A stretch of DNA of 64,000 nucleotides from Alcanivorax sp. GTDB taxonomy: Bacteria; Pseudomonadota; Gammaproteobacteria; Pseudomonadales; Alcanivoracaceae. This document shows positions 1 through 64,000 of the stretch, one piece after another. The DNA is taken from contig JAKUPL010000007.1 in the NCBI GenBank assembly GCA_022449455.1, forward strand, positions 1-64,000. The letters run 5' to 3'. How positions within the stretch are numbered: position 1 is the first letter of the stretch; every line of letters starts with the position of its first letter. The notes below the pieces were generated by a model that was not told the origin of the DNA, did no database searches, and saw only the letters and a program-made list of their open reading frames with translations. The translations under genes and the position numbers were made by a program.

Positions 1-2
1 CC

Positions 3-347
3 CTGGCCCGCGCCCGCCGGAACGGCGACCCGCGCACGCCGCCTCTGGCTCCGGCCCGGGAGGCCCCGGAGGCGCCGCCGCCGGAGGTGCTTGACGATCC
101 GGTACGCTACCGGCGCTATGAGCAGGGCGAACGAATGGCGGTGTACGCCTCCTTTCTGGCCGCCTCGCAGCGCAAGATCCGGGAACTGGAGACGCTGGTG
201 GCGCGGGGCGAGCGGGAAGGCCTGCCGGCGGAACAACTGGCGGAGGGGCGACGCAAACTGGAGGGTTTGAAGGCGCGCCGGCGGGAGCTCGGTGAGCGTT
301 ATCCGGAACTGGCGCCGCCGCCGGACGCGCCGGACCAGGCCCGCTGA
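3..347 (+). CDS. C-terminal part of unknown protein (5' end outside window)
   Basis: An open frame runs in from the left edge and stops at TGA 345-347, so the last 114 residues are visible. The first ~28 residues are Ala/Pro/Arg-rich and look like a linker. The rest is charged and helical, with heptad-like Leu/Glu/Arg spacing suggesting a short coiled coil, and ends in a Pro-rich tail. A GTG at 87 could be read as a start, but the frame stays open upstream with the same composition, so I treat this as a truncated gene. No family recognised. It converges on the channel gene ending at 361, with 13 bases between. Confidence 0.55.
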   Translation: MARARRNGDPRTPPLAPAREAPEAPPPEVLDDPVRYRRYEQGERMAVYASFLAASQRKIRELETLVARGEREGLPAEQLAEGRRKLEGLKARRRELGERYPELAPPPDAPDQAR

Positions 348-360
348 CCCGGCGCCGTTG

Positions 361-3300
361 TCAGTCGTCCTCGCCGGTGCCCTTGGGCCGTGGCTTGCCG
401 CCCGCTTCCCCTTCGGAATCGGACCCCTCGCGGTCATTGTAATGACCACGCGTATTGCCGTAGTGGCCGCGCACATCCCCTTTGCCGCGCTTCGGCGCCG
501 GCTCGTTGTCGCCGTCGCCGTCGCCGCCGGCGATGCGCACGTCGTCGGTGGTGGAGCGCAGGTGCACGTCGATCTGGTTGAAGGCGATTTCCACGCCCCG
601 TTCCCGGCACAGTTTGTCGATGGCGCGGTTCAGCTCGTCGGTGGCGAACAGAATGTCGCCGATCTCACCGAGATAAACCCGCAGTTCATGGTCCAGGGTG
701 CTGGCGCCGAACGCCATGAACAGGATCAGCGGCTCCGGATCACGCAGCACCCGGCGATTGTCCTTGGCCACCTGCACCAGCAGGTCGTGGCAGGCCTGCA
801 GGTCGGAGCCGTAGGCGAAGCCCACCTTCAGGGTCAGCCGGGTGACGGTGTCGCTGAGCGTCCAGTTGATCAGCCGCTCGGTGACGAACACCTTGTTGGG
901 AACGATGATCTCCTTGCGTTCGAAATCGATGATGGTGGTGGCGCGGATACGGATGCGGCTGACGGTGCCGGACAAATTGCCGATGGTGATCACGTCGCCG
1001 ATGCGGATCGGCCGCTCGAACAGAATGATGATGCCGGAAATGAAGTTGGCGAAAATTTCCTGCAGGCCGAACCCCAGCCCCACGCCCAGGGCCGCCACCA
1101 GCCACTGCATCTTGCTCCAGGACAGCCCCAGGGAACCCAGCGCCACCATCACGCCGACCACGATCACCAGATAGGAGAGCAAGGTGGTGACCGCGTAGCT
1201 GGAACCCTGGCGCAGGTTCATGCGTGACAGGAACAACACCTCCAGCAGGCCGGGCAGGTTGGCCACCAGCATGAAGGTACCGATGCCGATGGCCAGGGAG
1301 GTGATCACGTCGCCCAGACTGATCGGCGTGTTGGTGGCGTTCAGGCCGCTGCCTTCGGTGGTTTGCCAGAGCACGATGTTGTCGGTGTAGGAAAAGGCGT
1401 TGATGACGTCCGCCCAGACCCAGTACAGCAGTACGCCGAACAGGCCCAGCACCGCCAGCCGGATCAGCCGCAGGGACTGCTGGTTGACCTGTTGCAGGTC
1501 CAGCTGGGGCTCCTCCACTTCGACGCCTTCCACGTTTTCCTTGGGTTCCGCTTCGCGCTCCGCCACCGCCCGTTTATAGGCCAGGCGCTGGGCCGCCACC
1601 GCCAGGCCACGCACGGCGGTGGCGTCCAGCAGCAGCCACAGCAGCGACAGGTAGAAAGTATCGATCATGCGCCCGGACAGGCGCACGGCGGTGAAGTAGT
1701 AGCCGATCACGATCAACGCCACCAGCACCAGCGGCACCGCGCAACACAGCAGCACCGCGCCGCCTTTCACCGCCTTGGAATAGCGGTGGGCCTGGTAGGC
1801 CAGGGCGGCACGGCTGAGGGTGGCGCTGATGATCAGCAGACAGGCGATCATCATCACCAGCCCGATGCGATCATTGCTGAGCTGCGCCGGCCATTCCTCG
1901 CCGAAGGCGATCACCAGGGTCATCGGTACCATGGCGAGGCCCACCACCAGCAGCCGGCGGCGCAGCACCAGATTGGCGTCGGCGCTCCAACGGAAATGCC
2001 GCTGGGCGATGCCGTTGCGGGCCAGCAGCCGGTAGCACAACTCGAACACCAGCCACAGCAGCGCGATCTTGGCCAGGGCGGCGCCCAGCACCGTGCTCAG
2101 GGTGCCCGGCTGCGCCCACAGGCCCCAGCCCAGCAGACTCAGAACCAGTGGTACCGGCGCGGCGAGCAGGGTGGTGTAGATGATGGCCAGCGGCGTGTGC
2201 CGCTGGCTGTCGCGTTTGAGAAAGCCGATGTCGCCGTTGAGGGCGCGGATGCGCGCGCGCAGCTTGCGCCGCCACAGCCACAGCAGGCCGGCCAGCAGCA
2301 GCGGCACGAACAGCCACGGCCATTTGCCCTTCACCAGATCGGTGGCGTCGTTGCCCATGCGCTGCCAGGGAATGTCCTTCAGCTCCTGCAGCGCCTGGGT
2401 CGGAAAATCCCGGACCCAGGACGGCAACGGCTGGGTGCTCGGCATCCAGAAGGTCTGTTCGGAAATGGTGTCGTGCAGATCCTCGGTGATGCGCTGCAGC
2501 TGCTGCTGGGACAGGTTCAGACGCACCAGCACGTTGAGTTTGCGGCCCAGTTCCTGGTCCAGTTGATTGAGCAGTTCCAGGCGTGCGTCGCGCAGGCGGG
2601 TGAGGGCGCCGCGCAGTTGTCCGCGCTGGTCCTCGTCGAGTTCATCGGCCTGATCGATCTCCGGTTTTTCGGTCTCCAGGGTCTGCATCGACTGGCGGAT
2701 ATCAAACTGGGCCAGGCGCGTATCACTGATCAACTTATCCAGGCCGGAACGCGGCTTGTATTCGGGCAGGCTTTTCTGCTGTTCGTACAGAATCCGCGAC
2801 AGCAGCAGGCTGCCGTCGAGCATGCGAATCTGATCGTTGACGGTGCTCGACAGGGAGCGGGCACGGTCCAGGCGCGTCTCCGCGTTGATCACTTCGCGGA
2901 TCAGCTCATTGACGTCGTTGCTGGTGGTCTTGAGTTGATCCCGCAGGGCGTCGTTACGCTGGCGCGCTTCCTCCAGGCGCGGATGATCGGCCAGGCCGGC
3001 GGGTAGGGCCGGGGCGTCCTCGTCGATCTCCGCGTTCAACGATTCATCGCGCCGCTCGTTGATCATTGGCTGCAACACATCGAGACGCGCCTGGATCACC
3101 GCTTCTTCCGCCTCCAGTACCCGCTTGCGCAGCCGCGACAGCTCTTCCAGGGCGCTGGCGACGGACAGCTCCTGATTGCGCAGCTGAATGCGTGTGTCCA
3201 GGGCGGTGAGTTCGGTCTGCAGCCGGGTGCGTTCCGCGTCGTCCAGACTCTCGTCGCGGCGGTTGAGGGTCTGGCGGATTTCGTCCATGCGCGACAGGCT

Positions 3301-3816
3301 GTCGCTGATGGTGGTCTGGGCCCGCTCCGGCAGCGTTTGGGCGCGGGTCAGTTCACTGCTGACCCGGGCCAGCGTCTGCTGGTTTTCCTCCAGCGCATCC
3401 AGTTGCCCGGTGAGCTCGTTGGCGAGAGCCGCCAGGGACAGATCACGGTAGCGCTGACGCCAGTCCTGTTGTTGTTCGCGGCGGGCGCTTTCCAGTTGCT
3501 TTTGCAGTTGGCCGCGCTGTTGCGGTGCCTGATTCTGCTGCTTCTTCAGGTCCTCGATGCGCTCCCGGTTGGCGTCGATCTCCCGGCGCAGCGCCAGGGT
3601 CTGCTCCAGCACCTCCCGGCGTTCATCATTGCCGTCGGCGGCGGCCTCGCCGTTTCCGGCCTGATCACCGCCACCGTCGCCGCCGGCCAGTTGTTTTTCC
3701 AGGTCGCCGATGCCGGGCAGGGTGAAGCTTCCGGCCGTCTGGGCCTGGCCCTGCACCGCCACGCACAGCAGCGTCACTAGCAGCAGTCGAATCCACACGG
3801 GTGTGTCGCCTTCCAT
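361..3816 (-). CDS. Large mechanosensitive channel of the MscS superfamily (MscK/MscM-like)
   Basis: About 1151 residues. Order: signal peptide (residues 1-25), long periplasmic Gln/Glu/Arg-rich coiled coil (to ~480), about ten membrane segments, then the MscS core. The pore helix is Gly/Ala-rich and leads into the GLGFGLQEIFANFISG and LFERP motifs, followed by the beta domain and C-terminal cage. The tail is hydrophilic. Family role: opens under membrane tension to release solutes on hypo-osmotic shock. I chose ATG 3816, preceded by GAGGA and giving a clean signal peptide; upstream extension to 3966 would overlap the next gene and is low-complexity Arg/Ala. Size and layout match KefA/YjeP-type channels. 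Which paralogue cannot be told from sequence alone. Confidence 0.9.
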   Translation of the reverse strand: MEGDTPVWIRLLLVTLLCVAVQGQAQTAGSFTLPGIGDLEKQLAGGDGGGDQAGNGEAAADGNDERREVLEQTLALRREIDANRERIEDLKKQQNQAPQQRGQLQKQLESARREQQQDWRQRYRDLSLAALANELTGQLDALEENQQTLARVSSELTRAQTLPERAQTTISDSLSRMDEIRQTLNRRDESLDDAERTRLQTELTALDTRIQLRNQELSVASALEELSRLRKRVLEAEEAVIQARLDVLQPMINERRDESLNAEIDEDAPALPAGLADHPRLEEARQRNDALRDQLKTTSNDVNELIREVINAETRLDRARSLSSTVNDQIRMLDGSLLLSRILYEQQKSLPEYKPRSGLDKLISDTRLAQFDIRQSMQTLETEKPEIDQADELDEDQRGQLRGALTRLRDARLELLNQLDQELGRKLNVLVRLNLSQQQLQRITEDLHDTISEQTFWMPSTQPLPSWVRDFPTQALQELKDIPWQRMGNDATDLVKGKWPWLFVPLLLAGLLWLWRRKLRARIRALNGDIGFLKRDSQRHTPLAIIYTTLLAAPVPLVLSLLGWGLWAQPGTLSTVLGAALAKIALLWLVFELCYRLLARNGIAQRHFRWSADANLVLRRRLLVVGLAMVPMTLVIAFGEEWPAQLSNDRIGLVMMIACLLIISATLSRAALAYQAHRYSKAVKGGAVLLCCAVPLVLVALIVIGYYFTAVRLSGRMIDTFYLSLLWLLLDATAVRGLAVAAQRLAYKRAVAEREAEPKENVEGVEVEEPQLDLQQVNQQSLRLIRLAVLGLFGVLLYWVWADVINAFSYTDNIVLWQTTEGSGLNATNTPISLGDVITSLAIGIGTFMLVANLPGLLEVLFLSRMNLRQGSSYAVTTLLSYLVIVVGVMVALGSLGLSWSKMQWLVAALGVGLGFGLQEIFANFISGIIILFERPIRIGDVITIGNLSGTVSRIRIRATTIIDFERKEIIVPNKVFVTERLINWTLSDTVTRLTLKVGFAYGSDLQACHDLLVQVAKDNRRVLRDPEPLILFMAFGASTLDHELRVYLGEIGDILFATDELNRAIDKLCRERGVEIAFNQIDVHLRSTTDDVRIAGGDGDGDNEPAPKRGKGDVRGHYGNTRGHYNDREGSDSEGEAGGKPRPKGTGEDD

Positions 3817-3859
3817 TTTCCTCGCAAGCAGAAAGCTTAGCAGGCCGCTGGCCGCGCGG

Positions 3860-4786
3860 TCAGCATCCGCTTGCGCCGGCGATCTCCGCCACGCTGTCGC
3901 GCACGTTGTCGCTGTCCGGCGCCAGCTCGCGGGCGCGGCACACCGCCTGACGGGCGCCCGGGTCATCGCCGGCCTCGCGGCGTGCGTAGGCCAGGTTGTT
4001 CCAGGCCGGTGCCAGCTCCGGGGACAGCGTCACGGTGCGCTCATAGGCGGCCAGTGCTTCGTTCTGGCGATCCGCCGCCCACAGGGCGTTGGCCAGGCCG
4101 AAACGCAGACGGCCGTTGTCCGGGAAGCGCTCCACCGCCGCCTGCCAGTGGTGCAGGGCGCCGGTTTGCATCGGCGCCAGCGCCCGCAGCAGAGGTTCCG
4201 CTTCCACCCGGGCCGGCAGCTCACCGGGGGGCAGTAGTACGAAGCCCCAATAGTCCGCTCGCGCCCAGGTGCGCACGAAGCGGTTCCAATGACTGGTGGT
4301 GGCTTCGTCGGTGCCGCTGTGCAGGACGATGCGCTTGCCGTCGTCGCGGTAGCCGATCACCACCGCGAAGTGCCACACGGGCCAGCGTTTAAGCGCCAGG
4401 TTCTGCAGCACCAGCACCGGATGGCCGGCCTGGATTTCGCTGAACAGCGCTTCCGGGTTTTCCACCGGGTAGGGCAGCAGGCCACGGGCGCGGCCGGCGG
4501 CTTTCAATTCGATGCCCAGGGCGCCCTGGCGCTCCGGCAGCCACACTTCGTGGACCAGCTCTTCCTTGTCGCCGGGCAGGCCGTTCCATTGCAGCATCAT
4601 GCCGAGGGCCGCCGGGCCACATTGATAGGCGTCCTGGGCGATAAAGGGCACCTGGAGGAATTCCTGGGGCGGGGTGTGCGCCTGTTGCGGCGGGGGCATG
4701 CTCTGGCAGGCGCTGAGCAATAACGTCAGAAGGGGAAGGCAGAAGAGAACGGCGGCCCGGGGGCCGCCGCGTCCGACGAACGACAT
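3860..4786 (-). CDS. PA2778-type lipoprotein: C39-like cysteine peptidase with TPR repeats
   Basis: 308 residues. The N-terminus has a lipoprotein signal ending in LLLSAC, so it is probably anchored to a membrane from the periplasm. Residues ~45-195 form a papain-like C39 domain: QCGPAALGMML supplies the nucleophilic Cys and WHFAVVIGY the His, with Asp in the next strand. Residues ~210-295 hold two to three TPR units. The substrate is unknown; in other proteobacteria such proteins sit next to a PA2779-type small protein, as here. The ATG overlaps the TAA of the upstream gene by one base, indicating translational coupling. Confidence 0.85.
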   Translation of the reverse strand: MSFVGRGGPRAAVLFCLPLLTLLLSACQSMPPPQQAHTPPQEFLQVPFIAQDAYQCGPAALGMMLQWNGLPGDKEELVHEVWLPERQGALGIELKAAGRARGLLPYPVENPEALFSEIQAGHPVLVLQNLALKRWPVWHFAVVIGYRDDGKRIVLHSGTDEATTSHWNRFVRTWARADYWGFVLLPPGELPARVEAEPLLRALAPMQTGALHHWQAAVERFPDNGRLRFGLANALWAADRQNEALAAYERTVTLSPELAPAWNNLAYARREAGDDPGARQAVCRARELAPDSDNVRDSVAEIAGASGC

Positions 4787-5166
4787 TAGCCGATAGCCGG
4801 GAAGATGTTGGTGGCGCCCAGCAGGTCGAGCAGCACCAGGATCAGGATCACCGCCAGGATCACGCCCAGCACGCTGCCACCGGCGGGCATCTGATCGGCC
4901 TTGGTGGCCAGCTTCTGCAGTTCCTGATTGCTCAGGCGACCGAGACGCTTCTGCACGTCTTCCGGGGTCACGCCGTTCTGCGCCAGCACCTTGGCGGCCG
5001 CGTCGCGCTCCATCAGACGCATCACTTTCTGTTCCATGGCGGCCCGTTGTTCGGTGGCGACCATGCCGTCGGTGGTGACCATGGCGGCTTGGGCGGCGGG
5101 CACGAACAGGCCTTGGGTAAACAGCATCACAAAGGCGGTCAGAACGCCGGTAATTTGCTTTTTCAT
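4786..5166 (-). CDS. PA2779-type small secreted/membrane protein
   Basis: 126 residues. Signal peptide at residues 1-27 (MKKQ start, cleavage near AQAA), a charged helical middle with RLGRLSNQELQKLA, then a C-terminal hydrophobic segment of Ile/Leu/Val (~residues 95-115) likely to cross the membrane. This matches the PA2779 family, usually encoded directly before a PA2778-type C39 peptidase, which is the next gene here (one-base overlap). Function is not established; a role as substrate or partner of the peptidase is an inference from conserved pairing. ATG 5166 was preferred over an upstream in-frame start because of GGAG spacing and the clean signal peptide. Confidence 0.8.
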   Translation of the reverse strand: MKKQITGVLTAFVMLFTQGLFVPAAQAAMVTTDGMVATEQRAAMEQKVMRLMERDAAAKVLAQNGVTPEDVQKRLGRLSNQELQKLATKADQMPAGGSVLGVILAVILILVLLDLLGATNIFPAIG

Positions 5167-5201
5167 TGGGTATCGCTCCGCTTCAAGAAGATGCCAGAAC
5201 A

Positions 5202-7406
<2,205 letters not shown>

Positions 7407-7419
7407 GTCAGCGTCTCCT

Positions 7420-8523
7420 TCACTCCGGCTCGGTGCGGGAACGGAGAAAGGCCAGTGCCGCTTTCCGGTCGCCGCGAAACAGGATTTCCCCTTGGCGGTG
7501 GGTGCGCATGGTGTATTCGTACAGCGGATCGTAGTAGCCGGCCAGCAGCTCGCGGATCCAGCCCCGGTGGGCGTCGCCCTCTCCGTGCCGGCGCTGGTGC
7601 GCCAGGGCCTGATCCAGGGCCTGGCGACATTGCTGGTGGCGGGCGCCGCCCAGCCGGCGGCGGATGCGGTCCATGGCCGCCTGCAGGTCGGCGGCCAGAC
7701 GCTCGAACGCCTGGTCGGCACCATAGCAGGCGGCGTATTCCTTCAAGGGCGCCTGCACATAGTCTTCCAGGGTGACCCGCACCCGCTCCTCCAGCGGTTC
7801 CTCGATCACCACCCTGGGGGCCTGGCGCAACCGCGCTTGCAGACGCGGCGGCAGAAAACAGCGGCCGATCAGTTTGCTCTCATCCTCCATCACCACCGGG
7901 CCGGGGTCGAGGGCGGCCTGCTTGAGCAGGGCGATGCTGAGGGCGTTCTCGAAATCAATCTGGGTGGGCTGGCCGCCGGGGCGCCGACCGAAGGCGGAGC
8001 CGCGATGATGGGCCAGACCCTCCAGGTCCACCGCCCGCGCCAAGCGCTCGATCACCCGGGTCTTGCCACTGCCGGTGGGCCCGGCCAGCACCCACAGCGG
8101 CTGGCACGCCAGTTGCCGGTCGAGGTTTTCCAGCAGAAAACGGCGCATCGCTTTGTAACCGCCGATCACGAGCGGTACGGACAGCCCTTCCCTTTCCAGC
8201 CAGGCCTGGGTGGTGCGGCTGCGCAGACCGCCCCGGAAGCAATACAGGTAACCGTCCGGGTGCGCCTCGCGCCATCGCCGCCAGCTCTCCAGACGCCGGC
8301 GTTTTATGCTGCCGCTGACCAACTGATTGCCCAGCTCGATGGCGGCCTCCTGGCCGGCTTCCTTATAGCGGATCCCGATGCGATGACGCTGATCGTCGTC
8401 CAGCAACGGCCGGTTGGTGGCGGCGGGAAAGGCACCCTTGGCGAATTCCACGGGTGCTCGCACGTCCATCAGGGGCGTGTCGGTGAGAAAAAGGGAGGCA
8501 AAGTCTCGGGTATCGTTGGCCAT
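7420..8523 (-). CDS. mnmH: tRNA 2-selenouridine synthase
   Basis: 367 residues, the usual length of SelU/YbbB. An N-terminal rhodanese domain carries the catalytic Cys95 in YCFRGGLRS, followed by a P-loop domain with Walker A GPTGSGKT (148-155). The enzyme uses selenophosphate to convert 2-thiouridine to 2-selenouridine at the wobble position of some tRNAs via a geranylated intermediate. It lies directly upstream of selD, its selenophosphate source. No selA or selB is in the window, so selenium here may serve tRNA modification alone; that needs the rest of the genome. Start ATG 8523. Confidence 0.95.
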   Translation of the reverse strand: MANDTRDFASLFLTDTPLMDVRAPVEFAKGAFPAATNRPLLDDDQRHRIGIRYKEAGQEAAIELGNQLVSGSIKRRRLESWRRWREAHPDGYLYCFRGGLRSRTTQAWLEREGLSVPLVIGGYKAMRRFLLENLDRQLACQPLWVLAGPTGSGKTRVIERLARAVDLEGLAHHRGSAFGRRPGGQPTQIDFENALSIALLKQAALDPGPVVMEDESKLIGRCFLPPRLQARLRQAPRVVIEEPLEERVRVTLEDYVQAPLKEYAACYGADQAFERLAADLQAAMDRIRRRLGGARHQQCRQALDQALAHQRRHGEGDAHRGWIRELLAGYYDPLYEYTMRTHRQGEILFRGDRKAALAFLRSRTEPE

Positions 8524-8580
8524 CAGGCCGGATTCTACGGATGCCGCCGGCGCAAGGCGATAGCTCGCGCCGGCGGCCGG

Positions 8581-9456
8581 TCATTCACCAAGACGGCGCA
8601 GTTGACCGGTGAGATGGGGTTTGACGCCGTCCCGGGCGAGTACCCGGAAATCCAGGCCGTCGTCCGCCGGCTGCTGTTCGAACTTGACGGTGGCGGGGAT
8701 GAACATCGGCAGCTTGAACTGCACGTCCACCCGGAAGGCCTCCTCCGGCAGCTGCGACTGCAGCTGCGCCAGTGCCCGGGCCTTGGACCACATGCCATGG
8801 GCGATCTGCCGTTTGAAGCCAAACAGCTTCGCGGTCAGCGGATACAGATGAATCGGGTTGCGGTCCCCGGACACGGCGCCGTAGCGGCGGCCGGTGTTGC
8901 CGGGCACTTTCCACTCGATGGTGTCGGTGGCCGGGGTCGGTTCGCCGGAGGCTTTTTTCTCATCCTTGCGACCGTGGCCGCCGCCCCGGAAGAAGTTAAT
9001 CGATTCGCTGGACCAGACCCGCTCGCCGGCGGTGGTGATCACCGTGAAGATGGAAAACTCCCAGCCTTTCTCCACCTGGTTCAGGTTGCCCAGGGAGCAT
9101 TTGATATTGAGCTGCTCGCGCTCGGCGATGGGCCGGTACTGGGTGATGCGGTTGCGGACGTGCACCAGACCCATGGCCGGGAACGGAAAGCCGTCTTCCA
9201 TCATCAGCGCCATGTGCAGCGGGAAAGCGTGGATATGCGGGTAGGTGATCGGCAAACGACCGTCGGCGCTGAAGCCGCACACCTTGCGGTAAGCCTTCAG
9301 ATGTTTGCTGTCCAGACCCACGTCATTGAGGCGCAATCCCACGTTCGGCAGGGTCGGATTCTTGCCGGGCTTGACGCCGGCACGCATCACCGCCTTGGCG
9401 AAATTGACCGGCATGGCCGGGGCGTGGCGCAGTTCGCGGAACTGGACATCACTCAT
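8581..9456 (-). CDS. MaoC-family acyl dehydratase/hydratase
   Basis: 291 residues with two hot-dog-fold halves. The C-terminal half has the hydratase signature GDRNPIHLYPLTAKLFGF (near residues 198-215), with Asp and His at the family's catalytic positions. Family members hydrate or dehydrate enoyl-CoA or acyl-ACP substrates; the chain-length preference is not readable. It is a single gene, with a possible -10 TATACT on the reverse strand at 9512-9507. It neighbours the fatty-acid desaturation locus, which fits a lipid role but does not prove the substrate. Confidence 0.85.
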   Translation of the reverse strand: MSDVQFRELRHAPAMPVNFAKAVMRAGVKPGKNPTLPNVGLRLNDVGLDSKHLKAYRKVCGFSADGRLPITYPHIHAFPLHMALMMEDGFPFPAMGLVHVRNRITQYRPIAEREQLNIKCSLGNLNQVEKGWEFSIFTVITTAGERVWSSESINFFRGGGHGRKDEKKASGEPTPATDTIEWKVPGNTGRRYGAVSGDRNPIHLYPLTAKLFGFKRQIAHGMWSKARALAQLQSQLPEEAFRVDVQFKLPMFIPATVKFEQQPADDGLDFRVLARDGVKPHLTGQLRRLGE

Positions 9457-9506
9457 AACAGTGTCCTTCTACCTGCCTTTAAAAAGGGACGGAAAACAAT
9501 GGGGAC

Positions 9507-9512
9507 AGTATA
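9507..9512 (-). promoter_or_regulatory. Possible -10 element of the MaoC gene
   Basis: The reverse strand reads TATACT about 50 bases before ATG 9456. No convincing -35 is seen. An imperfect hairpin with arms CAGGCGGC (9515-9522) and GCCGCCTG (9543-9550) lies just upstream, between this promoter and the end of the TetR gene. Confidence 0.3.
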
Positions 9513-9585
9513 GGCAGGCGGCCAGGGGCCCTGATTGGCCGTGCCGCCTGAAAGGTTGCTGCAAGAGCCTATCGGCGGGCGCCGT

Positions 9586-10278
9586 TCATTCGACGCCCGG
9601 AGGCACGCGCTCCAGGCCGAGAGGCTCCGCCGGCTGGTCGCTGTCGGAACGCCACTGAGCGACGCCGAAATAGATCAGACGCACCTGCTTCTCCGCCAGG
9701 ATCAGCATCTCGTGCTGGCCGGCCTCGTCGTCCTCGTCCAGCTCCAGCATCTCCTGGGTCAAGGCCACCACGCCGTTGACCACCAGCGACGCCATCATCT
9801 GCAGATCCTGGGCGCTGACCTGGGTGAGAAACGGGAAGCGGGCCATGTCCATGGCCAGTTCACTGACGAACAGTCGGATTTCCCGGCGAATCGCCTGGCG
9901 CATGGTGGGTGAGCCGCCGTACAGCTCCTTGGAGACGAACAGGAAATGGGTGCGGTTGTTGCGCACGTAGGTGAAGAAAGTCTCCATGGAGCCGCGGATC
10001 ATGCGCTCGTTGGGCAGCTCGTGCTGGCGCACCTCGCGCATCATCTGGCGCAGGGTGCGAAAGGACTCGTCCAGCAACGTCAGGCCCAGGGCGCTCATGT
10101 CCGGAAAGTGCCGATAGAAGGCGGTGGGCACCACGCCGGCGCGCTTGGTCACCTCGCGCAGACTCAGGGAGGAGAACGGGGCCTTCTTGGCGACCAGATC
10201 CAGGGCGGCGTCCATGAGCGCCTGTCGCGTGCGCCCGCGTTTGGGGCGCCGTCCGCGGGCCGCCGTCTCTCTGCTCAT
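9586..10278 (-). CDS. TetR-family repressor of the DesT/FabR type
   Basis: 230 residues. The N-terminal helix-turn-helix (residues ~15-65) has the FabR/DesT-like SLREVTKRAGVVPTAFYRHFPDM recognition region, and the C-terminal part is the ligand domain. FabR and DesT sense the ratio of saturated to unsaturated acyl thioesters and repress unsaturated fatty acid genes. The gene is divergent from a ferredoxin reductase and desaturase pair, exactly as desT-desCB is arranged in Pseudomonas aeruginosa. The 180-base gap holds two matching operators (separate entries). The role as repressor of those two genes is an inference from family, synteny and operators. Confidence 0.88.
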   Translation of the reverse strand: MSRETAARGRRPKRGRTRQALMDAALDLVAKKAPFSSLSLREVTKRAGVVPTAFYRHFPDMSALGLTLLDESFRTLRQMMREVRQHELPNERMIRGSMETFFTYVRNNRTHFLFVSKELYGGSPTMRQAIRREIRLFVSELAMDMARFPFLTQVSAQDLQMMASLVVNGVVALTQEMLELDEDDEAGQHEMLILAEKQVRLIYFGVAQWRSDSDQPAEPLGLERVPPGVE

Positions 10279-10385
10279 GGTTTTGCTCCCCGTTGATGAT
10301 TATTTATACAGCCCAACGGCGCCATGTTATTCAATTTTCTCTCCCGGATACATACAACTGGTTGATTTTCCTATGTAAAAAAATA

Positions 10386-10407
10386 TTTGTGAACAGGTGT
10401 TGACTAT
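10386..10407. promoter_or_regulatory. DesT/FabR-like operator 1 (upstream)
   Basis: Two 10-base arms around a GG centre (10396-10397) match at 7 of 10 positions, with a perfect AACA-GG-TGTT core. The ACA-NN-TGT core is the FabR-type pattern. It overlaps the -35 hexamer of the desaturase promoter, so a bound repressor would block RNA polymerase. Confidence 0.6.
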
Positions 10408-10428
10408 GAAGTGGCGTCGGCGTAAAAA
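10400..10428 (+). promoter_or_regulatory. Promoter of the reductase-desaturase operon
   Basis: TTGACT (10400-10405), a 17-base spacer and TAAAAA (10423-10428) form a good sigma-70 promoter. Transcription would start near 10435, leaving a leader of about 24 bases before ATG 10459 with GGAG at 10449-10452. Confidence 0.6.
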
Positions 10429-10447
10429 GTGCACAAGTGTAAACTTT
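10426..10447. promoter_or_regulatory. DesT/FabR-like operator 2 (at -10/+1)
   Basis: AAAGTGCACA (10426-10435), AG, then TGTAAACTTT (10438-10447): 10-base arms pairing at 8 of 10 positions with the ACA-NN-TGT core. It covers the end of the -10 and the expected start site. Its centre is 40 bases from operator 1, near four helical turns, so both could lie on the same DNA face. Confidence 0.6.
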
Positions 10448-10458
10448 CGGAGTTCGCC

Positions 10459-11574
10459 ATGCAGTCCCAGGTTGCTTCATCCCGGCACGGCCTGATGCGC
10501 CGGCTGGGCCGGGCCCTGACCACGCCCTTCGATCCGGAGGACTATCTGGCCCTGTTCGACGCCCGCCATTCGGCCCGGGAAATCCGTGCCCGGGTGATGC
10601 GCGTGCGCCGCGAAACCGACCGGGCCGTGACCCTGGAGCTGGCGCCCAACCGCCTTTGGAAGCCGCATCGCGCCGGACAATACGTGATGCTCGGCGTGGA
10701 CATCGACGGGGCGCGTCGGCAGCGTTGCTTCTCGCTGTCCTCGGCGCCCCATGACCCGGTGCTCACCGTCACGGTCAAGGCCAATGGTGGCGGCGGCGTC
10801 AGCGACCATCTGGTGCATCGCTGTCGGGCCGGCGATCTGCTCACCCTGTCACCGGCGGCCGGCGATTTCGTGCTGCCCGATCCGGCGCCAGAGCGCATTC
10901 TGCTCCTTTCCGCCGGTTCAGGAGTAACACCTGTTCACAGCATTGTGAAGTCCTGGTTGTCGTCCGGCCAGACGGGACGCCTGGTGTGGCGGCACTTCGA
11001 ACGGAATTATTCCAGCCTGCTGCTGGGCGAGAGCCTGCGCGAGCTGGCATTGGACGGTCGTCTCGATTTCCGTCTCGTGCTCAGCGCCGAGGCGCCCCGG
11101 GACGGCGATCTGGCCGGGCGCCTTGATGAACACTGGCTCACGGGCAATGGCCTCACGGAAAGCGGGCTCACGGAACGTGCCGGCAGCGGCCGGCAACAGG
11201 CGGTGTTCGCCTGCGGCCCCCAGGGCTTTCTCGATACGGTGATCGACTGGCATGGCCGCCACGGTGCCGGCCCGCTGTTCCATGAACGTTTTCAGACCAC
11301 CCCCGCCGGCGGCGGCGAGGGCGGCCGGATGCGCTTCGCGCACAGCGGGGGCGAGGCGCCCGCCGAGCCCGGCCAATCACTGCTGGAGGCCGCCGAGGCC
11401 GCCGGTCTGAGCCCCCGCCACGGCTGCCGCATGGGCATCTGTCACACCTGCAAATGCCGGGTGGCCCGTGGCCGGGTGCGCGACCTGCAGAACGGCGAAA
11501 GCCGGGAAGTGGTGGATCAGGAAATCCGACTTTGTGTTCACGGCGCCGACGGCGACGTGGAACTGGACTTGTAA
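10459..11574 (+). CDS. Ferredoxin reductase-type electron donor for fatty acid desaturase (DesC-like)
   Basis: 371 residues. Order: FAD-binding domain (~45-145, with the RCFSLSS flavin motif), NAD(P)-binding domain (~150-280, LLSAGSGVTP), and a C-terminal plant-type [2Fe-2S] ferredoxin domain with Cys in HGCRMGICHTCKC and a final LCVHG. It passes electrons from NAD(P)H to the desaturase encoded 27 bases downstream. ATG 10459 has GGAG six bases upstream; an in-frame GTG at 10429 would fall inside operator 2 and before the expected transcript start, so I reject it. Confidence 0.9.
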   Translation: MQSQVASSRHGLMRRLGRALTTPFDPEDYLALFDARHSAREIRARVMRVRRETDRAVTLELAPNRLWKPHRAGQYVMLGVDIDGARRQRCFSLSSAPHDPVLTVTVKANGGGGVSDHLVHRCRAGDLLTLSPAAGDFVLPDPAPERILLLSAGSGVTPVHSIVKSWLSSGQTGRLVWRHFERNYSSLLLGESLRELALDGRLDFRLVLSAEAPRDGDLAGRLDEHWLTGNGLTESGLTERAGSGRQQAVFACGPQGFLDTVIDWHGRHGAGPLFHERFQTTPAGGGEGGRMRFAHSGGEAPAEPGQSLLEAAEAAGLSPRHGCRMGICHTCKCRVARGRVRDLQNGESREVVDQEIRLCVHGADGDVELDL

Positions 11575-11601
11575 CGAACCGGTTGCGTAAGGAGGTTCGC
11601 G

Positions 11602-12741
11602 ATGAACGCCAAGGTAAATAATCTCGATCCGGTGATTTTCGAACGCCAGGGCGTGCGGCTGACCCGTTCCCAGGTGGAGGCCTTCGGTCGCGAGATCGAG
11701 GCGCTGCGCGATGAGGTGATGAACGATCTCGGCGAACGGGATGCGCGCTACATTCGCCGCCTGGTGAAAACCCAGAAAAGCCTGGAGCTGGCCGGCCGTG
11801 GCCTGCTGTTCCTGGGCGTGCTGCCGCCGGCCTGGCTGGCCGGCACCGCGCTGCTGTCGGTGTCCAAGATTCTCGAGAACATGGAGATCGGCCACAACGT
11901 GATGCACGGCCAGTGGGACTGGCTCAACGACCCGGGCCTGGATTCCTCCACCTACGACTGGGACAACACCTGCCCGGCGGAGCAGTGGAAGCACTCGCAC
12001 AACTATATGCACCACACCTTCACCAATGTGGTGGGTAAGGACCGGGATGTGGGCTACGGCATTCTGCGGCTGTCCGACGACCAGCGTTGGAATCCCCTGT
12101 ACCTGGCCCAGCCCGCCTACAACTGGGTGCTGGCGGCGTTGTTCCAGTGGGGCGTGGCGTTCCACGACCTGGAGTACGAGAAGCTGCTCAAGGGCGAGAA
12201 AAGCTGGGCGGAATACCGCGTGCAGCGGCGCAAGATCATGAAGAAAGTGCGCCGCCAGGTGCTCAAGGACTACCTGCTGTTTCCGGCCCTGGCCGGGCCG
12301 TTCTTTCCGCTGGTGTTCGCCGGCAACCTGAGCGCCAATCTGACACGTAATCTGTGGTCCTATCTGATCATCTTCTGCGGTCACTTCACCGAGCACGCGG
12401 AGATGTTCACCGAGCAGGACATCGAGAACGAGAGCCGCGGGCAGTGGTACCTGCGCCAGCTGCTGGGTTCCTCGAACCTGGAGGGCGGCCCGCTGTTTCA
12501 CATCATGAGCGGCAATCTGAGCCACCAGATCGAGCACCACCTGTTCCCGGACATGCCGTCCAACCGCTACCGGGAGGTGGCGCCGAGGGTGCGGGAAATC
12601 GCCGGCCGTTACGGGCTGCACTACAACACCGGTCGGCTGGGCCGCCAGTTCGGCACGGTGCTCAAACGCATCAATCGGATGGCGCTGCCGGATCGGTTGA
12701 GCCGCCGTCCCGGGCGCCGTGCGAATTCCGCACCAATGTGA
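11602..12741 (+). CDS. Membrane fatty acid (acyl-CoA type) desaturase, DesB-like
   Basis: 379 residues, an integral di-iron desaturase. All three histidine boxes are present: GHNVMH (H98, H102), HSHNYMHH (H131, H133, H137, H138) and HQIEHH (H308, H312, H313). Hydrophobic segments occur near 68-92, 172-190, 225-245 and 250-262. The enzyme would introduce a cis double bond into acyl chains using oxygen and electrons from the upstream reductase. ATG 11602 has a strong AAGGAGG. Position specificity (delta-9 is typical of this class) is from family knowledge, not sequence. Confidence 0.92.
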   Translation: MNAKVNNLDPVIFERQGVRLTRSQVEAFGREIEALRDEVMNDLGERDARYIRRLVKTQKSLELAGRGLLFLGVLPPAWLAGTALLSVSKILENMEIGHNVMHGQWDWLNDPGLDSSTYDWDNTCPAEQWKHSHNYMHHTFTNVVGKDRDVGYGILRLSDDQRWNPLYLAQPAYNWVLAALFQWGVAFHDLEYEKLLKGEKSWAEYRVQRRKIMKKVRRQVLKDYLLFPALAGPFFPLVFAGNLSANLTRNLWSYLIIFCGHFTEHAEMFTEQDIENESRGQWYLRQLLGSSNLEGGPLFHIMSGNLSHQIEHHLFPDMPSNRYREVAPRVREIAGRYGLHYNTGRLGRQFGTVLKRINRMALPDRLSRRPGRRANSAPM

Positions 12742-12814
12742 TGCGGTTCCGGGGCCCGTAACGGTATGCTAGTCTCCGGATTTGGTGTTTACCGTTTGGG
12801 GAAGTTGCAGAAGG

Positions 12815-13879
12815 ATGGCAGAACTGACCGATTCCGGCGTGCTCCTGCGCATGGCGTACCGCGCCATGCAGAATGCGGGTATCGACGCCGACGCGGTGCT
12901 GGCCGAGCTGGGCCTGGACGCCTCGATACTGGACGTGCCCGATCTGCGCACGCCCCACGATGGCCAGGAGTGGTTCTGGCAGGCACTGGAGAAAGTCTCC
13001 GACGACCCGCACGTGGGCCTGCACCTCGGCAAACACATGCCGGTGTACAAGGGGCAGGTGCTGGAGTACCTGTTCCTGTCCAGCCCCAACTTCGGTGAGG
13101 GCCTGGACCGGGCGTTGAGCTACCAGCGGCTGCTCTCGGACGCGGCCCGCGCCGAGCTGTTCGACGAGGGCGACCGGGTGTTCCTGCGCCAGCCGTTCTG
13201 GGGGCGCCGTCTGGCCCATCTCAACGAATGCGTGATGATGGGCCTGATCAAGTTCTTCCGCTTCGTCACCGATGACGCCTTTGAACCGCTGGAGATTCAT
13301 TTCGGTCACGCCAACCAGGGTGAGCTGGAGGAGTATCAGCGCGCCTTCGGCTGCCCGGTGAAGTTCGATATGCCGTCGGTGGGGGTGTATTTCGACGCCG
13401 AGCTGCTGACCCTGCCGTCCGCCCACCACGAGCCCGAATTGCTGCGCCTGCACGAACAGCTGGCCAGCGAGCAGGTGGCCCGGCTGGAGAAGCAGGATCT
13501 GGTGGCCCAGGTCAACCGGCTGATCGCCGAGCTACTGGAATCCGGCCACGCCAACCTGGAAGAAGTGGCCGAGCGGCTGGGCATCAAGGCCCGGCAATTG
13601 CGCACCCGGCTGGCGGACGCCGGCACCAACTTCAACCAATTGGTGGCGGACTACCGCTGCAAGTTGGCCAAGCGGCTGCTGGCGGGCACCGACGAATCCA
13701 TCGACGAGATCGTCTACCTCACTGGCTTCTCGGAACCGTCCACCTTCTATCGGGCCTTCAAGCGCTGGGTGGGCATGACGCCCATCGAATACCGTCGCAT
13801 GAAGGCCGAGGAAGACGCCGCCGAAGCGCGCCGCCTGGCGGCTAGCTCCGGTCGCGCGGCGAGTCCTGATCCAGAGTGA
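12815..13879 (+). CDS. AraC-family transcriptional regulator
   Basis: 354 residues. Residues 1-195 are an effector-binding region of the kind found in OruR/ArgR-type AraC regulators; residues ~240-340 hold two helix-turn-helix motifs (RLGIKARQLRTRLADAGTNF and TGFSEPSTFYRAFKRWVGMTP). The ligand and targets are unknown. It follows the desaturase by about 70 bases, with its own -10-like TATGCT at 12765-12770. ATG 12815 is chosen because it begins the conserved region; an in-frame TTG at 12782 is the alternative. The 3' end overlaps the convergent fxsA gene by 38 bases. Confidence 0.85.
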   Translation: MAELTDSGVLLRMAYRAMQNAGIDADAVLAELGLDASILDVPDLRTPHDGQEWFWQALEKVSDDPHVGLHLGKHMPVYKGQVLEYLFLSSPNFGEGLDRALSYQRLLSDAARAELFDEGDRVFLRQPFWGRRLAHLNECVMMGLIKFFRFVTDDAFEPLEIHFGHANQGELEEYQRAFGCPVKFDMPSVGVYFDAELLTLPSAHHEPELLRLHEQLASEQVARLEKQDLVAQVNRLIAELLESGHANLEEVAERLGIKARQLRTRLADAGTNFNQLVADYRCKLAKRLLAGTDESIDEIVYLTGFSEPSTFYRAFKRWVGMTPIEYRRMKAEEDAAEARRLAASSGRAASPDPE

Positions 13880-14396
13880 GCGGCCGGCGCCGCTCGCTGC
13901 CGGCCGCGTCGCCCGGCGCCGCGCCGTTCTCCGCGCCGCCATTCTCCCGGGCGCTGCCCTCGTACGTGTTGCCGGCGCCACCCTGGCCCGGCCCGCGCTG
14001 GTAGAAGAACACGCCACCGCCCCGTGAAGCGAACGCCTGCACCGTGCCCCGGCGGATCATACGGTCCGCCAGGGCGCGCCGGCTCTGCGGCAGCAGCAGG
14101 GCGAAACCCACGGCATCACTGATGAATCCGGGGGTGATCAGGAAGGCACCGCCGAGCAGCAGCATCATCCCTTCCACCAGTTCCCGCCCGGGCATTTCGC
14201 CCCGGTTCATACGCTCGTTAAGTCGCGTCCAGGTGTCCAGCCCCTGCCGACGGAACAGGGCGCTGCCAATCAGCGCGGTGGCCACCACGGCGACGATGGT
14301 CACCGGCCAGCCGATCACATCGGCCACCGCGGCGAGCACCATCACCTCGATCAGCGCGAACACCAGAAGGGTCAGAAAAACACGGCCGAAGCCCAT
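13842..14396 (-). CDS. fxsA: FxsA-family inner membrane protein
   Basis: 184 residues. Four hydrophobic segments in residues 1-115 carry the FxsA pattern, including MMLLLGGAFLITPGFISDAVGFALLLP; the C-terminal ~60 residues are Gly/Asn/Arg-rich and disordered. E. coli FxsA affects exclusion of phage T7 when overproduced; its normal job is unknown. ATG 14396 is preceded by GAGGT. The gene overlaps the end of the AraC gene tail-to-tail, so the two transcripts would be antisense to each other there. Confidence 0.85.
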   Translation of the reverse strand: MGFGRVFLTLLVFALIEVMVLAAVADVIGWPVTIVAVVATALIGSALFRRQGLDTWTRLNERMNRGEMPGRELVEGMMLLLGGAFLITPGFISDAVGFALLLPQSRRALADRMIRRGTVQAFASRGGGVFFYQRGPGQGGAGNTYEGSARENGGAENGAAPGDAAGSERRRPLTLDQDSPRDRS

Positions 14397-14476
14397 GGGC
14401 ACCTCAAAAACGTTCGATATTGGTTCAGAGGTGGCGGCGGGGAAGGGGGGATTCAAGGGGGCGGCCTGCCGGCCGG

Positions 14477-14553
14477 GATACAGGATTCAGGATGCAGGAT
14501 ACAGGCGGGTGGCATGGTGCCTTCCCTTCATCCTGTATCCTGCACCCTGTATC
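14477..14553. repeat. Inverted pair of 7-base repeat arrays between long FabG and fxsA
   Basis: Four in-phase 7-base units (GATACAG, GATTCAG, GATGCAG, GATACAG; 14477-14504) face four units in the opposite orientation (14526-14553; read from the right: GATACAG, GGTGCAG, GATACAG, GATGAAG). The two 28-base arms can pair at about 23 of 28 positions, with a 21-base loop. It lies just after the stop of the long FabG, so it would fold in that mRNA and may act as a terminator or 3' stabiliser. No T-run follows. Confidence 0.8.
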
Positions 14554-14574
14554 GGGCCCGAAGGGCCCAGGGGA

Positions 14575-15993
14575 TCAGGCGCCCAGCATCATCTGGCCGC
14601 ACACCCGCACCACGTTGCCGGTCAGGCCCTGGGAGGCGGGGCTGGCGAAGAAGGCGATGGTTTCCGCCACGTCCACCGGCTGGCCGCCCTGGTTCATGGC
14701 GTTCATGCGGCGGCCTGCTTCACGGATGGTGAAGGGGATGGCGGCGGTCATCTGGGTTTCGATAAAGCCCGGCGCCACCGCGTTCACGGTGATGCCCTTG
14801 TCGGCGTACTCCTCGGAGTAGGTGTCGATCATGCCGATCACCGCGGCCTTGGAGGTGCCGTAGTTGGTCTGACCCAGGTTGCCGGCGATGCCGGCGATGG
14901 AGCTGATCGAAATGATGCGGCCGCCGTCGCCCATGCCGTCCTCGGCCACCAGTTGCTCATTGATGCGCAGCTGGCTGGCGATGTTGATGTTCAACACCAT
15001 GTCCCAGAAATTCTCCGGCATGTTGCCCAGCATCTTGTCACGGGTCACGCCGGCGTTGTGCACCAGAATGTCCAGGCCACCCATCTTGCGGGCGGCGTCG
15101 GCGATCACCCGGGGCGCTTCGTCGCTGGTGATGTCCAGCTCCAGGGTCTGGCCCTGGATTTCCTCGGCCACCTTGTTCAGGTCCTCGGCCATGGGCGGGA
15201 TGTCCAACACCGTGACCTGGGCGCCGTCCCGGGCCAGCACCCGGGCGATGGAGGCGCCGATGCCGCGCGAGCCGCCGGTGACCAACGCTTTCTTGCCGGC
15301 CAGCGGCTTGTCCCAGTCAAAGCTTTGGGCGTCGAAGCCGGCGGCGCTCACGCGCACCACCTGGGCGGACACATAGGCGGACTTGGGCGATAGAAAGAAA
15401 TGCAGCGGCGCGGCCAGCTGGCTCTCGGCGCCGGCCTCGCAATACACCAGCTGCACGGTGGAGCCCCGTTTGATCTCCTTGCCCACCGACCGGGTGAAGC
15501 CTTCCAGACCGCGCTGGGCGACCCGGGCGGCGCCGCCCAGGGTTTCCGGGGTGCGCCCGATCACGATCACCCGCGCGCACTTGTCCAGTTTCTTGATGAC
15601 CGGATGGAAGAATTCCCACAGCGCCTTGAGCTGGTCCGGGGTCTCGATGCCGGTGGCGTCGAACACCAGCGCCTTGAAGCGGGTCTCGTCTTCCTTGGTG
15701 GCGGTGTAGTTGTCGGCGCTGACGCCGGCCGCCGCCGCCTGCTTCTGCAGATCGCTGGCGTTACCGGTGTTGGCGAGCACCGCCGGGCGCGCTTCCGGCG
15801 CGCCCTGGAGGCTGGCGAAAACGGTGTCCACGGCGCTGGATCCGGGCGCGGCGCCGACCAGTACCCGACCGCTGATAAAGGAGGTCTGGCCGGGCTGCCA
15901 GCGTTCGAGTATCACCGGAATGGGCAGATTGATGGCGCTGAAAAGGGCCTTGCCCATGGGGGAATTGGCAATCGCCTGGTAGGTATCGCTCAT
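14575..15993 (-). CDS. Long-form 3-oxoacyl-[ACP/CoA] reductase (short-chain dehydrogenase)
   Basis: 472 residues. The C-terminal half (from ~230) is a classical SDR: cofactor motif TGGSRGIG (239-246), NAG (313-315), catalytic Ser near 364, Tyr378 and Lys382. The N-terminal ~225 residues are a degenerate Rossmann-like domain, as in high-molecular-weight FabG4-type enzymes. These reduce 3-oxoacyl thioesters with NAD(P)H, often CoA-linked. It is divergent from a thiolase, suggesting both work on 3-oxoacyl-CoA; this pairing is an inference. A 25-base palindrome sits at its promoter. Confidence 0.9.
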   Translation of the reverse strand: MSDTYQAIANSPMGKALFSAINLPIPVILERWQPGQTSFISGRVLVGAAPGSSAVDTVFASLQGAPEARPAVLANTGNASDLQKQAAAAGVSADNYTATKEDETRFKALVFDATGIETPDQLKALWEFFHPVIKKLDKCARVIVIGRTPETLGGAARVAQRGLEGFTRSVGKEIKRGSTVQLVYCEAGAESQLAAPLHFFLSPKSAYVSAQVVRVSAAGFDAQSFDWDKPLAGKKALVTGGSRGIGASIARVLARDGAQVTVLDIPPMAEDLNKVAEEIQGQTLELDITSDEAPRVIADAARKMGGLDILVHNAGVTRDKMLGNMPENFWDMVLNINIASQLRINEQLVAEDGMGDGGRIISISSIAGIAGNLGQTNYGTSKAAVIGMIDTYSEEYADKGITVNAVAPGFIETQMTAAIPFTIREAGRRMNAMNQGGQPVDVAETIAFFASPASQGLTGNVVRVCGQMMLGA

Positions 15994-16016
15994 GATCCTG
16001 TCCTTTGCCGTGCAAT

Positions 16017-16041
16017 GTACAGTGCGAGAAAGGCACTATAC
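16017..16041. promoter_or_regulatory. 25-base operator candidate before the long FabG gene
   Basis: GTACAGTGC, seven bases, GCACTATAC: 9-base arms with one mismatch. It overlaps the reverse-strand -10 TATAGT (16040-16035) and lies 24 bases from the start codon. The regulator is unknown. Confidence 0.5.
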
Positions 16042-16063
16042 GAAGAATGAGGCTGCGTATTGA
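16035..16063 (-). promoter_or_regulatory. Possible promoter of the long FabG gene
   Basis: On the reverse strand TCAATA (16063-16058), a 17-base spacer, then TATAGT (16040-16035). The -10 is good and the -35 weak, consistent with a regulated promoter. Confidence 0.4.
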
Positions 16064-16210
16064 AGCACCGGCCTGTAAAAGGTGTATTGACCGGTCGGAA
16101 AAGCCGGTAGGCGCCGAAGCCAATGAGGCCGGCGGGTGGGGAGATAGACTGCGCTCATCTGTTAACCTGGGCGAACCGATCCGGAAACGCCCCTGTGGAG
16201 GAATTCAACT

Positions 16211-17497
16211 ATGCTGGCAGGCGACAACGCACGCAAGGTGGCCATTGTCGGTGGCAACCGCATTCCCTTTGCCCGTTCCAACACCGCCTACTTCGAGGTC
16301 GGCAACCAGGAAATGCTCACCGCCGCCTTGAACGGCCTGGTGGATCGTTTCAAACTCCACGGCGAACGGATGGGTGAAGTGGCCGCCGGCGCGGTGATGA
16401 AACACGCCAAGGACTTCAACCTGGTGCGCGAATGCGTGCTGGGCTCCAAGCTGGCGCCGGAAACGCCGGCCTACGACCTGCAGCAGGCCTGCGGTACCGG
16501 TTTGGAAGCGGCCATTCTGGTGGCCAACAAAATCGCCCTCGGCCAGATCGACTGCGCCGTGGCCGGCGGCGTGGACACCACCTCCGATGCCCCGCTGGGC
16601 GTTAACGAGCAGGCCCGCAAGATCTTCATGGAGATCAACCGCGCCAAGACCACCGGCGACAAGCTCAAGCAGGCGGTCAAGCTGATCAATCCCAAGCTGA
16701 TGATTCCGGACATTCCCAAGAACGGCGAGCCGCGCACCGGCTTGTCCATGGGCGAACACCAGGCGATCACCGCCGCCGAGTGGGGCATCAGCCGTGAAGC
16801 CCAGGACGAACTGGCCTGGCGTTCTCACCAGAACCTGGCCAAATCCTACGAGGAAGGCTGGCAACAGGATCTGATGACCCCGTTCCATGGATTGGAGCGC
16901 GACAACAACATGCGCGGCGACTCCACCATCGAGAAACTGAGCACCCTGAAGCCGGTGTTCGGTGGCGCCGACGGCACCATGACCGCCGCCAACTCCACGC
17001 CGCTCACCGACGGCGCCTCCGCGGTGCTGCTGGCCAGCGAGGAATGGGCCGAGCAGCGCGGGCTGCCGGTGCAGGCCTACATGACCCATTGCGAAGTGGC
17101 GGCGGTGGATTTCGTCGGCAAGAAGGAGGGGCTGCTGATGGCGCCCGCCTACGCGGTGCCGCGTATGCTGGACCGGGCCGGTCTGACCTTGCAGGACTTC
17201 GACTTCTACGAAATCCACGAGGCGTTCGCCTCCCAGGTGCTGAGCACCCTGAAGGCATGGACCGATGACACCTTCTGCAAGGAGCGTCTGGGCCGTGACC
17301 GCCCGCTGGGTGAAATCGACACCAGCAAGCTCAACGTGAAGGGCTCGTCCCTGGCCGCCGGCCACCCGTTCGCCGCCACCGGCGGCCGGATCCTGGCCAA
17401 CGCCGCCAAGCTGCTCAACCAGAAAGGCTCCGGCCGCTGCCTGATCTCGATCTGCGCCGCCGGCGGCCAGGGCGTGGTCGCCATCCTGGAAAAATAA
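16211..17497 (+). CDS. Acetyl-CoA C-acyltransferase (3-ketoacyl-CoA thiolase)
   Basis: 428 residues with all thiolase catalytic residues: Cys94 (QQACGTGLEA), His385 (GHPFAATGGR) and Cys415 (CAAGGQG). It would cleave 3-ketoacyl-CoA with CoA in beta-oxidation, or condense acyl-CoA units. Length and the extended insert near 195-215 resemble FadI-type thiolases. Start ATG 16211 has GGAGG nine bases upstream. It diverges from the long FabG reductase across 217 bases. No adjacent hydratase gene is present, so this is not a complete fadAB operon. Confidence 0.92.
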   Translation: MLAGDNARKVAIVGGNRIPFARSNTAYFEVGNQEMLTAALNGLVDRFKLHGERMGEVAAGAVMKHAKDFNLVRECVLGSKLAPETPAYDLQQACGTGLEAAILVANKIALGQIDCAVAGGVDTTSDAPLGVNEQARKIFMEINRAKTTGDKLKQAVKLINPKLMIPDIPKNGEPRTGLSMGEHQAITAAEWGISREAQDELAWRSHQNLAKSYEEGWQQDLMTPFHGLERDNNMRGDSTIEKLSTLKPVFGGADGTMTAANSTPLTDGASAVLLASEEWAEQRGLPVQAYMTHCEVAAVDFVGKKEGLLMAPAYAVPRMLDRAGLTLQDFDFYEIHEAFASQVLSTLKAWTDDTFCKERLGRDRPLGEIDTSKLNVKGSSLAAGHPFAATGGRILANAAKLLNQKGSGRCLISICAAGGQGVVAILEK

Positions 17498-17498
17498 C

Positions 17499-17592
17499 TT
17501 GAAAGTGAAAAGTTAAAAGGAGAAAGCGCGGGCACGGCCTTGCTGAAAAGGTGAGGCTCTGCGCCGCGTTTCAACTTTCAACTTTCAACTTT
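17499..17592. repeat. Inverted pair of 7-base repeat arrays between thiolase and tesB
   Basis: Left array (17499-17526): in-phase units TTGAAAG, TGAAAAG, TTAAAAG, GAGAAAG. Right array (17572-17592): three perfect CAACTTT units, the reverse complement of the same unit in another phase. Arms are 28 and 21-24 bases around a 45-base loop. It sits between convergent genes; the tesB stop codon and last Ser codon lie inside the right array. Likely a shared 3' hairpin. The layout matches the array pair at 14477-14553 although the repeat sequence differs. Confidence 0.75.
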
Positions 17593-18448
17593 GCCGTCTG
17601 ATCAATCCTTCCTGCGCCACCGACGCCACCAGCTCGCCGGCGCGATTGAAAATCCTTCCCCGCGTAAAGCCCCGTCCGCCCTGGGCGATGGGGCTCTCCA
17701 TGTCGTAGAACAGCCAGTCGTCGAAGCGCACCGGCCGATGGAACCAGAGCGTGTGGTCCAGGCTGGCGACCTGCATCTCGCGGCTCAGAAAGGTGACGCC
17801 GTGGGGCAGCAGGGCGGCGCCCATCAGGCTGTGGTCGGAGACGTAGGCGAGCAGCGCCTGATGCAATAACGGGTCGTCGCTGTCCAGGCCGGTGGCGCGG
17901 AGCCAGGTCTGGCGCACCGGCGCGGTCTTCTCCGGGCGCAGCGGGTGGCGCTGGGTGACCGGGCGGATTTCGATGGGTTTGCGGCGCAGCAGGGCGGCGC
18001 GGAAGTTGTCGGAGATCTCTTCGCCTTCCAGAAAGCGCGCGTTCATATCGTGCTCGGTGAGCAGCCCGTCCGGGTCCGGCGCTTCGAAGGTGGCGGTCTG
18101 GTGGGCCGGGCCGTCCTCCGCGTTGTGGAACGACAGGGCCATGTCGAAGATCGGCCGGCCCCGTTGCTCGGCCACCACCCGGCGGGTGGAGAAGGTGCCG
18201 CCATCGCGGACCCGTTCGACCCGGAATTGAATCGGCTCGCGCACGTCGCCGGGGCGCAGAAAGTACGCCTGCAGGGAGTGGGCGGGGCGGCCTTCCACGG
18301 TGCGGGAGGCGGCCACCAGGGCCTGGCTGATGACCTGTCCGCCGAAGATGCGTGGCCCGACGATATTGCGGCTCTCGCCCTGAAAGTGATCTTCATCCAG
18401 GGGGGTCAGGTCGAGCAGGGCGAGCAGGTCGGGCAGATCAGTGTGCAT
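17585..18448 (-). CDS. tesB: Acyl-CoA thioesterase II
   Basis: 287 residues, two hot-dog domains, the length of E. coli TesB. Conserved blocks are GQVISQAL, HSLQAYFLRPGD, a central YVSDHSLMGAALLPHG with the catalytic Asp, and a final domain with GRGFTRGRIFNRAGELVASVAQEG including the active-site Gln. It hydrolyses medium- and long-chain acyl-CoA to free acid and CoA. The stop codon is supplied by the 7-base repeat array downstream, which hints that the array was inserted or expanded at the gene end. Confidence 0.93.
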   Translation of the reverse strand: MHTDLPDLLALLDLTPLDEDHFQGESRNIVGPRIFGGQVISQALVAASRTVEGRPAHSLQAYFLRPGDVREPIQFRVERVRDGGTFSTRRVVAEQRGRPIFDMALSFHNAEDGPAHQTATFEAPDPDGLLTEHDMNARFLEGEEISDNFRAALLRRKPIEIRPVTQRHPLRPEKTAPVRQTWLRATGLDSDDPLLHQALLAYVSDHSLMGAALLPHGVTFLSREMQVASLDHTLWFHRPVRFDDWLFYDMESPIAQGGRGFTRGRIFNRAGELVASVAQEGLIRRQS

Positions 18449-18609
18449 GGCTTGTCCTTGTTATGGCGTTCGGGGTCACGAATTCGTGGCGAAAATGGAA
18501 ATGCGTTCCGAAAACGTAACTTCACCCAGACGCCGGTGCTTTGCAAGGGGCGATCCCGACAACGGGCGTGCGAGGCGCGCCGCGAGAGGGCCAGGGCAGT
18601 GATCCGGCC

Positions 18610-18626
18610 GGTTAAGGTTGCGTTCA
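18610..18626 (+). promoter_or_regulatory. PhoP-box-like direct repeat before the PepSY/two-component operon
   Basis: GGTTAA, five bases, CGTTCA resembles the PhoP box (TGTTTA-N5-TGTTTA) with 9 of 12 matches if G is allowed first. It lies 115 bases before the first PepSY gene. The rest of the 291-base gap (18449-18740) shows no gene; an AATTAAG stretch and TATTGT at 18660-18665 are possible -10 elements. Confidence 0.3.
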
Positions 18627-18740
18627 GGGTGGCTTCAGCCACAATTAAGCGGGCCGTCGTATTGTGAGAACCGTACCCAGACGGGACACATGACCAACGG
18701 CGCGCCCCCGGCGTTGCCCGATGAGCAAAGGAGACGACTC

Positions 18741-19055
18741 ATGAACGCCACCAAAACCACGCTGCTTGCCGCGATGATCACCTTCACCGGCGCCACCGCC
18801 GTGGCTCACGCCGATGATGTGCGCCCCGATCAGGTGGTCAAGCTGGTCAACGACGGCACCATTCAGTCTTTCGATAAGCTGAACGAGGCGGCCCTGGCCA
18901 ATCACCCGGACGCCAAGATCGAGGAAACCGAGCTGGAAGACGAGTACGGCCGCTACATCTACCAGGTGGAACTGCGCGATGCCCAGGGTCAGCAATGGGA
19001 CGTCGAGCTGGACGCCACCAACGGTGAAATCCTGCGTGAGGAACGCGACGACTGA
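18741..19055 (+). CDS. Secreted PepSY-domain protein
   Basis: 104 residues. Signal peptide (1-22, ending AVAHA), then one PepSY domain with the typical acidic ELEDEYGRYIYQVELRDAQGQQWDVELDATNGEIL. PepSY domains act in the periplasm, in some cases as inhibitors or sensors, and may bind cations. Strong AAAGGAG precedes ATG 18741. It is the first gene of a four-gene unit: its stop overlaps the next start by one base, leading to a second PepSY protein and a PhoP/PhoQ-like pair. A sensing role for the kinase is inferred. Confidence 0.85.
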   Translation: MNATKTTLLAAMITFTGATAVAHADDVRPDQVVKLVNDGTIQSFDKLNEAALANHPDAKIEETELEDEYGRYIYQVELRDAQGQQWDVELDATNGEILREERDD

Positions 19056-19381
19056 TGCACCCGCACTCTTTATTTAACCCCCTCGGAAAGGCGGCCCTGG
19101 CCGCCTTTCTGGCGTGTCTGATGGCGCCGGCGGGGGCCCTGGACCTGAGCCAGGACGAGGCCTTGCGCCTGCGTCAGAGCGGCGAGGTGCAGCCGTTCGA
19201 GAAGATCATGGCGGTGGCCATGGAGCGCCACCCGGGCGCCAGCCTGCTGGAGGCGGAGCTGGAACGCGACGACGGCGCCCTGATCTACGAGCTGGAAGTG
19301 CTCACCGGCGATGGCGTGGTCTGGGAACTGGAAATCGACGCCCGCACCGGTCGCGTCCTCGAAGACGAAGTGGACGACTGA
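19055..19381 (+). CDS. Second secreted PepSY-domain protein
   Basis: 108 residues. Signal peptide (1-28, ending PAGA), then a PepSY domain whose C-terminal [31 protein letters not shown] closely parallels the upstream protein, so the pair arose by duplication. It has one-base overlaps on both sides (TGATG), so it is translationally coupled with the first PepSY gene and the response regulator. Both PepSY proteins end in clusters of Asp/Glu that could bind divalent cations, an inference. Confidence 0.83.
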
Positions 19382-20052
19382 TGCGCCTGCTGCTGGTGGA
19401 AGACAGCGTGGATCTGGCCGACCAGCTGATGCCGATGCTGCGCGACAACGGCTATGCGGTGGACTGGCTGGCGGACGGTCGCGACGCGGCGGTGCGCGCC
19501 CACGACGAGCCCTTTGATCTGGCGATCCTGGATCTGGGGCTGCCGGGCCTGGACGGCCTGCAAGTGCTGAAACACTGGCGTGATGGCGGCCTCACCTTGC
19601 CGGTGCTGATTCTGACCGCCCGGGACAGCTGGGCGGAGCGCGTCGATGGCCTGCGCGCCGGCGCCGACGATTACCTGACCAAGCCGTTTCATCCGGAAGA
19701 GCTGCTGCTGCGTATCCAGGCGGTGCTGCGCCGTAGCCATGGCGGCACCAACCAGAGCCGGCTGGCCGTCGGCGGCCTGGAACTGGAAGAGGATCGGCAG
19801 ACCGTGTGGCTGGACGACCAGGAGGTGGAGCTGACCGGCGCCGAGTTCCGCATGCTGCGCTATTTCATGCTCAACCCGCGCCGGCTGCTGTCCAAGGCCG
19901 CCCTCAACGAGCACCTCTACGACGGCGAGAGCGAGCGCGACTCCAATGTGGTGGAAGTGCACATCAACCGCCTGCGCCGCAAGCTCGGCAGCAGCGTGAT
20001 CCAGACCCGGCGCGGCCAGGGTTACCTGTTCGTCGGCCGCGACGGGGACTGA
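19381..20052 (+). CDS. OmpR-family response regulator (PhoP/QseB-like)
   Basis: 223 residues. Receiver domain with phospho-acceptor Asp51 ([10 protein letters not shown]) and the conserved Lys in DYLTKPF, then a winged-helix DNA-binding domain ending in [11 protein letters not shown] 19381 overlaps the PepSY stop by one base; the kinase follows after a single base. It probably controls its own operon, which starts with the two PepSY genes and carries a PhoP-box-like repeat upstream. The signal is unknown; PhoP-type systems sense divalent cations or membrane stress. Confidence 0.92.
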
Positions 20053-20053
20053 G

Positions 20054-21370
20054 ATGGGCTCCATCGGCCGCCGTCTGGGCGTCAGTCTGTTCGTCAGCCT
20101 GTTACTGGCCGGGCTGCTGGCCGGCCAGGCGGCCCTGTGGTGGCTGGACCGGGAACAGCGGCTGCTCAGCGGCCGTCAGCTGCGTGACGAGACCAGCAGC
20201 GTGCTGGCCGCCATCGTACGCGGTCGCGACGGTTTGATACTGGACGAGGACCGGCTGGATCCGGCCTATCGCAAACCTTTGTCCGGGCGCTATTTCGTGG
20301 TGCTGATCGGTGATCAGCGCTGGCGCTCGCGGTCGCTGTGGGACGCACGTCTGCCGCTGCCCGCGCGCACCGGCATGGACACCGACCTGCGGCCCGGGCC
20401 CGGCGGCCAGAGCCTGCTGCGTTACCGGGCGGAGTTTCGCCGCGACGGGCAGGCGCTGACCGTGGTGGTGGCGCAGAACTACGCGCCGCAGCTGGCCAAA
20501 TTCCAGGAACTGAAAACCGCCGCCCTGATCGCCTGGGTGCTGCTGCTGGCGGTGCTGGCTCTGGTGCAGCAATACCTGATCCGGCGCGGCCTGCGACCGC
20601 TGCAGAAAGTGCGGCGTCAGATCGGCCAGTTGCGCGGCGGCGAACGCGCCGAACTGGACCAGAACGTGGTCGCCGAACTGCGCCCGCTGGTGGAGGAAAT
20701 CAGCCGTCTGCAGCACCACACCGAACAGCAGTTGGCCCGCTCCCGCCATGCCCTGGGCGATCTGGGTCACGCCCTCAAAACCCCCCTGTCGGTGCTGCGC
20801 AACCGCTGCAACGAGGATTTGCGGCGCCAATCCCCGGAGCTGTATCGGCTGCTCAACGATCAGCTCGACCAGATCGAGAACACCGTGGGCCGCGCCCTGG
20901 GGCGGGCACGGGTGGCCGCCGGCGCCACCGCCGCCACCCGCTTCGAGCCGGCCCGGGACGTGCCGGTGCTGCTCGATACCCTGCGCCGCGCCTACGATCG
21001 GCCGCTCAAACTCACCGCCCAGGGTTACCGGTTGCCGGCGCTGCCCCTGGAACGGGACGACATGCTGGAACTGCTCGGCAACCTGATGGACAACGGCTGC
21101 AAGTGGGCCGCCGGGCGCGTGGAGCTGCGTCTCCATCGCCAGGCAAACCGGCTCCAGGTGACGGTGGATGACGACGGCCCGGGGATCGAGCCGGAGCGCC
21201 ACGAGGACGTGCTGCAGCGCGGTGGCCGCCTGGACCAGCGGATGCCCGGCCACGGCCTGGGCCTGGCCATCGTCAACGACACCGTGGAGGCCTACGGCGG
21301 CACCCTGACCCTGGACCGGTCGCCGCTGGGCGGCCTGCGGGTCAGCGTGGGCCTGCCGTTCCCCGGTTGA
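20054..21370 (+). CDS. Sensor histidine kinase partnered with the upstream regulator
   Basis: 438 residues. Two membrane segments (~9-31 and ~155-177) flank a ~120-residue periplasmic domain; then a HAMP-like linker, phospho-acceptor His239 (LGHALKTPL) and an ATPase domain (NLMDNGCKWA, DDGPGI, GHGLGLAIV). The H-box has HALKTPL rather than HELRTPL, as in PhoQ-type kinases. It would sense a periplasmic signal, perhaps with the two PepSY proteins of its operon, and phosphorylate the regulator. Confidence 0.92.
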   Translation: MGSIGRRLGVSLFVSLLLAGLLAGQAALWWLDREQRLLSGRQLRDETSSVLAAIVRGRDGLILDEDRLDPAYRKPLSGRYFVVLIGDQRWRSRSLWDARLPLPARTGMDTDLRPGPGGQSLLRYRAEFRRDGQALTVVVAQNYAPQLAKFQELKTAALIAWVLLLAVLALVQQYLIRRGLRPLQKVRRQIGQLRGGERAELDQNVVAELRPLVEEISRLQHHTEQQLARSRHALGDLGHALKTPLSVLRNRCNEDLRRQSPELYRLLNDQLDQIENTVGRALGRARVAAGATAATRFEPARDVPVLLDTLRRAYDRPLKLTAQGYRLPALPLERDDMLELLGNLMDNGCKWAAGRVELRLHRQANRLQVTVDDDGPGIEPERHEDVLQRGGRLDQRMPGHGLGLAIVNDTVEAYGGTLTLDRSPLGGLRVSVGLPFPG

Positions 21371-21456
21371 TCCCGGCGCCGATCTGGAACTTTCGTCCCT
21401 GACGTTCCTCCCACCTGGGAACCCGCTGCGAAACCGAACGCCCGAGGAGGAACCCA

Positions 21457-22470
21457 ATGCGACCGTTATGGAGTCTGCTGGCGGCCCTGCCGCTGGTCCT
21501 GAGCCCGCTGGCCGTGGCCGCCGAGCCGCCCGCCTTCGACGCCCGCCTGAGCGGCTATGACTATCCCCATCCGGTGCACACCCTGGATCTGGACAGCCAG
21601 GATCAGTCGCTGGAAATGGCCTATATGGATGTGCGGCCGGAGCAGCCCAACGGTCACACGGTGGTGCTGCTGCACGGCAAGAATTTCTCCGGCGCCTATT
21701 GGGACCGCACCATCGATCTGCTCACCGGCGAGGGCTATCGGGTGGTGGCCCCGGACCAGATCGGGTTCGGCAAGTCCAGCAAGCCGGCACGTTATCAGTT
21801 CACCTTCCAGACCCTGGCGGACAATACCCGCCGGTTGCTGGACCACCTGGAGGTGGAGCGGGCCACGGTGGTGGGCCATTCCATGGGCGGCATGCTGGCC
21901 ACCCGCTTCGCGTTGATGTTCCCACAACGCACCGAGTCCCTGGTGCTGGTCAATCCCATCGGGCTGGAGGACTGGGCGGCCAAGGGCGTGCCCTGGCAGC
22001 CGGTGGAGGCCTGGTACCAGGCGGAGCTGAAGAAGCAGCCCGAGGGCGTCAAGAAATACATGACCGCCAGCTATTTTGACGGCCAGTGGCGGCCGGCCTA
22101 TGAGCCGCTGCTGACGCTGCAGCAAGGCTGGATCCGGGGGCCGGATTACCCGCGGGTGGCGTGGAACTCGGCGCTCACCTACGACATGATCTTTACCCAG
22201 CCGGTGGTCGGCGACTTCGAGCAACTGAGCATGCCCACGCTGCTGATCATCGGTACCCGCGACCGCACCGCCCTGGGCAAGGACCGGGCGCCGCAAGCGG
22301 TACGCGGGCAACTAGGCCGCTACGACGAACTGGGCGACCGGGTCGCCGAGCGCATCCCCGACGCGCATCTGGTGGAGCTGGCGGAGGTGGGCCATGTGCC
22401 GCAGTTCGAGGCCTTCGACCGCTACCGGGACGCCCTGGAGAACTTTCTGGAAAACAACCGGCCCGACTGA
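21457..22470 (+). CDS. Secreted alpha/beta hydrolase
   Basis: 337 residues. Signal peptide (1-22), then an alpha/beta hydrolase fold with nucleophile Ser142 in GHSMGG, oxyanion region LLHGKNFSG, acid in IIGTRDRT and His in EVGHVPQFE. Resembles epoxide-hydrolase/haloperoxidase-type enzymes. The substrate cannot be read. AGGAGG precedes ATG 21457. It follows the kinase gene by 86 bases and may be co-transcribed; its stop abuts the end of the convergent TetR gene. Confidence 0.85.
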
Positions 22471-23079
22471 TCAGCCCCAAGCCGGCCGCAGGGCGGCCAG
22501 CATCAGGCCCACCGCCTGATCGCTGACCGCCTCCATGTCTTCGCGGCGCAGATAGATGCCGTCCAGCAACAGCCGGCACAGGCCGTGCAGGGTGGCCCAA
22601 CTGGCCTGGGCCAGACGCAGGGGCTCGGCGCCCTCGTTTTCACCCTGGCTCACCAGGGGCCGCAGCCGCACCAGGTAATGCCGGAAACACCCGTAGGCCA
22701 CGCCCTTGAGCTCGTCGCCGGGGCGGCCGCTTTTCCACAGCGTGCGGCCGAACATCAGTTCGTACTGTTCCGGGTCGTCGCTGGCGAAGCGCAGGTAGGC
22801 GCGCACGAAACGCCGCAGACCCGGCTCCGGGTCCGCCGGGTCCAGCTCCACTTCGCCCATCATCGTATCCAGACGCCGGAATCCCTGTTCCGCCAGGGCG
22901 CAGAGCAGGGCGTTCTTGTCCGCGAAATGGTGGTAGGGCGCGGTGCGCGACACCCCGGCCCGTTCCGCCAGACGGCGCAGGGACAGACCTTCCACGCCCT
23001 GCTCGCGGAGCAGGATACCGGCCTCGCGCAGCAGGGTGTCGTGGAGGTCGCCGTGGTGATAGCGGGCGGGGCGGGACAT
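22471..23079 (-). CDS. TetR-family regulator divergent from fadH
   Basis: 202 residues. HTH near residues 25-60 (SLRRLAERAGVSRTAPYHHFADKNALL), then a C-terminal ligand domain of the TetR_C/WHG type. It is transcribed away from fadH; the 145-base gap contains two copies of a TTGACGGCGTC operator and overlapping divergent promoters. The likely role is repression of fadH and itself, released by a fatty acyl ligand; target is inferred from the operators, ligand is a guess. Its stop is directly adjacent to the stop of the convergent hydrolase gene. Confidence 0.87.
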   Translation of the reverse strand: MSRPARYHHGDLHDTLLREAGILLREQGVEGLSLRRLAERAGVSRTAPYHHFADKNALLCALAEQGFRRLDTMMGEVELDPADPEPGLRRFVRAYLRFASDDPEQYELMFGRTLWKSGRPGDELKGVAYGCFRHYLVRLRPLVSQGENEGAEPLRLAQASWATLHGLCRLLLDGIYLRREDMEAVSDQAVGLMLAALRPAWG

Positions 23080-23127
23080 GGCACTCCTCGGTCGCCGAGC
23101 GCGGCGTCAGCCGCGACCGGGTGAATC

Positions 23128-23140
23128 TTGACGGCGTCAA
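23128..23140. promoter_or_regulatory. TetR operator 1 in the TetR-fadH gap
   Basis: TTGAC-GGC-GTCAA is a perfect palindrome with 5-base arms. It includes the -35 of the fadH promoter and part of the -10 of the reverse promoter. The flanking ATC is shared with operator 2. Confidence 0.65.
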
Positions 23141-23156
23141 AATAGCACCGTATCTT
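23128..23156 (+). promoter_or_regulatory. fadH promoter
   Basis: TTGACG (23128-23133), a 17-base spacer and TATCTT (23151-23156). Transcription would start near 23163, leaving a ~60-base leader to ATG 23225. Confidence 0.55.
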
Positions 23157-23167
23157 GACGGCGTCCA
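23139..23167 (-). promoter_or_regulatory. TetR gene promoter, interlocked with the fadH promoter
   Basis: The reverse strand reads TGGACG (23167-23162), a 17-base spacer and TATTTT (23144-23139). It occupies nearly the same DNA as the fadH promoter, so both could not be used at once. Confidence 0.5.
23155..23167. promoter_or_regulatory. TetR operator 2 in the TetR-fadH gap
   Basis: TTGAC-GGC-GTCCA repeats operator 1 with one changed base; the shared block is ATCTTGACGGCGTC. It is 27 bases downstream of operator 1 and overlaps the -10 of fadH and the -35 of the TetR gene. Confidence 0.6.
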
Positions 23168-23173
23168 GATTAG

Positions 23174-25243
<2,070 letters not shown>

Positions 25244-25254
25244 CCGCGCGGTCT

Positions 25255-26457
25255 TTATTTCAGCTCTTTCGAGCTCAGCCCCAGCACCCGCCGGGCGATG
25301 ATCAACTGCTGAATCTGCTGGGTGCCTTCGAAGATGTCGAGAATCTTCGAATCCCGCGCCCACTTCTCCAGCAACTCGTCCTCGGTGTAGCCCACCGAGC
25401 CGGCCAGCTCCACGCAGCGCAGGGTGATCCGGTTACCCACCCGGCCGGCCTTGGCCTTGGAGATCGAGGCTTCCAGGGAGTTGGATTTTTTGTTGTCGGC
25501 CATCCAGGCCGCCTTCATGGCCAGCCAGTAGGCCGCTTCCCAGTCCGCTTCCATGCGGTACAGCTCCGCCTCCGCGGCACTGACCGTGTCCACCGGTTTG
25601 CCGTAGTCGTAGTCGATGGCGTCGGCCAGCAGCTCCCGGGTGCGCTCCAGGGACGCCTTGGCCACGCCCAGGGCGAAGCAGGCCACCAACGGGCGGGTGT
25701 TGTCGAAGGTCTCCATGACGCCGCCGAAGCCTTGGGTGTCCACCTCCGGATTACCGAGCAGGTTTTCCTTCGGCACCCGGCAATCATTGAAACTGATGGC
25801 GGCGGTGTCCGAGGCGCGAATGCCCAGCTTCTTCTCCAGGCGCGCCAGCTCCATGCCCGGCGTGCCCCACTCGACCACGAAGGATTTGATCGCCGCCCGG
25901 CCCAGCTTCGGATCCAGGCTGGCCCACACCACCACGCAGTCGGCGCGTTCGCCGGAGGTGACGTAAATCTTCTCGCCGTTGAGCACATAATGGTCGCCGT
26001 CTTCCTTGGCGGTGGTGCGGATCGCCGCCGAGTCGGAACCGGCGCCGGGCTCGGTGATCGCCATCGCCGCCCACTTGCCCTTGAAACGTTCCAACTGCTC
26101 GTCGGTGGCCACCGCGGCGATGGCCGCGTTGCCCAGGCCCTGGCGCGGCATGCCGAGCAGGAAGCCGGTATCGCCGTAGCAGAATTCCAGGGCGCCCAGG
26201 CAGGTCATCATGTTGGCGCCGTTTTTCACGGAGCCGTCGTCCTTCACCTTGCCCTTGCCGGTCTGGCTGGCGCCGGCGGAATTGGCCGGGTCGCCTTCAT
26301 TGAAGCCGTCCAGCACCGACGCCACCATGTCCAGCTCCTTGGGGCGGGCGTGTTCGGCGCGGTCGTACTTGCGCGAAATCGGCCGGAAGCTGTTCAGCGC
26401 CACCTGGCGGGCGTTGTGGATCACCGGTTTGAATTTCTTCGGAATCTCGATGTTCAT
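25255..26457 (-). CDS. Acyl-CoA dehydrogenase
   Basis: 400 residues, full acyl-CoA dehydrogenase fold. The FAD-binding block is AITEPGAGSD, then YVLNGEKIYVTSGERAD; the C-terminal DIFEGTQQIQ carries the catalytic Glu377. It would oxidise an acyl-CoA to the 2-enoyl-CoA, passing electrons to ETF. It lies 11 bases downstream of a second dehydrogenase gene on the same strand, and converges on fadH. Chain-length preference unknown; co-location with fadH fits beta-oxidation. Confidence 0.92.
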   Translation of the reverse strand: MNIEIPKKFKPVIHNARQVALNSFRPISRKYDRAEHARPKELDMVASVLDGFNEGDPANSAGASQTGKGKVKDDGSVKNGANMMTCLGALEFCYGDTGFLLGMPRQGLGNAAIAAVATDEQLERFKGKWAAMAITEPGAGSDSAAIRTTAKEDGDHYVLNGEKIYVTSGERADCVVVWASLDPKLGRAAIKSFVVEWGTPGMELARLEKKLGIRASDTAAISFNDCRVPKENLLGNPEVDTQGFGGVMETFDNTRPLVACFALGVAKASLERTRELLADAIDYDYGKPVDTVSAAEAELYRMEADWEAAYWLAMKAAWMADNKKSNSLEASISKAKAGRVGNRITLRCVELAGSVGYTEDELLEKWARDSKILDIFEGTQQIQQLIIARRVLGLSSKELK

Positions 26458-26468
26458 GTGCCGTCCCC

Positions 26469-27776
26469 TTACAGATGCAGTCCGCCGAAGGCCACGCCAA
26501 TGGCGCGAAGATCCCGGTACCAGCGCTCCACCGGGTATTCATGAGTGAAGCCGTGACCGCCGAGCAGCTGCACGCCGTCGGTGCCGATCTTCATGGCTTT
26601 GTCCTTGACCAGGGTGCGCGCCAGATGGGCCTCCCGCTGAAACGATTTGTCCTGTTCTGCGCGGCAGGCGGCGCGGTAAGTGAGCATGCGCATGGCGTCC
26701 AGCTCGATGGCGATGTCGGCGATCATGAAGGCCACCGCCTGGCGATGACTGATCGGCTCACCGAACGCCTGGCGTTCGTTGCAGTAGGGCACCACGTAGT
26801 CGAGCACCGCCTGGCCGGTACCGATGGCCAGGGCGCACCAGGCCAGGGTGCCCAGGTCCACGAAGGCGCGGTAATCGAAGTCCTCGTTGCCCAGGCGCTG
26901 GTCGGCGGGTACCCGCACGTTGTCCAGTTTCAGCGGGCGCTGACCGCTGGCGCGCACGCCCATGGCCGGGTCCTCGCCGGCGCTCAGGCCGTCACTGCCA
27001 CCCTCGACGATGAACACGGCGGGGCCTTCGCCGGTTTCCGCGGCGACCAGAAACAACTCCGCTTCGGCGGCCAGCGGCACCAGCGATTTCTCGCCGTTGA
27101 GCACCCAGTGATCGCCGTCACGGGTGGCGGTGGTGCGCAGCACGCAGGGGTCGAACAGCGGGCGCGGCTCGCACACCGCGATGGTGGCCAGCGGCGCGTC
27201 TTCGCCGGCGAACGGCGTCAGGTACTTGTCCTGCTGCAGGGCGGTGCCCCACCGGGTGAGGGCGTTGGCCACGCCCATCGGCGCCAGAATCGCCACCGCC
27301 TGGCCCATGTCGCCGCGGCCCAGCTCCTCGGCCACCAGCAGGCTGGTAACGGTGGAACGCTCGGCGGCGGCGCCGCCCAGGCTTTCCGGCACGGCGAAGA
27401 AGTTCAGTCCCAGTTCGCGGGCCTGCTCCTGCACCGAGGGGTCGGTGCGTTGGGCCGCGTCCGCGTCCTCGGCGCCCGGGCGCAGCACCTGGTCGGCGAA
27501 GCCGCGCACGCTGTCGCGGATCATCCGCTGCTCTTCGGTGATGCCCAGGTCGAACAGATCCGTGGTCTGGCCGGGGGCGTGCAGGCGCGCGGGCCGGTCG
27601 GGCTTGCCGCTGGCCTTGAACGCGCGGGCGCTGGTGGTGATCACCTGAAAGCCGCTTTTGGTAAGGCGGTAGGCCAGCCGCTCCGCGCCGTGGCGCAGGC
27701 CGAGGCGGTCCAGTAATTCCGAGCCGGCAAGCCGGTTGAGGGTGCTCAGGGCGAAGCCGATCGCGTCTTTCGCCAT
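26469..27776 (-). CDS. Acyl-CoA dehydrogenase family protein lacking the C-terminal EGT motif
   Basis: 435 residues. An N-terminal extension of ~75 residues precedes the dehydrogenase fold (GITEEQRMIRDSVRGFADQV). The central FAD region is altered: the usual TEPGAGSD reads AVCEPRPLFD. The C-terminus HEYPVERWYRDLRAIG matches the flavin-contact helix, but the usual EGT catalytic Glu is absent. The paired gene 11 bases downstream has both motifs, so this may be a partner subunit or an enzyme with a displaced base. Start ATG 27776. Function beyond family is uncertain. Confidence 0.85.
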   Translation of the reverse strand: MAKDAIGFALSTLNRLAGSELLDRLGLRHGAERLAYRLTKSGFQVITTSARAFKASGKPDRPARLHAPGQTTDLFDLGITEEQRMIRDSVRGFADQVLRPGAEDADAAQRTDPSVQEQARELGLNFFAVPESLGGAAAERSTVTSLLVAEELGRGDMGQAVAILAPMGVANALTRWGTALQQDKYLTPFAGEDAPLATIAVCEPRPLFDPCVLRTTATRDGDHWVLNGEKSLVPLAAEAELFLVAAETGEGPAVFIVEGGSDGLSAGEDPAMGVRASGQRPLKLDNVRVPADQRLGNEDFDYRAFVDLGTLAWCALAIGTGQAVLDYVVPYCNERQAFGEPISHRQAVAFMIADIAIELDAMRMLTYRAACRAEQDKSFQREAHLARTLVKDKAMKIGTDGVQLLGGHGFTHEYPVERWYRDLRAIGVAFGGLHL

Positions 27777-27886
27777 GGTCGGGTCCTTTGTCGATTCAAC
27801 GATGGACCGATTATGGGTGAGGGGAGGGAGGGGCCGTTTGGCTGCCTTGCCTGAAGGGCCTGTCGGCAGAGCCAGCCGTACAAAAA

Positions 27887-27912
27887 AAGGGGCCGGCGAA
27901 TGCCGGCCCCTT
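27887..27912 (-). terminator. Terminator of the OmpA-like gene
   Basis: On the reverse strand AAGGGGCCGGC, loop of four, GCCGGCCCCTT, then a run of T (positions 27888-27882). An 11-base perfect stem with T-run: a strong Rho-independent terminator, 26 bases after the stop. Confidence 0.9.
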
Positions 27913-27937
27913 CCCCGATCAGCGTCAGTACGTGAAC

Positions 27938-29113
27938 TTAGTTCTTGTACTGGGCTTCTTCGGTTTTCGCTTTCATGATCGCTTCCACGCGACGGTTCTG
28001 AGCGCGGCCGTCACGGGTGCTGTTGTCAGCGATCGGACGTTCCTCACCATAACCTTCGGTGGTGATGCGGTTGCCGTCGATGCCGAACTCGCCGACAAGA
28101 ACCCGCTTAACGGCGTCGGCACGCTCGTTGGACAGCTTCTTGTTGTAGGCGGCGGAACCGGTGCTGTCGGTGTGACCTTCAAGCACCAGGTTGGCGGACG
28201 GGTATTCGTACATGCGGTTGGACAGGTCTTCCAGCTCCGGGTAGGAGGTCTTGCGCACTTCGGACTTGTCCAGGCCGAACTGAACGTACAGGGTTTCCTT
28301 AACGTCCTTGGTCAGGTACTCCTGACAACCTTTCTCGTCCACCTTGGCGCGAGCCGGGGTGTCCGGGCACTGGTCCTTGCTGTTGACCACGCCGTCGCCG
28401 TCGTCGTCCAGCTCACAGCCCTGGGCGTCCACCTGGGCGCCGGCGGGGGTGCCGGGGCAGCGGTCGCGGCTGTCGGGAACGCCGTCGCCGTCGGAATCGG
28501 TGGCGGTCTCGGTCACCGGCTCCTGCTTGCTGTCGTGGTGGGTACCGACCAGCAGGTTCAGGCCGGCGTAGACTTCACCGTCCCAGCGTTCGCTGCGGAA
28601 GCTGTAGGTCGGGCGCACGCCCACGTCGAGCAGCAGGTTGTTGGCCAGACCGGCCTGCATGCCGGCTTCCAGGCCACCGATGCCTTCCTTGAAGTCATCG
28701 CCGCTGTCGCTGGTGAACTCGGTGCGGGTTTCACCACCACCGATACCCAGATAGGTCTCGAACGCGGAATCCTGGTCGCCGAAGTGGCGGCGCAGGCTGG
28801 CGAAGTTGTTGCGCAGGTAAACCTGGCCGTCGCTGGTCGCCATGTTGTTGCGCTCGTAGGAGGCTTGTACGGACCAGTCGTGGTTGAACCGGTAGCCGAT
28901 CTGGCCGCCCGGCAGGGTCACGGTGTCCTGCTGGTAGAAATCATCGCTGATGTAGCCGTCACCTTCGTAGTGATCACCGATATCCAGCCACTGCTGGCTG
29001 ATGTGACCACCCAGATAGAAATAGCGATCGGGGATGTCAGCGGCGTTGGCAGCGCAGGCCATTCCCAGTGAGGCGCACGCGATGCTGGATGCGAGAAAAC
29101 GTTTGGCGTCCAT
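27938..29113 (-). CDS. OmpA/OprF-like outer membrane protein with thrombospondin type 3 repeats
   Basis: 391 residues. Signal peptide (1-24, ending ANA), N-terminal eight-strand beta-barrel (~25-195), two calcium-binding type 3 repeats with DSDGDGVPDSRDRCPG and DDDGDGVVNSKDQCPD, then a C-terminal OmpA domain (~275-385) with LEGHTDSTG and NRRVE that binds peptidoglycan. It ties the outer membrane to the cell wall and may form small pores. Own strong terminator. The AT-rich 194-base upstream gap holds a 10-base leader hairpin (arms 29159-29168 and 29175-29184), a possible mRNA stability element. Confidence 0.93.
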   Translation of the reverse strand: MDAKRFLASSIACASLGMACAANAADIPDRYFYLGGHISQQWLDIGDHYEGDGYISDDFYQQDTVTLPGGQIGYRFNHDWSVQASYERNNMATSDGQVYLRNNFASLRRHFGDQDSAFETYLGIGGGETRTEFTSDSGDDFKEGIGGLEAGMQAGLANNLLLDVGVRPTYSFRSERWDGEVYAGLNLLVGTHHDSKQEPVTETATDSDGDGVPDSRDRCPGTPAGAQVDAQGCELDDDGDGVVNSKDQCPDTPARAKVDEKGCQEYLTKDVKETLYVQFGLDKSEVRKTSYPELEDLSNRMYEYPSANLVLEGHTDSTGSAAYNKKLSNERADAVKRVLVGEFGIDGNRITTEGYGEERPIADNSTRDGRAQNRRVEAIMKAKTEEAQYKN

Positions 29114-29158
29114 AACTCCTTCCTTGTTTTCTTGGTAGGCAGAAAAAAACAGCTTTTG

Positions 29159-29184
29159 CAGTTTTGCCTTAAGGGGCAGAACTG
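29159..29184 (-). promoter_or_regulatory. 5' leader hairpin of the OmpA-like mRNA
   Basis: CAGTTTTGCC and GGCAGAACTG pair over ten positions with one G-U pair and a six-base loop, about 46 bases before the start codon. ompA leaders of enterics carry stabilising hairpins; a similar role is inferred. Upstream of it, 29186-29280, is unusually AT-rich and likely holds the promoter. Confidence 0.4.
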
Positions 29185-29281
29185 TAAATGGCCGCTGTCG
29201 GGTTAATAAAAAAATTTACAAAGAGATGTCGGCAAAAACAATAAAAAGAATTTTTTGTAAAAAAGTAATTTATTTTTATGA

Positions 29282-29310
29282 GAAAAAAGACTGACTCGCG
29301 GTGGGAGTCA
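29282..29310 (-). terminator. Terminator overlapping the stop of the degenerate GGDEF gene
   Basis: Reverse strand: TGACTC (29310-29305), seven-base loop, GAGTCA (29297-29292), then a T-rich tract. The stem begins in the stop codon of the gene, so coding and termination share bases. Confidence 0.7.
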
Positions 29311-30072
29311 GGCGCTTTCCTGAGTGCGGTGATCGTTGCGGTTCTGGTAGAGCGCGTAGTCGGCCTCATTGAGCAGGGCATTGAGCTGACGGCCGCTGTT
29401 TTCGGTGCAGGCGGCGCCGATGCGGATACCGAAATCGACGCACTGATCGTTCTGGTGGAGCTCGATGGTGGCACTCAGGGCGCGTAACCCCTCGGCCATG
29501 TGCTGGGCATCCTGGTAGTCGGTGTGCGGCAACACCAGCAGAAACTGGGCGCCATCGATGCGACCGAACAGGTCACTCTCCCGGATCTTGTCGCGAATGC
29601 GCTCGGAAAACAGCCGCAGGAGTTGATCGGAGAGGCGCCGGCCGTGCCGGTCGATCAGGTCGGTGAAGTCCACGATCTCCACCAGCAGGATGGACACCGC
29701 GTAATCGTGGCGCTGGCTGAGCGACAGTTCGCGCTCCAGCATGCTGAACAGATGGGGACGGTTGAACAGGCCGGTCAGGTGGTCCTCCCGGGCCTGCCGG
29801 CGCAGCTGCCGGTTTTCCCTCGCCAGGGCCGACAGGCGGCTGAATACCGGGTAGCAGAAGGCCGGTGCCAGCAGCAGGGGAATCAGCAGGGCCAGGGTGA
29901 TGGCCGCCAGCCAGTCCCGCTGGCCGGTGAGCAGCACGCCCACGGTGGTCAGCAGCAGCGAGGCCACCATGGCGATCAGGGTGCACAGGGTGGTGAGCCG
30001 CAACGCATGGAACCGATCCCGATTCAGTACCGGCTTGGTCTGGCTGAGGTGCCCTTGCGGTGCACTGGCCAT
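29308..30072 (-). CDS. Membrane protein with a degenerate GGDEF domain
   Basis: 254 residues. Two membrane helices (~26-50 and ~55-77), then a GGDEF-type domain starting with DHLTGLFNR (97-105). The active-site signature reads DGAQF (173-177) instead of GGDEF and the upstream metal-binding Asp is also changed, so cyclic-di-GMP synthesis is unlikely; it may bind GTP or act as a regulator. ATG 30072 gives the membrane start; the frame is open to 30189 but those residues are Arg/Lys-rich and overlap the intergenic gap. Stands alone with its own terminator. Confidence 0.82.
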   Translation of the reverse strand: MASAPQGHLSQTKPVLNRDRFHALRLTTLCTLIAMVASLLLTTVGVLLTGQRDWLAAITLALLIPLLLAPAFCYPVFSRLSALARENRQLRRQAREDHLTGLFNRPHLFSMLERELSLSQRHDYAVSILLVEIVDFTDLIDRHGRRLSDQLLRLFSERIRDKIRESDLFGRIDGAQFLLVLPHTDYQDAQHMAEGLRALSATIELHQNDQCVDFGIRIGAACTENSGRQLNALLNEADYALYQNRNDHRTQESA

Positions 30073-30193
30073 GGTCAACCCCCACAGATCATGCTTTTTC
30101 GGCCGTTTCGGCGTTTGCGCCTGTCCGGTTTTTGCCCGTGTTGACGGACGTTTTGCGGAAAGTATCCGGCGTCGCCGCCGCAGGCGCAAGGGC

Positions 30194-30706
30194 TCAGCCG
30201 CCGGTATTCAGCAGCGCTTCCTTGAGATCGTTGGAATAAGGTCGGTCGCCGAACCAGATGGTGAAGTAGGCCTGGGCGAAATCGCGGCCTTTTTCCCGGG
30301 CCAGGGGATCGCCGTTGAGGCGCAATACCAGCGAGCCGTCGGTGTCGTAATCGAGCGTGTAACGGTCGCCATCGCGGGTGGTGCGGTAATGCTGATTGAA
30401 CGCTTCGAGGCGTGGCAGCAGGGCCTGGAAGCGGGCCTCGTCCAGGTTGCGTTCGATCATTTTACGAGCGGCCTTGGCGAAGGCATCGCCGGGCACCTCC
30501 CGGTTATAGCCGAACGCCAATCGCAGGGGCGGCGCCAGCGGGTCGGCGGCGGCGCAGTCCCGCCGGTACAGCGAGGCCTGGCCCACATCGAAGAATTTCA
30601 GCGCCTTGACGTCGCCGGTGGAACAGCGCGCCATGGCCTCGAAATCGGCGGCGCCGGCGTGGGAGACCCAGGCCAGGAGCGCGATCAGGGATGCTCTCTT
30701 AACCAT
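30194..30706 (-). CDS. Chalcone isomerase-like periplasmic protein
   Basis: 170 residues with a short signal peptide (1-19). The fold is that of chalcone isomerase-like proteins: paired strands, a helical YNREVPGDAFAKAARKMIERN and a C-terminal TIWFGDRPYSNDLKEALL that matches the family end. Bacterial members bind or handle fatty acids and are commonly found in clusters with cyclopropane-synthase-like methyltransferases, as here. It overlaps the upstream NTF2-like lipoprotein gene by 22 bases, so the two are co-translated. Enzyme activity is not expected from sequence. Confidence 0.75.
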   Translation of the reverse strand: MVKRASLIALLAWVSHAGAADFEAMARCSTGDVKALKFFDVGQASLYRRDCAAADPLAPPLRLAFGYNREVPGDAFAKAARKMIERNLDEARFQALLPRLEAFNQHYRTTRDGDRYTLDYDTDGSLVLRLNGDPLAREKGRDFAQAYFTIWFGDRPYSNDLKEALLNTGG

Positions 30707-31266
30707 CGTGTCACCGTGCCGAGAATCGGCAAATGCTGGTCCAGGCCCTGGCTGCTGTCCCAGAAATCCTGGTGGAAAATGACCCGGCCCTGGTCGTCGA
30801 AACGCAGTTGCGAGATGCCGATGGTTCGTGCCTCGCGTTCGCTGCCCATGATTGAAAAATGGGTCTCCATGATCCAGCGCAGAAACACGTCCTCGCCGTC
30901 CCGCCAGGTCTGCTGCACATCCAGATTCATGTAATCGAGACGCTCGGCGGTTTTCAGCATGTGCGCCTTGAGCGTGTCGCGATCGTAAATGGTGGCCAGG
31001 GTGTCGTTGAAATACAGCTCCGGCGCGTACACCTCGTCCAGATGGGCTTCGATGTAGTCCGCGTCGATGGGTGAGTACAAATCGATGAACCTTTGCAGGG
31101 CCTGATCGGACACCCGGCTGGCGCCTTGCTGGGAGCGCAGGCCCTGCTCATAGAGGTGCGAATAGCCCTGCTTTTGATCGGCGGCACGGCTGGCGCAGCC
31201 GGTCAGCATTAGCGCCAGGGTCAGGGTGGCCAGCAGTGCGCGCGCGGAAAATGAATGGTGTGTCAT
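30685..31266 (-). CDS. NTF2/SnoaL-like lipoprotein
   Basis: 193 residues. Lipoprotein signal ending MLTGC (Cys24), then an alpha+beta cone domain of the NTF2/SnoaL type (residues ~55-185), with a polar pocket lined by Trp and Asp residues. Such proteins bind small hydrophobic ligands or catalyse simple isomerisations. It is divergent from the DUF2878-DUF1295-methyltransferase operon across 105 bases that contain a 19-base palindrome, so the two arms are probably co-regulated. Confidence 0.75.
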   Translation of the reverse strand: MTHHSFSARALLATLTLALMLTGCASRAADQKQGYSHLYEQGLRSQQGASRVSDQALQRFIDLYSPIDADYIEAHLDEVYAPELYFNDTLATIYDRDTLKAHMLKTAERLDYMNLDVQQTWRDGEDVFLRWIMETHFSIMGSEREARTIGISQLRFDDQGRVIFHQDFWDSSQGLDQHLPILGTVTRWLREHP

Positions 31267-31319
31267 GACAAAGCTTCCTGTTACCCGGCCGCTACTGTCT
31301 CCGCAACGCGGTGAAACCG

Positions 31320-31338
31320 CTGTGAAGCCGGTTCACAG
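31320..31338. promoter_or_regulatory. 19-base palindrome between the two arms of the lipid-modification cluster
   Basis: CTGTGAA-GCCGG-TTCACAG: perfect 7-base arms. It lies centrally in the 105-base divergent gap (31267-31371). A MerR-family or other dimeric regulator could bind; none is encoded beside it. No clear -10 was found. Confidence 0.5.
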
Positions 31339-31371
31339 GCCTTTGACGGTGGCGGGCCCAAGCTCCGTCGC

Positions 31372-31923
31372 ATGAACCGATCATTCGCCGCGCTGGCGGT
31401 CAACTTCGTGGGTTTTCAACTGCTCTGGTTCGTCGCCGTCTACGGCGGCGCCCGGGGTTGGGGTGGCTGGGCGTTGATGGTATTGGTAGTGATGCAGGTG
31501 CTGGTGTGGGCCCTTAACCGGGGTTGGCGCCGGGATCTGCCGCTGCTCGCCGTCGGTGCGCTGGCCTGTGCGCTGTGTGAGCCCGCCTGGCTGGCGCCCG
31601 GGCTGATCCGCTATCAGGACTGGTCCATGAGCTGGCTGGCGCCGGCCTGGATCTGGGCGCTGTGGCTGGGTTTCGCGGTCAGCTTCAATTACAGCCTGGC
31701 CTGGTTGCGGCCGAGGCTGGCGCTGGCGGCCCTGTTCGGCGGCGTGGGCGGGGTGTTTTCGGTGACCGTCGGCATCCATCTGGGCGCGGCCACCACACCC
31801 CATGGCTGGTGGCCGCTGGCGATGACCTATTGCGTGGCCTGGGCCCTGGTGGTGCCGGCACTGGCGTTCGGGGCCCGCCGATTGGCCCGTGGTTCGGACA
31901 AGGAGGTACACGACTATGCCTGA
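31372..31923 (+). CDS. DUF2878-family inner membrane protein
   Basis: 183 residues, about six hydrophobic segments and few charged loops, with the family's FQLLWFVAVYGG near the start. Function unknown; DUF2878 genes recur beside cyclopropane-fatty-acid-synthase-like genes and the next gene here (DUF1295) is also a membrane protein of that cluster. The 3' end overlaps the next gene by eight bases, and the AAGGAGG for the next start lies inside it. Confidence 0.78.
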   Translation: MNRSFAALAVNFVGFQLLWFVAVYGGARGWGGWALMVLVVMQVLVWALNRGWRRDLPLLAVGALACALCEPAWLAPGLIRYQDWSMSWLAPAWIWALWLGFAVSFNYSLAWLRPRLALAALFGGVGGVFSVTVGIHLGAATTPHGWWPLAMTYCVAWALVVPALAFGARRLARGSDKEVHDYA

Positions 31924-32692
31924 AATACTCTGGTTCAGCCTGGCGCTGCTGCTGATGGCGTTCAGCCTGGCCTGGGCGGTGCAATGGCTCAACGGCAACG
32001 CCGGCTATGTGGACGTGGCCTGGAGTTTTGGCACCGGCATCACCGGCCTGGCCTATCTGCTGGTGGGCGAGGGCGAAAGCGTGCCGCGCCTGATGGCCGG
32101 CGTGCTGCTGCTGGCCTGGTCACTGCGCCTGGGCAGCCACATCCTTAAGCGCGTGGTCGGCGAAGGCAGCGAGGACGGGCGCTACGCGGCCATGCGCGAA
32201 CGTCTGGGCGGCGCCGCTCAGCCGGTGTTCCTACTGGTGTTCTGGCTGCAGGCCGGTCTAGCCTGGCTGTTTTCCCTGCCGATGTGGGCAATCAGCCAGC
32301 AACCGGATTTTATTCCTCTGTTCGTCAATCTGGGCCTGGTGGTCGGGGTGGTGGCTATCGTCGGCGAAGCCCTGGCGGACCGGCAACTGGCGCGTTTCAA
32401 GGCGCGTCCGGACAGCAAGGGCAAGACCTGCCGGGAAGGCCTGTGGCGCTATTCCCGTCATCCCAACTATTTCTTCGAATGGCTGCACTGGTTCAGCTAC
32501 CCGTTGATCGCCGCCGCCACCGCGCCGTACTGGCCCTGGCTGTGGCTGCTGCCGGTGGCCATGTTCCTGTTCCTCTGGTTCGTCACCGGCATTCCCTATA
32601 CGGAGAAGCAGGCGCTCAAATCCCGTGGCGACGATTACCGTGAGTACCAACGCACCACCAGCCCCTTTATCCCCTGGAGACCGCGTCAATGA
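31916..32692 (+). CDS. DUF1295 / steroid 5-alpha-reductase-like membrane protein
   Basis: 258 residues with about six membrane segments. The C-terminal CREGLWRYSRHPNYFFEW block is the signature shared by DUF1295 proteins, steroid 5-alpha-reductases and isoprenylcysteine methyltransferases, and binds a cofactor (NADPH in reductases). It may reduce a modified lipid double bond; this is an inference. ATG 31916 uses an AAGGAGG eight bases upstream. It overlaps the following methyltransferase gene by four bases. Confidence 0.82.
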   Translation: MPEILWFSLALLLMAFSLAWAVQWLNGNAGYVDVAWSFGTGITGLAYLLVGEGESVPRLMAGVLLLAWSLRLGSHILKRVVGEGSEDGRYAAMRERLGGAAQPVFLLVFWLQAGLAWLFSLPMWAISQQPDFIPLFVNLGLVVGVVAIVGEALADRQLARFKARPDSKGKTCREGLWRYSRHPNYFFEWLHWFSYPLIAAATAPYWPWLWLLPVAMFLFLWFVTGIPYTEKQALKSRGDDYREYQRTTSPFIPWRPRQ

Positions 32693-33702
32693 TCATTCGC
32701 ATGGCGGAGTCCGGCCTGCTGCCAGACCGGCTGATTCGCGCCGGCATTCATCGTTTGCTGCGCAAACGCCTGCACCAGGAAGAGCGACGCGGGGATCAGC
32801 AGCCGCGGCTGTTGGAGGAACTGTCCCGGGGGCCGATCGCGGTGGCCCAGGACGAGGCCAATGAACAGCACTACGAGGTGGATTCCCGCTTTTACGAGAA
32901 AGTGCTCGGCCCCCATCTGAAATATTCCAGCGGCTACTGGGACAGCCCCTCGTCGACCCTGGCCGAAGCGGAAAAGTCGATGTTGACGCTGACCTGCGAA
33001 CGGGCCGGGCTGGATGACGGCCAGGACATTCTCGAACTGGGCTGCGGTTGGGGCTCCCTGTCCCTGTGGATGGCCGAACACTACCCGGACAGCCGCATCA
33101 CTTCGATCAGCAATTCCGCCACCCAGCGCGCCTGGATCACCGCCCGGGCCGCCCGCCTGGGGCTCACCAACCTGCGTGTACTCACCGCCGATGTGACGCA
33201 ATTTCAGCCGGACCAGCGCTTCGACCGGGTGGTGTCGGTGGAAATGTTCGAGCACATGCGCAACCACAGCGAGCTGATGCGCCGCGTGTACGACTGGCTG
33301 AACCCGGGCGGCAAGCTGTTCGTGCACATTTTCTGCCACCGCTCGCTGACCTATCTGTTCGAGACCGAAGGGGCCAGCAACTGGATGGGGCGCTATTTCT
33401 TCACCGGCGGCGTAATGCCCGCCTACGACTGGCTGCCCCGTTGCGCCGGAGCGCTGATGGAAGAGCATCGCTGGGCGGTCAACGGCCGCCACTATGGGCG
33501 CACCCTGGAGGCCTGGCTGGACAACACCGATCAGCGCCGTGATGAACTGGTGGCGCTGCTGGATGAAGGCTATGGCGCCGGCGAAGGGGCCCTGTGGTTG
33601 CAGCGCTGGCGCATGTTTTTCATGGCCTGCGCCGAGCTGTTCAATTATGGTGACGGCGAGGAATGGTTCGTGGGGCACTACCTGTTTCGCCGCGATCCGT
33701 GA
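32689..33702 (+). CDS. Cyclopropane-fatty-acid-synthase-like SAM methyltransferase
   Basis: 337 residues. SAM-binding motif LELGCGWGSLSLWMA (residues ~112-126), acidic loop VEMFEHMRN and the HIFCHRS region are typical of the CFA synthase family. These transfer a methyl to lipid double bonds to form cyclopropane rings or, in related clusters, methylated or furan fatty acids. It is shorter than E. coli Cfa (382) and lacks its N-terminal domain, resembling the members found with DUF1295, DUF2878 and chalcone-isomerase-like genes. ATG overlaps the upstream gene by four bases. Confidence 0.87.
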   Translation: MIIRMAESGLLPDRLIRAGIHRLLRKRLHQEERRGDQQPRLLEELSRGPIAVAQDEANEQHYEVDSRFYEKVLGPHLKYSSGYWDSPSSTLAEAEKSMLTLTCERAGLDDGQDILELGCGWGSLSLWMAEHYPDSRITSISNSATQRAWITARAARLGLTNLRVLTADVTQFQPDQRFDRVVSVEMFEHMRNHSELMRRVYDWLNPGGKLFVHIFCHRSLTYLFETEGASNWMGRYFFTGGVMPAYDWLPRCAGALMEEHRWAVNGRHYGRTLEAWLDNTDQRRDELVALLDEGYGAGEGALWLQRWRMFFMACAELFNYGDGEEWFVGHYLFRRDP

Positions 33703-33736
33703 AGCCGCCGGCGGGCAGTGGGGATACGAGAAGGGC

Positions 33737-35002
33737 ATGGCGAGAAAGGGCGTTCAGCACCGTCTGACCAGGGTTTTCCTGATCCAGATTCTGTTTATCA
33801 GCATGGCCACGGTGTTCGGGGTCTGGGCCACCGCCCAGATCATCGAGCAGGTGTTGGTCAAGGAAGCGCTGATCAAGGAGGCGGAGCATTATTGGAGCCT
33901 GCACGATCGCGACGACGATTTTCCCCGCCCCAATACCCGCCACCTGCTCGGGTTGCTGGAAGACGCCGATACCCACGATCCGGTGCCGCCGGTGCTGGCC
34001 AATTTGCCGGACGGCTATCAGCGGGTTCATCTGGACGGCGAAAACCCCATTGTCTACATCGAACACCACGGTGAGGCCCGCCTGTATTTGATTTTCGACG
34101 AGCAGCGGGTGTCGGTGCTGGCGTTCCTGTTCGGTATTCTGCCGCTCACCGCCGTGCTGCTGGTGATTTATCTCACCTCGTTCCTGGGCTGGCGCAAATC
34201 CCGCGCGCTGGTGTCGCCGCTGGTCAAGCTGTCGGAAATTCTGCGCCACACCGACGTGGATGACCCTTCCCAGGCCCGGCCGGATCTGGAAGCGGTGGAG
34301 GCGGAGCCCGGCAGCGAGGCCGCCGTGCTGCTGGCCGCGCTGGACGCCTACGCCGACCGGCTGCTGCGGTTCGTGGAGCGGGAGCGGCAGTTTACCCGTG
34401 ACGCCAGCCATGAACTGCGCACGCCCCTGGCGGTATTCCGGGCCAACCTGGAACTGCTGGCCCGGCAGGTCGGCGACCGGCCCATTATCGGTCGCATGAG
34501 CGACACCGTGGACGATATGGAATCCCTGGTGGAAACCCTGCTGTTGCTGGCGCGCACCGAGCAGCAGCCGGTGCAGGAAGAGGAGCTGGTGGTCAACGAC
34601 GTGGCGGTGAACCTGCTGGATCGTCTGCAGCCGCTGGCGGAACGCAAGCAAATCCGCCTGCAGGTGCGCCAGACCGCGCTGCTGACCCTGCACGCTTCGG
34701 AGACGGTGCTTAATATCGTGCTCACCAACCTGGTGCGAAACGCCATCAATTACAGCGGTTCCGGGCACGTCACCATCGTCGTCGCCGACAACGCCATCCA
34801 TGTGGAGGACACCGGCGCCGGTATGGACGCCGAGGAACTGGCCCGTTTTCTCAAGCCGTTCGAGCGTGGCACCAGCAGCGAAGGCGGGCACGGTCTGGGC
34901 CTGGCCATCGTGCAGCGTCTGTGTGAGCGCTTCCAGTGGTCACTGGATGTGGCCAGCCAGCCGGGCAAGGGGACCGAAGTGCGGGTTCGCTTCGGCGATT
35001 GA
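33737..35002 (+). CDS. Sensor histidine kinase downstream of the lipid-modification operon
   Basis: 421 residues. Membrane segments at ~12-33 and ~127-149 enclose a ~90-residue periplasmic domain. Phospho-acceptor His225 (ASHELRTPL), N-box NLVRNAINYSG and GHGLGLAIV follow. It lies 34 bases after the methyltransferase gene on the same strand. The nearest orphan response regulator is 35965-36657 on the opposite strand, past a GAF protein gene; they are likely partners, by proximity only. ATG 33737 is preceded by GAGAAGG. Confidence 0.9.
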   Translation: MARKGVQHRLTRVFLIQILFISMATVFGVWATAQIIEQVLVKEALIKEAEHYWSLHDRDDDFPRPNTRHLLGLLEDADTHDPVPPVLANLPDGYQRVHLDGENPIVYIEHHGEARLYLIFDEQRVSVLAFLFGILPLTAVLLVIYLTSFLGWRKSRALVSPLVKLSEILRHTDVDDPSQARPDLEAVEAEPGSEAAVLLAALDAYADRLLRFVERERQFTRDASHELRTPLAVFRANLELLARQVGDRPIIGRMSDTVDDMESLVETLLLLARTEQQPVQEEELVVNDVAVNLLDRLQPLAERKQIRLQVRQTALLTLHASETVLNIVLTNLVRNAINYSGSGHVTIVVADNAIHVEDTGAGMDAEELARFLKPFERGTSSEGGHGLGLAIVQRLCERFQWSLDVASQPGKGTEVRVRFGD

Positions 35003-35011
35003 CGCCGAAGC

Positions 35012-35890
35012 TCAGTGCATGGCGCCGTCGAACAGCATTTGTGGCTGCATCAGACCGCGCATCAGGGACAGGGATTCCGCGTCGCAACGCATCAGTACCC
35101 CTTTGGCGTTGAGCGCATCCAGCATGCGCTGGCGGACCTCTTCGGCGTAAGCCAGATTGCTTTCGGTAAGCAGCACCGCGAATTGATCATGGCCCAGATA
35201 GGCGGCCATGTCCTGGTGGCGGATCATGGCGGCGATGGAGTCCGCCACCATCTGGCGCTGCTCGGCGCACAGCATGGCGCCGTGCAGGCGCAGTACCACC
35301 GCTTCCAGGCCGTAAACCTCGCAGCGCCGGCGCTCCTGGTCGAGAATGCGGCCCCAGCCGATGCGATCCAGTAAATCGGTATCCGGATCACGGCTTTCTT
35401 CTTCCAGAAACTCGGCGATGCGGCGCTGGTCCAGGCCGGCCAGATTCCAGATCAGGGCGGTTTCCAACAGGTGACTCTGGCGGCGCAGCGCCTCGCGGAT
35501 ATCGCTCTGGTCGAGCAGCGGTTGCGGCGCGGGGTCCATGGCGCACAGCGTGCCGAACAGGCGATCGTTCTGGTCGCGCAACGGCAGGCCGATGTAGGCA
35601 CGGATCGAAAGCCGGCGGGTGATGGGCGCGTCGTTGTAAAGCGGCTCATCGTCCACGTCGGGGCAGATCAGCGGCCCCTGTTCACTGACCCGGCGATGAC
35701 AAATGCTGTCGCGCCAGCGCAGCATATCGCCGCGTCCCAGGTCGTAGCCCTGGCCACAGGCGTTCAAAAGCAGCCATTCCTCACCGCGTTGTCTCGTCAG
35801 AAACCACATCGCCATGCCGAACCGTGATTGCAGATCCAGCAGTTGGGTATCGACGAATTCCGAGAAGGAGTGGCTTTTCCCCCAATTCAT
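35012..35890 (-). CDS. GAF domain protein with degenerate GGDEF domain
   Basis: 292 residues. Residues ~10-150 are a GAF sensor domain (DSICHRRVSEQG, YIGLPLRDQNDRLFGTLCAMD). Residues ~165-285 are a GGDEF-like domain whose signature reads GHDQF (233-237) and whose start has DLLDRIGWGRIL instead of DxLTGLxNR. It therefore probably does not make cyclic-di-GMP. It follows the response regulator gene by 74 bases on the same strand, suggesting one operon, and ends nine bases from the stop of the convergent kinase. No strong ribosome site precedes ATG 35890. Confidence 0.8.
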   Translation of the reverse strand: MNWGKSHSFSEFVDTQLLDLQSRFGMAMWFLTRQRGEEWLLLNACGQGYDLGRGDMLRWRDSICHRRVSEQGPLICPDVDDEPLYNDAPITRRLSIRAYIGLPLRDQNDRLFGTLCAMDPAPQPLLDQSDIREALRRQSHLLETALIWNLAGLDQRRIAEFLEEESRDPDTDLLDRIGWGRILDQERRRCEVYGLEAVVLRLHGAMLCAEQRQMVADSIAAMIRHQDMAAYLGHDQFAVLLTESNLAYAEEVRQRMLDALNAKGVLMRCDAESLSLMRGLMQPQMLFDGAMH

Positions 35891-35964
35891 ATTCGTTATC
35901 GTATTTGGTCGGTGAATGAGGGCATCATTCTGTGCTCGTGAACGCCACACCGCAAGGGGCCCGC

Positions 35965-36657
35965 TCAGTCTTCCCGTGGCGGCCGAATGCTGAAACCGAC
36001 GCCGGGCTGCGTTTCCAATAAAGCGGTATCGAACGGCTTGTCGACGGCTTTTCTCAGGTTATACAAGTGACTACGCAGGGCGTCGGAGTCCGGCACCAGG
36101 TCGCCCCACAGTTCCTGCTCGAGTTGCTCACGGCTGACTACCTTCGGAGACTCGCGCATCAAAATTCGTAAAATACGAAACGCGGTGGGCGAAAGCTTCA
36201 ATAATTGGCCGTCGCGGCGCACTTCCTGACGGGCCGGATCCAGTTCCAGGTCGGCCACCGTGAGCAGATTGGCGGCCACTTCACGACGTTCCCGGCGAAC
36301 CAGGGCACGCACCCGTGCCACCAGCTCCGGCAGAGCGAAGGGTTTGACGATGTAATCGTCGCCGCCGCGGGCGAAGCCTTCCAGCTTGTCGTCCAGCTGA
36401 TCGCGGGCGGTCATGAAAATCACCGGCATGTCCTTGGCCATTTCCTTGCGCAGGGCCTGGCAAAAGGTAAAGCCGTCCTCGCCGGGTAGCATGACGTCCA
36501 GAATCAGGATGTCATAATGATGTTCCTGGACCAGCGAGCGGGCCAGCATGGTGTCACTGGCGTAATCCACCATGGCGCCTTCCTGTTCCAGGAATTCCAC
36601 CACGGTTTGGGCCAGTTGACGGTGGTCTTCCACCAGCAACACGGACAGATTCTGCAC
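35965..36657 (-). CDS. OmpR-family response regulator
   Basis: 230 residues. Receiver with phospho-acceptor Asp54 (LILDVMLPGEDGF) and Lys in DYIVKPF; C-terminal winged helix with SDALRSHLYNLRKAVDKPF and GVGFSIRPP. AGGAGAGGG precedes ATG 36657. No kinase lies in its own operon, which instead continues into the GAF/degenerate GGDEF gene; the kinase at 33737-35002 converges on that operon and is the best partner candidate. Confidence 0.9.
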   Translation of the reverse strand: MQNLSVLLVEDHRQLAQTVVEFLEQEGAMVDYASDTMLARSLVQEHHYDILILDVMLPGEDGFTFCQALRKEMAKDMPVIFMTARDQLDDKLEGFARGGDDYIVKPFALPELVARVRALVRRERREVAANLLTVADLELDPARQEVRRDGQLLKLSPTAFRILRILMRESPKVVSREQLEQELWGDLVPDSDALRSHLYNLRKAVDKPFDTALLETQPGVGFSIRPPRED

Positions 36658-36713
36658 GGTTCCCTCTCCTTTAATTCACATTTTATTATTGGGCGCGGTG
36701 CGTCAAGGCGCTG

Positions 36714-38096
36714 TCAATTTTGCTCACGTGGTGGTTGCCGGAAATAGGCCCTGGCCGCCTGGTTGACCCGTGGCGCCAGCCGCAACGCCGCCAGCATGGT
36801 GGGCAGCGCCATCAATGCGTACATGCTGTCGAGCACCTTGATCACCAGATCCAGGGAGGCCACCGAGCCGATCACCACCAGGCACAGATAGAACCAGACA
36901 TAATGGTGCTGATGCCGGGCGCCGATCAGAAAGCCCAGGCATTTGGCGCCGTAATACCAGAAGGTGACCACCGTGCTCAGGCTCAGCACGCCCACCAACA
37001 CCGCCACCATGATGCCGCTGTAATCGACGAACAACGCCTCGAAGGCGGCCAGGGTGAGGCTGACGCCATTGTCGTCGCCGCTTTCCCAGGCGCCGCTGAT
37101 CAGGATCACCAGAGCGGTGCAGGTACAGACGATCAGGGTATCGATAATAGGGCCGAGCATGGCCACCAGGCCCTCGCGCACCGGTTCCCCGGTGCGCGCG
37201 GCACCGTGCGCCATGGCCTCGGTGCCGATACCGGCTTCATTGGAAAACGCCGCGCGCCGGATGCCGGTGATGATCACCGCGCCCAGCACGCCGCCGGCGG
37301 CGGCCTCGCCGGTGAAGGCGTCGCGCACGATCAGCATCAGCGCCGGGCCCACCTGGTCCGCGTGGCTGACCAGGGTCACGGCGGTGAGCAGCAGATAGCC
37401 GACGATCATGGCCGGCACCAGCACGCCGGTGACCTTGCCGATGCGCGGCAGCTTGCCGGCCACCACCACCAGCACCAGGGCCGCCAGGACCAGCCCGAAC
37501 AGCAGATCGAAGCCGAAATGAGCGCCCTCGGTGGTCCAGCCGGCGGGGATGGCGATGGCCACCCGTACCACCTCGGTGAGCTGGTTGATCTGGAAGATCG
37601 GCATGGTGCCGAGCAGCCCGGCCAGGGCGAAGAAATAGGCCAGTGGGCGCCAGCGCGGCCCCAGGGCCTCGCGGATGATGTACATGGGCCCGCCCTGCAG
37701 GGCGCCCTCGCTGTCGCGGCCACGGTACATCACCGCCAGGGTGCAGGTGTAGAACTTGGTGGCGATGCCCACCAGGGCGCTCACCCACATCCAGAAAATG
37801 GCGCCGGGGCCGCCCACTGAGATCGCCACCGCCACGCCGGCCACGTTGCCCATGCCCAAGGTGCCGGACAGAGCCGTGCTGAGCGCCTGGAAATGGGACA
37901 GGGTGCCCTCGTCGTCCCGGTCCGGGCCGCTGAACAGCAGCCGCACGCCATCGGGCAGATGGCGATAGGGCAGCAACCGGGAATAGAGCAGAAAAAACAC
38001 ACCGCCGCCCACCAGCAGCGTCACCAACGGGGGGCCCCATAGAAACCCCACCACCGCCCCCAGGGCGCTATCGAGCCGTTCGTAAAAGTCGTCCAT
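36714..38096 (-). CDS. Alanine/glycine:cation (sodium) symporter, AGCS family
   Basis: 460 residues with ~11 membrane segments. Family motifs include GTLGMGNVAGVAVAISVGGPGAIFWMW, EGALQGGPMYIIREALG and NEAGIGTEAMAHGAART (sodium and substrate sites). It imports small amino acids such as alanine or glycine with Na+. Single gene; its start is ~50 bases from the next gene on the same strand (GlxA-type regulator), which might control amino-acid use. Confidence 0.93.
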   Translation of the reverse strand: MDDFYERLDSALGAVVGFLWGPPLVTLLVGGGVFFLLYSRLLPYRHLPDGVRLLFSGPDRDDEGTLSHFQALSTALSGTLGMGNVAGVAVAISVGGPGAIFWMWVSALVGIATKFYTCTLAVMYRGRDSEGALQGGPMYIIREALGPRWRPLAYFFALAGLLGTMPIFQINQLTEVVRVAIAIPAGWTTEGAHFGFDLLFGLVLAALVLVVVAGKLPRIGKVTGVLVPAMIVGYLLLTAVTLVSHADQVGPALMLIVRDAFTGEAAAGGVLGAVIITGIRRAAFSNEAGIGTEAMAHGAARTGEPVREGLVAMLGPIIDTLIVCTCTALVILISGAWESGDDNGVSLTLAAFEALFVDYSGIMVAVLVGVLSLSTVVTFWYYGAKCLGFLIGARHQHHYVWFYLCLVVIGSVASLDLVIKVLDSMYALMALPTMLAALRLAPRVNQAARAYFRQPPREQN

Positions 38097-38146
38097 GGCG
38101 ATGTACGGTAGCAGGGTCGCCGGGGCCCGTCACCGCGCGGCGGGGC

Positions 38147-39139
38147 TTAATCGCGCAGCGCGCCGACCCGGGCGAAGCGCTGCCGGTAATGGCTCGGCGA
38201 CAGACCCGTGTGGCGCTTGAACAGCCGTGAGAAGCTGCTCACGTCCTGATAACCCACCTGCTCGGCCAGATGGCTCAGATTGGTGGCGCCCCGCTCCAGC
38301 ATCTTGCGGGCCGCCTCGATGCGCACCCGCTGCAAATATTGCAACGGCGGTTCGCCCAGGGCATTGGTGAAGCGCCGCTGCAGCTGCCGCGGGCTGAGAT
38401 GCACCCGCTCCGCCAGGTCCGCCAGGGTGGTGCCCTCGGCGAAATGCTCGTGCAGCCAGGCTTGCACCTGCTGCACCTGCTCGTCGCGGTGGTAGGTCTT
38501 GGCGGGCAGGCCGGCGTAGACGCTTTGCGGGTCGTTACGCACATCGATCACGAACGCCTTGGCCAGCTCCCGGGCCAGATCGGCGCCGCAATAGCGCTCC
38601 ACCAGCAGAATCGTCAGGTCCCGCCAGGCGGTGCCGCCGCCGGCGCAGAAAATATTGCCATCGCGGGTGATCAGCTCGCGTTCGTCCAGATTGACCTGCG
38701 GATAGCGCTCCCGGAACAGCCGGCTGTAGCCCCAGTGGGTGGTGGCGCGGCGGCCGTCCAGCAGGCCCGCTTCCGCGAGCAGGAAGGCGCCGGTGCAGTT
38801 GCTGGCCAGGTCGGCGCCGCCGGCGTGCAGGAAGCGCAGCCATTCCAGGCTTTCCTGCTCCTGGCGCAGCACCTGGGTGATCTCATTGCCGATGGTCGGC
38901 ACGATCACCAGGTCACACTGGTCCACCCGCTCCAGAGCATTGTCCACGGCGATGCGCATGCCGGCGGTGCAGCGCACCGGCTGGCCGCCCCGGGACACCA
39001 CCTGCACCTTGAACTGGCGGTTGAGGGGCTGGCCGTGAATCCGGTTCCAGGTCACGCCGGTCAGGTTGAGGAGGTCCATGACCCCGGTGAGGGCCGAGGC
39101 GAATACGCCGTCGTAGGCAAGTACACTGACTTGATACAT
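38147..39139 (-). CDS. GlxA-family transcriptional regulator (DJ-1/PfpI plus AraC HTH)
   Basis: 330 residues. Residues ~5-190 are a DJ-1/PfpI-like domain with the nucleophile-position Cys in SNCTGAFLLAEAGLLDG; residues ~225-325 carry the AraC double helix-turn-helix (SPRQLQRRFTNALGEPP and VGYQDVSSFSRLFKRHTGLSP). Related regulators control arginine, choline or glycine-betaine use. It is upstream of an amino-acid symporter on the same strand. A nested palindrome begins 31 bases before its start. No N-terminal enzymatic activity can be claimed. Confidence 0.9.
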   Translation of the reverse strand: MYQVSVLAYDGVFASALTGVMDLLNLTGVTWNRIHGQPLNRQFKVQVVSRGGQPVRCTAGMRIAVDNALERVDQCDLVIVPTIGNEITQVLRQEQESLEWLRFLHAGGADLASNCTGAFLLAEAGLLDGRRATTHWGYSRLFRERYPQVNLDERELITRDGNIFCAGGGTAWRDLTILLVERYCGADLARELAKAFVIDVRNDPQSVYAGLPAKTYHRDEQVQQVQAWLHEHFAEGTTLADLAERVHLSPRQLQRRFTNALGEPPLQYLQRVRIEAARKMLERGATNLSHLAEQVGYQDVSSFSRLFKRHTGLSPSHYRQRFARVGALRD

Positions 39140-39169
39140 ATCGTCTTTGCTTCCGGGGCCAGGGCGGGG

Positions 39170-39206
39170 TTGTCGCGAATGACCATGAATTAGTCACGGG
39201 CGACAA
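39170..39206. promoter_or_regulatory. Nested 37-base palindrome upstream of the GlxA-type regulator
   Basis: Symmetric order: TTGTCGC (39170-39176), 3 bases, TGAC (39180-39183), 9 bases, GTCA (39193-39196), 3 bases, GCGACAA (39200-39206). Both arm pairs share one centre. It spans a weak forward promoter (ATGACC 39179-39184, 17 bases, GACAAT 39202-39207) for the RNA candidate downstream. Confidence 0.5.
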
Positions 39207-39207
39207 T

Positions 39208-39347
39208 ACCAGTCCGGGGCGCTGGCTGCCATCCTATCGGCCACACTGGAACGCATGAGATATCGTCATCAGGCTCGGGAGCCTGCTCCGGCAGGCATGC
39301 TATGACGGTAGTGTTCAAGCCCCGCTTCTTAGCGGGGCTTTTTTTTG
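39208..39347 (+). ncRNA. Candidate small RNA ending in a Rho-independent terminator
   Basis: The 314-base gap between the GlxA-type gene and cti holds no credible protein gene. A perfect forward terminator stands at 39318-39347 with no forward gene upstream. Before it, an outer stem CGTCAT (39264-39269) / ATGACG (39302-39307) encloses hairpins AGGCT...AGCCT and GCCTG...CAGGC, which overlap and could be alternatives. A forward promoter near 39179-39207 would give a transcript of about 134 bases. The 5' end is inferred; function unknown. The rest of the gap (39348-39453) shows nothing I can name. Confidence 0.5.
39318..39347 (+). terminator. Rho-independent terminator in the gap before cti
   Basis: AAGCCCCGC, six-base loop, GCGGGGCTT, then eight T. 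The T-run is only on the forward strand, so it ends a forward transcript starting in the gap. Confidence 0.9.
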
Positions 39348-39453
39348 GTTCATCGCGCTTTAGCGGGAAATCGATGCGAGGGGTCTCTATCCGGGACGCG
39401 GATCTGTGTGGGTGCCTTCCGGGATCGCTCAAGCCGTCCCTGGCGGTCCCCAT

Positions 39454-41814
39454 TCAGAAATTGCCGTAGCGGTTGAGGTCGAGGATGCCGGCCTGGATCG
39501 GTTCGTGTTGCTCCATATAGCGCAGCGGCGCCTGCACCCGTTGCCAGAAATCGCTTTCCGTGCGGCGCAGGCCGAAGCGTTCCACCAGGGCGGTGAAGTC
39601 CGCCTGGCTGGTGGCGTTCTTCATCGCCGTGGCGAACGCCGGCAGGTCCGCCGCCGATACCTGGAACATGAAATTGGGGTAGCTGAGCAGCACCCCCGGA
39701 TAGATCGTCAGCGTGTCCTTTTCCGGCTGATAACGCAGCGACTCGCCGAACATGAACGCCACGTTGGAGTGGGCGCGGTTGCGCAGCAAGGAATAGACGG
39801 TGCTGTCCTGGTCGCCGTCCACCATCAGCAGGCTGGCCTCCGGCATCCAGTTGATCACCGGCAGGTCGGCGGCGGTTCGCGACGCCAGCGGCGCCAGGGC
39901 GGTCTCCACCCGGCGCTCCAAAGCGCTGGCCGTCTCGCGCACGCAATCGCCGTCGCCGCACCGGTTGATCGGGTCCGGGCGGGCATTGACGCCGGCGAAC
40001 CGCGACAGCAGACCGGCGTTGAATTCGTCCATGGGCGTGGCGCTGTGGTAGTCGATGGCGGTGGGCGTCTTACCGTCCGCGTCGGCGTAGCTGATCAGCA
40101 GCTTCAGCTTGCCGGTTTTCTGATACCAGTCGTCGAGGATGCTCTTGCGGGCCGCCGCCGGCAGAAAACGCAGGGTGTTCTGCTCGGCGCCGTTGCGGAT
40201 CAGGTCGAAGTAGAGCCGCGTCTGCGCCTGGTGGGACACCGACCCGAACACGTCGAAATTCACCACCAGGTTGTAATAGGACCGCTCGAACAGGGGGTAG
40301 TCCATTACCCAGGTGGTCAGCGGGTAATCGCCGATCAGCCCCTGGCGCACCGACGAATTGTCGTGGTGCCGGAAGATGGTCAGCAGGGCATTGCCGTTGT
40401 CGCCGTCGCCGTCCCAGACGCTGTCCCAGCCGGGGCCGCCGGGCTGGGCGAGGGCATAGGCGTCGTGCCGCTGACGCAGGTAGTCGTTGCGCCGGTGGGT
40501 ATAACGGAGCCACTCCGGACCCAGGTCGATCAGTTTGCCCTCCTGGCCGGGCAGGCCGAGCAGCGGCGAGGCCTTGGCGCGATAGTCCGGGTCGGTGATA
40601 AAGAGATCCCGGTCCGGGTCCTGGAACACCGCCCAGAAATGGTCGCGGATCACGTCGGTGGCGATCTGGCCCCGGCACACAGGGCCCCGGATAAAGGTGC
40701 GTACGAAGTACTCGGCGTCGTCCAGCATCAGCTGGTAGCGGGCGCGGGCGGGCAGGGCGGCGAAGGTGGTGAACGGGTTGGCGCGCTCGTCCTCGCCATA
40801 GCCGGGCAGCTTGCTCACCGTCCACGGCTCGGCGAAGAACAGCGTCTCCATGCGCTGCCGCTTGGCGTCGCTGAGCGCGTAGGTAATGTGGGTCTTGTGC
40901 ACCAGGGTGCCCTTCACCGGCCGCAGGCGGTACCAGAACTCGCCGCCGGGCGGATCGTTGGGGCGCGGCGTGGCCACCGGCACCAGCGCCTTGCCAGGGG
41001 CGGTGCGGGAGCGCTCCAGGGTGAAGAAATGGTCCGGTCGGGTACCGCTGCCGTCGTCGAAATACAGATGCGCCAGAAACAGGTGCTCGAACACCCAGCG
41101 CGCCACCAGTTGCTGGCGCTTGCCGTCCCGGTTGAGCCAGGTTTCCCAGGCGCGGATCTGGCGCTGTTCGTCCGCGGAGAGGTGCACGTCGTCGCTGCCC
41201 GGCGGCGCGCCGGCGGCCAGCCAGGCGCGGAGGGTGGCGAACTCCTGGTCGGTCAGCGCCGGCGTGCCCAGCGGCATGCCACCCAGCGGGTGCGCCTCGG
41301 CGTACTCGTCCATGCGCTCCGGCGCGGGGCACTGGTTTTCCCGCTTCAGGCCCAGTTGGACGTCATCCGGCAGCGGCTCGCCGGGGGTGAACTCATGGGC
41401 GCGGCCCAGTTCCAGCATGCGATACAGCAGCGACGCCTCCAGCCCCTCGGTGCTGTCGATCACCGAGAAGAAGCCTCGTTCCCGCCAATCAGCGGTGGTG
41501 GTGGCGTCAATGAACAGGCGGGAAGGGTCGGCGGCCTTGGTGCGCTGCTTGTAGACCGGCTCGGTGGAGGCGCCACGGTCCAGCCCGGCGGCGGTTTCCA
41601 GCTTCAGCTGGCAGGGCGCGTCGTAGCAGCCGTGGCAGGCGATGCATTTGGTTTCCAGGATCGGGCGCACGTCGTTCTGGAAGGTCACCGGCGCGGCGGG
41701 CGGCGGCGGCGCGGCCCGGGCGGTGTCATCGCAACCGCCCAGCAGCGCCAGGGACAGCGCGAACAGCACCAGTGATCGGCCCCCGATCAGGGGCAAACGG
41801 GGAACGGCGGCCAT
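39454..41814 (-). CDS. cti: Periplasmic fatty acid cis/trans isomerase
   Basis: 786 residues, the usual Cti length. Export signal (1-28) with a possible lipobox LGGC, then a cytochrome c-type heme site CIACH (57-61) followed by a second Cys pair, and the long Cti-specific domain (EFWYRLRP, PLFERSYYNLVVNFDVFGS, HSNVAFMFGESLRY). Cti converts cis-unsaturated phospholipid acyl chains to trans in place, stiffening the membrane quickly against solvents, heat or toxins, without ATP. It stands alone. With the desaturase locus it gives two routes to alter membrane unsaturation. Confidence 0.95.
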   Translation of the reverse strand: MAAVPRLPLIGGRSLVLFALSLALLGGCDDTARAAPPPPAAPVTFQNDVRPILETKCIACHGCYDAPCQLKLETAAGLDRGASTEPVYKQRTKAADPSRLFIDATTTADWRERGFFSVIDSTEGLEASLLYRMLELGRAHEFTPGEPLPDDVQLGLKRENQCPAPERMDEYAEAHPLGGMPLGTPALTDQEFATLRAWLAAGAPPGSDDVHLSADEQRQIRAWETWLNRDGKRQQLVARWVFEHLFLAHLYFDDGSGTRPDHFFTLERSRTAPGKALVPVATPRPNDPPGGEFWYRLRPVKGTLVHKTHITYALSDAKRQRMETLFFAEPWTVSKLPGYGEDERANPFTTFAALPARARYQLMLDDAEYFVRTFIRGPVCRGQIATDVIRDHFWAVFQDPDRDLFITDPDYRAKASPLLGLPGQEGKLIDLGPEWLRYTHRRNDYLRQRHDAYALAQPGGPGWDSVWDGDGDNGNALLTIFRHHDNSSVRQGLIGDYPLTTWVMDYPLFERSYYNLVVNFDVFGSVSHQAQTRLYFDLIRNGAEQNTLRFLPAAARKSILDDWYQKTGKLKLLISYADADGKTPTAIDYHSATPMDEFNAGLLSRFAGVNARPDPINRCGDGDCVRETASALERRVETALAPLASRTAADLPVINWMPEASLLMVDGDQDSTVYSLLRNRAHSNVAFMFGESLRYQPEKDTLTIYPGVLLSYPNFMFQVSAADLPAFATAMKNATSQADFTALVERFGLRRTESDFWQRVQAPLRYMEQHEPIQAGILDLNRYGNF

Positions 41815-41891
41815 GGATCCCTCCAGTAACGTTGAGCAGAGTCTAGCGGAGCGCGGGAGCGGGGAAAATGACCGGTTCTGGAACGCGCCGA

Positions 41892-42347
41892 TTAAAACAT
41901 GGGCATCATGGCCGCCGCCCAGGCGATCATCAGCGCCAGCACCGAGCCGGCGGTGAGCAGGTGCCGCAGGTGGCGGTACCAGGACGGAAGAACGTCGAAG
42001 AACATCATCTGTTCGGTGCCCCAGACGAACACCAGCCCGGCGGTCAGCATCGGCAGGGAGAACTCCACTGGCAGCAGCAGCGCCACCCAGCCGAGCAGCG
42101 CCGGCACCACGCCGAACACCAGCGTGCCGATGTGGTTGCGGCTTTCCAGCCGCGCCAGCGCCCGCCCCCAGTGCACGGCGCCGAGAAACGACAGGATCAC
42201 GGCGGCGTAGCTGACCACCGCGGTCAGCGCGCCGGTCCGCAGGCCGTCTTGCCAGGCCAGCAGAGCGAACGTATAGAACGGAATCAGGCCGGCGATCCCC
42301 ATCACCCGCGCGGCCAGGATATTGCGTGTCTGGAATCGGTCGGTCAC
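41892..42347 (-). CDS. DUF3429-family small membrane protein
   Basis: 151 residues, four hydrophobic segments, with the DUF3429 features GLIPFYTFAL, ILSFLGAVHWG and LMIAWAAAM. Function unknown. Homologues occur across marine proteobacteria and fungal mitochondria. It lies 77 bases upstream of cti on the same strand and could be co-transcribed with it. Confidence 0.8.
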   Translation of the reverse strand: MTDRFQTRNILAARVMGIAGLIPFYTFALLAWQDGLRTGALTAVVSYAAVILSFLGAVHWGRALARLESRNHIGTLVFGVVPALLGWVALLLPVEFSLPMLTAGLVFVWGTEQMMFFDVLPSWYRHLRHLLTAGSVLALMIAWAAAMMPMF

Positions 42348-42440
42348 CGGTTCACTCCCTGGTACGACACCCCTGGTAACAGACGGCGGATTTTCGCCAA
42401 GGTGGCGTGAAGGCGATGCAAAGAATGGCGCGCCGGCGCC

Positions 42441-42956
42441 TCAGCCCGGCGGCAGCGGGAACGGCGTCAGGGTTTTTGGCAGATAAAGCGGATGGGCGGG
42501 CTCACCGGAGCCGTTCAGGCGCAGGCAGTGCAGATCGCCCAGGGTGCGCCGAACCCGGGCGGCGCGGTCGCCATGGGTGCCATAATTGCCCCAGCCGGCC
42601 ACCACCAGGGCGGCATCGCCGGCCAGACGCCGCAGCCACCAGTCGTTGCGCGGGCCCACTGGATCGTCGGCGGCGAACAGGTCGCGGGGGTAGGTGGCCC
42701 GGAACGCGAACAGGTTGGCCACGCACAGACCGGAATAGCCCCAGTCCCGGGCGAACCCGATGCAGCGGCGGATGGTGGGATCGTCCTGGCGGTGGTCCGC
42801 GGTGGACGGGTTGAGGCCCACCAGCAGCACGTAATCCTCACCGTCGCCCCAGCGGCGCCACAGGGCGTAGCGGTAGCGGCGACAGCGGGAGAAATTGGCA
42901 CCGCGCTGGAGCGTGGGGGTGATCGAAACGGAGGGGGTGGCGTCGCGTCGGGTCAT
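42441..42956 (-). CDS. DUF1643-family protein
   Basis: 171 residues. Conserved DUF1643 blocks: YRYALWRRWG, LLVGLNPSTADHRQDDPTIRRCI, YSGLCVANLFAFRAT and WGNYG. The family is cytoplasmic, of unknown function. Divergent from the nitroreductase gene across 63 bases. Start ATG 42956; in-frame GTG/ATG alternatives are not needed. Confidence 0.85.
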   Translation of the reverse strand: MTRRDATPSVSITPTLQRGANFSRCRRYRYALWRRWGDGEDYVLLVGLNPSTADHRQDDPTIRRCIGFARDWGYSGLCVANLFAFRATYPRDLFAADDPVGPRNDWWLRRLAGDAALVVAGWGNYGTHGDRAARVRRTLGDLHCLRLNGSGEPAHPLYLPKTLTPFPLPPG

Positions 42957-43019
42957 GGCGGGCCAGTGTACGGATTTGCCAGAATGCCGCCAGTCTCACT
43001 GACGGAAACGGGAACCACC

Positions 43020-43745
43020 ATGGAATTTATCGAAGCTCTGAACGCGCGCCACAGCGTACGCGCCTTCAGCGACCGGCCGGTGCCCGGGCCGCTGCTGGAG
43101 CGCTTGCTGGCGCGGGCGGCCACATCGCCGAGCTGGTCCAATACCCAGCCGTACCAGATCGCCGTGGCCACTGGCCCGGTGCTGGAGGAACTCGGCGGTG
43201 AATTGAGCCGCCGCTTTGAGCGGCTGGCCCGGCTGCAGCGCGCGCCGGCCTGGAAAAAGGCCCTGGCGGCCTTGCGCCGGGATCCGGGCCTGCCGGACGG
43301 GGATTTCCGGCCGGTGCAGCGCTATCCGGACGACCTGCAGCCGCGGCGCGTGGCCACTGGCCGCGGGCTGTACCAGCGGTTGGGCATCGGCCGGGAGGAT
43401 CATCAGGCCCGGCACCGGCAGATGGCCGCCAACTTCCACTTTTTCGGCGCGCCGGCGGCGCTTTTCCTGTTCGTGCACCGGGGCCTGGATGTCTACAGCG
43501 TACTCGACGCCGGTATCTTCCTGCAGACACTGATGCTGGCCGCCGTGGATGAGGGGTTGGGCAGCTGTGCCCAGGGTGCCCTGGGGCTGTGGCGCTCGCC
43601 GCTGGAGCGCCACTTCGAGATTCCCGCGCACTATCAGCTGCTGTGCGGCCTCTCGCTGGGCTACCCGGACCCGGACGCGCCGGTCAACGGCTTCCAGCCG
43701 GACAAGTTGCCGGCGGAGGCATTGACCCTGGCGCGATGCAAATAG
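43020..43745 (+). CDS. Nitroreductase-family flavoprotein
   Basis: 241 residues. N-terminal RHSVRAFSDRPVP and TSPSWSNTQPYQIAVATG are the FMN-binding region; DAGIFLQTLMLAAVDEGLGSCAQGAL and a GLSLGYPDPDAPVNGF end match the nitroreductase fold. NAD(P)H-dependent reduction of nitro, quinone or enone compounds is the family role; the substrate is unknown. ATG 43020 is chosen; an in-frame ATG at 42984 has no ribosome site. Confidence 0.87.
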   Translation: MEFIEALNARHSVRAFSDRPVPGPLLERLLARAATSPSWSNTQPYQIAVATGPVLEELGGELSRRFERLARLQRAPAWKKALAALRRDPGLPDGDFRPVQRYPDDLQPRRVATGRGLYQRLGIGREDHQARHRQMAANFHFFGAPAALFLFVHRGLDVYSVLDAGIFLQTLMLAAVDEGLGSCAQGALGLWRSPLERHFEIPAHYQLLCGLSLGYPDPDAPVNGFQPDKLPAEALTLARCK

Positions 43746-43757
43746 CGTGAACAGGCC

Positions 43758-44276
43758 CTAGTGGATATCGATGCTGCGGGTGCTGCGTGGATGGTTTTCG
43801 TGGCGCGGCACGTCCAGGGTCAGCAGCCCGTTGTCGAAAGCGGCGCTGAGGGCGTCGCCGTCGGCGTCCGCGGGCAGCGTCAGCAACCGTTGGAAGCGGC
43901 CGAAGCGGCGCTCGCTGTAGTGATAGCCGTCCTCGTCGTTAAGGCGGGTTTCTTGCTTGCGGCCGCTGATCACCAGGGCGTCGCCATCCAGTTCCACCGA
44001 CAGATCGTCGCGACCGAGGCCGGGCACCTCCACGGTGATCACATAGCGGTCCGGTTTCTCCACGATGTCGATATTGGGACGGAACGGGGCCGACGGCTCC
44101 GCGTGGGGTGCCGGGGTGGTCCAGGCCATATCGCCGAGCATCTGCTCGAACCAATTGTCGAATTCCCGATCCCAGCGCAGCAGCGGATGGGACGGGCGCC
44201 GCTGGGGCAGCGGCCGATCGCGGCTGGATTCCTTGCTCAGCCAGTTCCAGGGGTGCAGTTTGCCTTGAGTGCTCAT
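43758..44276 (-). CDS. Hsp20/alpha-crystallin small heat-shock protein
   Basis: 172 residues. The alpha-crystallin domain spans ~65-160 (RPNIDIVEKPDRYVITVEVPGLGRDDLSVEL, RRFGRFQRLLTLP, AAFDNGLLTLDVPR), with a disordered basic N-terminal arm and a short tail. It holds unfolding proteins as an ATP-independent chaperone. A CTTGAA at -35 position on the reverse strand suggests heat-shock sigma-32 control. AAGGAG precedes ATG 44276. Confidence 0.93.
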   Translation of the reverse strand: MSTQGKLHPWNWLSKESSRDRPLPQRRPSHPLLRWDREFDNWFEQMLGDMAWTTPAPHAEPSAPFRPNIDIVEKPDRYVITVEVPGLGRDDLSVELDGDALVISGRKQETRLNDEDGYHYSERRFGRFQRLLTLPADADGDALSAAFDNGLLTLDVPRHENHPRSTRSIDIH

Positions 44277-44309
44277 GGTGCAACTCCTTCTGACAGCCTT
44301 TCCACTTTC

Positions 44310-44338
44310 AGAGTAAGGCCGGCGGTCGGCGATTCAAG
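44310..44338 (-). promoter_or_regulatory. Possible sigma-32 promoter of the Hsp20 gene
   Basis: Reverse strand CTTGAA (44338-44333), 14 bases, then CCTTACTCT. The -35 matches the heat-shock consensus; the -10 only partly matches CCCCATNT. Confidence 0.4.
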
Positions 44339-44473
44339 CCCCGCCGGCGCCACCCTTTGACCGGCGTCAGGGTCGCGTGATTTGCGAAATAACCGTAAAA
44401 CCCGCGCCGGTGCTCTTGCAACCGGGGCGCCCGGCAATCAAACCTGGAGGGACAGTCACGAAAGGAGGCAAAC

Positions 44474-44680
44474 ATGAGCGAGCACGTTTACAAGAAGCTG
44501 GAGCTGGTCGGCTCATCCAAGGACAGCATCCAGGACGCGGTGCGCAACGCCGTGGCGGCGGCCAGCAAGACCGTGGATAACGTGGAATGGTTCGAGGTCA
44601 AGGAGACCCGCGGCCATGTGGAAAACGGCCAGGTCGCTCACTTCCAGGTGGTCGTGAACGTCGGTTTCCGGGTGGACTGA
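44474..44680 (+). CDS. Dodecin flavin-binding protein
   Basis: 68 residues, the standard dodecin length. It has the KKLELVGSS start, the helix SIQDAVRNAVAAASK, flavin-stacking Trp39 in VEWFEVKETRG and the final strand FQVVVNVGFRVD. Dodecins assemble into dodecamers that store flavin and limit its photochemical damage. AAAGGAGG precedes ATG 44474. Divergent from Hsp20; followed by the terminator of the convergent helicase gene. Confidence 0.93.
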   Translation: MSEHVYKKLELVGSSKDSIQDAVRNAVAAASKTVDNVEWFEVKETRGHVENGQVAHFQVVVNVGFRVD

Positions 44681-44696
44681 ATCATCGGGTTGATGC

Positions 44697-44726
44697 AAAA
44701 GGGGCAGCGGCGGGCGCCGCCGCCCC
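44697..44726 (-). terminator. Terminator of the DEAD-box helicase gene
   Basis: Reverse strand GGGGCGGCGGC...GCCGCTGCCCC followed by TTTT. One mismatched base in the stem; strong GC pairing and a T-run. Confidence 0.75.
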
Positions 44727-44733
44727 GAACGGC

Positions 44734-46389
44734 TTATACCACTTCCAGTTCCAGCATTTTCTGACACACCCGCGCGGTGCGCAGCTGGTGCAGTTGCTTG
44801 GCGCTCAGCGCCTCCGGCAGCTGCACCGTGCTGTGATCCTGATGAATGCGGATCGCGCCGATCTGCGCGCTGCTCAACCCCGCCTCATTGGCAATCGCCC
44901 CGACCAGATTTCCGGGTCTGACCCCGTGCGTCTCGCCGACTGCGACGCGGTAGATTTTCATGGGGCCGGCGGGGCGGGCCGCCTTGCCGGCTTTGCGCTC
45001 GCGCTTGCCGGCCGGTTTGCGGTCGCCGTGCTTGGCACGCGGCTCGCGGGCTTCGCGCATTTCCCGGTGGGCACGCACTGGCACGGCTTTCAGGAACAGG
45101 GGTTCCTTCTCGAACATCAGGGTGGCCAGGGCCACCGCCAGATCTTCCGCCGGCAGTTCCAGCTCCTGGGACAGTTCCGCCAGAAGCGCCCGGTTAGCGT
45201 CCGTTTCGGCATGCTTTAAAGCGCCGCTAAGGCGATCCCGGAAGGCGTCCCGACGGCGCTGGTTCAGGTCTTCCACCGAGGGCAGGTCCATCATCGTCAG
45301 ACGCTGGCCGGTGGTGCGCTCGATGCCACGCAGCAGGCCCTGTTCGCGGCGGGCCACGAACAGGATCGCCTCGCCGTCACGGCCGGCCCGGCCAGTGCGG
45401 CCGATGCGGTGCACGTAGGCTTCCGGGTCGGTGGGCATGTCGTAGTTGAACACATGGGTGATGCGCGGCACGTCCAGGCCCCGCGCCACCACGTCGGTGG
45501 CCACCAGCAGGTCGATGCGGTGCTCGCGCAGCCGCGCCACGGTGGTTTCGCGCTGTGCCTGGGGCATGTCGCCGTTGAGCGCTTCGGCCCGGAAACCACG
45601 GCCCTGCAGCTGCTCGGCCAGATTGATGGTGGCCTGCTTGGTGCGCGCGAATACGATGACGCCGTCGTGGCGCTCCGCTTCCAGAATCCGGCACAGGGCA
45701 TCCAGCTTATTGATGCCGGCCACCGGCCAGTAGCGTTGGCGGATGCGCTCGCCGGTGCTGGCGGCGCCGCCGTCGATGCGGATCCACTCCGGGGACTTCA
45801 GATGCTGGTCGGCGATGGTCTTGATGGCCGGCGGCATGGTGGCGGAGAACAACGCCAGCTGACAGGCGGCCGGGGTGCGCTCCAGCACCCAGCGCACGTC
45901 GTCGATAAAGCCCATGCGCAGCATTTCATCCGCTTCGTCGAGCACCAGGGCGCGCAGCTGGTCCAGGCGCAGGCTGCCGCGTTCCATATGGTCCATCACC
46001 CGGCCGGGGGTGCCGACGATCACCTGGGAGCCGCTTTTCAGGGCGCGCAGCTGATCCCGGTAGCCGCCGCCGCCGTAGATCGGCGTGACGGTGATGCCGG
46101 GCAGGCCGTAGGCGAAGGTTTCCAGGGCCTCGGCCACCTGCAGCGCGAGCTCGCGGGTGGGCGCCAGCACCAGCATTTGCGGTGCTTTCAATTGCGGATC
46201 CAGGCGGGCCAGCAGCGGCAGGCCGAAGGCAGCGGTTTTGCCGGTGCCGGTTTGCGCCTGGCCGAGCAGATCGCGGCCTTCCAGCAGGGCGGGAATGCTG
46301 CGTTCCTGAATCGGGGACGGAGTTTCAAAGCCAAGACGGGCGATTGCGCCGAGCAGGGACTCGGGCAGGCCCAGGGTATCGAACGACAT
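44734..46389 (-). CDS. DEAD-box RNA helicase, DeaD/CsdA type
   Basis: 551 residues. All core motifs: Q motif (FETPSPIQ), Walker A AQTGTGKT, PTRELA, DEAD (VLDEADEML), SAT, ARGLDVPRI and HRIGRTGRAGR. A Lys/Arg-rich linker (~440-475) leads to a DbpA-type RNA-binding domain (YRVAVGETHGVRPGNLVGAIANEAG). It unwinds RNA in ribosome assembly and mRNA decay, often cold-induced. The upstream gap of ~195 bases without a gene fits a long leader, common for this class. Confidence 0.93.
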   Translation of the reverse strand: MSFDTLGLPESLLGAIARLGFETPSPIQERSIPALLEGRDLLGQAQTGTGKTAAFGLPLLARLDPQLKAPQMLVLAPTRELALQVAEALETFAYGLPGITVTPIYGGGGYRDQLRALKSGSQVIVGTPGRVMDHMERGSLRLDQLRALVLDEADEMLRMGFIDDVRWVLERTPAACQLALFSATMPPAIKTIADQHLKSPEWIRIDGGAASTGERIRQRYWPVAGINKLDALCRILEAERHDGVIVFARTKQATINLAEQLQGRGFRAEALNGDMPQAQRETTVARLREHRIDLLVATDVVARGLDVPRITHVFNYDMPTDPEAYVHRIGRTGRAGRDGEAILFVARREQGLLRGIERTTGQRLTMMDLPSVEDLNQRRRDAFRDRLSGALKHAETDANRALLAELSQELELPAEDLAVALATLMFEKEPLFLKAVPVRAHREMREAREPRAKHGDRKPAGKRERKAGKAARPAGPMKIYRVAVGETHGVRPGNLVGAIANEAGLSSAQIGAIRIHQDHSTVQLPEALSAKQLHQLRTARVCQKMLELEVV

Positions 46390-46584
46390 GCACAGACCTT
46401 TCGGTGGACGGGCGCTGGGCCGGGCGTGTCGATCAGTGCGGTGCCGGCGTGGCCCTGAAATGAGGGAGGCGGACTATACGTGAGGCGTGGCGGAAATGCA
46501 CGCTTTTTCTGGGGTTGGCGTGTGATGGTGGGGAGGGTATCGCGACTGAAGCGGAGTGCCGCCCAGTCGCGACAGGGTATGGAA

Positions 46585-47202
46585 TTACCCTTCCTGCTTC
46601 TTGGCGAAGGCGTCCGCTTCCACCGCTTCCACGGTGATGCGCACGTCCAGCTCGTCGCTGACCGCCGGCACGTAGGCGTCCATGCCGAAATCGGAGCGCT
46701 TCAGGGTGGTGGTGGCATTGAAGCCGGCCGCCGCCGCGCCGTCGTACATGGGGTGTTTGCCCACTTTATTGACGGTGGTATCCAGCACCACCTGTTTGGT
46801 GATGCCGTTGACGGTCAGGTCGCCCACCAGCTCAAAGGACTGACGGTCCCCGGCCACATTGCGCACCCCGGTGCTCTTGAAGGTGATGGTGGGGTGTTCC
46901 TTGGCCTTGAAGAACTCCGGCTTGTTGAGCAGGTGATCGTTGAGCGCCGGCACGTGGGTGTCCACGCTGTCCACCGGAATGGTCACGTCCACGCGGGCCG
47001 CGGTGGGGTCGTCCGGATCGGCGGTGAGGGTGCCGCTGATGTCGTTGAAGTTGGCCTCGGGCACGGAAAAGCCGAAGTGGTTCCAGGAGAAACGTACCTG
47101 GGTGTGGCCCGGGTCCAGGGTGTACTCGGTGGGCGCGGCCAGCGCCGGGGCGGCGGTGGCGAGCAGGGCGGTGGCAAACAGGCCGGCGAGGACGGATCGC
47201 AT
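46585..47202 (-). CDS. YceI-family periplasmic lipid-binding protein
   Basis: 205 residues. Signal peptide (1-22, ALA), then a lipocalin-like YceI beta-barrel: YTLDPGHTQVRFSWNHFGFS, ISGTLTADPDDP, HLLNKPEFFKAKEHPTITFKSTG and a final acidic strand. Members bind polyisoprenoids or other amphiphiles in the periplasm. AGGAGA precedes ATG 47202. It is on the same strand as the DUF4198 group but 114 bases away, so it may be separately transcribed. Confidence 0.92.
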   Translation of the reverse strand: MRSVLAGLFATALLATAAPALAAPTEYTLDPGHTQVRFSWNHFGFSVPEANFNDISGTLTADPDDPTAARVDVTIPVDSVDTHVPALNDHLLNKPEFFKAKEHPTITFKSTGVRNVAGDRQSFELVGDLTVNGITKQVVLDTTVNKVGKHPMYDGAAAAGFNATTTLKRSDFGMDAYVPAVSDELDVRITVEAVEADAFAKKQEG

Positions 47203-47316
47203 AACGTCTCCTTACGAAAGCCGTTGGAATGAGTCTGCAAGCCTAGCCGGTGGACGGGGGCGGGAGCCACCGCCTCACCGGCACGGTTTGTTCGGATTTT
47301 TCGATGGGAACGGGGG

Positions 47317-48126
47317 CTACAGCGGCAGCACCTCGAACGTGCCCATGTACTGCAGCCGGCGGCCGTCGGCCTTGGGGTGGTCCGCCCGGTCGTCACCGTG
47401 GCTGGCTTCCAGGTAATAGCGGCCCGGGCCCGGCCATTCCAGAGAGACCTCGCCCTGATCGTTGCTGGTCACGGTCCAGGCGTCCTGGCTGTCCCGGTAG
47501 CGGGTGCCGGCGGGCATCACTTCCACTTCCAGGCCGGACACCGGCTGGCCGTCCACCAGGAAGCGGAAGCGCGCGGTTTCACCGGCGTACAGGTCGTTGG
47601 GGTGGGTCACCGGAGCCAGCTCCAGGCCCTTGCCGGTGGGTGCCAGGCCCTCGGTGGTGGGCGCGCCCACGGTGGCGAAGGTTTCCAGGTGGCTGATCAC
47701 CTCGGAAATGCGCACCTCGCCGGCGCCTTCCGGGATCGCCTTGAGCAGTGCCTCCGGCGAGTCGCCGCGCTGATGGTGCCGCTCGCCGTCCTGTTCATAG
47801 AGCGCCACGTACAGGGGGCGGAACAGGCTGATCCGGTAGCTGCCCTGCTGGTTCAGATGCACATCGAACACGCTGCGGCGATGGCCTTCCAGGCGGTTGT
47901 CGATCTCGCCGTCCTTGCCGTCCGGGCCGGTCACCCGCACGCCGTCCAGGGGAAAGGCCTTGTCGACAAAGAAAATGTCGTTGGAGGCGCTGGTGTCCAG
48001 GGTGATCCACTGGGTGTCGGAGACCACCGTGTGGCTGGGCAGCAGCCAGCGTTTATGGGCCTGGGCGGCGGGGCTCAGCAGCATCAGCGCGGACAGGGCG
48101 GCGCCGGCGAAGGGCAGCAGTTTCAT
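47317..48126 (-). CDS. DUF4198-family secreted metal-uptake accessory protein
   Basis: 269 residues. Signal peptide (1-23, AQA) and mature start HKRWLLPSHTVV, typical of DUF4198; then Ig-like beta domains with GETARFRFLVDGQPVSGLEVEVMPAGTRYR. DUF4198 proteins are linked to metal uptake and commonly sit beside PepSY and DUF2271 genes near TonB receptors. It is the third gene of the reverse operon that starts with a PepSY protein under a Fur-box-like site. Ligand unknown. Confidence 0.85.
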   Translation of the reverse strand: MKLLPFAGAALSALMLLSPAAQAHKRWLLPSHTVVSDTQWITLDTSASNDIFFVDKAFPLDGVRVTGPDGKDGEIDNRLEGHRRSVFDVHLNQQGSYRISLFRPLYVALYEQDGERHHQRGDSPEALLKAIPEGAGEVRISEVISHLETFATVGAPTTEGLAPTGKGLELAPVTHPNDLYAGETARFRFLVDGQPVSGLEVEVMPAGTRYRDSQDAWTVTSNDQGEVSLEWPGPGRYYLEASHGDDRADHPKADGRRLQYMGTFEVLPL

Positions 48127-48168
48127 GTCGTTCTCCTTGAAGACGGTGGTTGTTCGGGGGCGGCGCGA

Positions 48169-48702
48169 TCAGGGCGCCAGATACAGTTCCACGGCACCCA
48201 GTTCCTGTTCGCCGTCGGCGCGCACCGTGGTGGCGTCGGTGACGGGCCAGTGGAACGGCAGCCGCACCACCTCGCGGCCGCCCACTTCGCGGGCCGCCTC
48301 CACCACCAGTTCGTAATCGCCCTTGGGCAGGTCGGCCAGGGCCGGCAGTTCGGAAAAGTCCACCGTGTGGGTGCCCGGTCGGCGGGTGGCGCCGGTCAGG
48401 CCGTCGTAGGGCGCGCTCTGGCCACGGCCGGTGCGGCGCCACCACAGGCGCAGATCCTTGAGCCATTTTTCCTGGTCGTCGTACCACAGCCCCAGCGGCG
48501 TCACCGCGCCGGAATCCGCCTGGCGGACCCAGAACGCCACATAGGGAGCGTGGTACTCGGCCACCTGCAGGCGCGGCACCTGCAATTCCACCTTGAACCC
48601 GGCGCCCCAGGCACCGGCGGTGAGGGCGCACAGGGCGGCGGCGATACCGAAACGCGTAATGGCGAAACGCATAATGGCGAAACGCATAACTCCTAAACGC
48701 AT
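48169..48702 (-). CDS. DUF2271-family secreted protein with repeated N-terminus
   Basis: 177 residues. The first 20 residues are four pentapeptide units M/T-R-L/F-G/A-V/I encoded by a 15-base tandem repeat, followed by a signal-peptide core (FGIAAALCALTAGAWG) and the DUF2271 domain (QVPRLQVAEYHAPYVAFWVR, LRLWWRRTGR, YELVVEAAREVGGREVVRLPFHWP). ATG 48702 has AAGGAG five bases upstream; two further in-frame ATGs lie in the repeat. Gene order PepSY-DUF2271-DUF4198 is a known iron-linked arrangement. Function unknown. Confidence 0.85.
   Translation of the reverse strand: MRLGVMRFAIMRFAITRFGIAAALCALTAGAWGAGFKVELQVPRLQVAEYHAPYVAFWVRQADSGAVTPLGLWYDDQEKWLKDLRLWWRRTGRGQSAPYDGLTGATRRPGTHTVDFSELPALADLPKGDYELVVEAAREVGGREVVRLPFHWPVTDATTVRADGEQELGAVELYLAP
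48643..48702 (-). repeat. 15-base tandem repeat at the start of the DUF2271 gene
   Basis: Four in-frame units of 15 bases begin at the start codon; units two and three are identical, one and four diverged. Each of the first three starts with ATG. Confidence 0.85.
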
Positions 48703-48726
48703 GGGAGCTCCTTGCAACAGCGATGT

Positions 48727-49332
48727 TCAGTGAACGAAAAAGGCGATCAGCAGCCAGGGCAGGATCAGCCCCAGCGCGGTCACCGGCCAGGTGGCCGGGC
48801 GCCGTTTGGCGTGCAGCGCCATCAGCACCAGGCCGGTGGCGGCGAATACCAGGGTGGCGACCGCGAAAATATCGATGAACCAGCGCCACACCACGCCGGC
48901 ATGACGGCCCTTGTGCAGGTCATTGAACAGGGCCACCCAGCCCCGGTCGGTGTCCTCGGCCAGCACCGTGCCGTCGGCCCGGTCGATGGCCAGCCAGGCG
49001 TCGCCGCCGGGGCGGGGCAGGGCCAGATAGACCTCCGCGTCGGACCATTCCGCGGCACGCTGGTCCACCGCCAGCCCGCTCTCCTGTTTCAGCCAGGCAC
49101 GCAGCGGCGCCGGCAGTGGCCCGCTTTCGCGGTTCTCCAGCCCGGCCAGCAGGGCCGGTGGCAGGTTCAGCTCGATGTCCCGGACCTTGGGTGTGGCGCC
49201 GATGGCGTCGGCGTGATTCAGGGTGATGCCGGTAACGCTGAACAGCACCATGCTGACCAGGCAAACCGCCGAACTGATCCAGTGCCACTGGTGAAACCGC
49301 TTCAACCAGCGAGCCTTCGCTTTCTTATCCAA
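48727..49332 (-). CDS. PepSY-associated membrane protein
   Basis: 201 residues. An N-terminal helix after basic KKAKARWLKRFHQWHWIS crosses the membrane (~20-40), a periplasmic PepSY-like region follows (AEVYLALPRPGGDAWLAIDRADGTVLAED), then two C-terminal membrane helices (~150-170 and ~180-200). The HxWHW and LHKG motifs are typical of the PiuB/PepSY-TM group linked to iron-siderophore uptake and possibly reduction. It is the first gene of the reverse operon, with a Fur-box-like site 43 bases upstream. Confidence 0.87.
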   Translation of the reverse strand: MDKKAKARWLKRFHQWHWISSAVCLVSMVLFSVTGITLNHADAIGATPKVRDIELNLPPALLAGLENRESGPLPAPLRAWLKQESGLAVDQRAAEWSDAEVYLALPRPGGDAWLAIDRADGTVLAEDTDRGWVALFNDLHKGRHAGVVWRWFIDIFAVATLVFAATGLVLMALHAKRRPATWPVTALGLILPWLLIAFFVH

Positions 49333-49375
49333 AACGCCCTTGATCCACCGCCAGCAGCCCCCGAAACCTGGGCAT

Positions 49376-49394
49376 GATAATAAGAATCGTTCCC
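49376..49394. promoter_or_regulatory. Fur box for the PepSY-DUF2271-DUF4198 operon
   Basis: The 19 bases starting GATAATAAGAATCG match the Fur consensus at 14 of 19 positions. Located 43 bases upstream of the PepSY gene. With iron present, Fur would repress the operon. Confidence 0.65.
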
Positions 49395-49457
49395 GGATAA
49401 CAATATTCCGACTTGTCCGTGGATGTAAGGAATGTAAGAGCCGGTCTAGTGCGCCGC

Positions 49458-49476
49458 GATGATAATGCCTATTATT
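49458..49476. promoter_or_regulatory. Fur-box-like site directly before the response regulator start
   Basis: 12 of 19 matches to the Fur consensus, with a GATAAT...ATTATT inverted core. It ends five bases before ATG 49482 and contains the -10-like TATTAT (49470-49475). Confidence 0.5.
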
Positions 49477-49481
49477 CGCGA

Positions 49482-50195
49482 ATGAACGCTCAGACCTTTG
49501 GCTGTCCGGCCCGGCTGCTGGTGATCGAAGACGATCCCGTGCTGTCGGCGGACCTGCTCGCCTATTTTCGCCAGCGCCGCCATCAGGTGGCGCTGCACCG
49601 GGACGGTGCCGCCGGCCTGGCCGCCGCCCGCGCCGAGCGTTTTGATCTGGTGATGCTGGACATTCTGCTGCCCGGTCTGAACGGGCTGGAGGTGCTGGCG
49701 GAACTGCGCCGCGACAATCCGGTGCCGGTGATTCTGCTGTCCGCCCTCGGCGATGAGCAGGACCGCATCACCGGGCTGGTGCGTGGCGCCGACGATTACC
49801 TGCCGAAGCCGTTCAGCATGGCGGAACTGGCGGTGCGCGTGGACGCGGTGCTGCGCCGGGTCGCCCTGGAGCGTCGCGCGCCGCCGGGTGACCAGCGAGC
49901 AGGGGGGCTGACCCTGGACGGCAGCGAACAGCGCGCTTTCTATCACGGCACGCCCCTGGCGCTCACCACCAGCGAATTCCGTCTGCTGCAGCTGCTGCTG
50001 GAACAGCCCGATCAAGTGCTCAGCAAAGCCTTCCTTTATCAAAGTGTGCTGCACCGCGGCTACGGCCGTCATGATCGCAGCCTGGACCTGCACGTCAGCC
50101 ATTTGCGCCGCAAGTTGCGTGATGCCGGTATCCCCGGCCAGCCGCTGCGCACGGTATGGGCTCAGGGCTACACCTTCGTGACCGAGGCGCTGTGA
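49482..50195 (+). CDS. OmpR-family response regulator of the iron-uptake locus
   Basis: 237 residues. Receiver with Asp60 (LVMLDILLPGLNG) and Lys in DYLPKPF; winged helix ending RTVWAQGYTFV. Arrangement regulator-kinase-TonB receptor matches PfeR/PfeS/PfeA and PirR/PirS/PirA. No ribosome site precedes ATG 49482, while TATTAT at 49470-49475 would place the transcript start at the ATG itself, so the mRNA may be leaderless; an in-frame TTG at 49413 is the alternative start. A Fur-like site overlaps this promoter. Stop and kinase start overlap (TGATG). Confidence 0.88.
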   Translation: MNAQTFGCPARLLVIEDDPVLSADLLAYFRQRRHQVALHRDGAAGLAAARAERFDLVMLDILLPGLNGLEVLAELRRDNPVPVILLSALGDEQDRITGLVRGADDYLPKPFSMAELAVRVDAVLRRVALERRAPPGDQRAGGLTLDGSEQRAFYHGTPLALTTSEFRLLQLLLEQPDQVLSKAFLYQSVLHRGYGRHDRSLDLHVSHLRRKLRDAGIPGQPLRTVWAQGYTFVTEAL

Positions 50196-51556
50196 TGCCC
50201 GGCCACCGCTCGGTGTTCTGGAAGCTGGCGCTGTTGCTGAGCCTGAGCGCGGTGCTCACGGTGGCGCTGAGCTGGACCCTGACCCGGGAGGTGGCGGACC
50301 GGGTGGTGCTGCTGGGTGACGAGGCCAAGACCGTGCTGCGTGGCTACGCCGGTGAGGCCTACCAGGCCTGGCGGCGCGACGGCGAGGCCGGAGTGTCCCG
50401 TTGGTTGGACACCCTGAGTACCCGCGAGCCCGGCGACGCCATGGTGGTGGACGGAGCGGATGCGTCCCTGAGTGGCCGGCCGCTCACCGAGGCGCAGCGG
50501 GCGGGGCTGCGTTTTCAACGTCAGTTGGATTGGCGCATGAGTTTCCGCATGACCGCCATGCCTTACATCGGCGTACCGTTTCCCCAGGACCCGGAGGCCG
50601 GCGGCCTGGTGATGCAACTGCCGCCCCGCTATATGCCCGGCGCCCGCTGGCCCCTTTGGAAAGCGCTGCTGTTGGGCGTGATGCCGGCATTGATCGCGCT
50701 GCTTGCCGGCGGGCTGCTGTACTGGCGCATGATGGTGCCGCTGCGGCAACTGCAGGGGCGGGTGCGGGCCTTCCAGGACGACCCGGCGGCGCGGGTGGAT
50801 GTCGATCTGGCCAGGCGCGGCGACGAATTCGGCGAGCTGGGTCGCCGCTTCAACCACATGGCCGAGCGGGTGGCCGGGGTGCTGGGGACCCAACGGCGGC
50901 TGCTCAATGACCTGTCCCATGAACTGCGCACGCCGCTCAGCCGTCTTACCGTGGCCCTGGAAAGTGACCTCAACGAGACTGATCTGCGCCGGCGGGTGGC
51001 CCGGGAGGTCAATGCCATGCGCACCCTGGTGGGGGATACCCTGGCGCTGGGCTGGCATGACACCGAGCAGCGCACCACCGCCACCGAGCCGCTGGCACCG
51101 GCGGCGGTGTGGGACCTGGTGGCGGAGAACGCCGCCTTTGAAAGCGGCTGGTCGCCGGAACGCTTCCCCTGCCGGGTGCCCGCGGAAGCCCGCCTGCGCG
51201 GTAACCTCAATGACCTGGCCCAGGCGCTGGAAAATCTGGTCCGCAACGCGGTGCGTCACTCTCCCGTCGGCGGCCGGGTGGCTCTGGAGGGCCGCCGGGA
51301 GGGGGAGCACTGGCACCTGTGGGTGGCCGACCAGGGGCCCGGGGTGCCGGAGGACCGGCTGGAAGCCATTTTCGATCCCTTCGTCAGACTCGACGGCGCC
51401 CGCCCGGCGGACGGTGGATTCGGCCTGGGGTTGAGCATCGCCCGCCGCGCGGTGGCCCGCCAGGGCGGCACGCTCTGGGCGGAGAACGGCCACCCGGGGC
51501 TGCGGCTGCACCTGCGTCTGCCGGCGGAGCAGCCGCTTTCGGAGACGGTTGTATAG
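50195..51556 (+). CDS. Sensor histidine kinase of the iron-uptake locus
   Basis: 453 residues. Membrane segments ~10-30 and ~155-180 around a ~120-residue periplasmic sensor; HAMP (~180-235), phospho-acceptor His242 (LSHELRTPLSR), N-box ENLVRNAVRHS, DQGPGV and GGFGLGLSIA. By arrangement it probably senses a ferri-siderophore or iron state in the periplasm and drives the downstream receptor gene. The coding end runs into the receptor's regulatory region at 51549-51640. Confidence 0.9.
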   Translation: MPGHRSVFWKLALLLSLSAVLTVALSWTLTREVADRVVLLGDEAKTVLRGYAGEAYQAWRRDGEAGVSRWLDTLSTREPGDAMVVDGADASLSGRPLTEAQRAGLRFQRQLDWRMSFRMTAMPYIGVPFPQDPEAGGLVMQLPPRYMPGARWPLWKALLLGVMPALIALLAGGLLYWRMMVPLRQLQGRVRAFQDDPAARVDVDLARRGDEFGELGRRFNHMAERVAGVLGTQRRLLNDLSHELRTPLSRLTVALESDLNETDLRRRVAREVNAMRTLVGDTLALGWHDTEQRTTATEPLAPAAVWDLVAENAAFESGWSPERFPCRVPAEARLRGNLNDLAQALENLVRNAVRHSPVGGRVALEGRREGEHWHLWVADQGPGVPEDRLEAIFDPFVRLDGARPADGGFGLGLSIARRAVARQGGTLWAENGHPGLRLHLRLPAEQPLSETVV

Positions 51557-51564
51557 AATGTAAA

Positions 51565-51640
51565 TCCTCTTTATTTGCAAATAGTAATGAATATCATTCG
51601 TGCCGTTTCGAGACTTACGTCTGATCGCAAATAAAGAGGA
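51565..51640. promoter_or_regulatory. 14-base perfect inverted repeat spanning the TonB receptor promoter and ribosome site
   Basis: Left arm 51565-51578 (TCCTCTTTATTTGC) and right arm 51627-51640 are exact reverse complements, 48 bases apart. The right arm contains the receptor's Shine-Dalgarno (GAGGA). A weak promoter TTGTAT (51549-51554), 17 bases, TATTTG (51572-51577) overlaps the left arm. Confidence 0.7.
51583..51601. promoter_or_regulatory. Fur box before the TonB receptor
   Basis: GTAATGAATATCATTC core; 12 of 19 matches to the Fur consensus. It lies inside the loop of the inverted repeat and would cover the likely transcript start. Confidence 0.6.
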
Positions 51641-51648
51641 GTACTGGG

Positions 51649-53622
51649 ATGGGAAGCATCTTGCGGGTTGCTCTGACCCGGGTCGGCGCGCTTGCTCTGG
51701 TGGCGGCCGCGGGGGCGGCCCTGGCCGACGACAGCGGCAATGATCATCAACTGGGGGCGGTGACGGTGACCGCATCCGGTCACGCGCAGCAGCTCGAGGA
51801 CGCACCGGCGTCGATCAGCGTGATCAGCCGCGAGCAGCTTGAGCAGCGCTATTACCAGGACGCCACCGACGCTCTGCGCGACATCCCCGGGGTCACCATC
51901 ACCGGTGGCGGCGCCGGCGACAACGGCACCGACATCGTGATGCGCGGGATGCCGTCTTCCTACACCCTGATTCTGGTGGACGGGCGCCCGATCTCCACCC
52001 GCGAGACCCGCCCCAACGGCAGCGCCGGCTTCGAGCAGGACTGGCTGCCGCCGTTGCAGGCCATCGAGCGCATCGAGGTGGTGCGCGGCCCCATGTCCAC
52101 ACTCTACGGCTCCGACGCCATCGGTGGCGTGATCAACGTGATTACCCGCAAGGTGGCCGATGAGTGGGGCGGCGGTATCCAGCTGGATACCATTTTTCAG
52201 GATCACCCCCGGTCCGGCGACATTCAGAAAGGCAACTTCAACGTCAGCGGCCCGCTGGTGGAAGACCGCCTGGGCCTGCAGCTCTACGGCAGCGCCTACA
52301 ATCGCGAAGAAGACCGTTTCGTGGACGGCTACGAAGAGAAGAAGCTGAACAGCCTGGCCGCGCGCCTGTCGTTCACGCCCACCGATAACCAGGACTGGAC
52401 CCTGGAGGCGCGCCGCATCGACCAGCGCCGTCGCTCCCTGATCGGCTACAGCGCCCCCGCCGAAGGCTGCCGGGGCGGCTGCACCGATTCCGACAATGGA
52501 TTCAGCAATGAAATCCTCTCGTTGAGCCATGTGGGCCGCTGGGACTTCGGCACCACCGATACCTATATCCAGCGCGAGGACGCGGAGAACGAAACCCGCG
52601 AGATGACCATCATCAACACCACCGCCAAGAGCAGCCTGATGCTGCCGCTGGGTAACCACCTGCTGACCTTGGGCGGGCAGTTTGAAAAAGAGGAACTGTC
52701 GGACCACACCTCCAACCAGATCTCCGATCTGACCGAGGTGGACGCCTCCAAATGGGCGGCCTTCGTGGAGGATGAATGGATGCTCCCGGGTAACGTCAGC
52801 CTCACCGGCGGCCTGCGCCTGGACGACGACGAGAACTACGGCAGCCACGTGAGCCCGCGCCTTTACGCGGTGTGGGGCTTCGCGCCGCGCTGGACCCTGA
52901 AGGGCGGCGTGTCCACCGGTTTCCGCTCGCCGGCGCTGCGTGAGATCACCCCGGGCTGGGGCCAGGTGAGCCGCGGCGGCAACATCTACGGCAACCCGGA
53001 CCTGGAGCCGGAGACCTCGGTGAACAAGGAAGTTGGCCTGTATTTCAACGCCGGCCGGCCGCTGCAGGCCAGCGTCACCGTGTTCCATAACGACTTCGAG
53101 GACAAGATCACCCGCATCGCCTGCCCGGTGACGGTATGCACCGACGGCGAGAACCAGTTCGGCTCCGACCCCACCTACCGGGTCAATGTGGACGAGGCCA
53201 TGACCCGCGGCGTGGAAGCGGCGCTGTCCACCAACATCGCCCGGGTGCTGGACGTGACGCTGAGCTACAGCTACACGGACTCCGAACAGAAATCCGGTGA
53301 GTACAAAGGTGAGCCGCTCAACCAGATTCCCAAGCACCTGGCCAGCCTGCAGATGGACTGGCGCGCCACCGACGCCCTGTCACCCTGGCTGACGGTGCGT
53401 TATCGGGGCGAGGAAAGCCAGCCGGTCACCGGACCCTCCAGCAGCAGCATCGTGGCACCCTCCAACACCCTGGTGGACGCGGGCCTGGCATTCCGGCTCA
53501 ACCCCACCACCACCCTGAACACCGGCGTGTACAACCTGGCGGACAAGGAGATCTTTCAGGATGAATACGGCTACGTGGAAGACGGCCGCCGTTACTGGCT
53601 GGGCATGAAAGTCACGTTCTGA
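51649..53622 (+). CDS. TonB-dependent siderophore receptor (CirA/PfeA-like)
   Basis: 657 residues. Signal peptide (1-26, ending ALA), TonB box region near LGAVTVTA, plug domain (~45-165: ISVISREQLEQRY, VEVVRGPMSTLYGSDAIGGVINVIT) and a 22-strand barrel ending in the C-terminal Phe typical of outer-membrane proteins. Length is close to CirA (663). It imports ferric-catecholate-type siderophores by family and context; the ligand is not determinable. Preceded by a two-component system and a Fur-like site. AGAGGAG precedes ATG 51649. Confidence 0.93.
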   Translation: MGSILRVALTRVGALALVAAAGAALADDSGNDHQLGAVTVTASGHAQQLEDAPASISVISREQLEQRYYQDATDALRDIPGVTITGGGAGDNGTDIVMRGMPSSYTLILVDGRPISTRETRPNGSAGFEQDWLPPLQAIERIEVVRGPMSTLYGSDAIGGVINVITRKVADEWGGGIQLDTIFQDHPRSGDIQKGNFNVSGPLVEDRLGLQLYGSAYNREEDRFVDGYEEKKLNSLAARLSFTPTDNQDWTLEARRIDQRRRSLIGYSAPAEGCRGGCTDSDNGFSNEILSLSHVGRWDFGTTDTYIQREDAENETREMTIINTTAKSSLMLPLGNHLLTLGGQFEKEELSDHTSNQISDLTEVDASKWAAFVEDEWMLPGNVSLTGGLRLDDDENYGSHVSPRLYAVWGFAPRWTLKGGVSTGFRSPALREITPGWGQVSRGGNIYGNPDLEPETSVNKEVGLYFNAGRPLQASVTVFHNDFEDKITRIACPVTVCTDGENQFGSDPTYRVNVDEAMTRGVEAALSTNIARVLDVTLSYSYTDSEQKSGEYKGEPLNQIPKHLASLQMDWRATDALSPWLTVRYRGEESQPVTGPSSSSIVAPSNTLVDAGLAFRLNPTTTLNTGVYNLADKEIFQDEYGYVEDGRRYWLGMKVTF

Positions 53623-53644
53623 TCGTTAGAAGGGCGAGGGAAAC

Positions 53645-53710
53645 GGGGAGGGGCGACCCCGCCGCCGATGGGCCGGCGGCGGGGCTGGACGCCAAGGAGT
53701 GCCCCTCCCC
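53645..53710. terminator. Nested GC-rich hairpin between TonB receptor and DUF4168 genes
   Basis: Outer arms GGGGAGGGGC (53645-53654) / GCCCCTCCCC (53701-53710) and inner arms CCCCGCCGCC (53657-53666) / GGCGGCGGGG (53675-53684). Symmetric, between convergent genes, without a T-run; likely a shared 3' barrier. Confidence 0.6.
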
Positions 53711-53731
53711 ATCCCTCATTGAACCCGTGGG

Positions 53732-54145
53732 CTAGCGCCGCTTCTCAATGCGCTCGCGCAGATCGGCGTCGTACTGGGCCAGCTGGGCGATCTGGTTGTA
53801 CTTGCGCACCTCCAGACCGGAATCCTTCACCGCCTGGACCATCTTCTGCTGCGCCTCGCGCTGCACCTCCATGGCCTGCCGGGGCTGCTCGGTGCTTTCC
53901 TGCACCTTGACCCGGTAGGCGCCTTTGATCTCTTCCACCCGCTGCTGGGCGTCGGCGAAGCGCGCCACCTCATCGTCGGAAATGTCCGAGGAGTCGCCCA
54001 GGGCCGGCTGCGCCGGACGCGGCGTCTCGGCGGCGGGAGCCTGGCCGGGCGGGGTTTGCTGGCCCTGCGACGGCTGGGCCACGGCATTGCCGCTCAGGCC
54101 AACGGCGAGGAACAGGGCGGACAGGGACAGAACGGGCTTCTTCAT
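53732..54145 (-). CDS. DUF4168-family secreted protein
   Basis: 137 residues. Signal peptide (1-24, ending AVA), a Gln/Pro-rich linker and a helical DUF4168 domain (ISDDEVARFADAQQRVEEIKGAYRVKVQES, VRKYNQIAQLAQYDADLRERIEKR). Function unknown. ATG 54145 has AAGGAG ten bases upstream; a TTG three codons earlier is too close to it. Confidence 0.83.
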   Translation of the reverse strand: MKKPVLSLSALFLAVGLSGNAVAQPSQGQQTPPGQAPAAETPRPAQPALGDSSDISDDEVARFADAQQRVEEIKGAYRVKVQESTEQPRQAMEVQREAQQKMVQAVKDSGLEVRKYNQIAQLAQYDADLRERIEKRR

Positions 54146-54369
54146 GGTCGTCAAACTCCTTCTCGGTGGTCAGCGGAACGCGTCTCCCGCGTCCACCAGA
54201 TAAGACCGGCCCGGCGCCGGGAGTTTCACTCCCAAAGCGTCAAATGGTGTAAAGCGGCATATTCATTTTGGGCATAAAAATAGCACCAGATATTTCTTTT
54301 AAATGTTTGGGTGCCCCGTATCATGGCCGCTCATACGCTATTCGCATCGCGATAAGGACAGGCAACGTC

Positions 54370-55083
54370 ATGGGTAACGCAGCAGAGTTGATCACACGCG
54401 TGGGCGACAACAGCGCCGGCCTCTCCCGGGACGCCATCGACGCCCTCAACCAGGCCTACCGCCCGCTGGACTTCGAGGCGCGCATTCGCCGGGTGTATCA
54501 GGACTTTGCTCCGGACAAGGTCATGGTGACCTCGTCCTTCGCCGCCACCTCGGCCTATTTCCTGCACATCATTTCCAGTATCCGGCCGCAGCAGAAGATC
54601 CACTTTATCGACACCGGCTACCACTTCCAGCAAACGCTGGACTACAAGGAATACCTGATCGAGCGCTTCAAGCTGGATGTGATCGACCTGCGCGCCGACC
54701 CGCGCCAGCATCAGATCACCCAGGATGAACAGATGTGGCGCACCGACCCGGACCTGTGCTGCCAGGTCAACAAGGTGCAGCCCCTGGAAGACGCCAAGGA
54801 AAACTACGACCTGTGGATTTCCAGCCTGATGGGCTGGCAGACCGAGCACCGCGCCGGCCTGGAAATCTTCGAGGAGCGTCGCGGCATGATCAAATTCAAC
54901 CCGATGATCGACGTCACCCGGGAGCAGCGCGACGCCTACATCGCCGACCACGACCTGCCGTTCCACCCGCTGGTCGAGGAAGGCTACCACTCCATCGGCT
55001 GCAGCCACTGCACCTGGAAGGGTGAGGGCCGCGAAGGCCGCTGGCAGGGTTCCAGCAAGACCGAGTGCGGCATTCACCTCTAA
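54370..55083 (+). CDS. cysH: Thioredoxin-dependent APS/PAPS reductase with [4Fe-4S] motif
   Basis: 237 residues. PP-loop fold start TSSFAATSAY, and the C-terminal catalytic ECGIHL (Cys234). Cys130-Cys131 and Cys211/Cys214 form the CC...CxxC set that binds a [4Fe-4S] cluster, so it is likely an adenylylsulfate (APS) reductase rather than E. coli-type PAPS reductase. It reduces activated sulfate to sulfite for cysteine synthesis. The AT-rich 130 bases before it hold the promoter (TATCAT near 54320) and probably CysB sites. AAGGA precedes ATG 54370. Ends with a strong terminator. Confidence 0.93.
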   Translation: MGNAAELITRVGDNSAGLSRDAIDALNQAYRPLDFEARIRRVYQDFAPDKVMVTSSFAATSAYFLHIISSIRPQQKIHFIDTGYHFQQTLDYKEYLIERFKLDVIDLRADPRQHQITQDEQMWRTDPDLCCQVNKVQPLEDAKENYDLWISSLMGWQTEHRAGLEIFEERRGMIKFNPMIDVTREQRDAYIADHDLPFHPLVEEGYHSIGCSHCTWKGEGREGRWQGSSKTECGIHL

Positions 55084-55103
55084 GCGCACCGCGCGCTGGA
55101 AAA

Positions 55104-55128
55104 AACGGGCTTCGGCCCGTTTTTTTTT
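55104..55128 (+). terminator. cysH terminator
   Basis: AACGGGC, TTCG tetraloop, GCCCGTT then a run of T; 20 bases after the cysH stop. Confidence 0.92.
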
Positions 55129-55321
55129 GCTGTTTGATACGTCCGGAGGGGGGCACCGGTGAGGGCGTACCGGCTCCTTTCCCAGGTCGCAGGAAAGAAT
55201 CGACCATGTCGATGGTTTTCATGCAGCTTAATCATTTTCAAGCATCGTTACGCCCCTCTATATTCGTTTTCAGGCCCTCTTCATCGGTTCCCATCACACA
55301 ACAAAAGAGGAGCGCGACACG

Positions 55322-56140
55322 ATGAAGGCAACAACGATCCCCGCCTCGGGCGCTGATCACTCCGAAAACGACCGGCCGGTTCTCATGCTGCTGCCCGGCA
55401 TGGTGTGCAACGGTCGCGCCTGGCGTCACCAGGCCCGCCACCTGGCGGGCCGCTGCGAACCGCGCGTCGCCGACTACGGCGACGCCCGCCATATGACCGA
55501 CATGGCCCGGGCCGTGCTCGCCCAGGCCCCGGAGCGCTTTCTGCTGGCCGGCCATTCCATGGGCGCCCGGGTGGCCATGGAAGTACAGCGTCTGGCGCCG
55601 CACCGTATTATCGGGCTGTGTTTCGCCGGCACCGAATACGGCCCTTGCCCGGCTGGCGAGGCCGGACGAAGGGAAACCGAGACCCGCAACGGCCTGCTAG
55701 CCCTGGCCCGGGAGCAGGGCATGCCCGCCATGGCGCGCCGCTGGCTGCCGGCGCTGCTCCCCGAGGCGCGGCTCGCGGACGAGCCCCTGGTGGAGGAAAT
55801 CCTCGCCATGATCTCCGAGCACTCCCCGGACCAGTTGGAAGCCCACATCGCCGCCGGCGCGGTGCGCCCGGATTCGCGCGCGGTGCTGTGTTCCATCACC
55901 GCGCCTACCTTGCTGTTGGCGGGCGCCGAGGACCGGCTGCGGCCGTCGGCTGCCCACCGGGAAATGGCCGACCTGATTCCCGGTGCCCGGCTGGTGGAGA
56001 TCCCCGGCGCCGGGCACATGCTCACCATGGAAAACCCCGAGGCCGTCAACGCCGCCCTGGATGAATGGGTCGCGGCGTGTCGGCCGTTTTGTTCCCGAGG
56101 GGCGGCGCCTACCCCGGCCCGCCCCGTCAATGTCGACTAA
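55322..56140 (+). CDS. Alpha/beta hydrolase of the aromatic-degradation module
   Basis: 272 residues. Nucleophile Ser79 in GHSMGA, acid in LLLAGAEDRLRP and His in IPGAGHMLTMENP. No signal peptide, so cytoplasmic. Next to a VOC dioxygenase-like gene and a flavin monooxygenase it could hydrolyse a ring-cleavage product, by analogy with meta-cleavage hydrolases; the substrate is inferred. AGAGGAG precedes ATG 55322. The 238-base gap upstream, after the cysH terminator, is AT-richer in its second half and probably holds the promoter of the five-gene unit. Confidence 0.82.
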   Translation: MKATTIPASGADHSENDRPVLMLLPGMVCNGRAWRHQARHLAGRCEPRVADYGDARHMTDMARAVLAQAPERFLLAGHSMGARVAMEVQRLAPHRIIGLCFAGTEYGPCPAGEAGRRETETRNGLLALAREQGMPAMARRWLPALLPEARLADEPLVEEILAMISEHSPDQLEAHIAAGAVRPDSRAVLCSITAPTLLLAGAEDRLRPSAAHREMADLIPGARLVEIPGAGHMLTMENPEAVNAALDEWVAACRPFCSRGAAPTPARPVNVD

Positions 56141-56158
56141 AAACAAGAGGACATGACG

Positions 56159-56770
56159 ATGACCGAAGCCACTACCGTTAACGGCAACCCGGAACGCATC
56201 GCCGCCCTGCGCCAGGCCAATCGCGTGGGCAGGCTGCATCACCACGCCTTCATGGCCCGGGACATGGAAGAAACCCGCCGCTTCTACGAGGACATCCTCG
56301 GCCTGCCGCTGGTGGGCACCTGGGTGGAGCGGGTCAACCCGGTCACCGGCGAGCCGGACAACTACGTGCACACCTTCTTCGAACTCAACGACGGCAGCTG
56401 CCTGGCGTTCTTCCAGTTCAAATCCGACCGGACGAGCCAAGACACGTCGGTGAACAAGTTCGAGGACATCAACCCCTTCGCCCACCACATCGCGCTCACC
56501 GTGGAAGGCAAGGACACGGTGCGCCATTTCAAGCAGAAGCTGGCCGACGCCGGTGTATCCGCCTTTGAAACCGACCATGGCTATTGCTACTCGATCTATT
56601 TCCATGATCCCAACGGCCTTCAGGTGGAACTGACCACCCTGGTACCGGCCACCGACCGTTTGATGAGCGAAGCCGCCGGCACCGCCCATGAGACCCTGGC
56701 CACCTGGCTCAAGGAAGAGGATATGGCCACCAACAACACCGAGCGCGGCGACGGCTGGGTGCGCGCATAA
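56159..56770 (+). CDS. VOC-family protein, possible extradiol-type dioxygenase
   Basis: 203 residues, one VOC fold of two beta-alpha-beta-beta-beta units. Metal ligand candidates are His28 (LHHHAFMARD), His110 (FAHHIALTV) and Glu157 (LQVELTT), the His-His-Glu set of ring-cleaving extradiol enzymes and some glyoxalases. It lies between a hydrolase and a flavin hydroxylase, supporting ring cleavage. AAGAGG is eight bases before ATG 56159; ATG 56153 is too close to it. Substrate unknown. Confidence 0.78.
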   Translation: MTEATTVNGNPERIAALRQANRVGRLHHHAFMARDMEETRRFYEDILGLPLVGTWVERVNPVTGEPDNYVHTFFELNDGSCLAFFQFKSDRTSQDTSVNKFEDINPFAHHIALTVEGKDTVRHFKQKLADAGVSAFETDHGYCYSIYFHDPNGLQVELTTLVPATDRLMSEAAGTAHETLATWLKEEDMATNNTERGDGWVRA

Positions 56771-56806
56771 AAACAAAGACAAGAATCAAGAACCAGGAGA
56801 TCTGAA

Positions 56807-58462
56807 ATGAATACTGAAACAGTGCTGATCGTGGGTGGCGGCCCGAGCGGTTTGATCATGGCGCACGAACTGCTGCGTCGCCGGGTGCCGGTAAGAATTG
56901 TGGAGAAAAGGCAGGGGCCGTCCCACACCACGCGAGCGATGACGGTGCATGCCCGTTCCATGGAAATGTTCGAACACATGGGCCTGGCGCACCGGCTCGA
57001 GGAAGTGTGTCTGGAGTGCCCCGGCAATATCTACCATTTTCCCTTCCTGGAAGATCATCAGCATCCGCGTACCGATTACCGGAATCTTCCCACCCGTTTT
57101 CCTTTCTACTACAAGATCAACCAGAACGACTTCGAGCAGGTTCTGCGGGAGCACCTTTATTCGCATTACAGCATTCGGCCGGAGTACCAAACGGAGCTGG
57201 TGGGCCTGAGTCAGGGTGGCGACCGTGTTCATGCTTCGATCAAACGCCCCGACGGCAGCCTGGAAAAGCAGGATTACCCCTGGGTGGTCGGTTGCGACGG
57301 CGTACGCAGTTTTGTCCGCGAGGCCGCCGGCATTGAGTTTGTCGGCGAGGATGTGGCGGTCATGGCGATGATGGATGTTGAGCTGGAGAACGTCACTTTC
57401 GATGATCGCTGGATGAACTACTACTTCAATAAAGACCTGTTCATGAACTGCACCAAGCTGCCAGGCAAGTACTGGCGGATCTACATGAGTGAGCCCACCG
57501 GAAAATACGTGAACGCCGAGGACAAGAGACAGGCTTTTCAGGATGTGGCCGACCAGATCGGCATCGGTTTCAAGGTGGGAGAACCGCAATGGGCCACTTC
57601 TTGGAAAATTAGGAACAACATCGCCGAGAAGTACCGCAATAACCGCATGTTGATATGCGGCGATGCATCGCACGTCCATTCGCCCTCCGGCGGGCAGGGA
57701 ATGAACGGCTGTATGCAGGATGCGTTCAACCTGGGCTGGAAGCTGGCCGCGGTCTACAAGGGGCAGGCGCCGGAACGGATCCTGGATACCTACGAAGTTG
57801 AACGAAAGCCCATTGGCGAGCAGATCAGCGAGGGGGCCATGGCGACCCACGAGATCGTCATGGGCTTCGGCGTTGAGCCGGCGGACCGGTTGCACCTGAC
57901 CAAGGTGCCGGGCTGGGAGGAGCGGACCGTGAATCTGGTATCCGGCTTATCGCACACCTACCGGGACGTGGTGCGTCTGCCCGAGGGGCTCTCGGCGGTG
58001 GCCGGCCCGGAGGCGGGGGATCGGGCCCCGGATGCCAAGCTGCTTCGCGAGCCGCGGAAGCGGGTGTATGACCTTTGCCGGCATCCCGGTTTCACCGTTC
58101 TTGCGATTCCGGGCAAGGCGCGTGAGCAGGATCTGGCTTCCTTCTCGAGGCTGAGCCAGGAGCTGGAAGCGAAGTTCGGTGCTTCCGTGTCCGTTTTTCT
58201 GATCGCCGAGGATGAGCGGGCCGGCTTCGATATGGATCATTGCTGCGCGGATGAAACCGGAGAGGTGCTGGAACGATACGGGATTGGCGACGAAGGCCGC
58301 CTGGTCGTCATCCGGCCGGACCTGTTCATTGGTCTGACCTGTCTGCCGAAGGACGGCAACCTGATCGGCGAATACATGGAACAGTGGTTTCCGGTGCGGG
58401 CCCAGGCCGGCGATACGGCGGATGCGGGTGCCGAGGAACGCCTTGGCGAGACGGTTGGTTGA
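56807..58462 (+). CDS. FAD-dependent aromatic monooxygenase (PheA/MhpA-like)
   Basis: 551 residues. FAD dinucleotide motif GGGPSG (10-15), DG motif in VVGCDGVRSFVREAAG, and the GD motif CGDASHVHSPSGGQGMNGCMQDAFNL; the C-terminal ~130 residues form the thioredoxin-like domain of phenol hydroxylases. It would hydroxylate a phenolic ring with NAD(P)H and O2. Codon use differs from the flanks (more A/T third bases), suggesting transfer. Upstream: VOC protein; downstream: second VOC gene four bases away. Good AGGAG before ATG 56807. Confidence 0.9.
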   Translation: MNTETVLIVGGGPSGLIMAHELLRRRVPVRIVEKRQGPSHTTRAMTVHARSMEMFEHMGLAHRLEEVCLECPGNIYHFPFLEDHQHPRTDYRNLPTRFPFYYKINQNDFEQVLREHLYSHYSIRPEYQTELVGLSQGGDRVHASIKRPDGSLEKQDYPWVVGCDGVRSFVREAAGIEFVGEDVAVMAMMDVELENVTFDDRWMNYYFNKDLFMNCTKLPGKYWRIYMSEPTGKYVNAEDKRQAFQDVADQIGIGFKVGEPQWATSWKIRNNIAEKYRNNRMLICGDASHVHSPSGGQGMNGCMQDAFNLGWKLAAVYKGQAPERILDTYEVERKPIGEQISEGAMATHEIVMGFGVEPADRLHLTKVPGWEERTVNLVSGLSHTYRDVVRLPEGLSAVAGPEAGDRAPDAKLLREPRKRVYDLCRHPGFTVLAIPGKAREQDLASFSRLSQELEAKFGASVSVFLIAEDERAGFDMDHCCADETGEVLERYGIGDEGRLVVIRPDLFIGLTCLPKDGNLIGEYMEQWFPVRAQAGDTADAGAEERLGETVG

Positions 58463-58466
58463 GACC

Positions 58467-58859
58467 ATGAAGATTCATCACGTCCTTGTCCGTCAGCACG
58501 TCGATCTGCCCCGTTTCGAGGAAAGCGTGCGTTTCTACGAGGGTCTCTTCAACGAAAAGGCCCGGCTTCGGCTGACGCCGGTTGAAGGGGCGCTGCACGT
58601 GGCCCAGGTCGCCTCGGTCCTTCTGGTTGGCGTCGGTGCGGATATGGCCGGCGAGATGCCGGATGTCCGCTCGGCGTTTCTGGTGGACAAGCTCGAGGAT
58701 GTGGTGCGCGACGTCGTCGCCCAAGGCGCCCGGCTGGTCGAGGCAATCACCACCATTGAAACCGGACAATACGCTCTGATTCGTCACCCGGACGGGCTTC
58801 TGGTCGAGTACGTGGAACACAACCGAAAGAATCCCAAGGATTTTGTCCTCTCCGAATAA
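58467..58859 (+). CDS. Small VOC-family protein
   Basis: 130 residues, glyoxalase/VOC fold: IHHVLVRQHVDL with a metal-position His, FYEGLFNEKARLR, and LIRHPDGLLVEYVEH with Glu. ATG 58467 is four bases after the monooxygenase stop, so translation is coupled. Possibly an isomerase, hydratase or binding protein for the hydroxylated product; unassigned. A terminator follows. Confidence 0.75.
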   Translation: MKIHHVLVRQHVDLPRFEESVRFYEGLFNEKARLRLTPVEGALHVAQVASVLLVGVGADMAGEMPDVRSAFLVDKLEDVVRDVVAQGARLVEAITTIETGQYALIRHPDGLLVEYVEHNRKNPKDFVLSE

Positions 58860-58869
58860 TGCTTCCCTT

Positions 58870-58894
58870 AGCCGCCTTCCGGGCGGCTTTTTTT
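58870..58894 (+). terminator. Terminator between the VOC gene and the outer-membrane gene
   Basis: AGCCGCC...GGCGGCT then seven T. It ends only 12 bases before ATG 58906, so expression of the next gene would need read-through or an internal promoter. Confidence 0.85.
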
Positions 58895-58905
58895 GAGGAA
58901 TGAAT

Positions 58906-59808
58906 ATGAAAACAACAAGATCAAAGGCCCGAGTTTCAATGGGCATGGCTTTGATGGTGGCGGCCTCGTTTGGTCACGCCACCGAATCCGGTGGCTCCGC
59001 CTACGCCCATGGCGCGGAGGGCTGGATGACCGGGATGCTGCCGCCCCCGGGCGACTATTATTTGAACTATCTGAATTACTACTCCGCGGACCGTCTTAAT
59101 GGTCCCGACGGTAAAACGCAAATCGACGATTTCAGCATCGAGGCCAAGGCGAACGTCTTTCGTTATGTGAAAGTCACGGACAAACGACTGTGGGGAGCCA
59201 GTTACGCATTCCAGGTTCTGATGCCGGTGGTCGACCTTGAGGTCGAGGCGCTTGGGCAAAGGGACAGCCGCGCCGGTTTGGGCGACATCATTGTCGATCC
59301 TTTTATTCTCGGCTGGCACTTTGATGATCTGCATGTCGTGGCCGGCGTCGATTTCATCCTGCCAACCGGGCGCTACGACAGTCAGCGTTTAGCCAATATC
59401 GGCAGAAATTACTACACTATCGAGCCGGCGCTGGCCGTCACCTATCTGCATCCCAGCGGGCTCGAGCTGTCCGGTAAGTTCATGTACGACATCAGCTTCG
59501 AGAACAATAAAACCAGCTACGAATCCGGCGATGAGGTCCATATGGATTACGCGGCGGGGTGGCGATTTGGAAAGTGGTCCGCCGGCGTATCGGGGTATTA
59601 CAACAAGCAGGTCACGGATGATCGCGTTTCCGGCAGAACGGTGGACCCCGACGGCAATCGGGGCGAGGTGCTGGCCATTGGCCCGTCGATTCAGTATCGC
59701 TCCAAGACAGCGATTTTCTCCGCTTCGTTCCAGAAGGAGGTCGACGCCGAGAACCGGCCCCAGGGTGAAAAAGTCTGGCTGAACTTCATTTTGCCGCTGG
59801 GAGGCTAG
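58906..59808 (+). CDS. SphA-like outer membrane protein (phenol meta-pathway family)
   Basis: 300 residues. Signal peptide (1-24), then alternating beta strands throughout as in the MetA/SphA porin-like family (YYLNYLNYYSADRLN, DIIVDPFILGWHFDDLHVVAGVDFILPTGRYD, QYRSKTAIFSASFQKEV). Members occur in aromatic-degradation clusters and may let hydrophobic aromatics cross the outer membrane. Start 58906 has GAGGA at good spacing; ATG 58900 is too close. It has lower GC than the flanks, like the preceding genes. Confidence 0.8.
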   Translation: MKTTRSKARVSMGMALMVAASFGHATESGGSAYAHGAEGWMTGMLPPPGDYYLNYLNYYSADRLNGPDGKTQIDDFSIEAKANVFRYVKVTDKRLWGASYAFQVLMPVVDLEVEALGQRDSRAGLGDIIVDPFILGWHFDDLHVVAGVDFILPTGRYDSQRLANIGRNYYTIEPALAVTYLHPSGLELSGKFMYDISFENNKTSYESGDEVHMDYAAGWRFGKWSAGVSGYYNKQVTDDRVSGRTVDPDGNRGEVLAIGPSIQYRSKTAIFSASFQKEVDAENRPQGEKVWLNFILPLGG

Positions 59809-59833
59809 CGCCGGCGGGCCGGAGATTGCCGCA

Positions 59834-60715
59834 TCACTCCTCCTTCAGCACCCGGCGGATCTGCTTGGCGAACGCCTGGCTGGCGGCGGGCACGCCGCCG
59901 CCACGCATCCACAGCAGCCCCGGCGTGCGGATCGGCGTGGGGTTCTCCAAGGGCACCACGCTGACGCCGTCGGTGTCGGCGATGGCGATCTCGCCGACGA
60001 TGCCGGCCAGCTCGGATTTGCGGATCAGCTGGATCATGGCGCCGATGGAGTCCAGTTCCACCACCACCTGGGGCTGGGCGTTGGCGGAGCGGAAGTGCTC
60101 GTCGATCAGCTGACGGGTGGAGTACTGCGGCGGCAACAGGGTCATGCGCAGGTTGTTCAGTTCCACCATGCGCACCCGCTTGCGACTGGCGAAGGGGTGC
60201 CAGTCGGCCACCACCAGCACCATTTCCTCGTTGTAGAGCGGTTCGAACCAGAGGTCCTGGTCGTCCGGTGGCCGGTAGGCGATACCGAGATCCAGATCGC
60301 CGGACTTCAGGCGCTCGACGATGCGGTGCTGCGGCAGTTCCTCGACCTTGATGCGCAGGGCCGGGTAGCGATCAAGGAAGGCGGAAATGCAGGCCGGTAC
60401 CAGGCGGGTATTGAAGCTCTGGATCACCGCCACGCGCACTTCGCCCTGCACCGCGTCGGTGGGCTGGTGGAGGGTGCTGACGGCGCCGTCGATCTGTTGC
60501 AGCGCCGGCATGATGCGGCTCAGGAAGGTGTCGCCGGCCTCGGTGATCACCACTTTCTTGCCGACCCGGTCAAACAGCCGGGTGTCGAGTTCTTCTTCCA
60601 TCTGCTTGATCTGGTGCGAGAGGGTCGATTGCGTGACATGGCACTTCTCCGCGGCGCGGGTGAAGTTGAGGGTTTCCGCCAGGGCGGCGAAATAGCGCAG
60701 GTGTCGGAGTTCCAT
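59834..60715 (-). CDS. LysR-family regulator (CynR-like)
   Basis: 293 residues. N-terminal winged HTH (MELRHLRYFAALAETLNFTRAAEKCHVTQSTLSHQIKQ), then a periplasmic-binding-like effector domain. Divergent from the citryl-CoA-lyase/CoA-transferase pair across 127 bases that are AT-rich, so it probably activates these genes in response to their substrate. It also converges with the SphA-like gene, and could serve that cluster. Effector unknown. Confidence 0.9.
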   Translation of the reverse strand: MELRHLRYFAALAETLNFTRAAEKCHVTQSTLSHQIKQMEEELDTRLFDRVGKKVVITEAGDTFLSRIMPALQQIDGAVSTLHQPTDAVQGEVRVAVIQSFNTRLVPACISAFLDRYPALRIKVEELPQHRIVERLKSGDLDLGIAYRPPDDQDLWFEPLYNEEMVLVVADWHPFASRKRVRMVELNNLRMTLLPPQYSTRQLIDEHFRSANAQPQVVVELDSIGAMIQLIRKSELAGIVGEIAIADTDGVSVVPLENPTPIRTPGLLWMRGGGVPAASQAFAKQIRRVLKEE

Positions 60716-60744
60716 GGGAGTTTCTACCGTCGGTTTGGACCAGT

Positions 60745-60795
60745 GATGTTATCGATCATTTTTATGGATATTTATCACTTTCAACAACTATAGCC
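60745..60795 (+). promoter_or_regulatory. Probable LysR-controlled promoter region
   Basis: The AT-rich stretch contains partly symmetric GATCATTTTTATGGATATTTATCA-like sequence (T-N11-A type) and TGGATA, 18 bases, TATAGC as weak -35/-10. Placement is approximate. Confidence 0.35.
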
Positions 60796-60842
60796 CCCTT
60801 CTACGCTTTGTTGAAATGTCACTCATCGGATGGATCAGAATA

Positions 60843-61655
60843 ATGAAGATTGGTAAGGAAACGGTTCCCAAAACCGCCATCTGCACCTCCAACCAGGACA
60901 CCATCGTGGTGCGCGGCCTGGACCTGTGCCAGGACGCCATCGGCAAGCTGTCCTTCACCGATTATTTCTATCTGCTGCTCACCGGCCGCCAGGCCACTAT
61001 GGCCACCCGCGCGGTGCTGGACGCCACCCTGGTGGCGATCGCCGAGCATGGCCTGGTGCCCAGCGTGCAGGCGGCGCGCATGACCTACGCGGCGGCGCCG
61101 GAGGCGGTGCAAGGCGCGGTGGCCGCCGGTTTGCTGGGCTGCGGCTCGGTGATCCTGGGCGCTGCCCAGCAGGCCGGTGAACTGTTCGACGCCATCGACC
61201 GGCGCGCCCGGGAGCAGGGCGAGGACCTGGACCGCGCCGCCCATGCGGTGGTGTCCGAGTACCGCGCCGCCAAGCGTGCCATCCCCGGCTACGGCCACCC
61301 GCTGCACAAGGCCCGCGACCCGCGCGTGGCGGCGTTGTTCAAAACCTCCAGCGAGGCCGGCGCCGGCCAGCGTTACGTGGAGATCGCCGAGGCGGTGGAG
61401 AGGGTGATTCCGGACGTGGTGGGCAAGGACCTGCGGCTGAACGTATCGGCGGCGATTCCGGCGGTGCTGCTGGGCGCGGACTTCCCGCTCAAGGCTTTGC
61501 GCGGGGTGCCGATTCTGGCGCGCAGCGCCGGCCTGATCGCCCACCTGTTCGAGGAAATGAACCACTCCATCGGCTTCGCGCTGTCCTATCAGGCGTCCCG
61601 GGAAGTGGAATACCAGGGCGAGGTGCCCGCCGGTTTCGAGGAGCAAGGCTCATGA
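60843..61655 (+). CDS. Citrate-synthase-fold citryl-CoA-lyase-like protein
   Basis: 270 residues, shorter than citrate synthase (~430), the size of citryl-CoA lyase domains. It keeps GYGHPLHKARDPR with His152 and Asp159 at citrate-synthase active-site positions, and NVSAAIPAVLLGADFP. It would cleave or form a citryl-CoA-type thioester. The next gene, a type III CoA-transferase, overlaps by four bases and could make the thioester. Substrate not known. MKIGKET at 60843 matches the family start; ATG 60816 lacks a ribosome site. Confidence 0.8.
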   Translation: MKIGKETVPKTAICTSNQDTIVVRGLDLCQDAIGKLSFTDYFYLLLTGRQATMATRAVLDATLVAIAEHGLVPSVQAARMTYAAAPEAVQGAVAAGLLGCGSVILGAAQQAGELFDAIDRRAREQGEDLDRAAHAVVSEYRAAKRAIPGYGHPLHKARDPRVAALFKTSSEAGAGQRYVEIAEAVERVIPDVVGKDLRLNVSAAIPAVLLGADFPLKALRGVPILARSAGLIAHLFEEMNHSIGFALSYQASREVEYQGEVPAGFEEQGS

Positions 61656-62803
61656 TCAAGGTTCTCGAAGGAGTACGGGTGATCGAGCAGGGCACCTTTA
61701 TCACCGGGCCCAACGCGGGCATGTTGCTGGCGGACCTGGGCGCGGAAGTGATCAAGGTGGAAAGGCCGGGCAGCGGCGATCCGTTCCGCGCTTTCAAGGG
61801 CGGCCTCTACAGTCCCCATTTCCAGACCTACAACCGCAATAAGCGCAGCGTCACGCTCAACACCAAGGAGCCGGAGGACCTGGCGCTGTTCGATCAGCTG
61901 ATCGCCGACGCCGACGTTTACATTCAGAATTTCCGCCCCGGTACCGCCGAGCGCCTGGGCGCCGGCGAAGAACGTCTGCGTGCCATCAACCCGAAGCTGA
62001 TCTACTGCTCGATCAGCGGCTTCGGCCAGGATGGCCCCGCCGCCGGCCGACCGGCCTACGACACCGTGGCCCAGGCCGCCAGCGGCTTCCTGGGGCTGCT
62101 GATCAACCCGGAGAATCCGCGGGTGGTGGGTCCGGCCATGGCTGATTCGCTGACCGGTTTCTACGCCGCCTACGGCATTCTCGGGGCGCTCCATGAGCGT
62201 CATCGTACCGGTCGGGGCCGGGCGGTGGATGTGTCCATGCTGGAAGCCATGTGCCATTTCAACCTGGATGCCTTTACCCACTACTTCGCCGAGGGCGAGG
62301 TGATGACGCCCTACAGCCGCCCCAGCGTGTCCCAGTCCTATGTGCTGGAGTGCGCGGACGGTAAGTGGATCGCGCTGCACATGTCCTCGCCGGAAAAATT
62401 CTGGCAGGGCCTGGCCAACGCCATCGACCAGCCGGACCTGCTGCGCGATGAACGCTTCAGCAGCCGGGAGAAGCGCATCGAGCATCAGGAGCAGTTGATC
62501 GAGCTGTTGGGGGAGCGCTTCAAGCAACGGGACCGGGCCACCTGGTGCCAGCGGTTGGAACAGGAGGATGTGCCCCACGCGCCCATGTACGACAGCAGCG
62601 AGGCGCTACGCGACCCCCAGGCCCGCCACCTGCAGCTGGAGATCAACGCGCCTCACCCGGCCGGCGGCGAATGGCGCACGGTGCGCTCGCCGGTGAGCTT
62701 CGACCACCAGCCGCCGCTCACCGTGACCGCGCCGCCGGAGCTGGGCGATTACGACGAGGCGCTGCGCTCGGCGGCCCGGTCGCGGCTGGTGAAGGAGGGC
62801 TGA
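61652..62803 (+). CDS. CaiB/BaiF (type III) CoA-transferase
   Basis: 383 residues. Family motifs: LEGVRVIEQGTFITGPNAGMLLADLGAEVIKVERP, YNRNKRSVTLN and catalytic Asp165 (GPAMADSLTGF) matching the aspartyl-CoA intermediate residue. It swaps CoA between carboxylic acids. Its start overlaps the citryl-CoA-lyase-like gene (ATGA), indicating that the two form a two-step route: activation of a tricarboxylate or similar acid, then C-C cleavage. Acceptor unknown. Confidence 0.9.
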   Translation: MIKVLEGVRVIEQGTFITGPNAGMLLADLGAEVIKVERPGSGDPFRAFKGGLYSPHFQTYNRNKRSVTLNTKEPEDLALFDQLIADADVYIQNFRPGTAERLGAGEERLRAINPKLIYCSISGFGQDGPAAGRPAYDTVAQAASGFLGLLINPENPRVVGPAMADSLTGFYAAYGILGALHERHRTGRGRAVDVSMLEAMCHFNLDAFTHYFAEGEVMTPYSRPSVSQSYVLECADGKWIALHMSSPEKFWQGLANAIDQPDLLRDERFSSREKRIEHQEQLIELLGERFKQRDRATWCQRLEQEDVPHAPMYDSSEALRDPQARHLQLEINAPHPAGGEWRTVRSPVSFDHQPPLTVTAPPELGDYDEALRSAARSRLVKEG

Positions 62804-62855
62804 TCCGGCCCGTCGCCACTTGCATCGATGGCCGGGAACCGGGAAGCTTGCCGGC

Positions 62856-63281
62856 ATGAAACGCCCCTTCCGATTCCTGGCCATCGTCGGCCTGTTGATC
62901 CTGTCCCTGGTCGCCGCCTGGCGCGGCGGCCTGCTGCCCGGCGTGCCGGCCCCCTGGCACGACGACCTGCGTATCCTGCATGAAGACCGGGACGGCACCC
63001 GGGTGATGGTGATCGAGCTGCGCAACACCGACACCCGCACCCGCTGGCACAGCGAGGGCGAGGACCATCGCATCGACATTCGCCGTCGAGGTCCCACGCT
63101 GTACGAGCTGGACATTACCTTGTTAGAGAATCGGATCGACCCGCCCATACGGCGCAATATGCATACACGGTTGCAGCTGGAAGCCGGCCGCACCGAGATC
63201 GGAGGTTTCCGCTTCACCGAGCCGGGCAAGCCGGTGCGGCGTCAGTTGGTGGAACTGGTGCTGCCATCGAGTGCCGGGTAA
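62856..63281 (+). CDS. Small anchored protein of unknown function
   Basis: 141 residues. N-terminal hydrophobic anchor or signal (KRPFRFLAIVGLLILSLVAAW), then a beta-rich domain with many charged residues (IVEL, RTRWHSEGEDHRIDIRRRG, LLENRIDPPIRRNMHTRLQLEAGR). No family recognised; it would face the periplasm. It follows the CoA-transferase by 52 bases and could be the last gene of that operon or separate. No good ribosome site is seen. Confidence 0.6.
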   Translation: MKRPFRFLAIVGLLILSLVAAWRGGLLPGVPAPWHDDLRILHEDRDGTRVMVIELRNTDTRTRWHSEGEDHRIDIRRRGPTLYELDITLLENRIDPPIRRNMHTRLQLEAGRTEIGGFRFTEPGKPVRRQLVELVLPSSAG

Positions 63282-63310
63282 TGTTCACGGCTCGTGTGCC
63301 CGCTTTCCCA

Positions 63311-63327
63311 ACTTTACACGGTAAAGT
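63311..63327. promoter_or_regulatory. Palindrome upstream of the terminal response regulator
   Basis: ACTTTAC-ACG-GTAAAGT, perfect 7-base arms, 68 bases before ATG 63395; probable protein-binding site. Confidence 0.45.
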
Positions 63328-63346
63328 GGAGCTTGCAGGCACGTTG

Positions 63347-63361
63347 TGTCCCAATGGGACA
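63347..63361. promoter_or_regulatory. 15-base perfect palindrome before the terminal response regulator
   Basis: TGTCCCA-A-TGGGACA, perfect 7-base arms, 33 bases before the start codon. Possibly an autoregulatory site of the LuxR-type regulator downstream. Confidence 0.5.
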
Positions 63362-63394
63362 CTGCTGGAAAGAAAGCGCTGGGGGAGGAGAGGC

Positions 63395-64000
63395 ATGAAG
63401 GCCGCGATCATCGTGGAAGATCATGACGATACCAGGGAATGGATGACGACCCTTCTGGGCGATGCCTTTCCGAATATCAGCGTGACCACCGCCAGTACGG
63501 TCGCTGGCGGGCTGGCTGCCTTGCAAAAGGACACCTTCAGCCTTGCCTTGTTGGACATCAGCCTTCCGGATGGCAATGGCGTGACTCTGGTTGAGTGGTT
63601 GCGCCATCGCGCCCCTGATACTTATATCGTGATGGCCACGATCTTCGACGACGACGATCATCTGTTTACCGCCTTGCGCGCCGGTGCCCATGGTTACCTT
63701 CTCAAGGACCAGCCCCGGGAAAGGCTGATCGAGCAGTTGTGCGGGATTCTGCGTGGTGAGCCGCCGCTCTCCGCCAGCATTGCCCGTCGCATGATGCGGC
63801 ATTTTCGCCAGAGTCATGAGCCCGAACGCGACGATACGTTGCTCACCGAGCGGGAGCGTGAAGTGCTTGGATTGCTGGCGCGGGGTTTCACTCGCACGGA
63901 TATTTCCGCCGCCCTGGGTATCGCCGCCAATACCGTCGCCACCTATACCAAGAGTATCTACCGAAAGCTGGGGGTGTCCGGCCGGGCCGAGGCGGCGCTG
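63395..64000 (+). CDS. NarL/FixJ-family response regulator (3' end outside window)
   Basis: 202 residues visible. Receiver with acidic pocket VEDHDD, phospho-acceptor Asp54 (LALLDISLPDG) and Lys in GYLLKD; then a LuxR-type HTH (TEREREVLGLLARGFTRTDISAALGIAANTVATYTKSIYRKLGV). The frame is open to the window edge, and the HTH is nearly complete, so few residues are missing. GGAGGAGAGG precedes ATG 63395. Lower GC than its left neighbours. Two palindromes lie just upstream. No kinase is seen within the window. Confidence 0.88.
   Translation, partial: MKAAIIVEDHDDTREWMTTLLGDAFPNISVTTASTVAGGLAALQKDTFSLALLDISLPDGNGVTLVEWLRHRAPDTYIVMATIFDDDDHLFTALRAGAHGYLLKDQPRERLIEQLCGILRGEPPLSASIARRMMRHFRQSHEPERDDTLLTEREREVLGLLARGFTRTDISAALGIAANTVATYTKSIYRKLGVSGRAEAAL

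Follow-up and report, generated by a model that had tools for sequence, protein, structure and literature searches.

The heptad array between a thiolase gene and a tesB-like gene of this Alcanivorax genome is probably a gene-less member of a group of dispersed elements in which two 28-bp arms, each made of four heptads, face each other. Fuller members of the group carry, between the arms, a gene for a four-helix-bundle protein of the IVP/S23 family (PF05635/TIGR02436). The known intervening sequences (IVSs) of 23S rRNA share this plan by architecture. The array was analyzed within a 64,000-nucleotide stretch of contig JAKUPL010000007.1 (here called the window), together with further stretches of the same genome and of other genomes.

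The heptad array between the thiolase and tesB genes

The thiolase gene (PF00108/PF02803) occupies positions 16211 to 17497 of the plus strand, and its stop, the last base of which is 17497, abuts the left arm of the element (17498 to 17525), which consists of the four heptads CTTGAAA, GTGAAAA, GTTAAAA, and GGAGAAA. The GC-rich core of 43 bp that follows (17526 to 17568) is an imperfect palindrome and resembles the cores of other genomic copies. The right arm (17569 to 17592) contains three perfect copies of TTTCAAC (17569 to 17589) and a final TTT (17590 to 17592). An earlier note on this DNA had described a facing 7-base array at 17499 to 17592, with four units against three perfect inverted copies, and this description was confirmed with the start at 17498. 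The same note had placed the end of tesB in the right array. The tesB-like acyl-CoA thioesterase gene (PF02551), which lies on the minus strand from 18448 to 17585, indeed has both its stop codon (TGA) and its last sense codon (AGT) there, with the ORF terminus at 17585.

The element ends in an inverted repeat of heptamers about 28 bp long, as in IVS/IVP (S23) elements, with four units in the left arm and slightly more than three in the right. It holds the 43-bp core and no S23/IVP ORF between its arms, it is intergenic and outside any 23S rRNA gene, and it lacks a GTAG-tagged REP sequence. In our reading, this copy is related to mobile elements of the IVS/IVP type and carries no gene. Predicted RNA folding gave −42.9 and −39.3 kcal/mol for the two strands (z scores of −5.7 and −6.2).

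An array with the same architecture and a different unit, also pointed out previously, was confirmed at 14477 to 14553. Its left arm (14477 to 14504) reads GATACAG, GATTCAG, GATGCAG, and GATACAG, its core (14505 to 14525) is 21 bp long, and its right arm (14526 to 14553) reads CTTCATC, CTGTATC, CTGCACC, and CTGTATC, a plan of four plus four GATNCAG units. Elsewhere in the window, the top-scoring tandem repeat listed is a 15-bp unit (CGAAACGCATAATGG) present in about three copies at 48647 to 48702.

Families of heptad elements and the period of 7

The array at 17498 to 17592 is one copy of family A, which is defined by two facing arms with GTTRAAA reading inward and a GC-rich core, and which most commonly has four heptads per arm (28 bp). 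The array at 14477 to 14553 belongs to family B, with the word GATNCAG. The earlier note had allowed that only these two loci might exist, but 63 A pairs and 21 B pairs were found in 491 kb of this genome (the fetched stretches and the window, with identical duplicates removed). Exactly four units in each arm were present in 39 of the 63 A pairs and 12 of the 21 B pairs, and the A cores ranged from 10 to 402 bp. Under the pairing rules used, a further 21 A runs and 51 B runs were partnerless and are outside these counts. A relative has a full element built from a third word, C (GCNNCAA), which by reading also occurs inside several A cores. Genome-wide, the two-unit A pattern had 228 matches and the B pattern had 169 at up to one mismatch, numbers that are not element counts because the matches overlap; a reversed-pattern control is invalid for these words, which are nearly identical when read backwards. 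Family A elements fit the traits of MITEs, namely, terminal inverted repeats, no transposase gene of their own, and dispersed copies. No gathering-score match to Rfam was obtained at eight loci.

A scan for facing four-unit arrays that was blind to the unit itself returned 73 pairs at period 7 in the 491 kb, which is not a genome-wide density since the stretches had been picked for A or B matches; it returned one pair at period 6 and none at period 5 or at periods 8 to 11. The same scan of Markov-shuffled copies returned one pair at period 5 and none at any other period, so that the period-7 arrays exceed what chance would give. The earlier suggestion that period and symmetry, and not sequence, are what is selected found no support in that form. 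Within a family the unit is restricted to a small set of words, and the diversity of words reflects the coexistence of several related element families.

An explanation of period 7 by stop codons in all three frames was tried and rejected. Inward arms had stops in 1.71 frames and outward arms in 1.12 (26 word clusters, P = 0.016), but arms with permuted columns already reached 1.52 and the B words are almost stop-free, so the idea covers the family A words at most. Compensatory pairing between the arms was likewise rejected, with symmetric positions matching slightly less often than under shuffled pairing (0.875 versus 0.887 in 39 A elements and 0.824 versus 0.854 in 12 B elements). The slightly sub-random complementarity of these four-plus-four elements in G000 could reflect loss of perfect palindromes or assembly bias.

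Two further observations concern the G000 assembly. Six contigs (L052, L056, L070, L071, L078, and L084) break off shortly past an A arm, each running into either of two sequences starting TGGACTGGCCCC. These two probably mark opposite ends of a single insertion sequence that inserts into A elements and that we take to be IS3-like. In addition, the 5.7-kb contig C12 (L046) repeats elements of C4 (L038), with a tag match of 88%, which is either a real duplication or a mixture of strains in the assembly.

Placement relative to genes and at equivalent sites in relatives

The 62 A pairs that could be placed (of 63) are all intergenic, with 34 between codirectional, 22 between convergent, and 6 between divergent genes. 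The 21 B pairs include 11 codirectional, 6 convergent, and 3 divergent cases and one within a gene call. The gene calls come from a codon-usage script of our own, with which the four window genes that were checked were recovered. Element-free gaps of at least 120 bp in the same stretches were codirectional in 47, convergent in 4, and divergent in 47 cases, and against this background, from which element-bearing gaps were left out by design, A elements showed a convergent excess (P = 2 × 10−7) and a divergent deficit (P = 3 × 10−7). When all neighbor pairs are counted, convergent pairs have an A element in 22 of 72 cases, codirectional pairs in 34 of 274, and divergent pairs in 6 of 69. The proposal that such arrays sit at gene 3′ ends was borne out, with A elements at a median distance of 5 bp from gene 3′ ends (n = 78) and of 59 bp from gene starts (n = 46).

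At the tesB locus, the element is also present in five other Alloalcanivorax records (L001 to L005), its tesB-side arm having 3 or 4 units, and a strain comparison of the kind proposed in the earlier note revealed that both unit number and unit sequence vary between species. The core is almost unchanged in L002 to L005; L001 diverges within the far arm, near a contig end. In all five records the first heptad supplies the tesB stop codon, which is TGA, TAA, or TAG. By reading, L006 to L008 have a REP-like sequence in place of the element. At the 14.5-kb locus, where the window has a B element, L002 to L007 have C, a REP pair, REP, A, REP, and B, respectively, and no match was found in L008.

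Twenty further sites were compared in up to 12 relatives (177 comparisons), with site classes assigned by regular expressions and an empty junction defined as one under 60 bp. Heptads were found in 69 comparisons, REPs without heptads in 33, empty junctions in 42, and neither in 33. Two or more words, the site's own included, occurred at 14 of the 20 sites, an empty relative at 10, and a REP in some relative at 18. Some sites, in relatives where they are empty, resemble the short junctions of operons. Across related species, equivalent sites are occupied by heptads (A, B, C, or E/F) or by REPs, or are empty. REP/REPIN-like sequences (GTAGGAGC) were observed in relatives at the 3′-end sites of heptad elements (the L083, L038, and L087 orthologues and the 14477 to 14553 locus). 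At L083:5671, nine relatives are without the insert, and the gene terminus, ...REARA-stop, overlaps the next gene (three checked by eye). In G000 and G006, the element recasts this gene end as ...KEVKS-stop, and in G009 the stop likewise comes from an element, one made of different heptads. No clear target site duplication was seen by eye among the filled and empty alignments listed. Judged from these site comparisons, the heptad arrays at shared sites are insertions that have been gained and lost, not ancestral spacers.

The hugging of stop codons, the excess between convergent genes, and the strong folding would suit arrays that are bidirectional terminators or protective 3′-end hairpins selected by the host, with heptads merely one stem design. 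At L038:9563, moreover, all 12 relatives read as having some palindrome, whether heptad, REP, or plain hairpin, and in Xanthomonas, transcripts are reported to start or stop more often at heptad repeats that form G4 structures than at control repeats (PMC4692102, section 15). We nevertheless regard this explanation as unlikely, since 42 of the 177 orthologous junctions are short and empty, the arms show no compensatory pairing, and a scan for consensus terminators (a GC stem followed at once by a T run) had no match at the array at 17498 to 17592 or at that at 14477 to 14553. It also leaves the link to a protein family and its word unexplained.

Simple tandem repeats produced by polymerase slippage could account for the slight variation in unit number at the tesB locus and for the longer one-way runs of heptads that are present in some genomes. 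Slippage is very improbable as an account of elements whose arms face each other and most often have exactly four units, whose cores are shared, and which are absent from some sites and linked to one protein family.

IVP genes between heptad arms

An intact ORF of 122 amino acids lies in the 402-bp core of the A element at L061 (2697 to 3154), on contig C23 of this genome. The product matches PF05635, 23S_rRNA_IVP (E value, 1.9 × 10−32), and TIGR02436, four helix bundle protein, and is kin in sequence to the solved protein 2gsc (E value, 2.9 × 10−16) and weakly to 2rld. This connection with IVP genes is invisible from the window alone. PF05635 genes were found in 12 of 13 genomes of the genus (18 genes), in 37 of 200 genomes of the phylum set, including G000 and G003, and in 12 of the 20 genomes behind other loci (11 of 13 deltaproteobacterial genomes and 1 of 7 others). 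None was found in 14 control genomes.

In total, 76 IVP loci were examined for arms, comprising all 18 from the genus, the best-scoring 28 from the phylum set, and the best-scoring 30 from the others. The 99% level of the null, obtained from 276 Markov and 300 unrelated positions, was an arm score of 2.02, and 2.4 was taken as the strong threshold. A facing period-7 pair around the IVP gene scored above the null at 59 of the 76 loci and above 2.4 at 50; the corresponding numbers were 15 and 14 of 18 in the genus, 27 and 21 of 28 in the phylum set, and 17 and 15 of 30 in the others. An off-centre control (n = 124) gave 5 and 1. The other periods have no null of their own, and by the period-7 thresholds they gave, among the 76 loci, 9 and 0 (period 5), 28 and 4 (period 6), 8 and 5 (period 8), 2 and 0 (period 9), and none (periods 10 and 11). 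The median inter-arm distance at the 50 strong loci was 407 bp. Arms above the null were absent at 17 of the 76 loci, 13 of which belong to the last set of 30. Heptad-flanked IVP genes occur in Pseudomonadota as well as in genomes of deltaproteobacteria.

Terminal inverted repeats, dispersed copies, and empty sites are also what ordinary miniature transposable elements would show if they were moved by some transposase or a RAYT-like enzyme, with the IVP gene as cargo or as another passenger, and REPs compete for the sites of heptad elements. This alternative appears improbable because, in the stretches examined, no gene other than IVP lies between the arms, such arms occur at 59 of 76 IVP loci, and the words go with the IVP lineages, as follows.

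Words, protein lineages, and copy numbers

The 18 IVP genes of the genus fall into three lineages at 50% identity, which have the words A, B, and C, the words E and F, and two GC-rich words, respectively. The words were assigned by eye, and the GCGTGNN word of L153 to L155 was missed by the period-7 scan. No word is shared between lineages, and none of 20,000 shuffles was as good, a comparison uncorrected for relatedness. At one site, the interiors of F-type elements (G008, G009, G002, and G012) and E-type elements (G010, G007, G001, and G011) are on average 75% identical, versus 85% within a type, while their flanks are equally alike (88.6% and 87.0%); for G008 and G010, the flanks are 95% and the interiors 75% identical. 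At the SLC13/cysC site, the IVPs of elements with other words are 62 to 67% identical to that of G000, versus 85 to 92% for the neighboring genes. Between G006 and G009/G010, the C-armed genes at this site have interiors that are 73% alike, a level that some pairs with different words also reach. On the whole, the arms travel with the gene, and a single site is refilled by different elements.

GTAGGCA triplets occur in 7 of the 200 phylum genomes, all of them among the 37 that have PF05635 (Fisher's exact test, P = 4.5 × 10−6), although the test is weaker than its P value because five of the seven belong to one genus and the matches are partly IVP arms themselves. The three genomes richest in GTAGGCA carry GTAGGCA-armed IVP genes, and in G083, 8 of 13 matches are those arms. 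GAATGTT triplets have 745 matches in 1 of 20 genomes, and the IVP gene there has GAATGTT arms. F-type triplets (at most two mismatches) have 12 to 191 matches in the eight genus genomes with an E/F-armed IVP gene and 0, 0, 0, 0, and 9 in the five without one. In G004 and G006, there are 105 and 300 matches to the A word, yet none of the three IVP genes is A-armed. Genomes rich in a word often, but not always, also carry an IVP gene having that word.

One gene-less A element starts with the exact first 19 nucleotides of the IVP leader, and two others match 17 nucleotides of it at 94%. The majority of the 81 A and B cores have no match to the leader, and a search of these cores for IVP remnants gave nothing convincing. 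The putative descent from an IVP element thus rests on direct similarity for the few leader-matching copies and on architecture and word for the others.

Comparison with known systems

The known partner enzyme of REP/REPIN sequences is a RAYT, not IVP. Like the heptad elements, REP/REPINs are short dispersed palindromes near gene 3′ ends, and in relatives they were found at equivalent sites; they differ in having a GTAG-type head and no heptads.

A close published counterpart is the Coxiella burnetii 23S rRNA IVS, which, in the part of the report available, is 428 nucleotides long, carries an S23 ORF, has a terminal stem of 28 bp and tandem heptamers before the ORF (three GACAGAT and a degenerate fourth, GACAGAA) whose number varies among strains, and is cut by RNase III at the first repeat (PMC4990558). 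The 28-bp stem, the four heptamers, and the S23/IVP gene are shared with the heptad elements; the Coxiella IVS lies within 23S rRNA, whereas the window copy is intergenic and gene-less, and that part of the report describes heptamers for the Coxiella IVS only (PMC4990558). QMITE of Coxiella is, according to an excerpt, also a miniature inverted-repeat element, one copy of which supplies the C terminus of a gene, and QMITEs are hot spots for an IS; the excerpt mentions no heptamers (PMC5896051).

In Xanthomonas, as excerpted, GGGAATC heptamer repeats are intergenic, mostly have four units, form 70 to 75 facing pairs per genome, and lie near or overlap stop codons (PMC4692102). Family A shares the four units, the facing pairs, and the proximity to stop codons. 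The Xanthomonas repeats are discussed as possible G-quadruplexes, whereas G tracts are absent from the words of families A and B, and the excerpt makes no tie between GGGAATC repeats and IVP/S23 (PMC4692102). A GGGAATC-type word, as reported for Xanthomonas, flanks an apparently disrupted PF05635 gene (profile match to 1 to 64 of 106) in G166 (L197, 1420 to 1930), in a setting that reads as the accB/accC interval. The TAACTGA repeats of Beggiatoaceae are, in the portion of the source available, likewise abundant intergenic heptamers with one dominant word, but they are mostly direct repeats just upstream of start codons, with one inverted case (PMC4679880). Among the matches listed in open-access papers, none joined heptamers to a general S23/IVP element, and a literature search with the repeat letters listed no paper on such bacterial repeats.

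A possible mechanism and its significance

The IVP protein may recognize the stem of its own word, as RNA or as single-stranded DNA, and may promote the spread in trans of elements having matching arms. Gene-less copies would then multiply while a matching IVP is active and would be left behind once that IVP is lost. The window copy would now be passive, giving tesB its stop codon and forming a long hairpin at the 3′ end of both convergent transcripts, a hairpin that RNase III might cut, as published for the rRNA-borne IVS. Several observations run against a gene-less IVP-type element as the explanation: G004 and G006 are rich in A words without an A-armed IVP gene, 17 of 76 IVP loci have no arms above the null, period 6 appears at 28 of 76 loci at the lower threshold, most cores have no leader match, the C-armed interiors are 73% alike, and the symmetric units are uncompensated.

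More tentatively, IVP/S23 genes with facing four-heptad arms could be a widespread and unrecognized class of mobile elements. The IVP of each lineage would read its own word and would mobilize gene-less copies in trans via a hairpin intermediate that lands at gene 3′ ends, perhaps aided by the RNase III of the host and one of its polymerases or a reverse transcriptase. As its branches, this class would take in the classical rRNA IVSs, the GGGAATC repeats of Xanthomonas, and other heptamer arrays specific to particular genomes. If this is true, rRNA IVSs with S23 genes, genome-specific heptamer arrays, and the placement at stop codons would have one origin, and the S23/IVP proteins (solved relatives, 2gsc and, weakly, 2rld) would gain a testable partner in the heptad stem beside their own gene. 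The pairing of word and protein would be a natural recognition code that can be tested directly. The elements also show that inserted DNA supplies some gene ends and stop codons.
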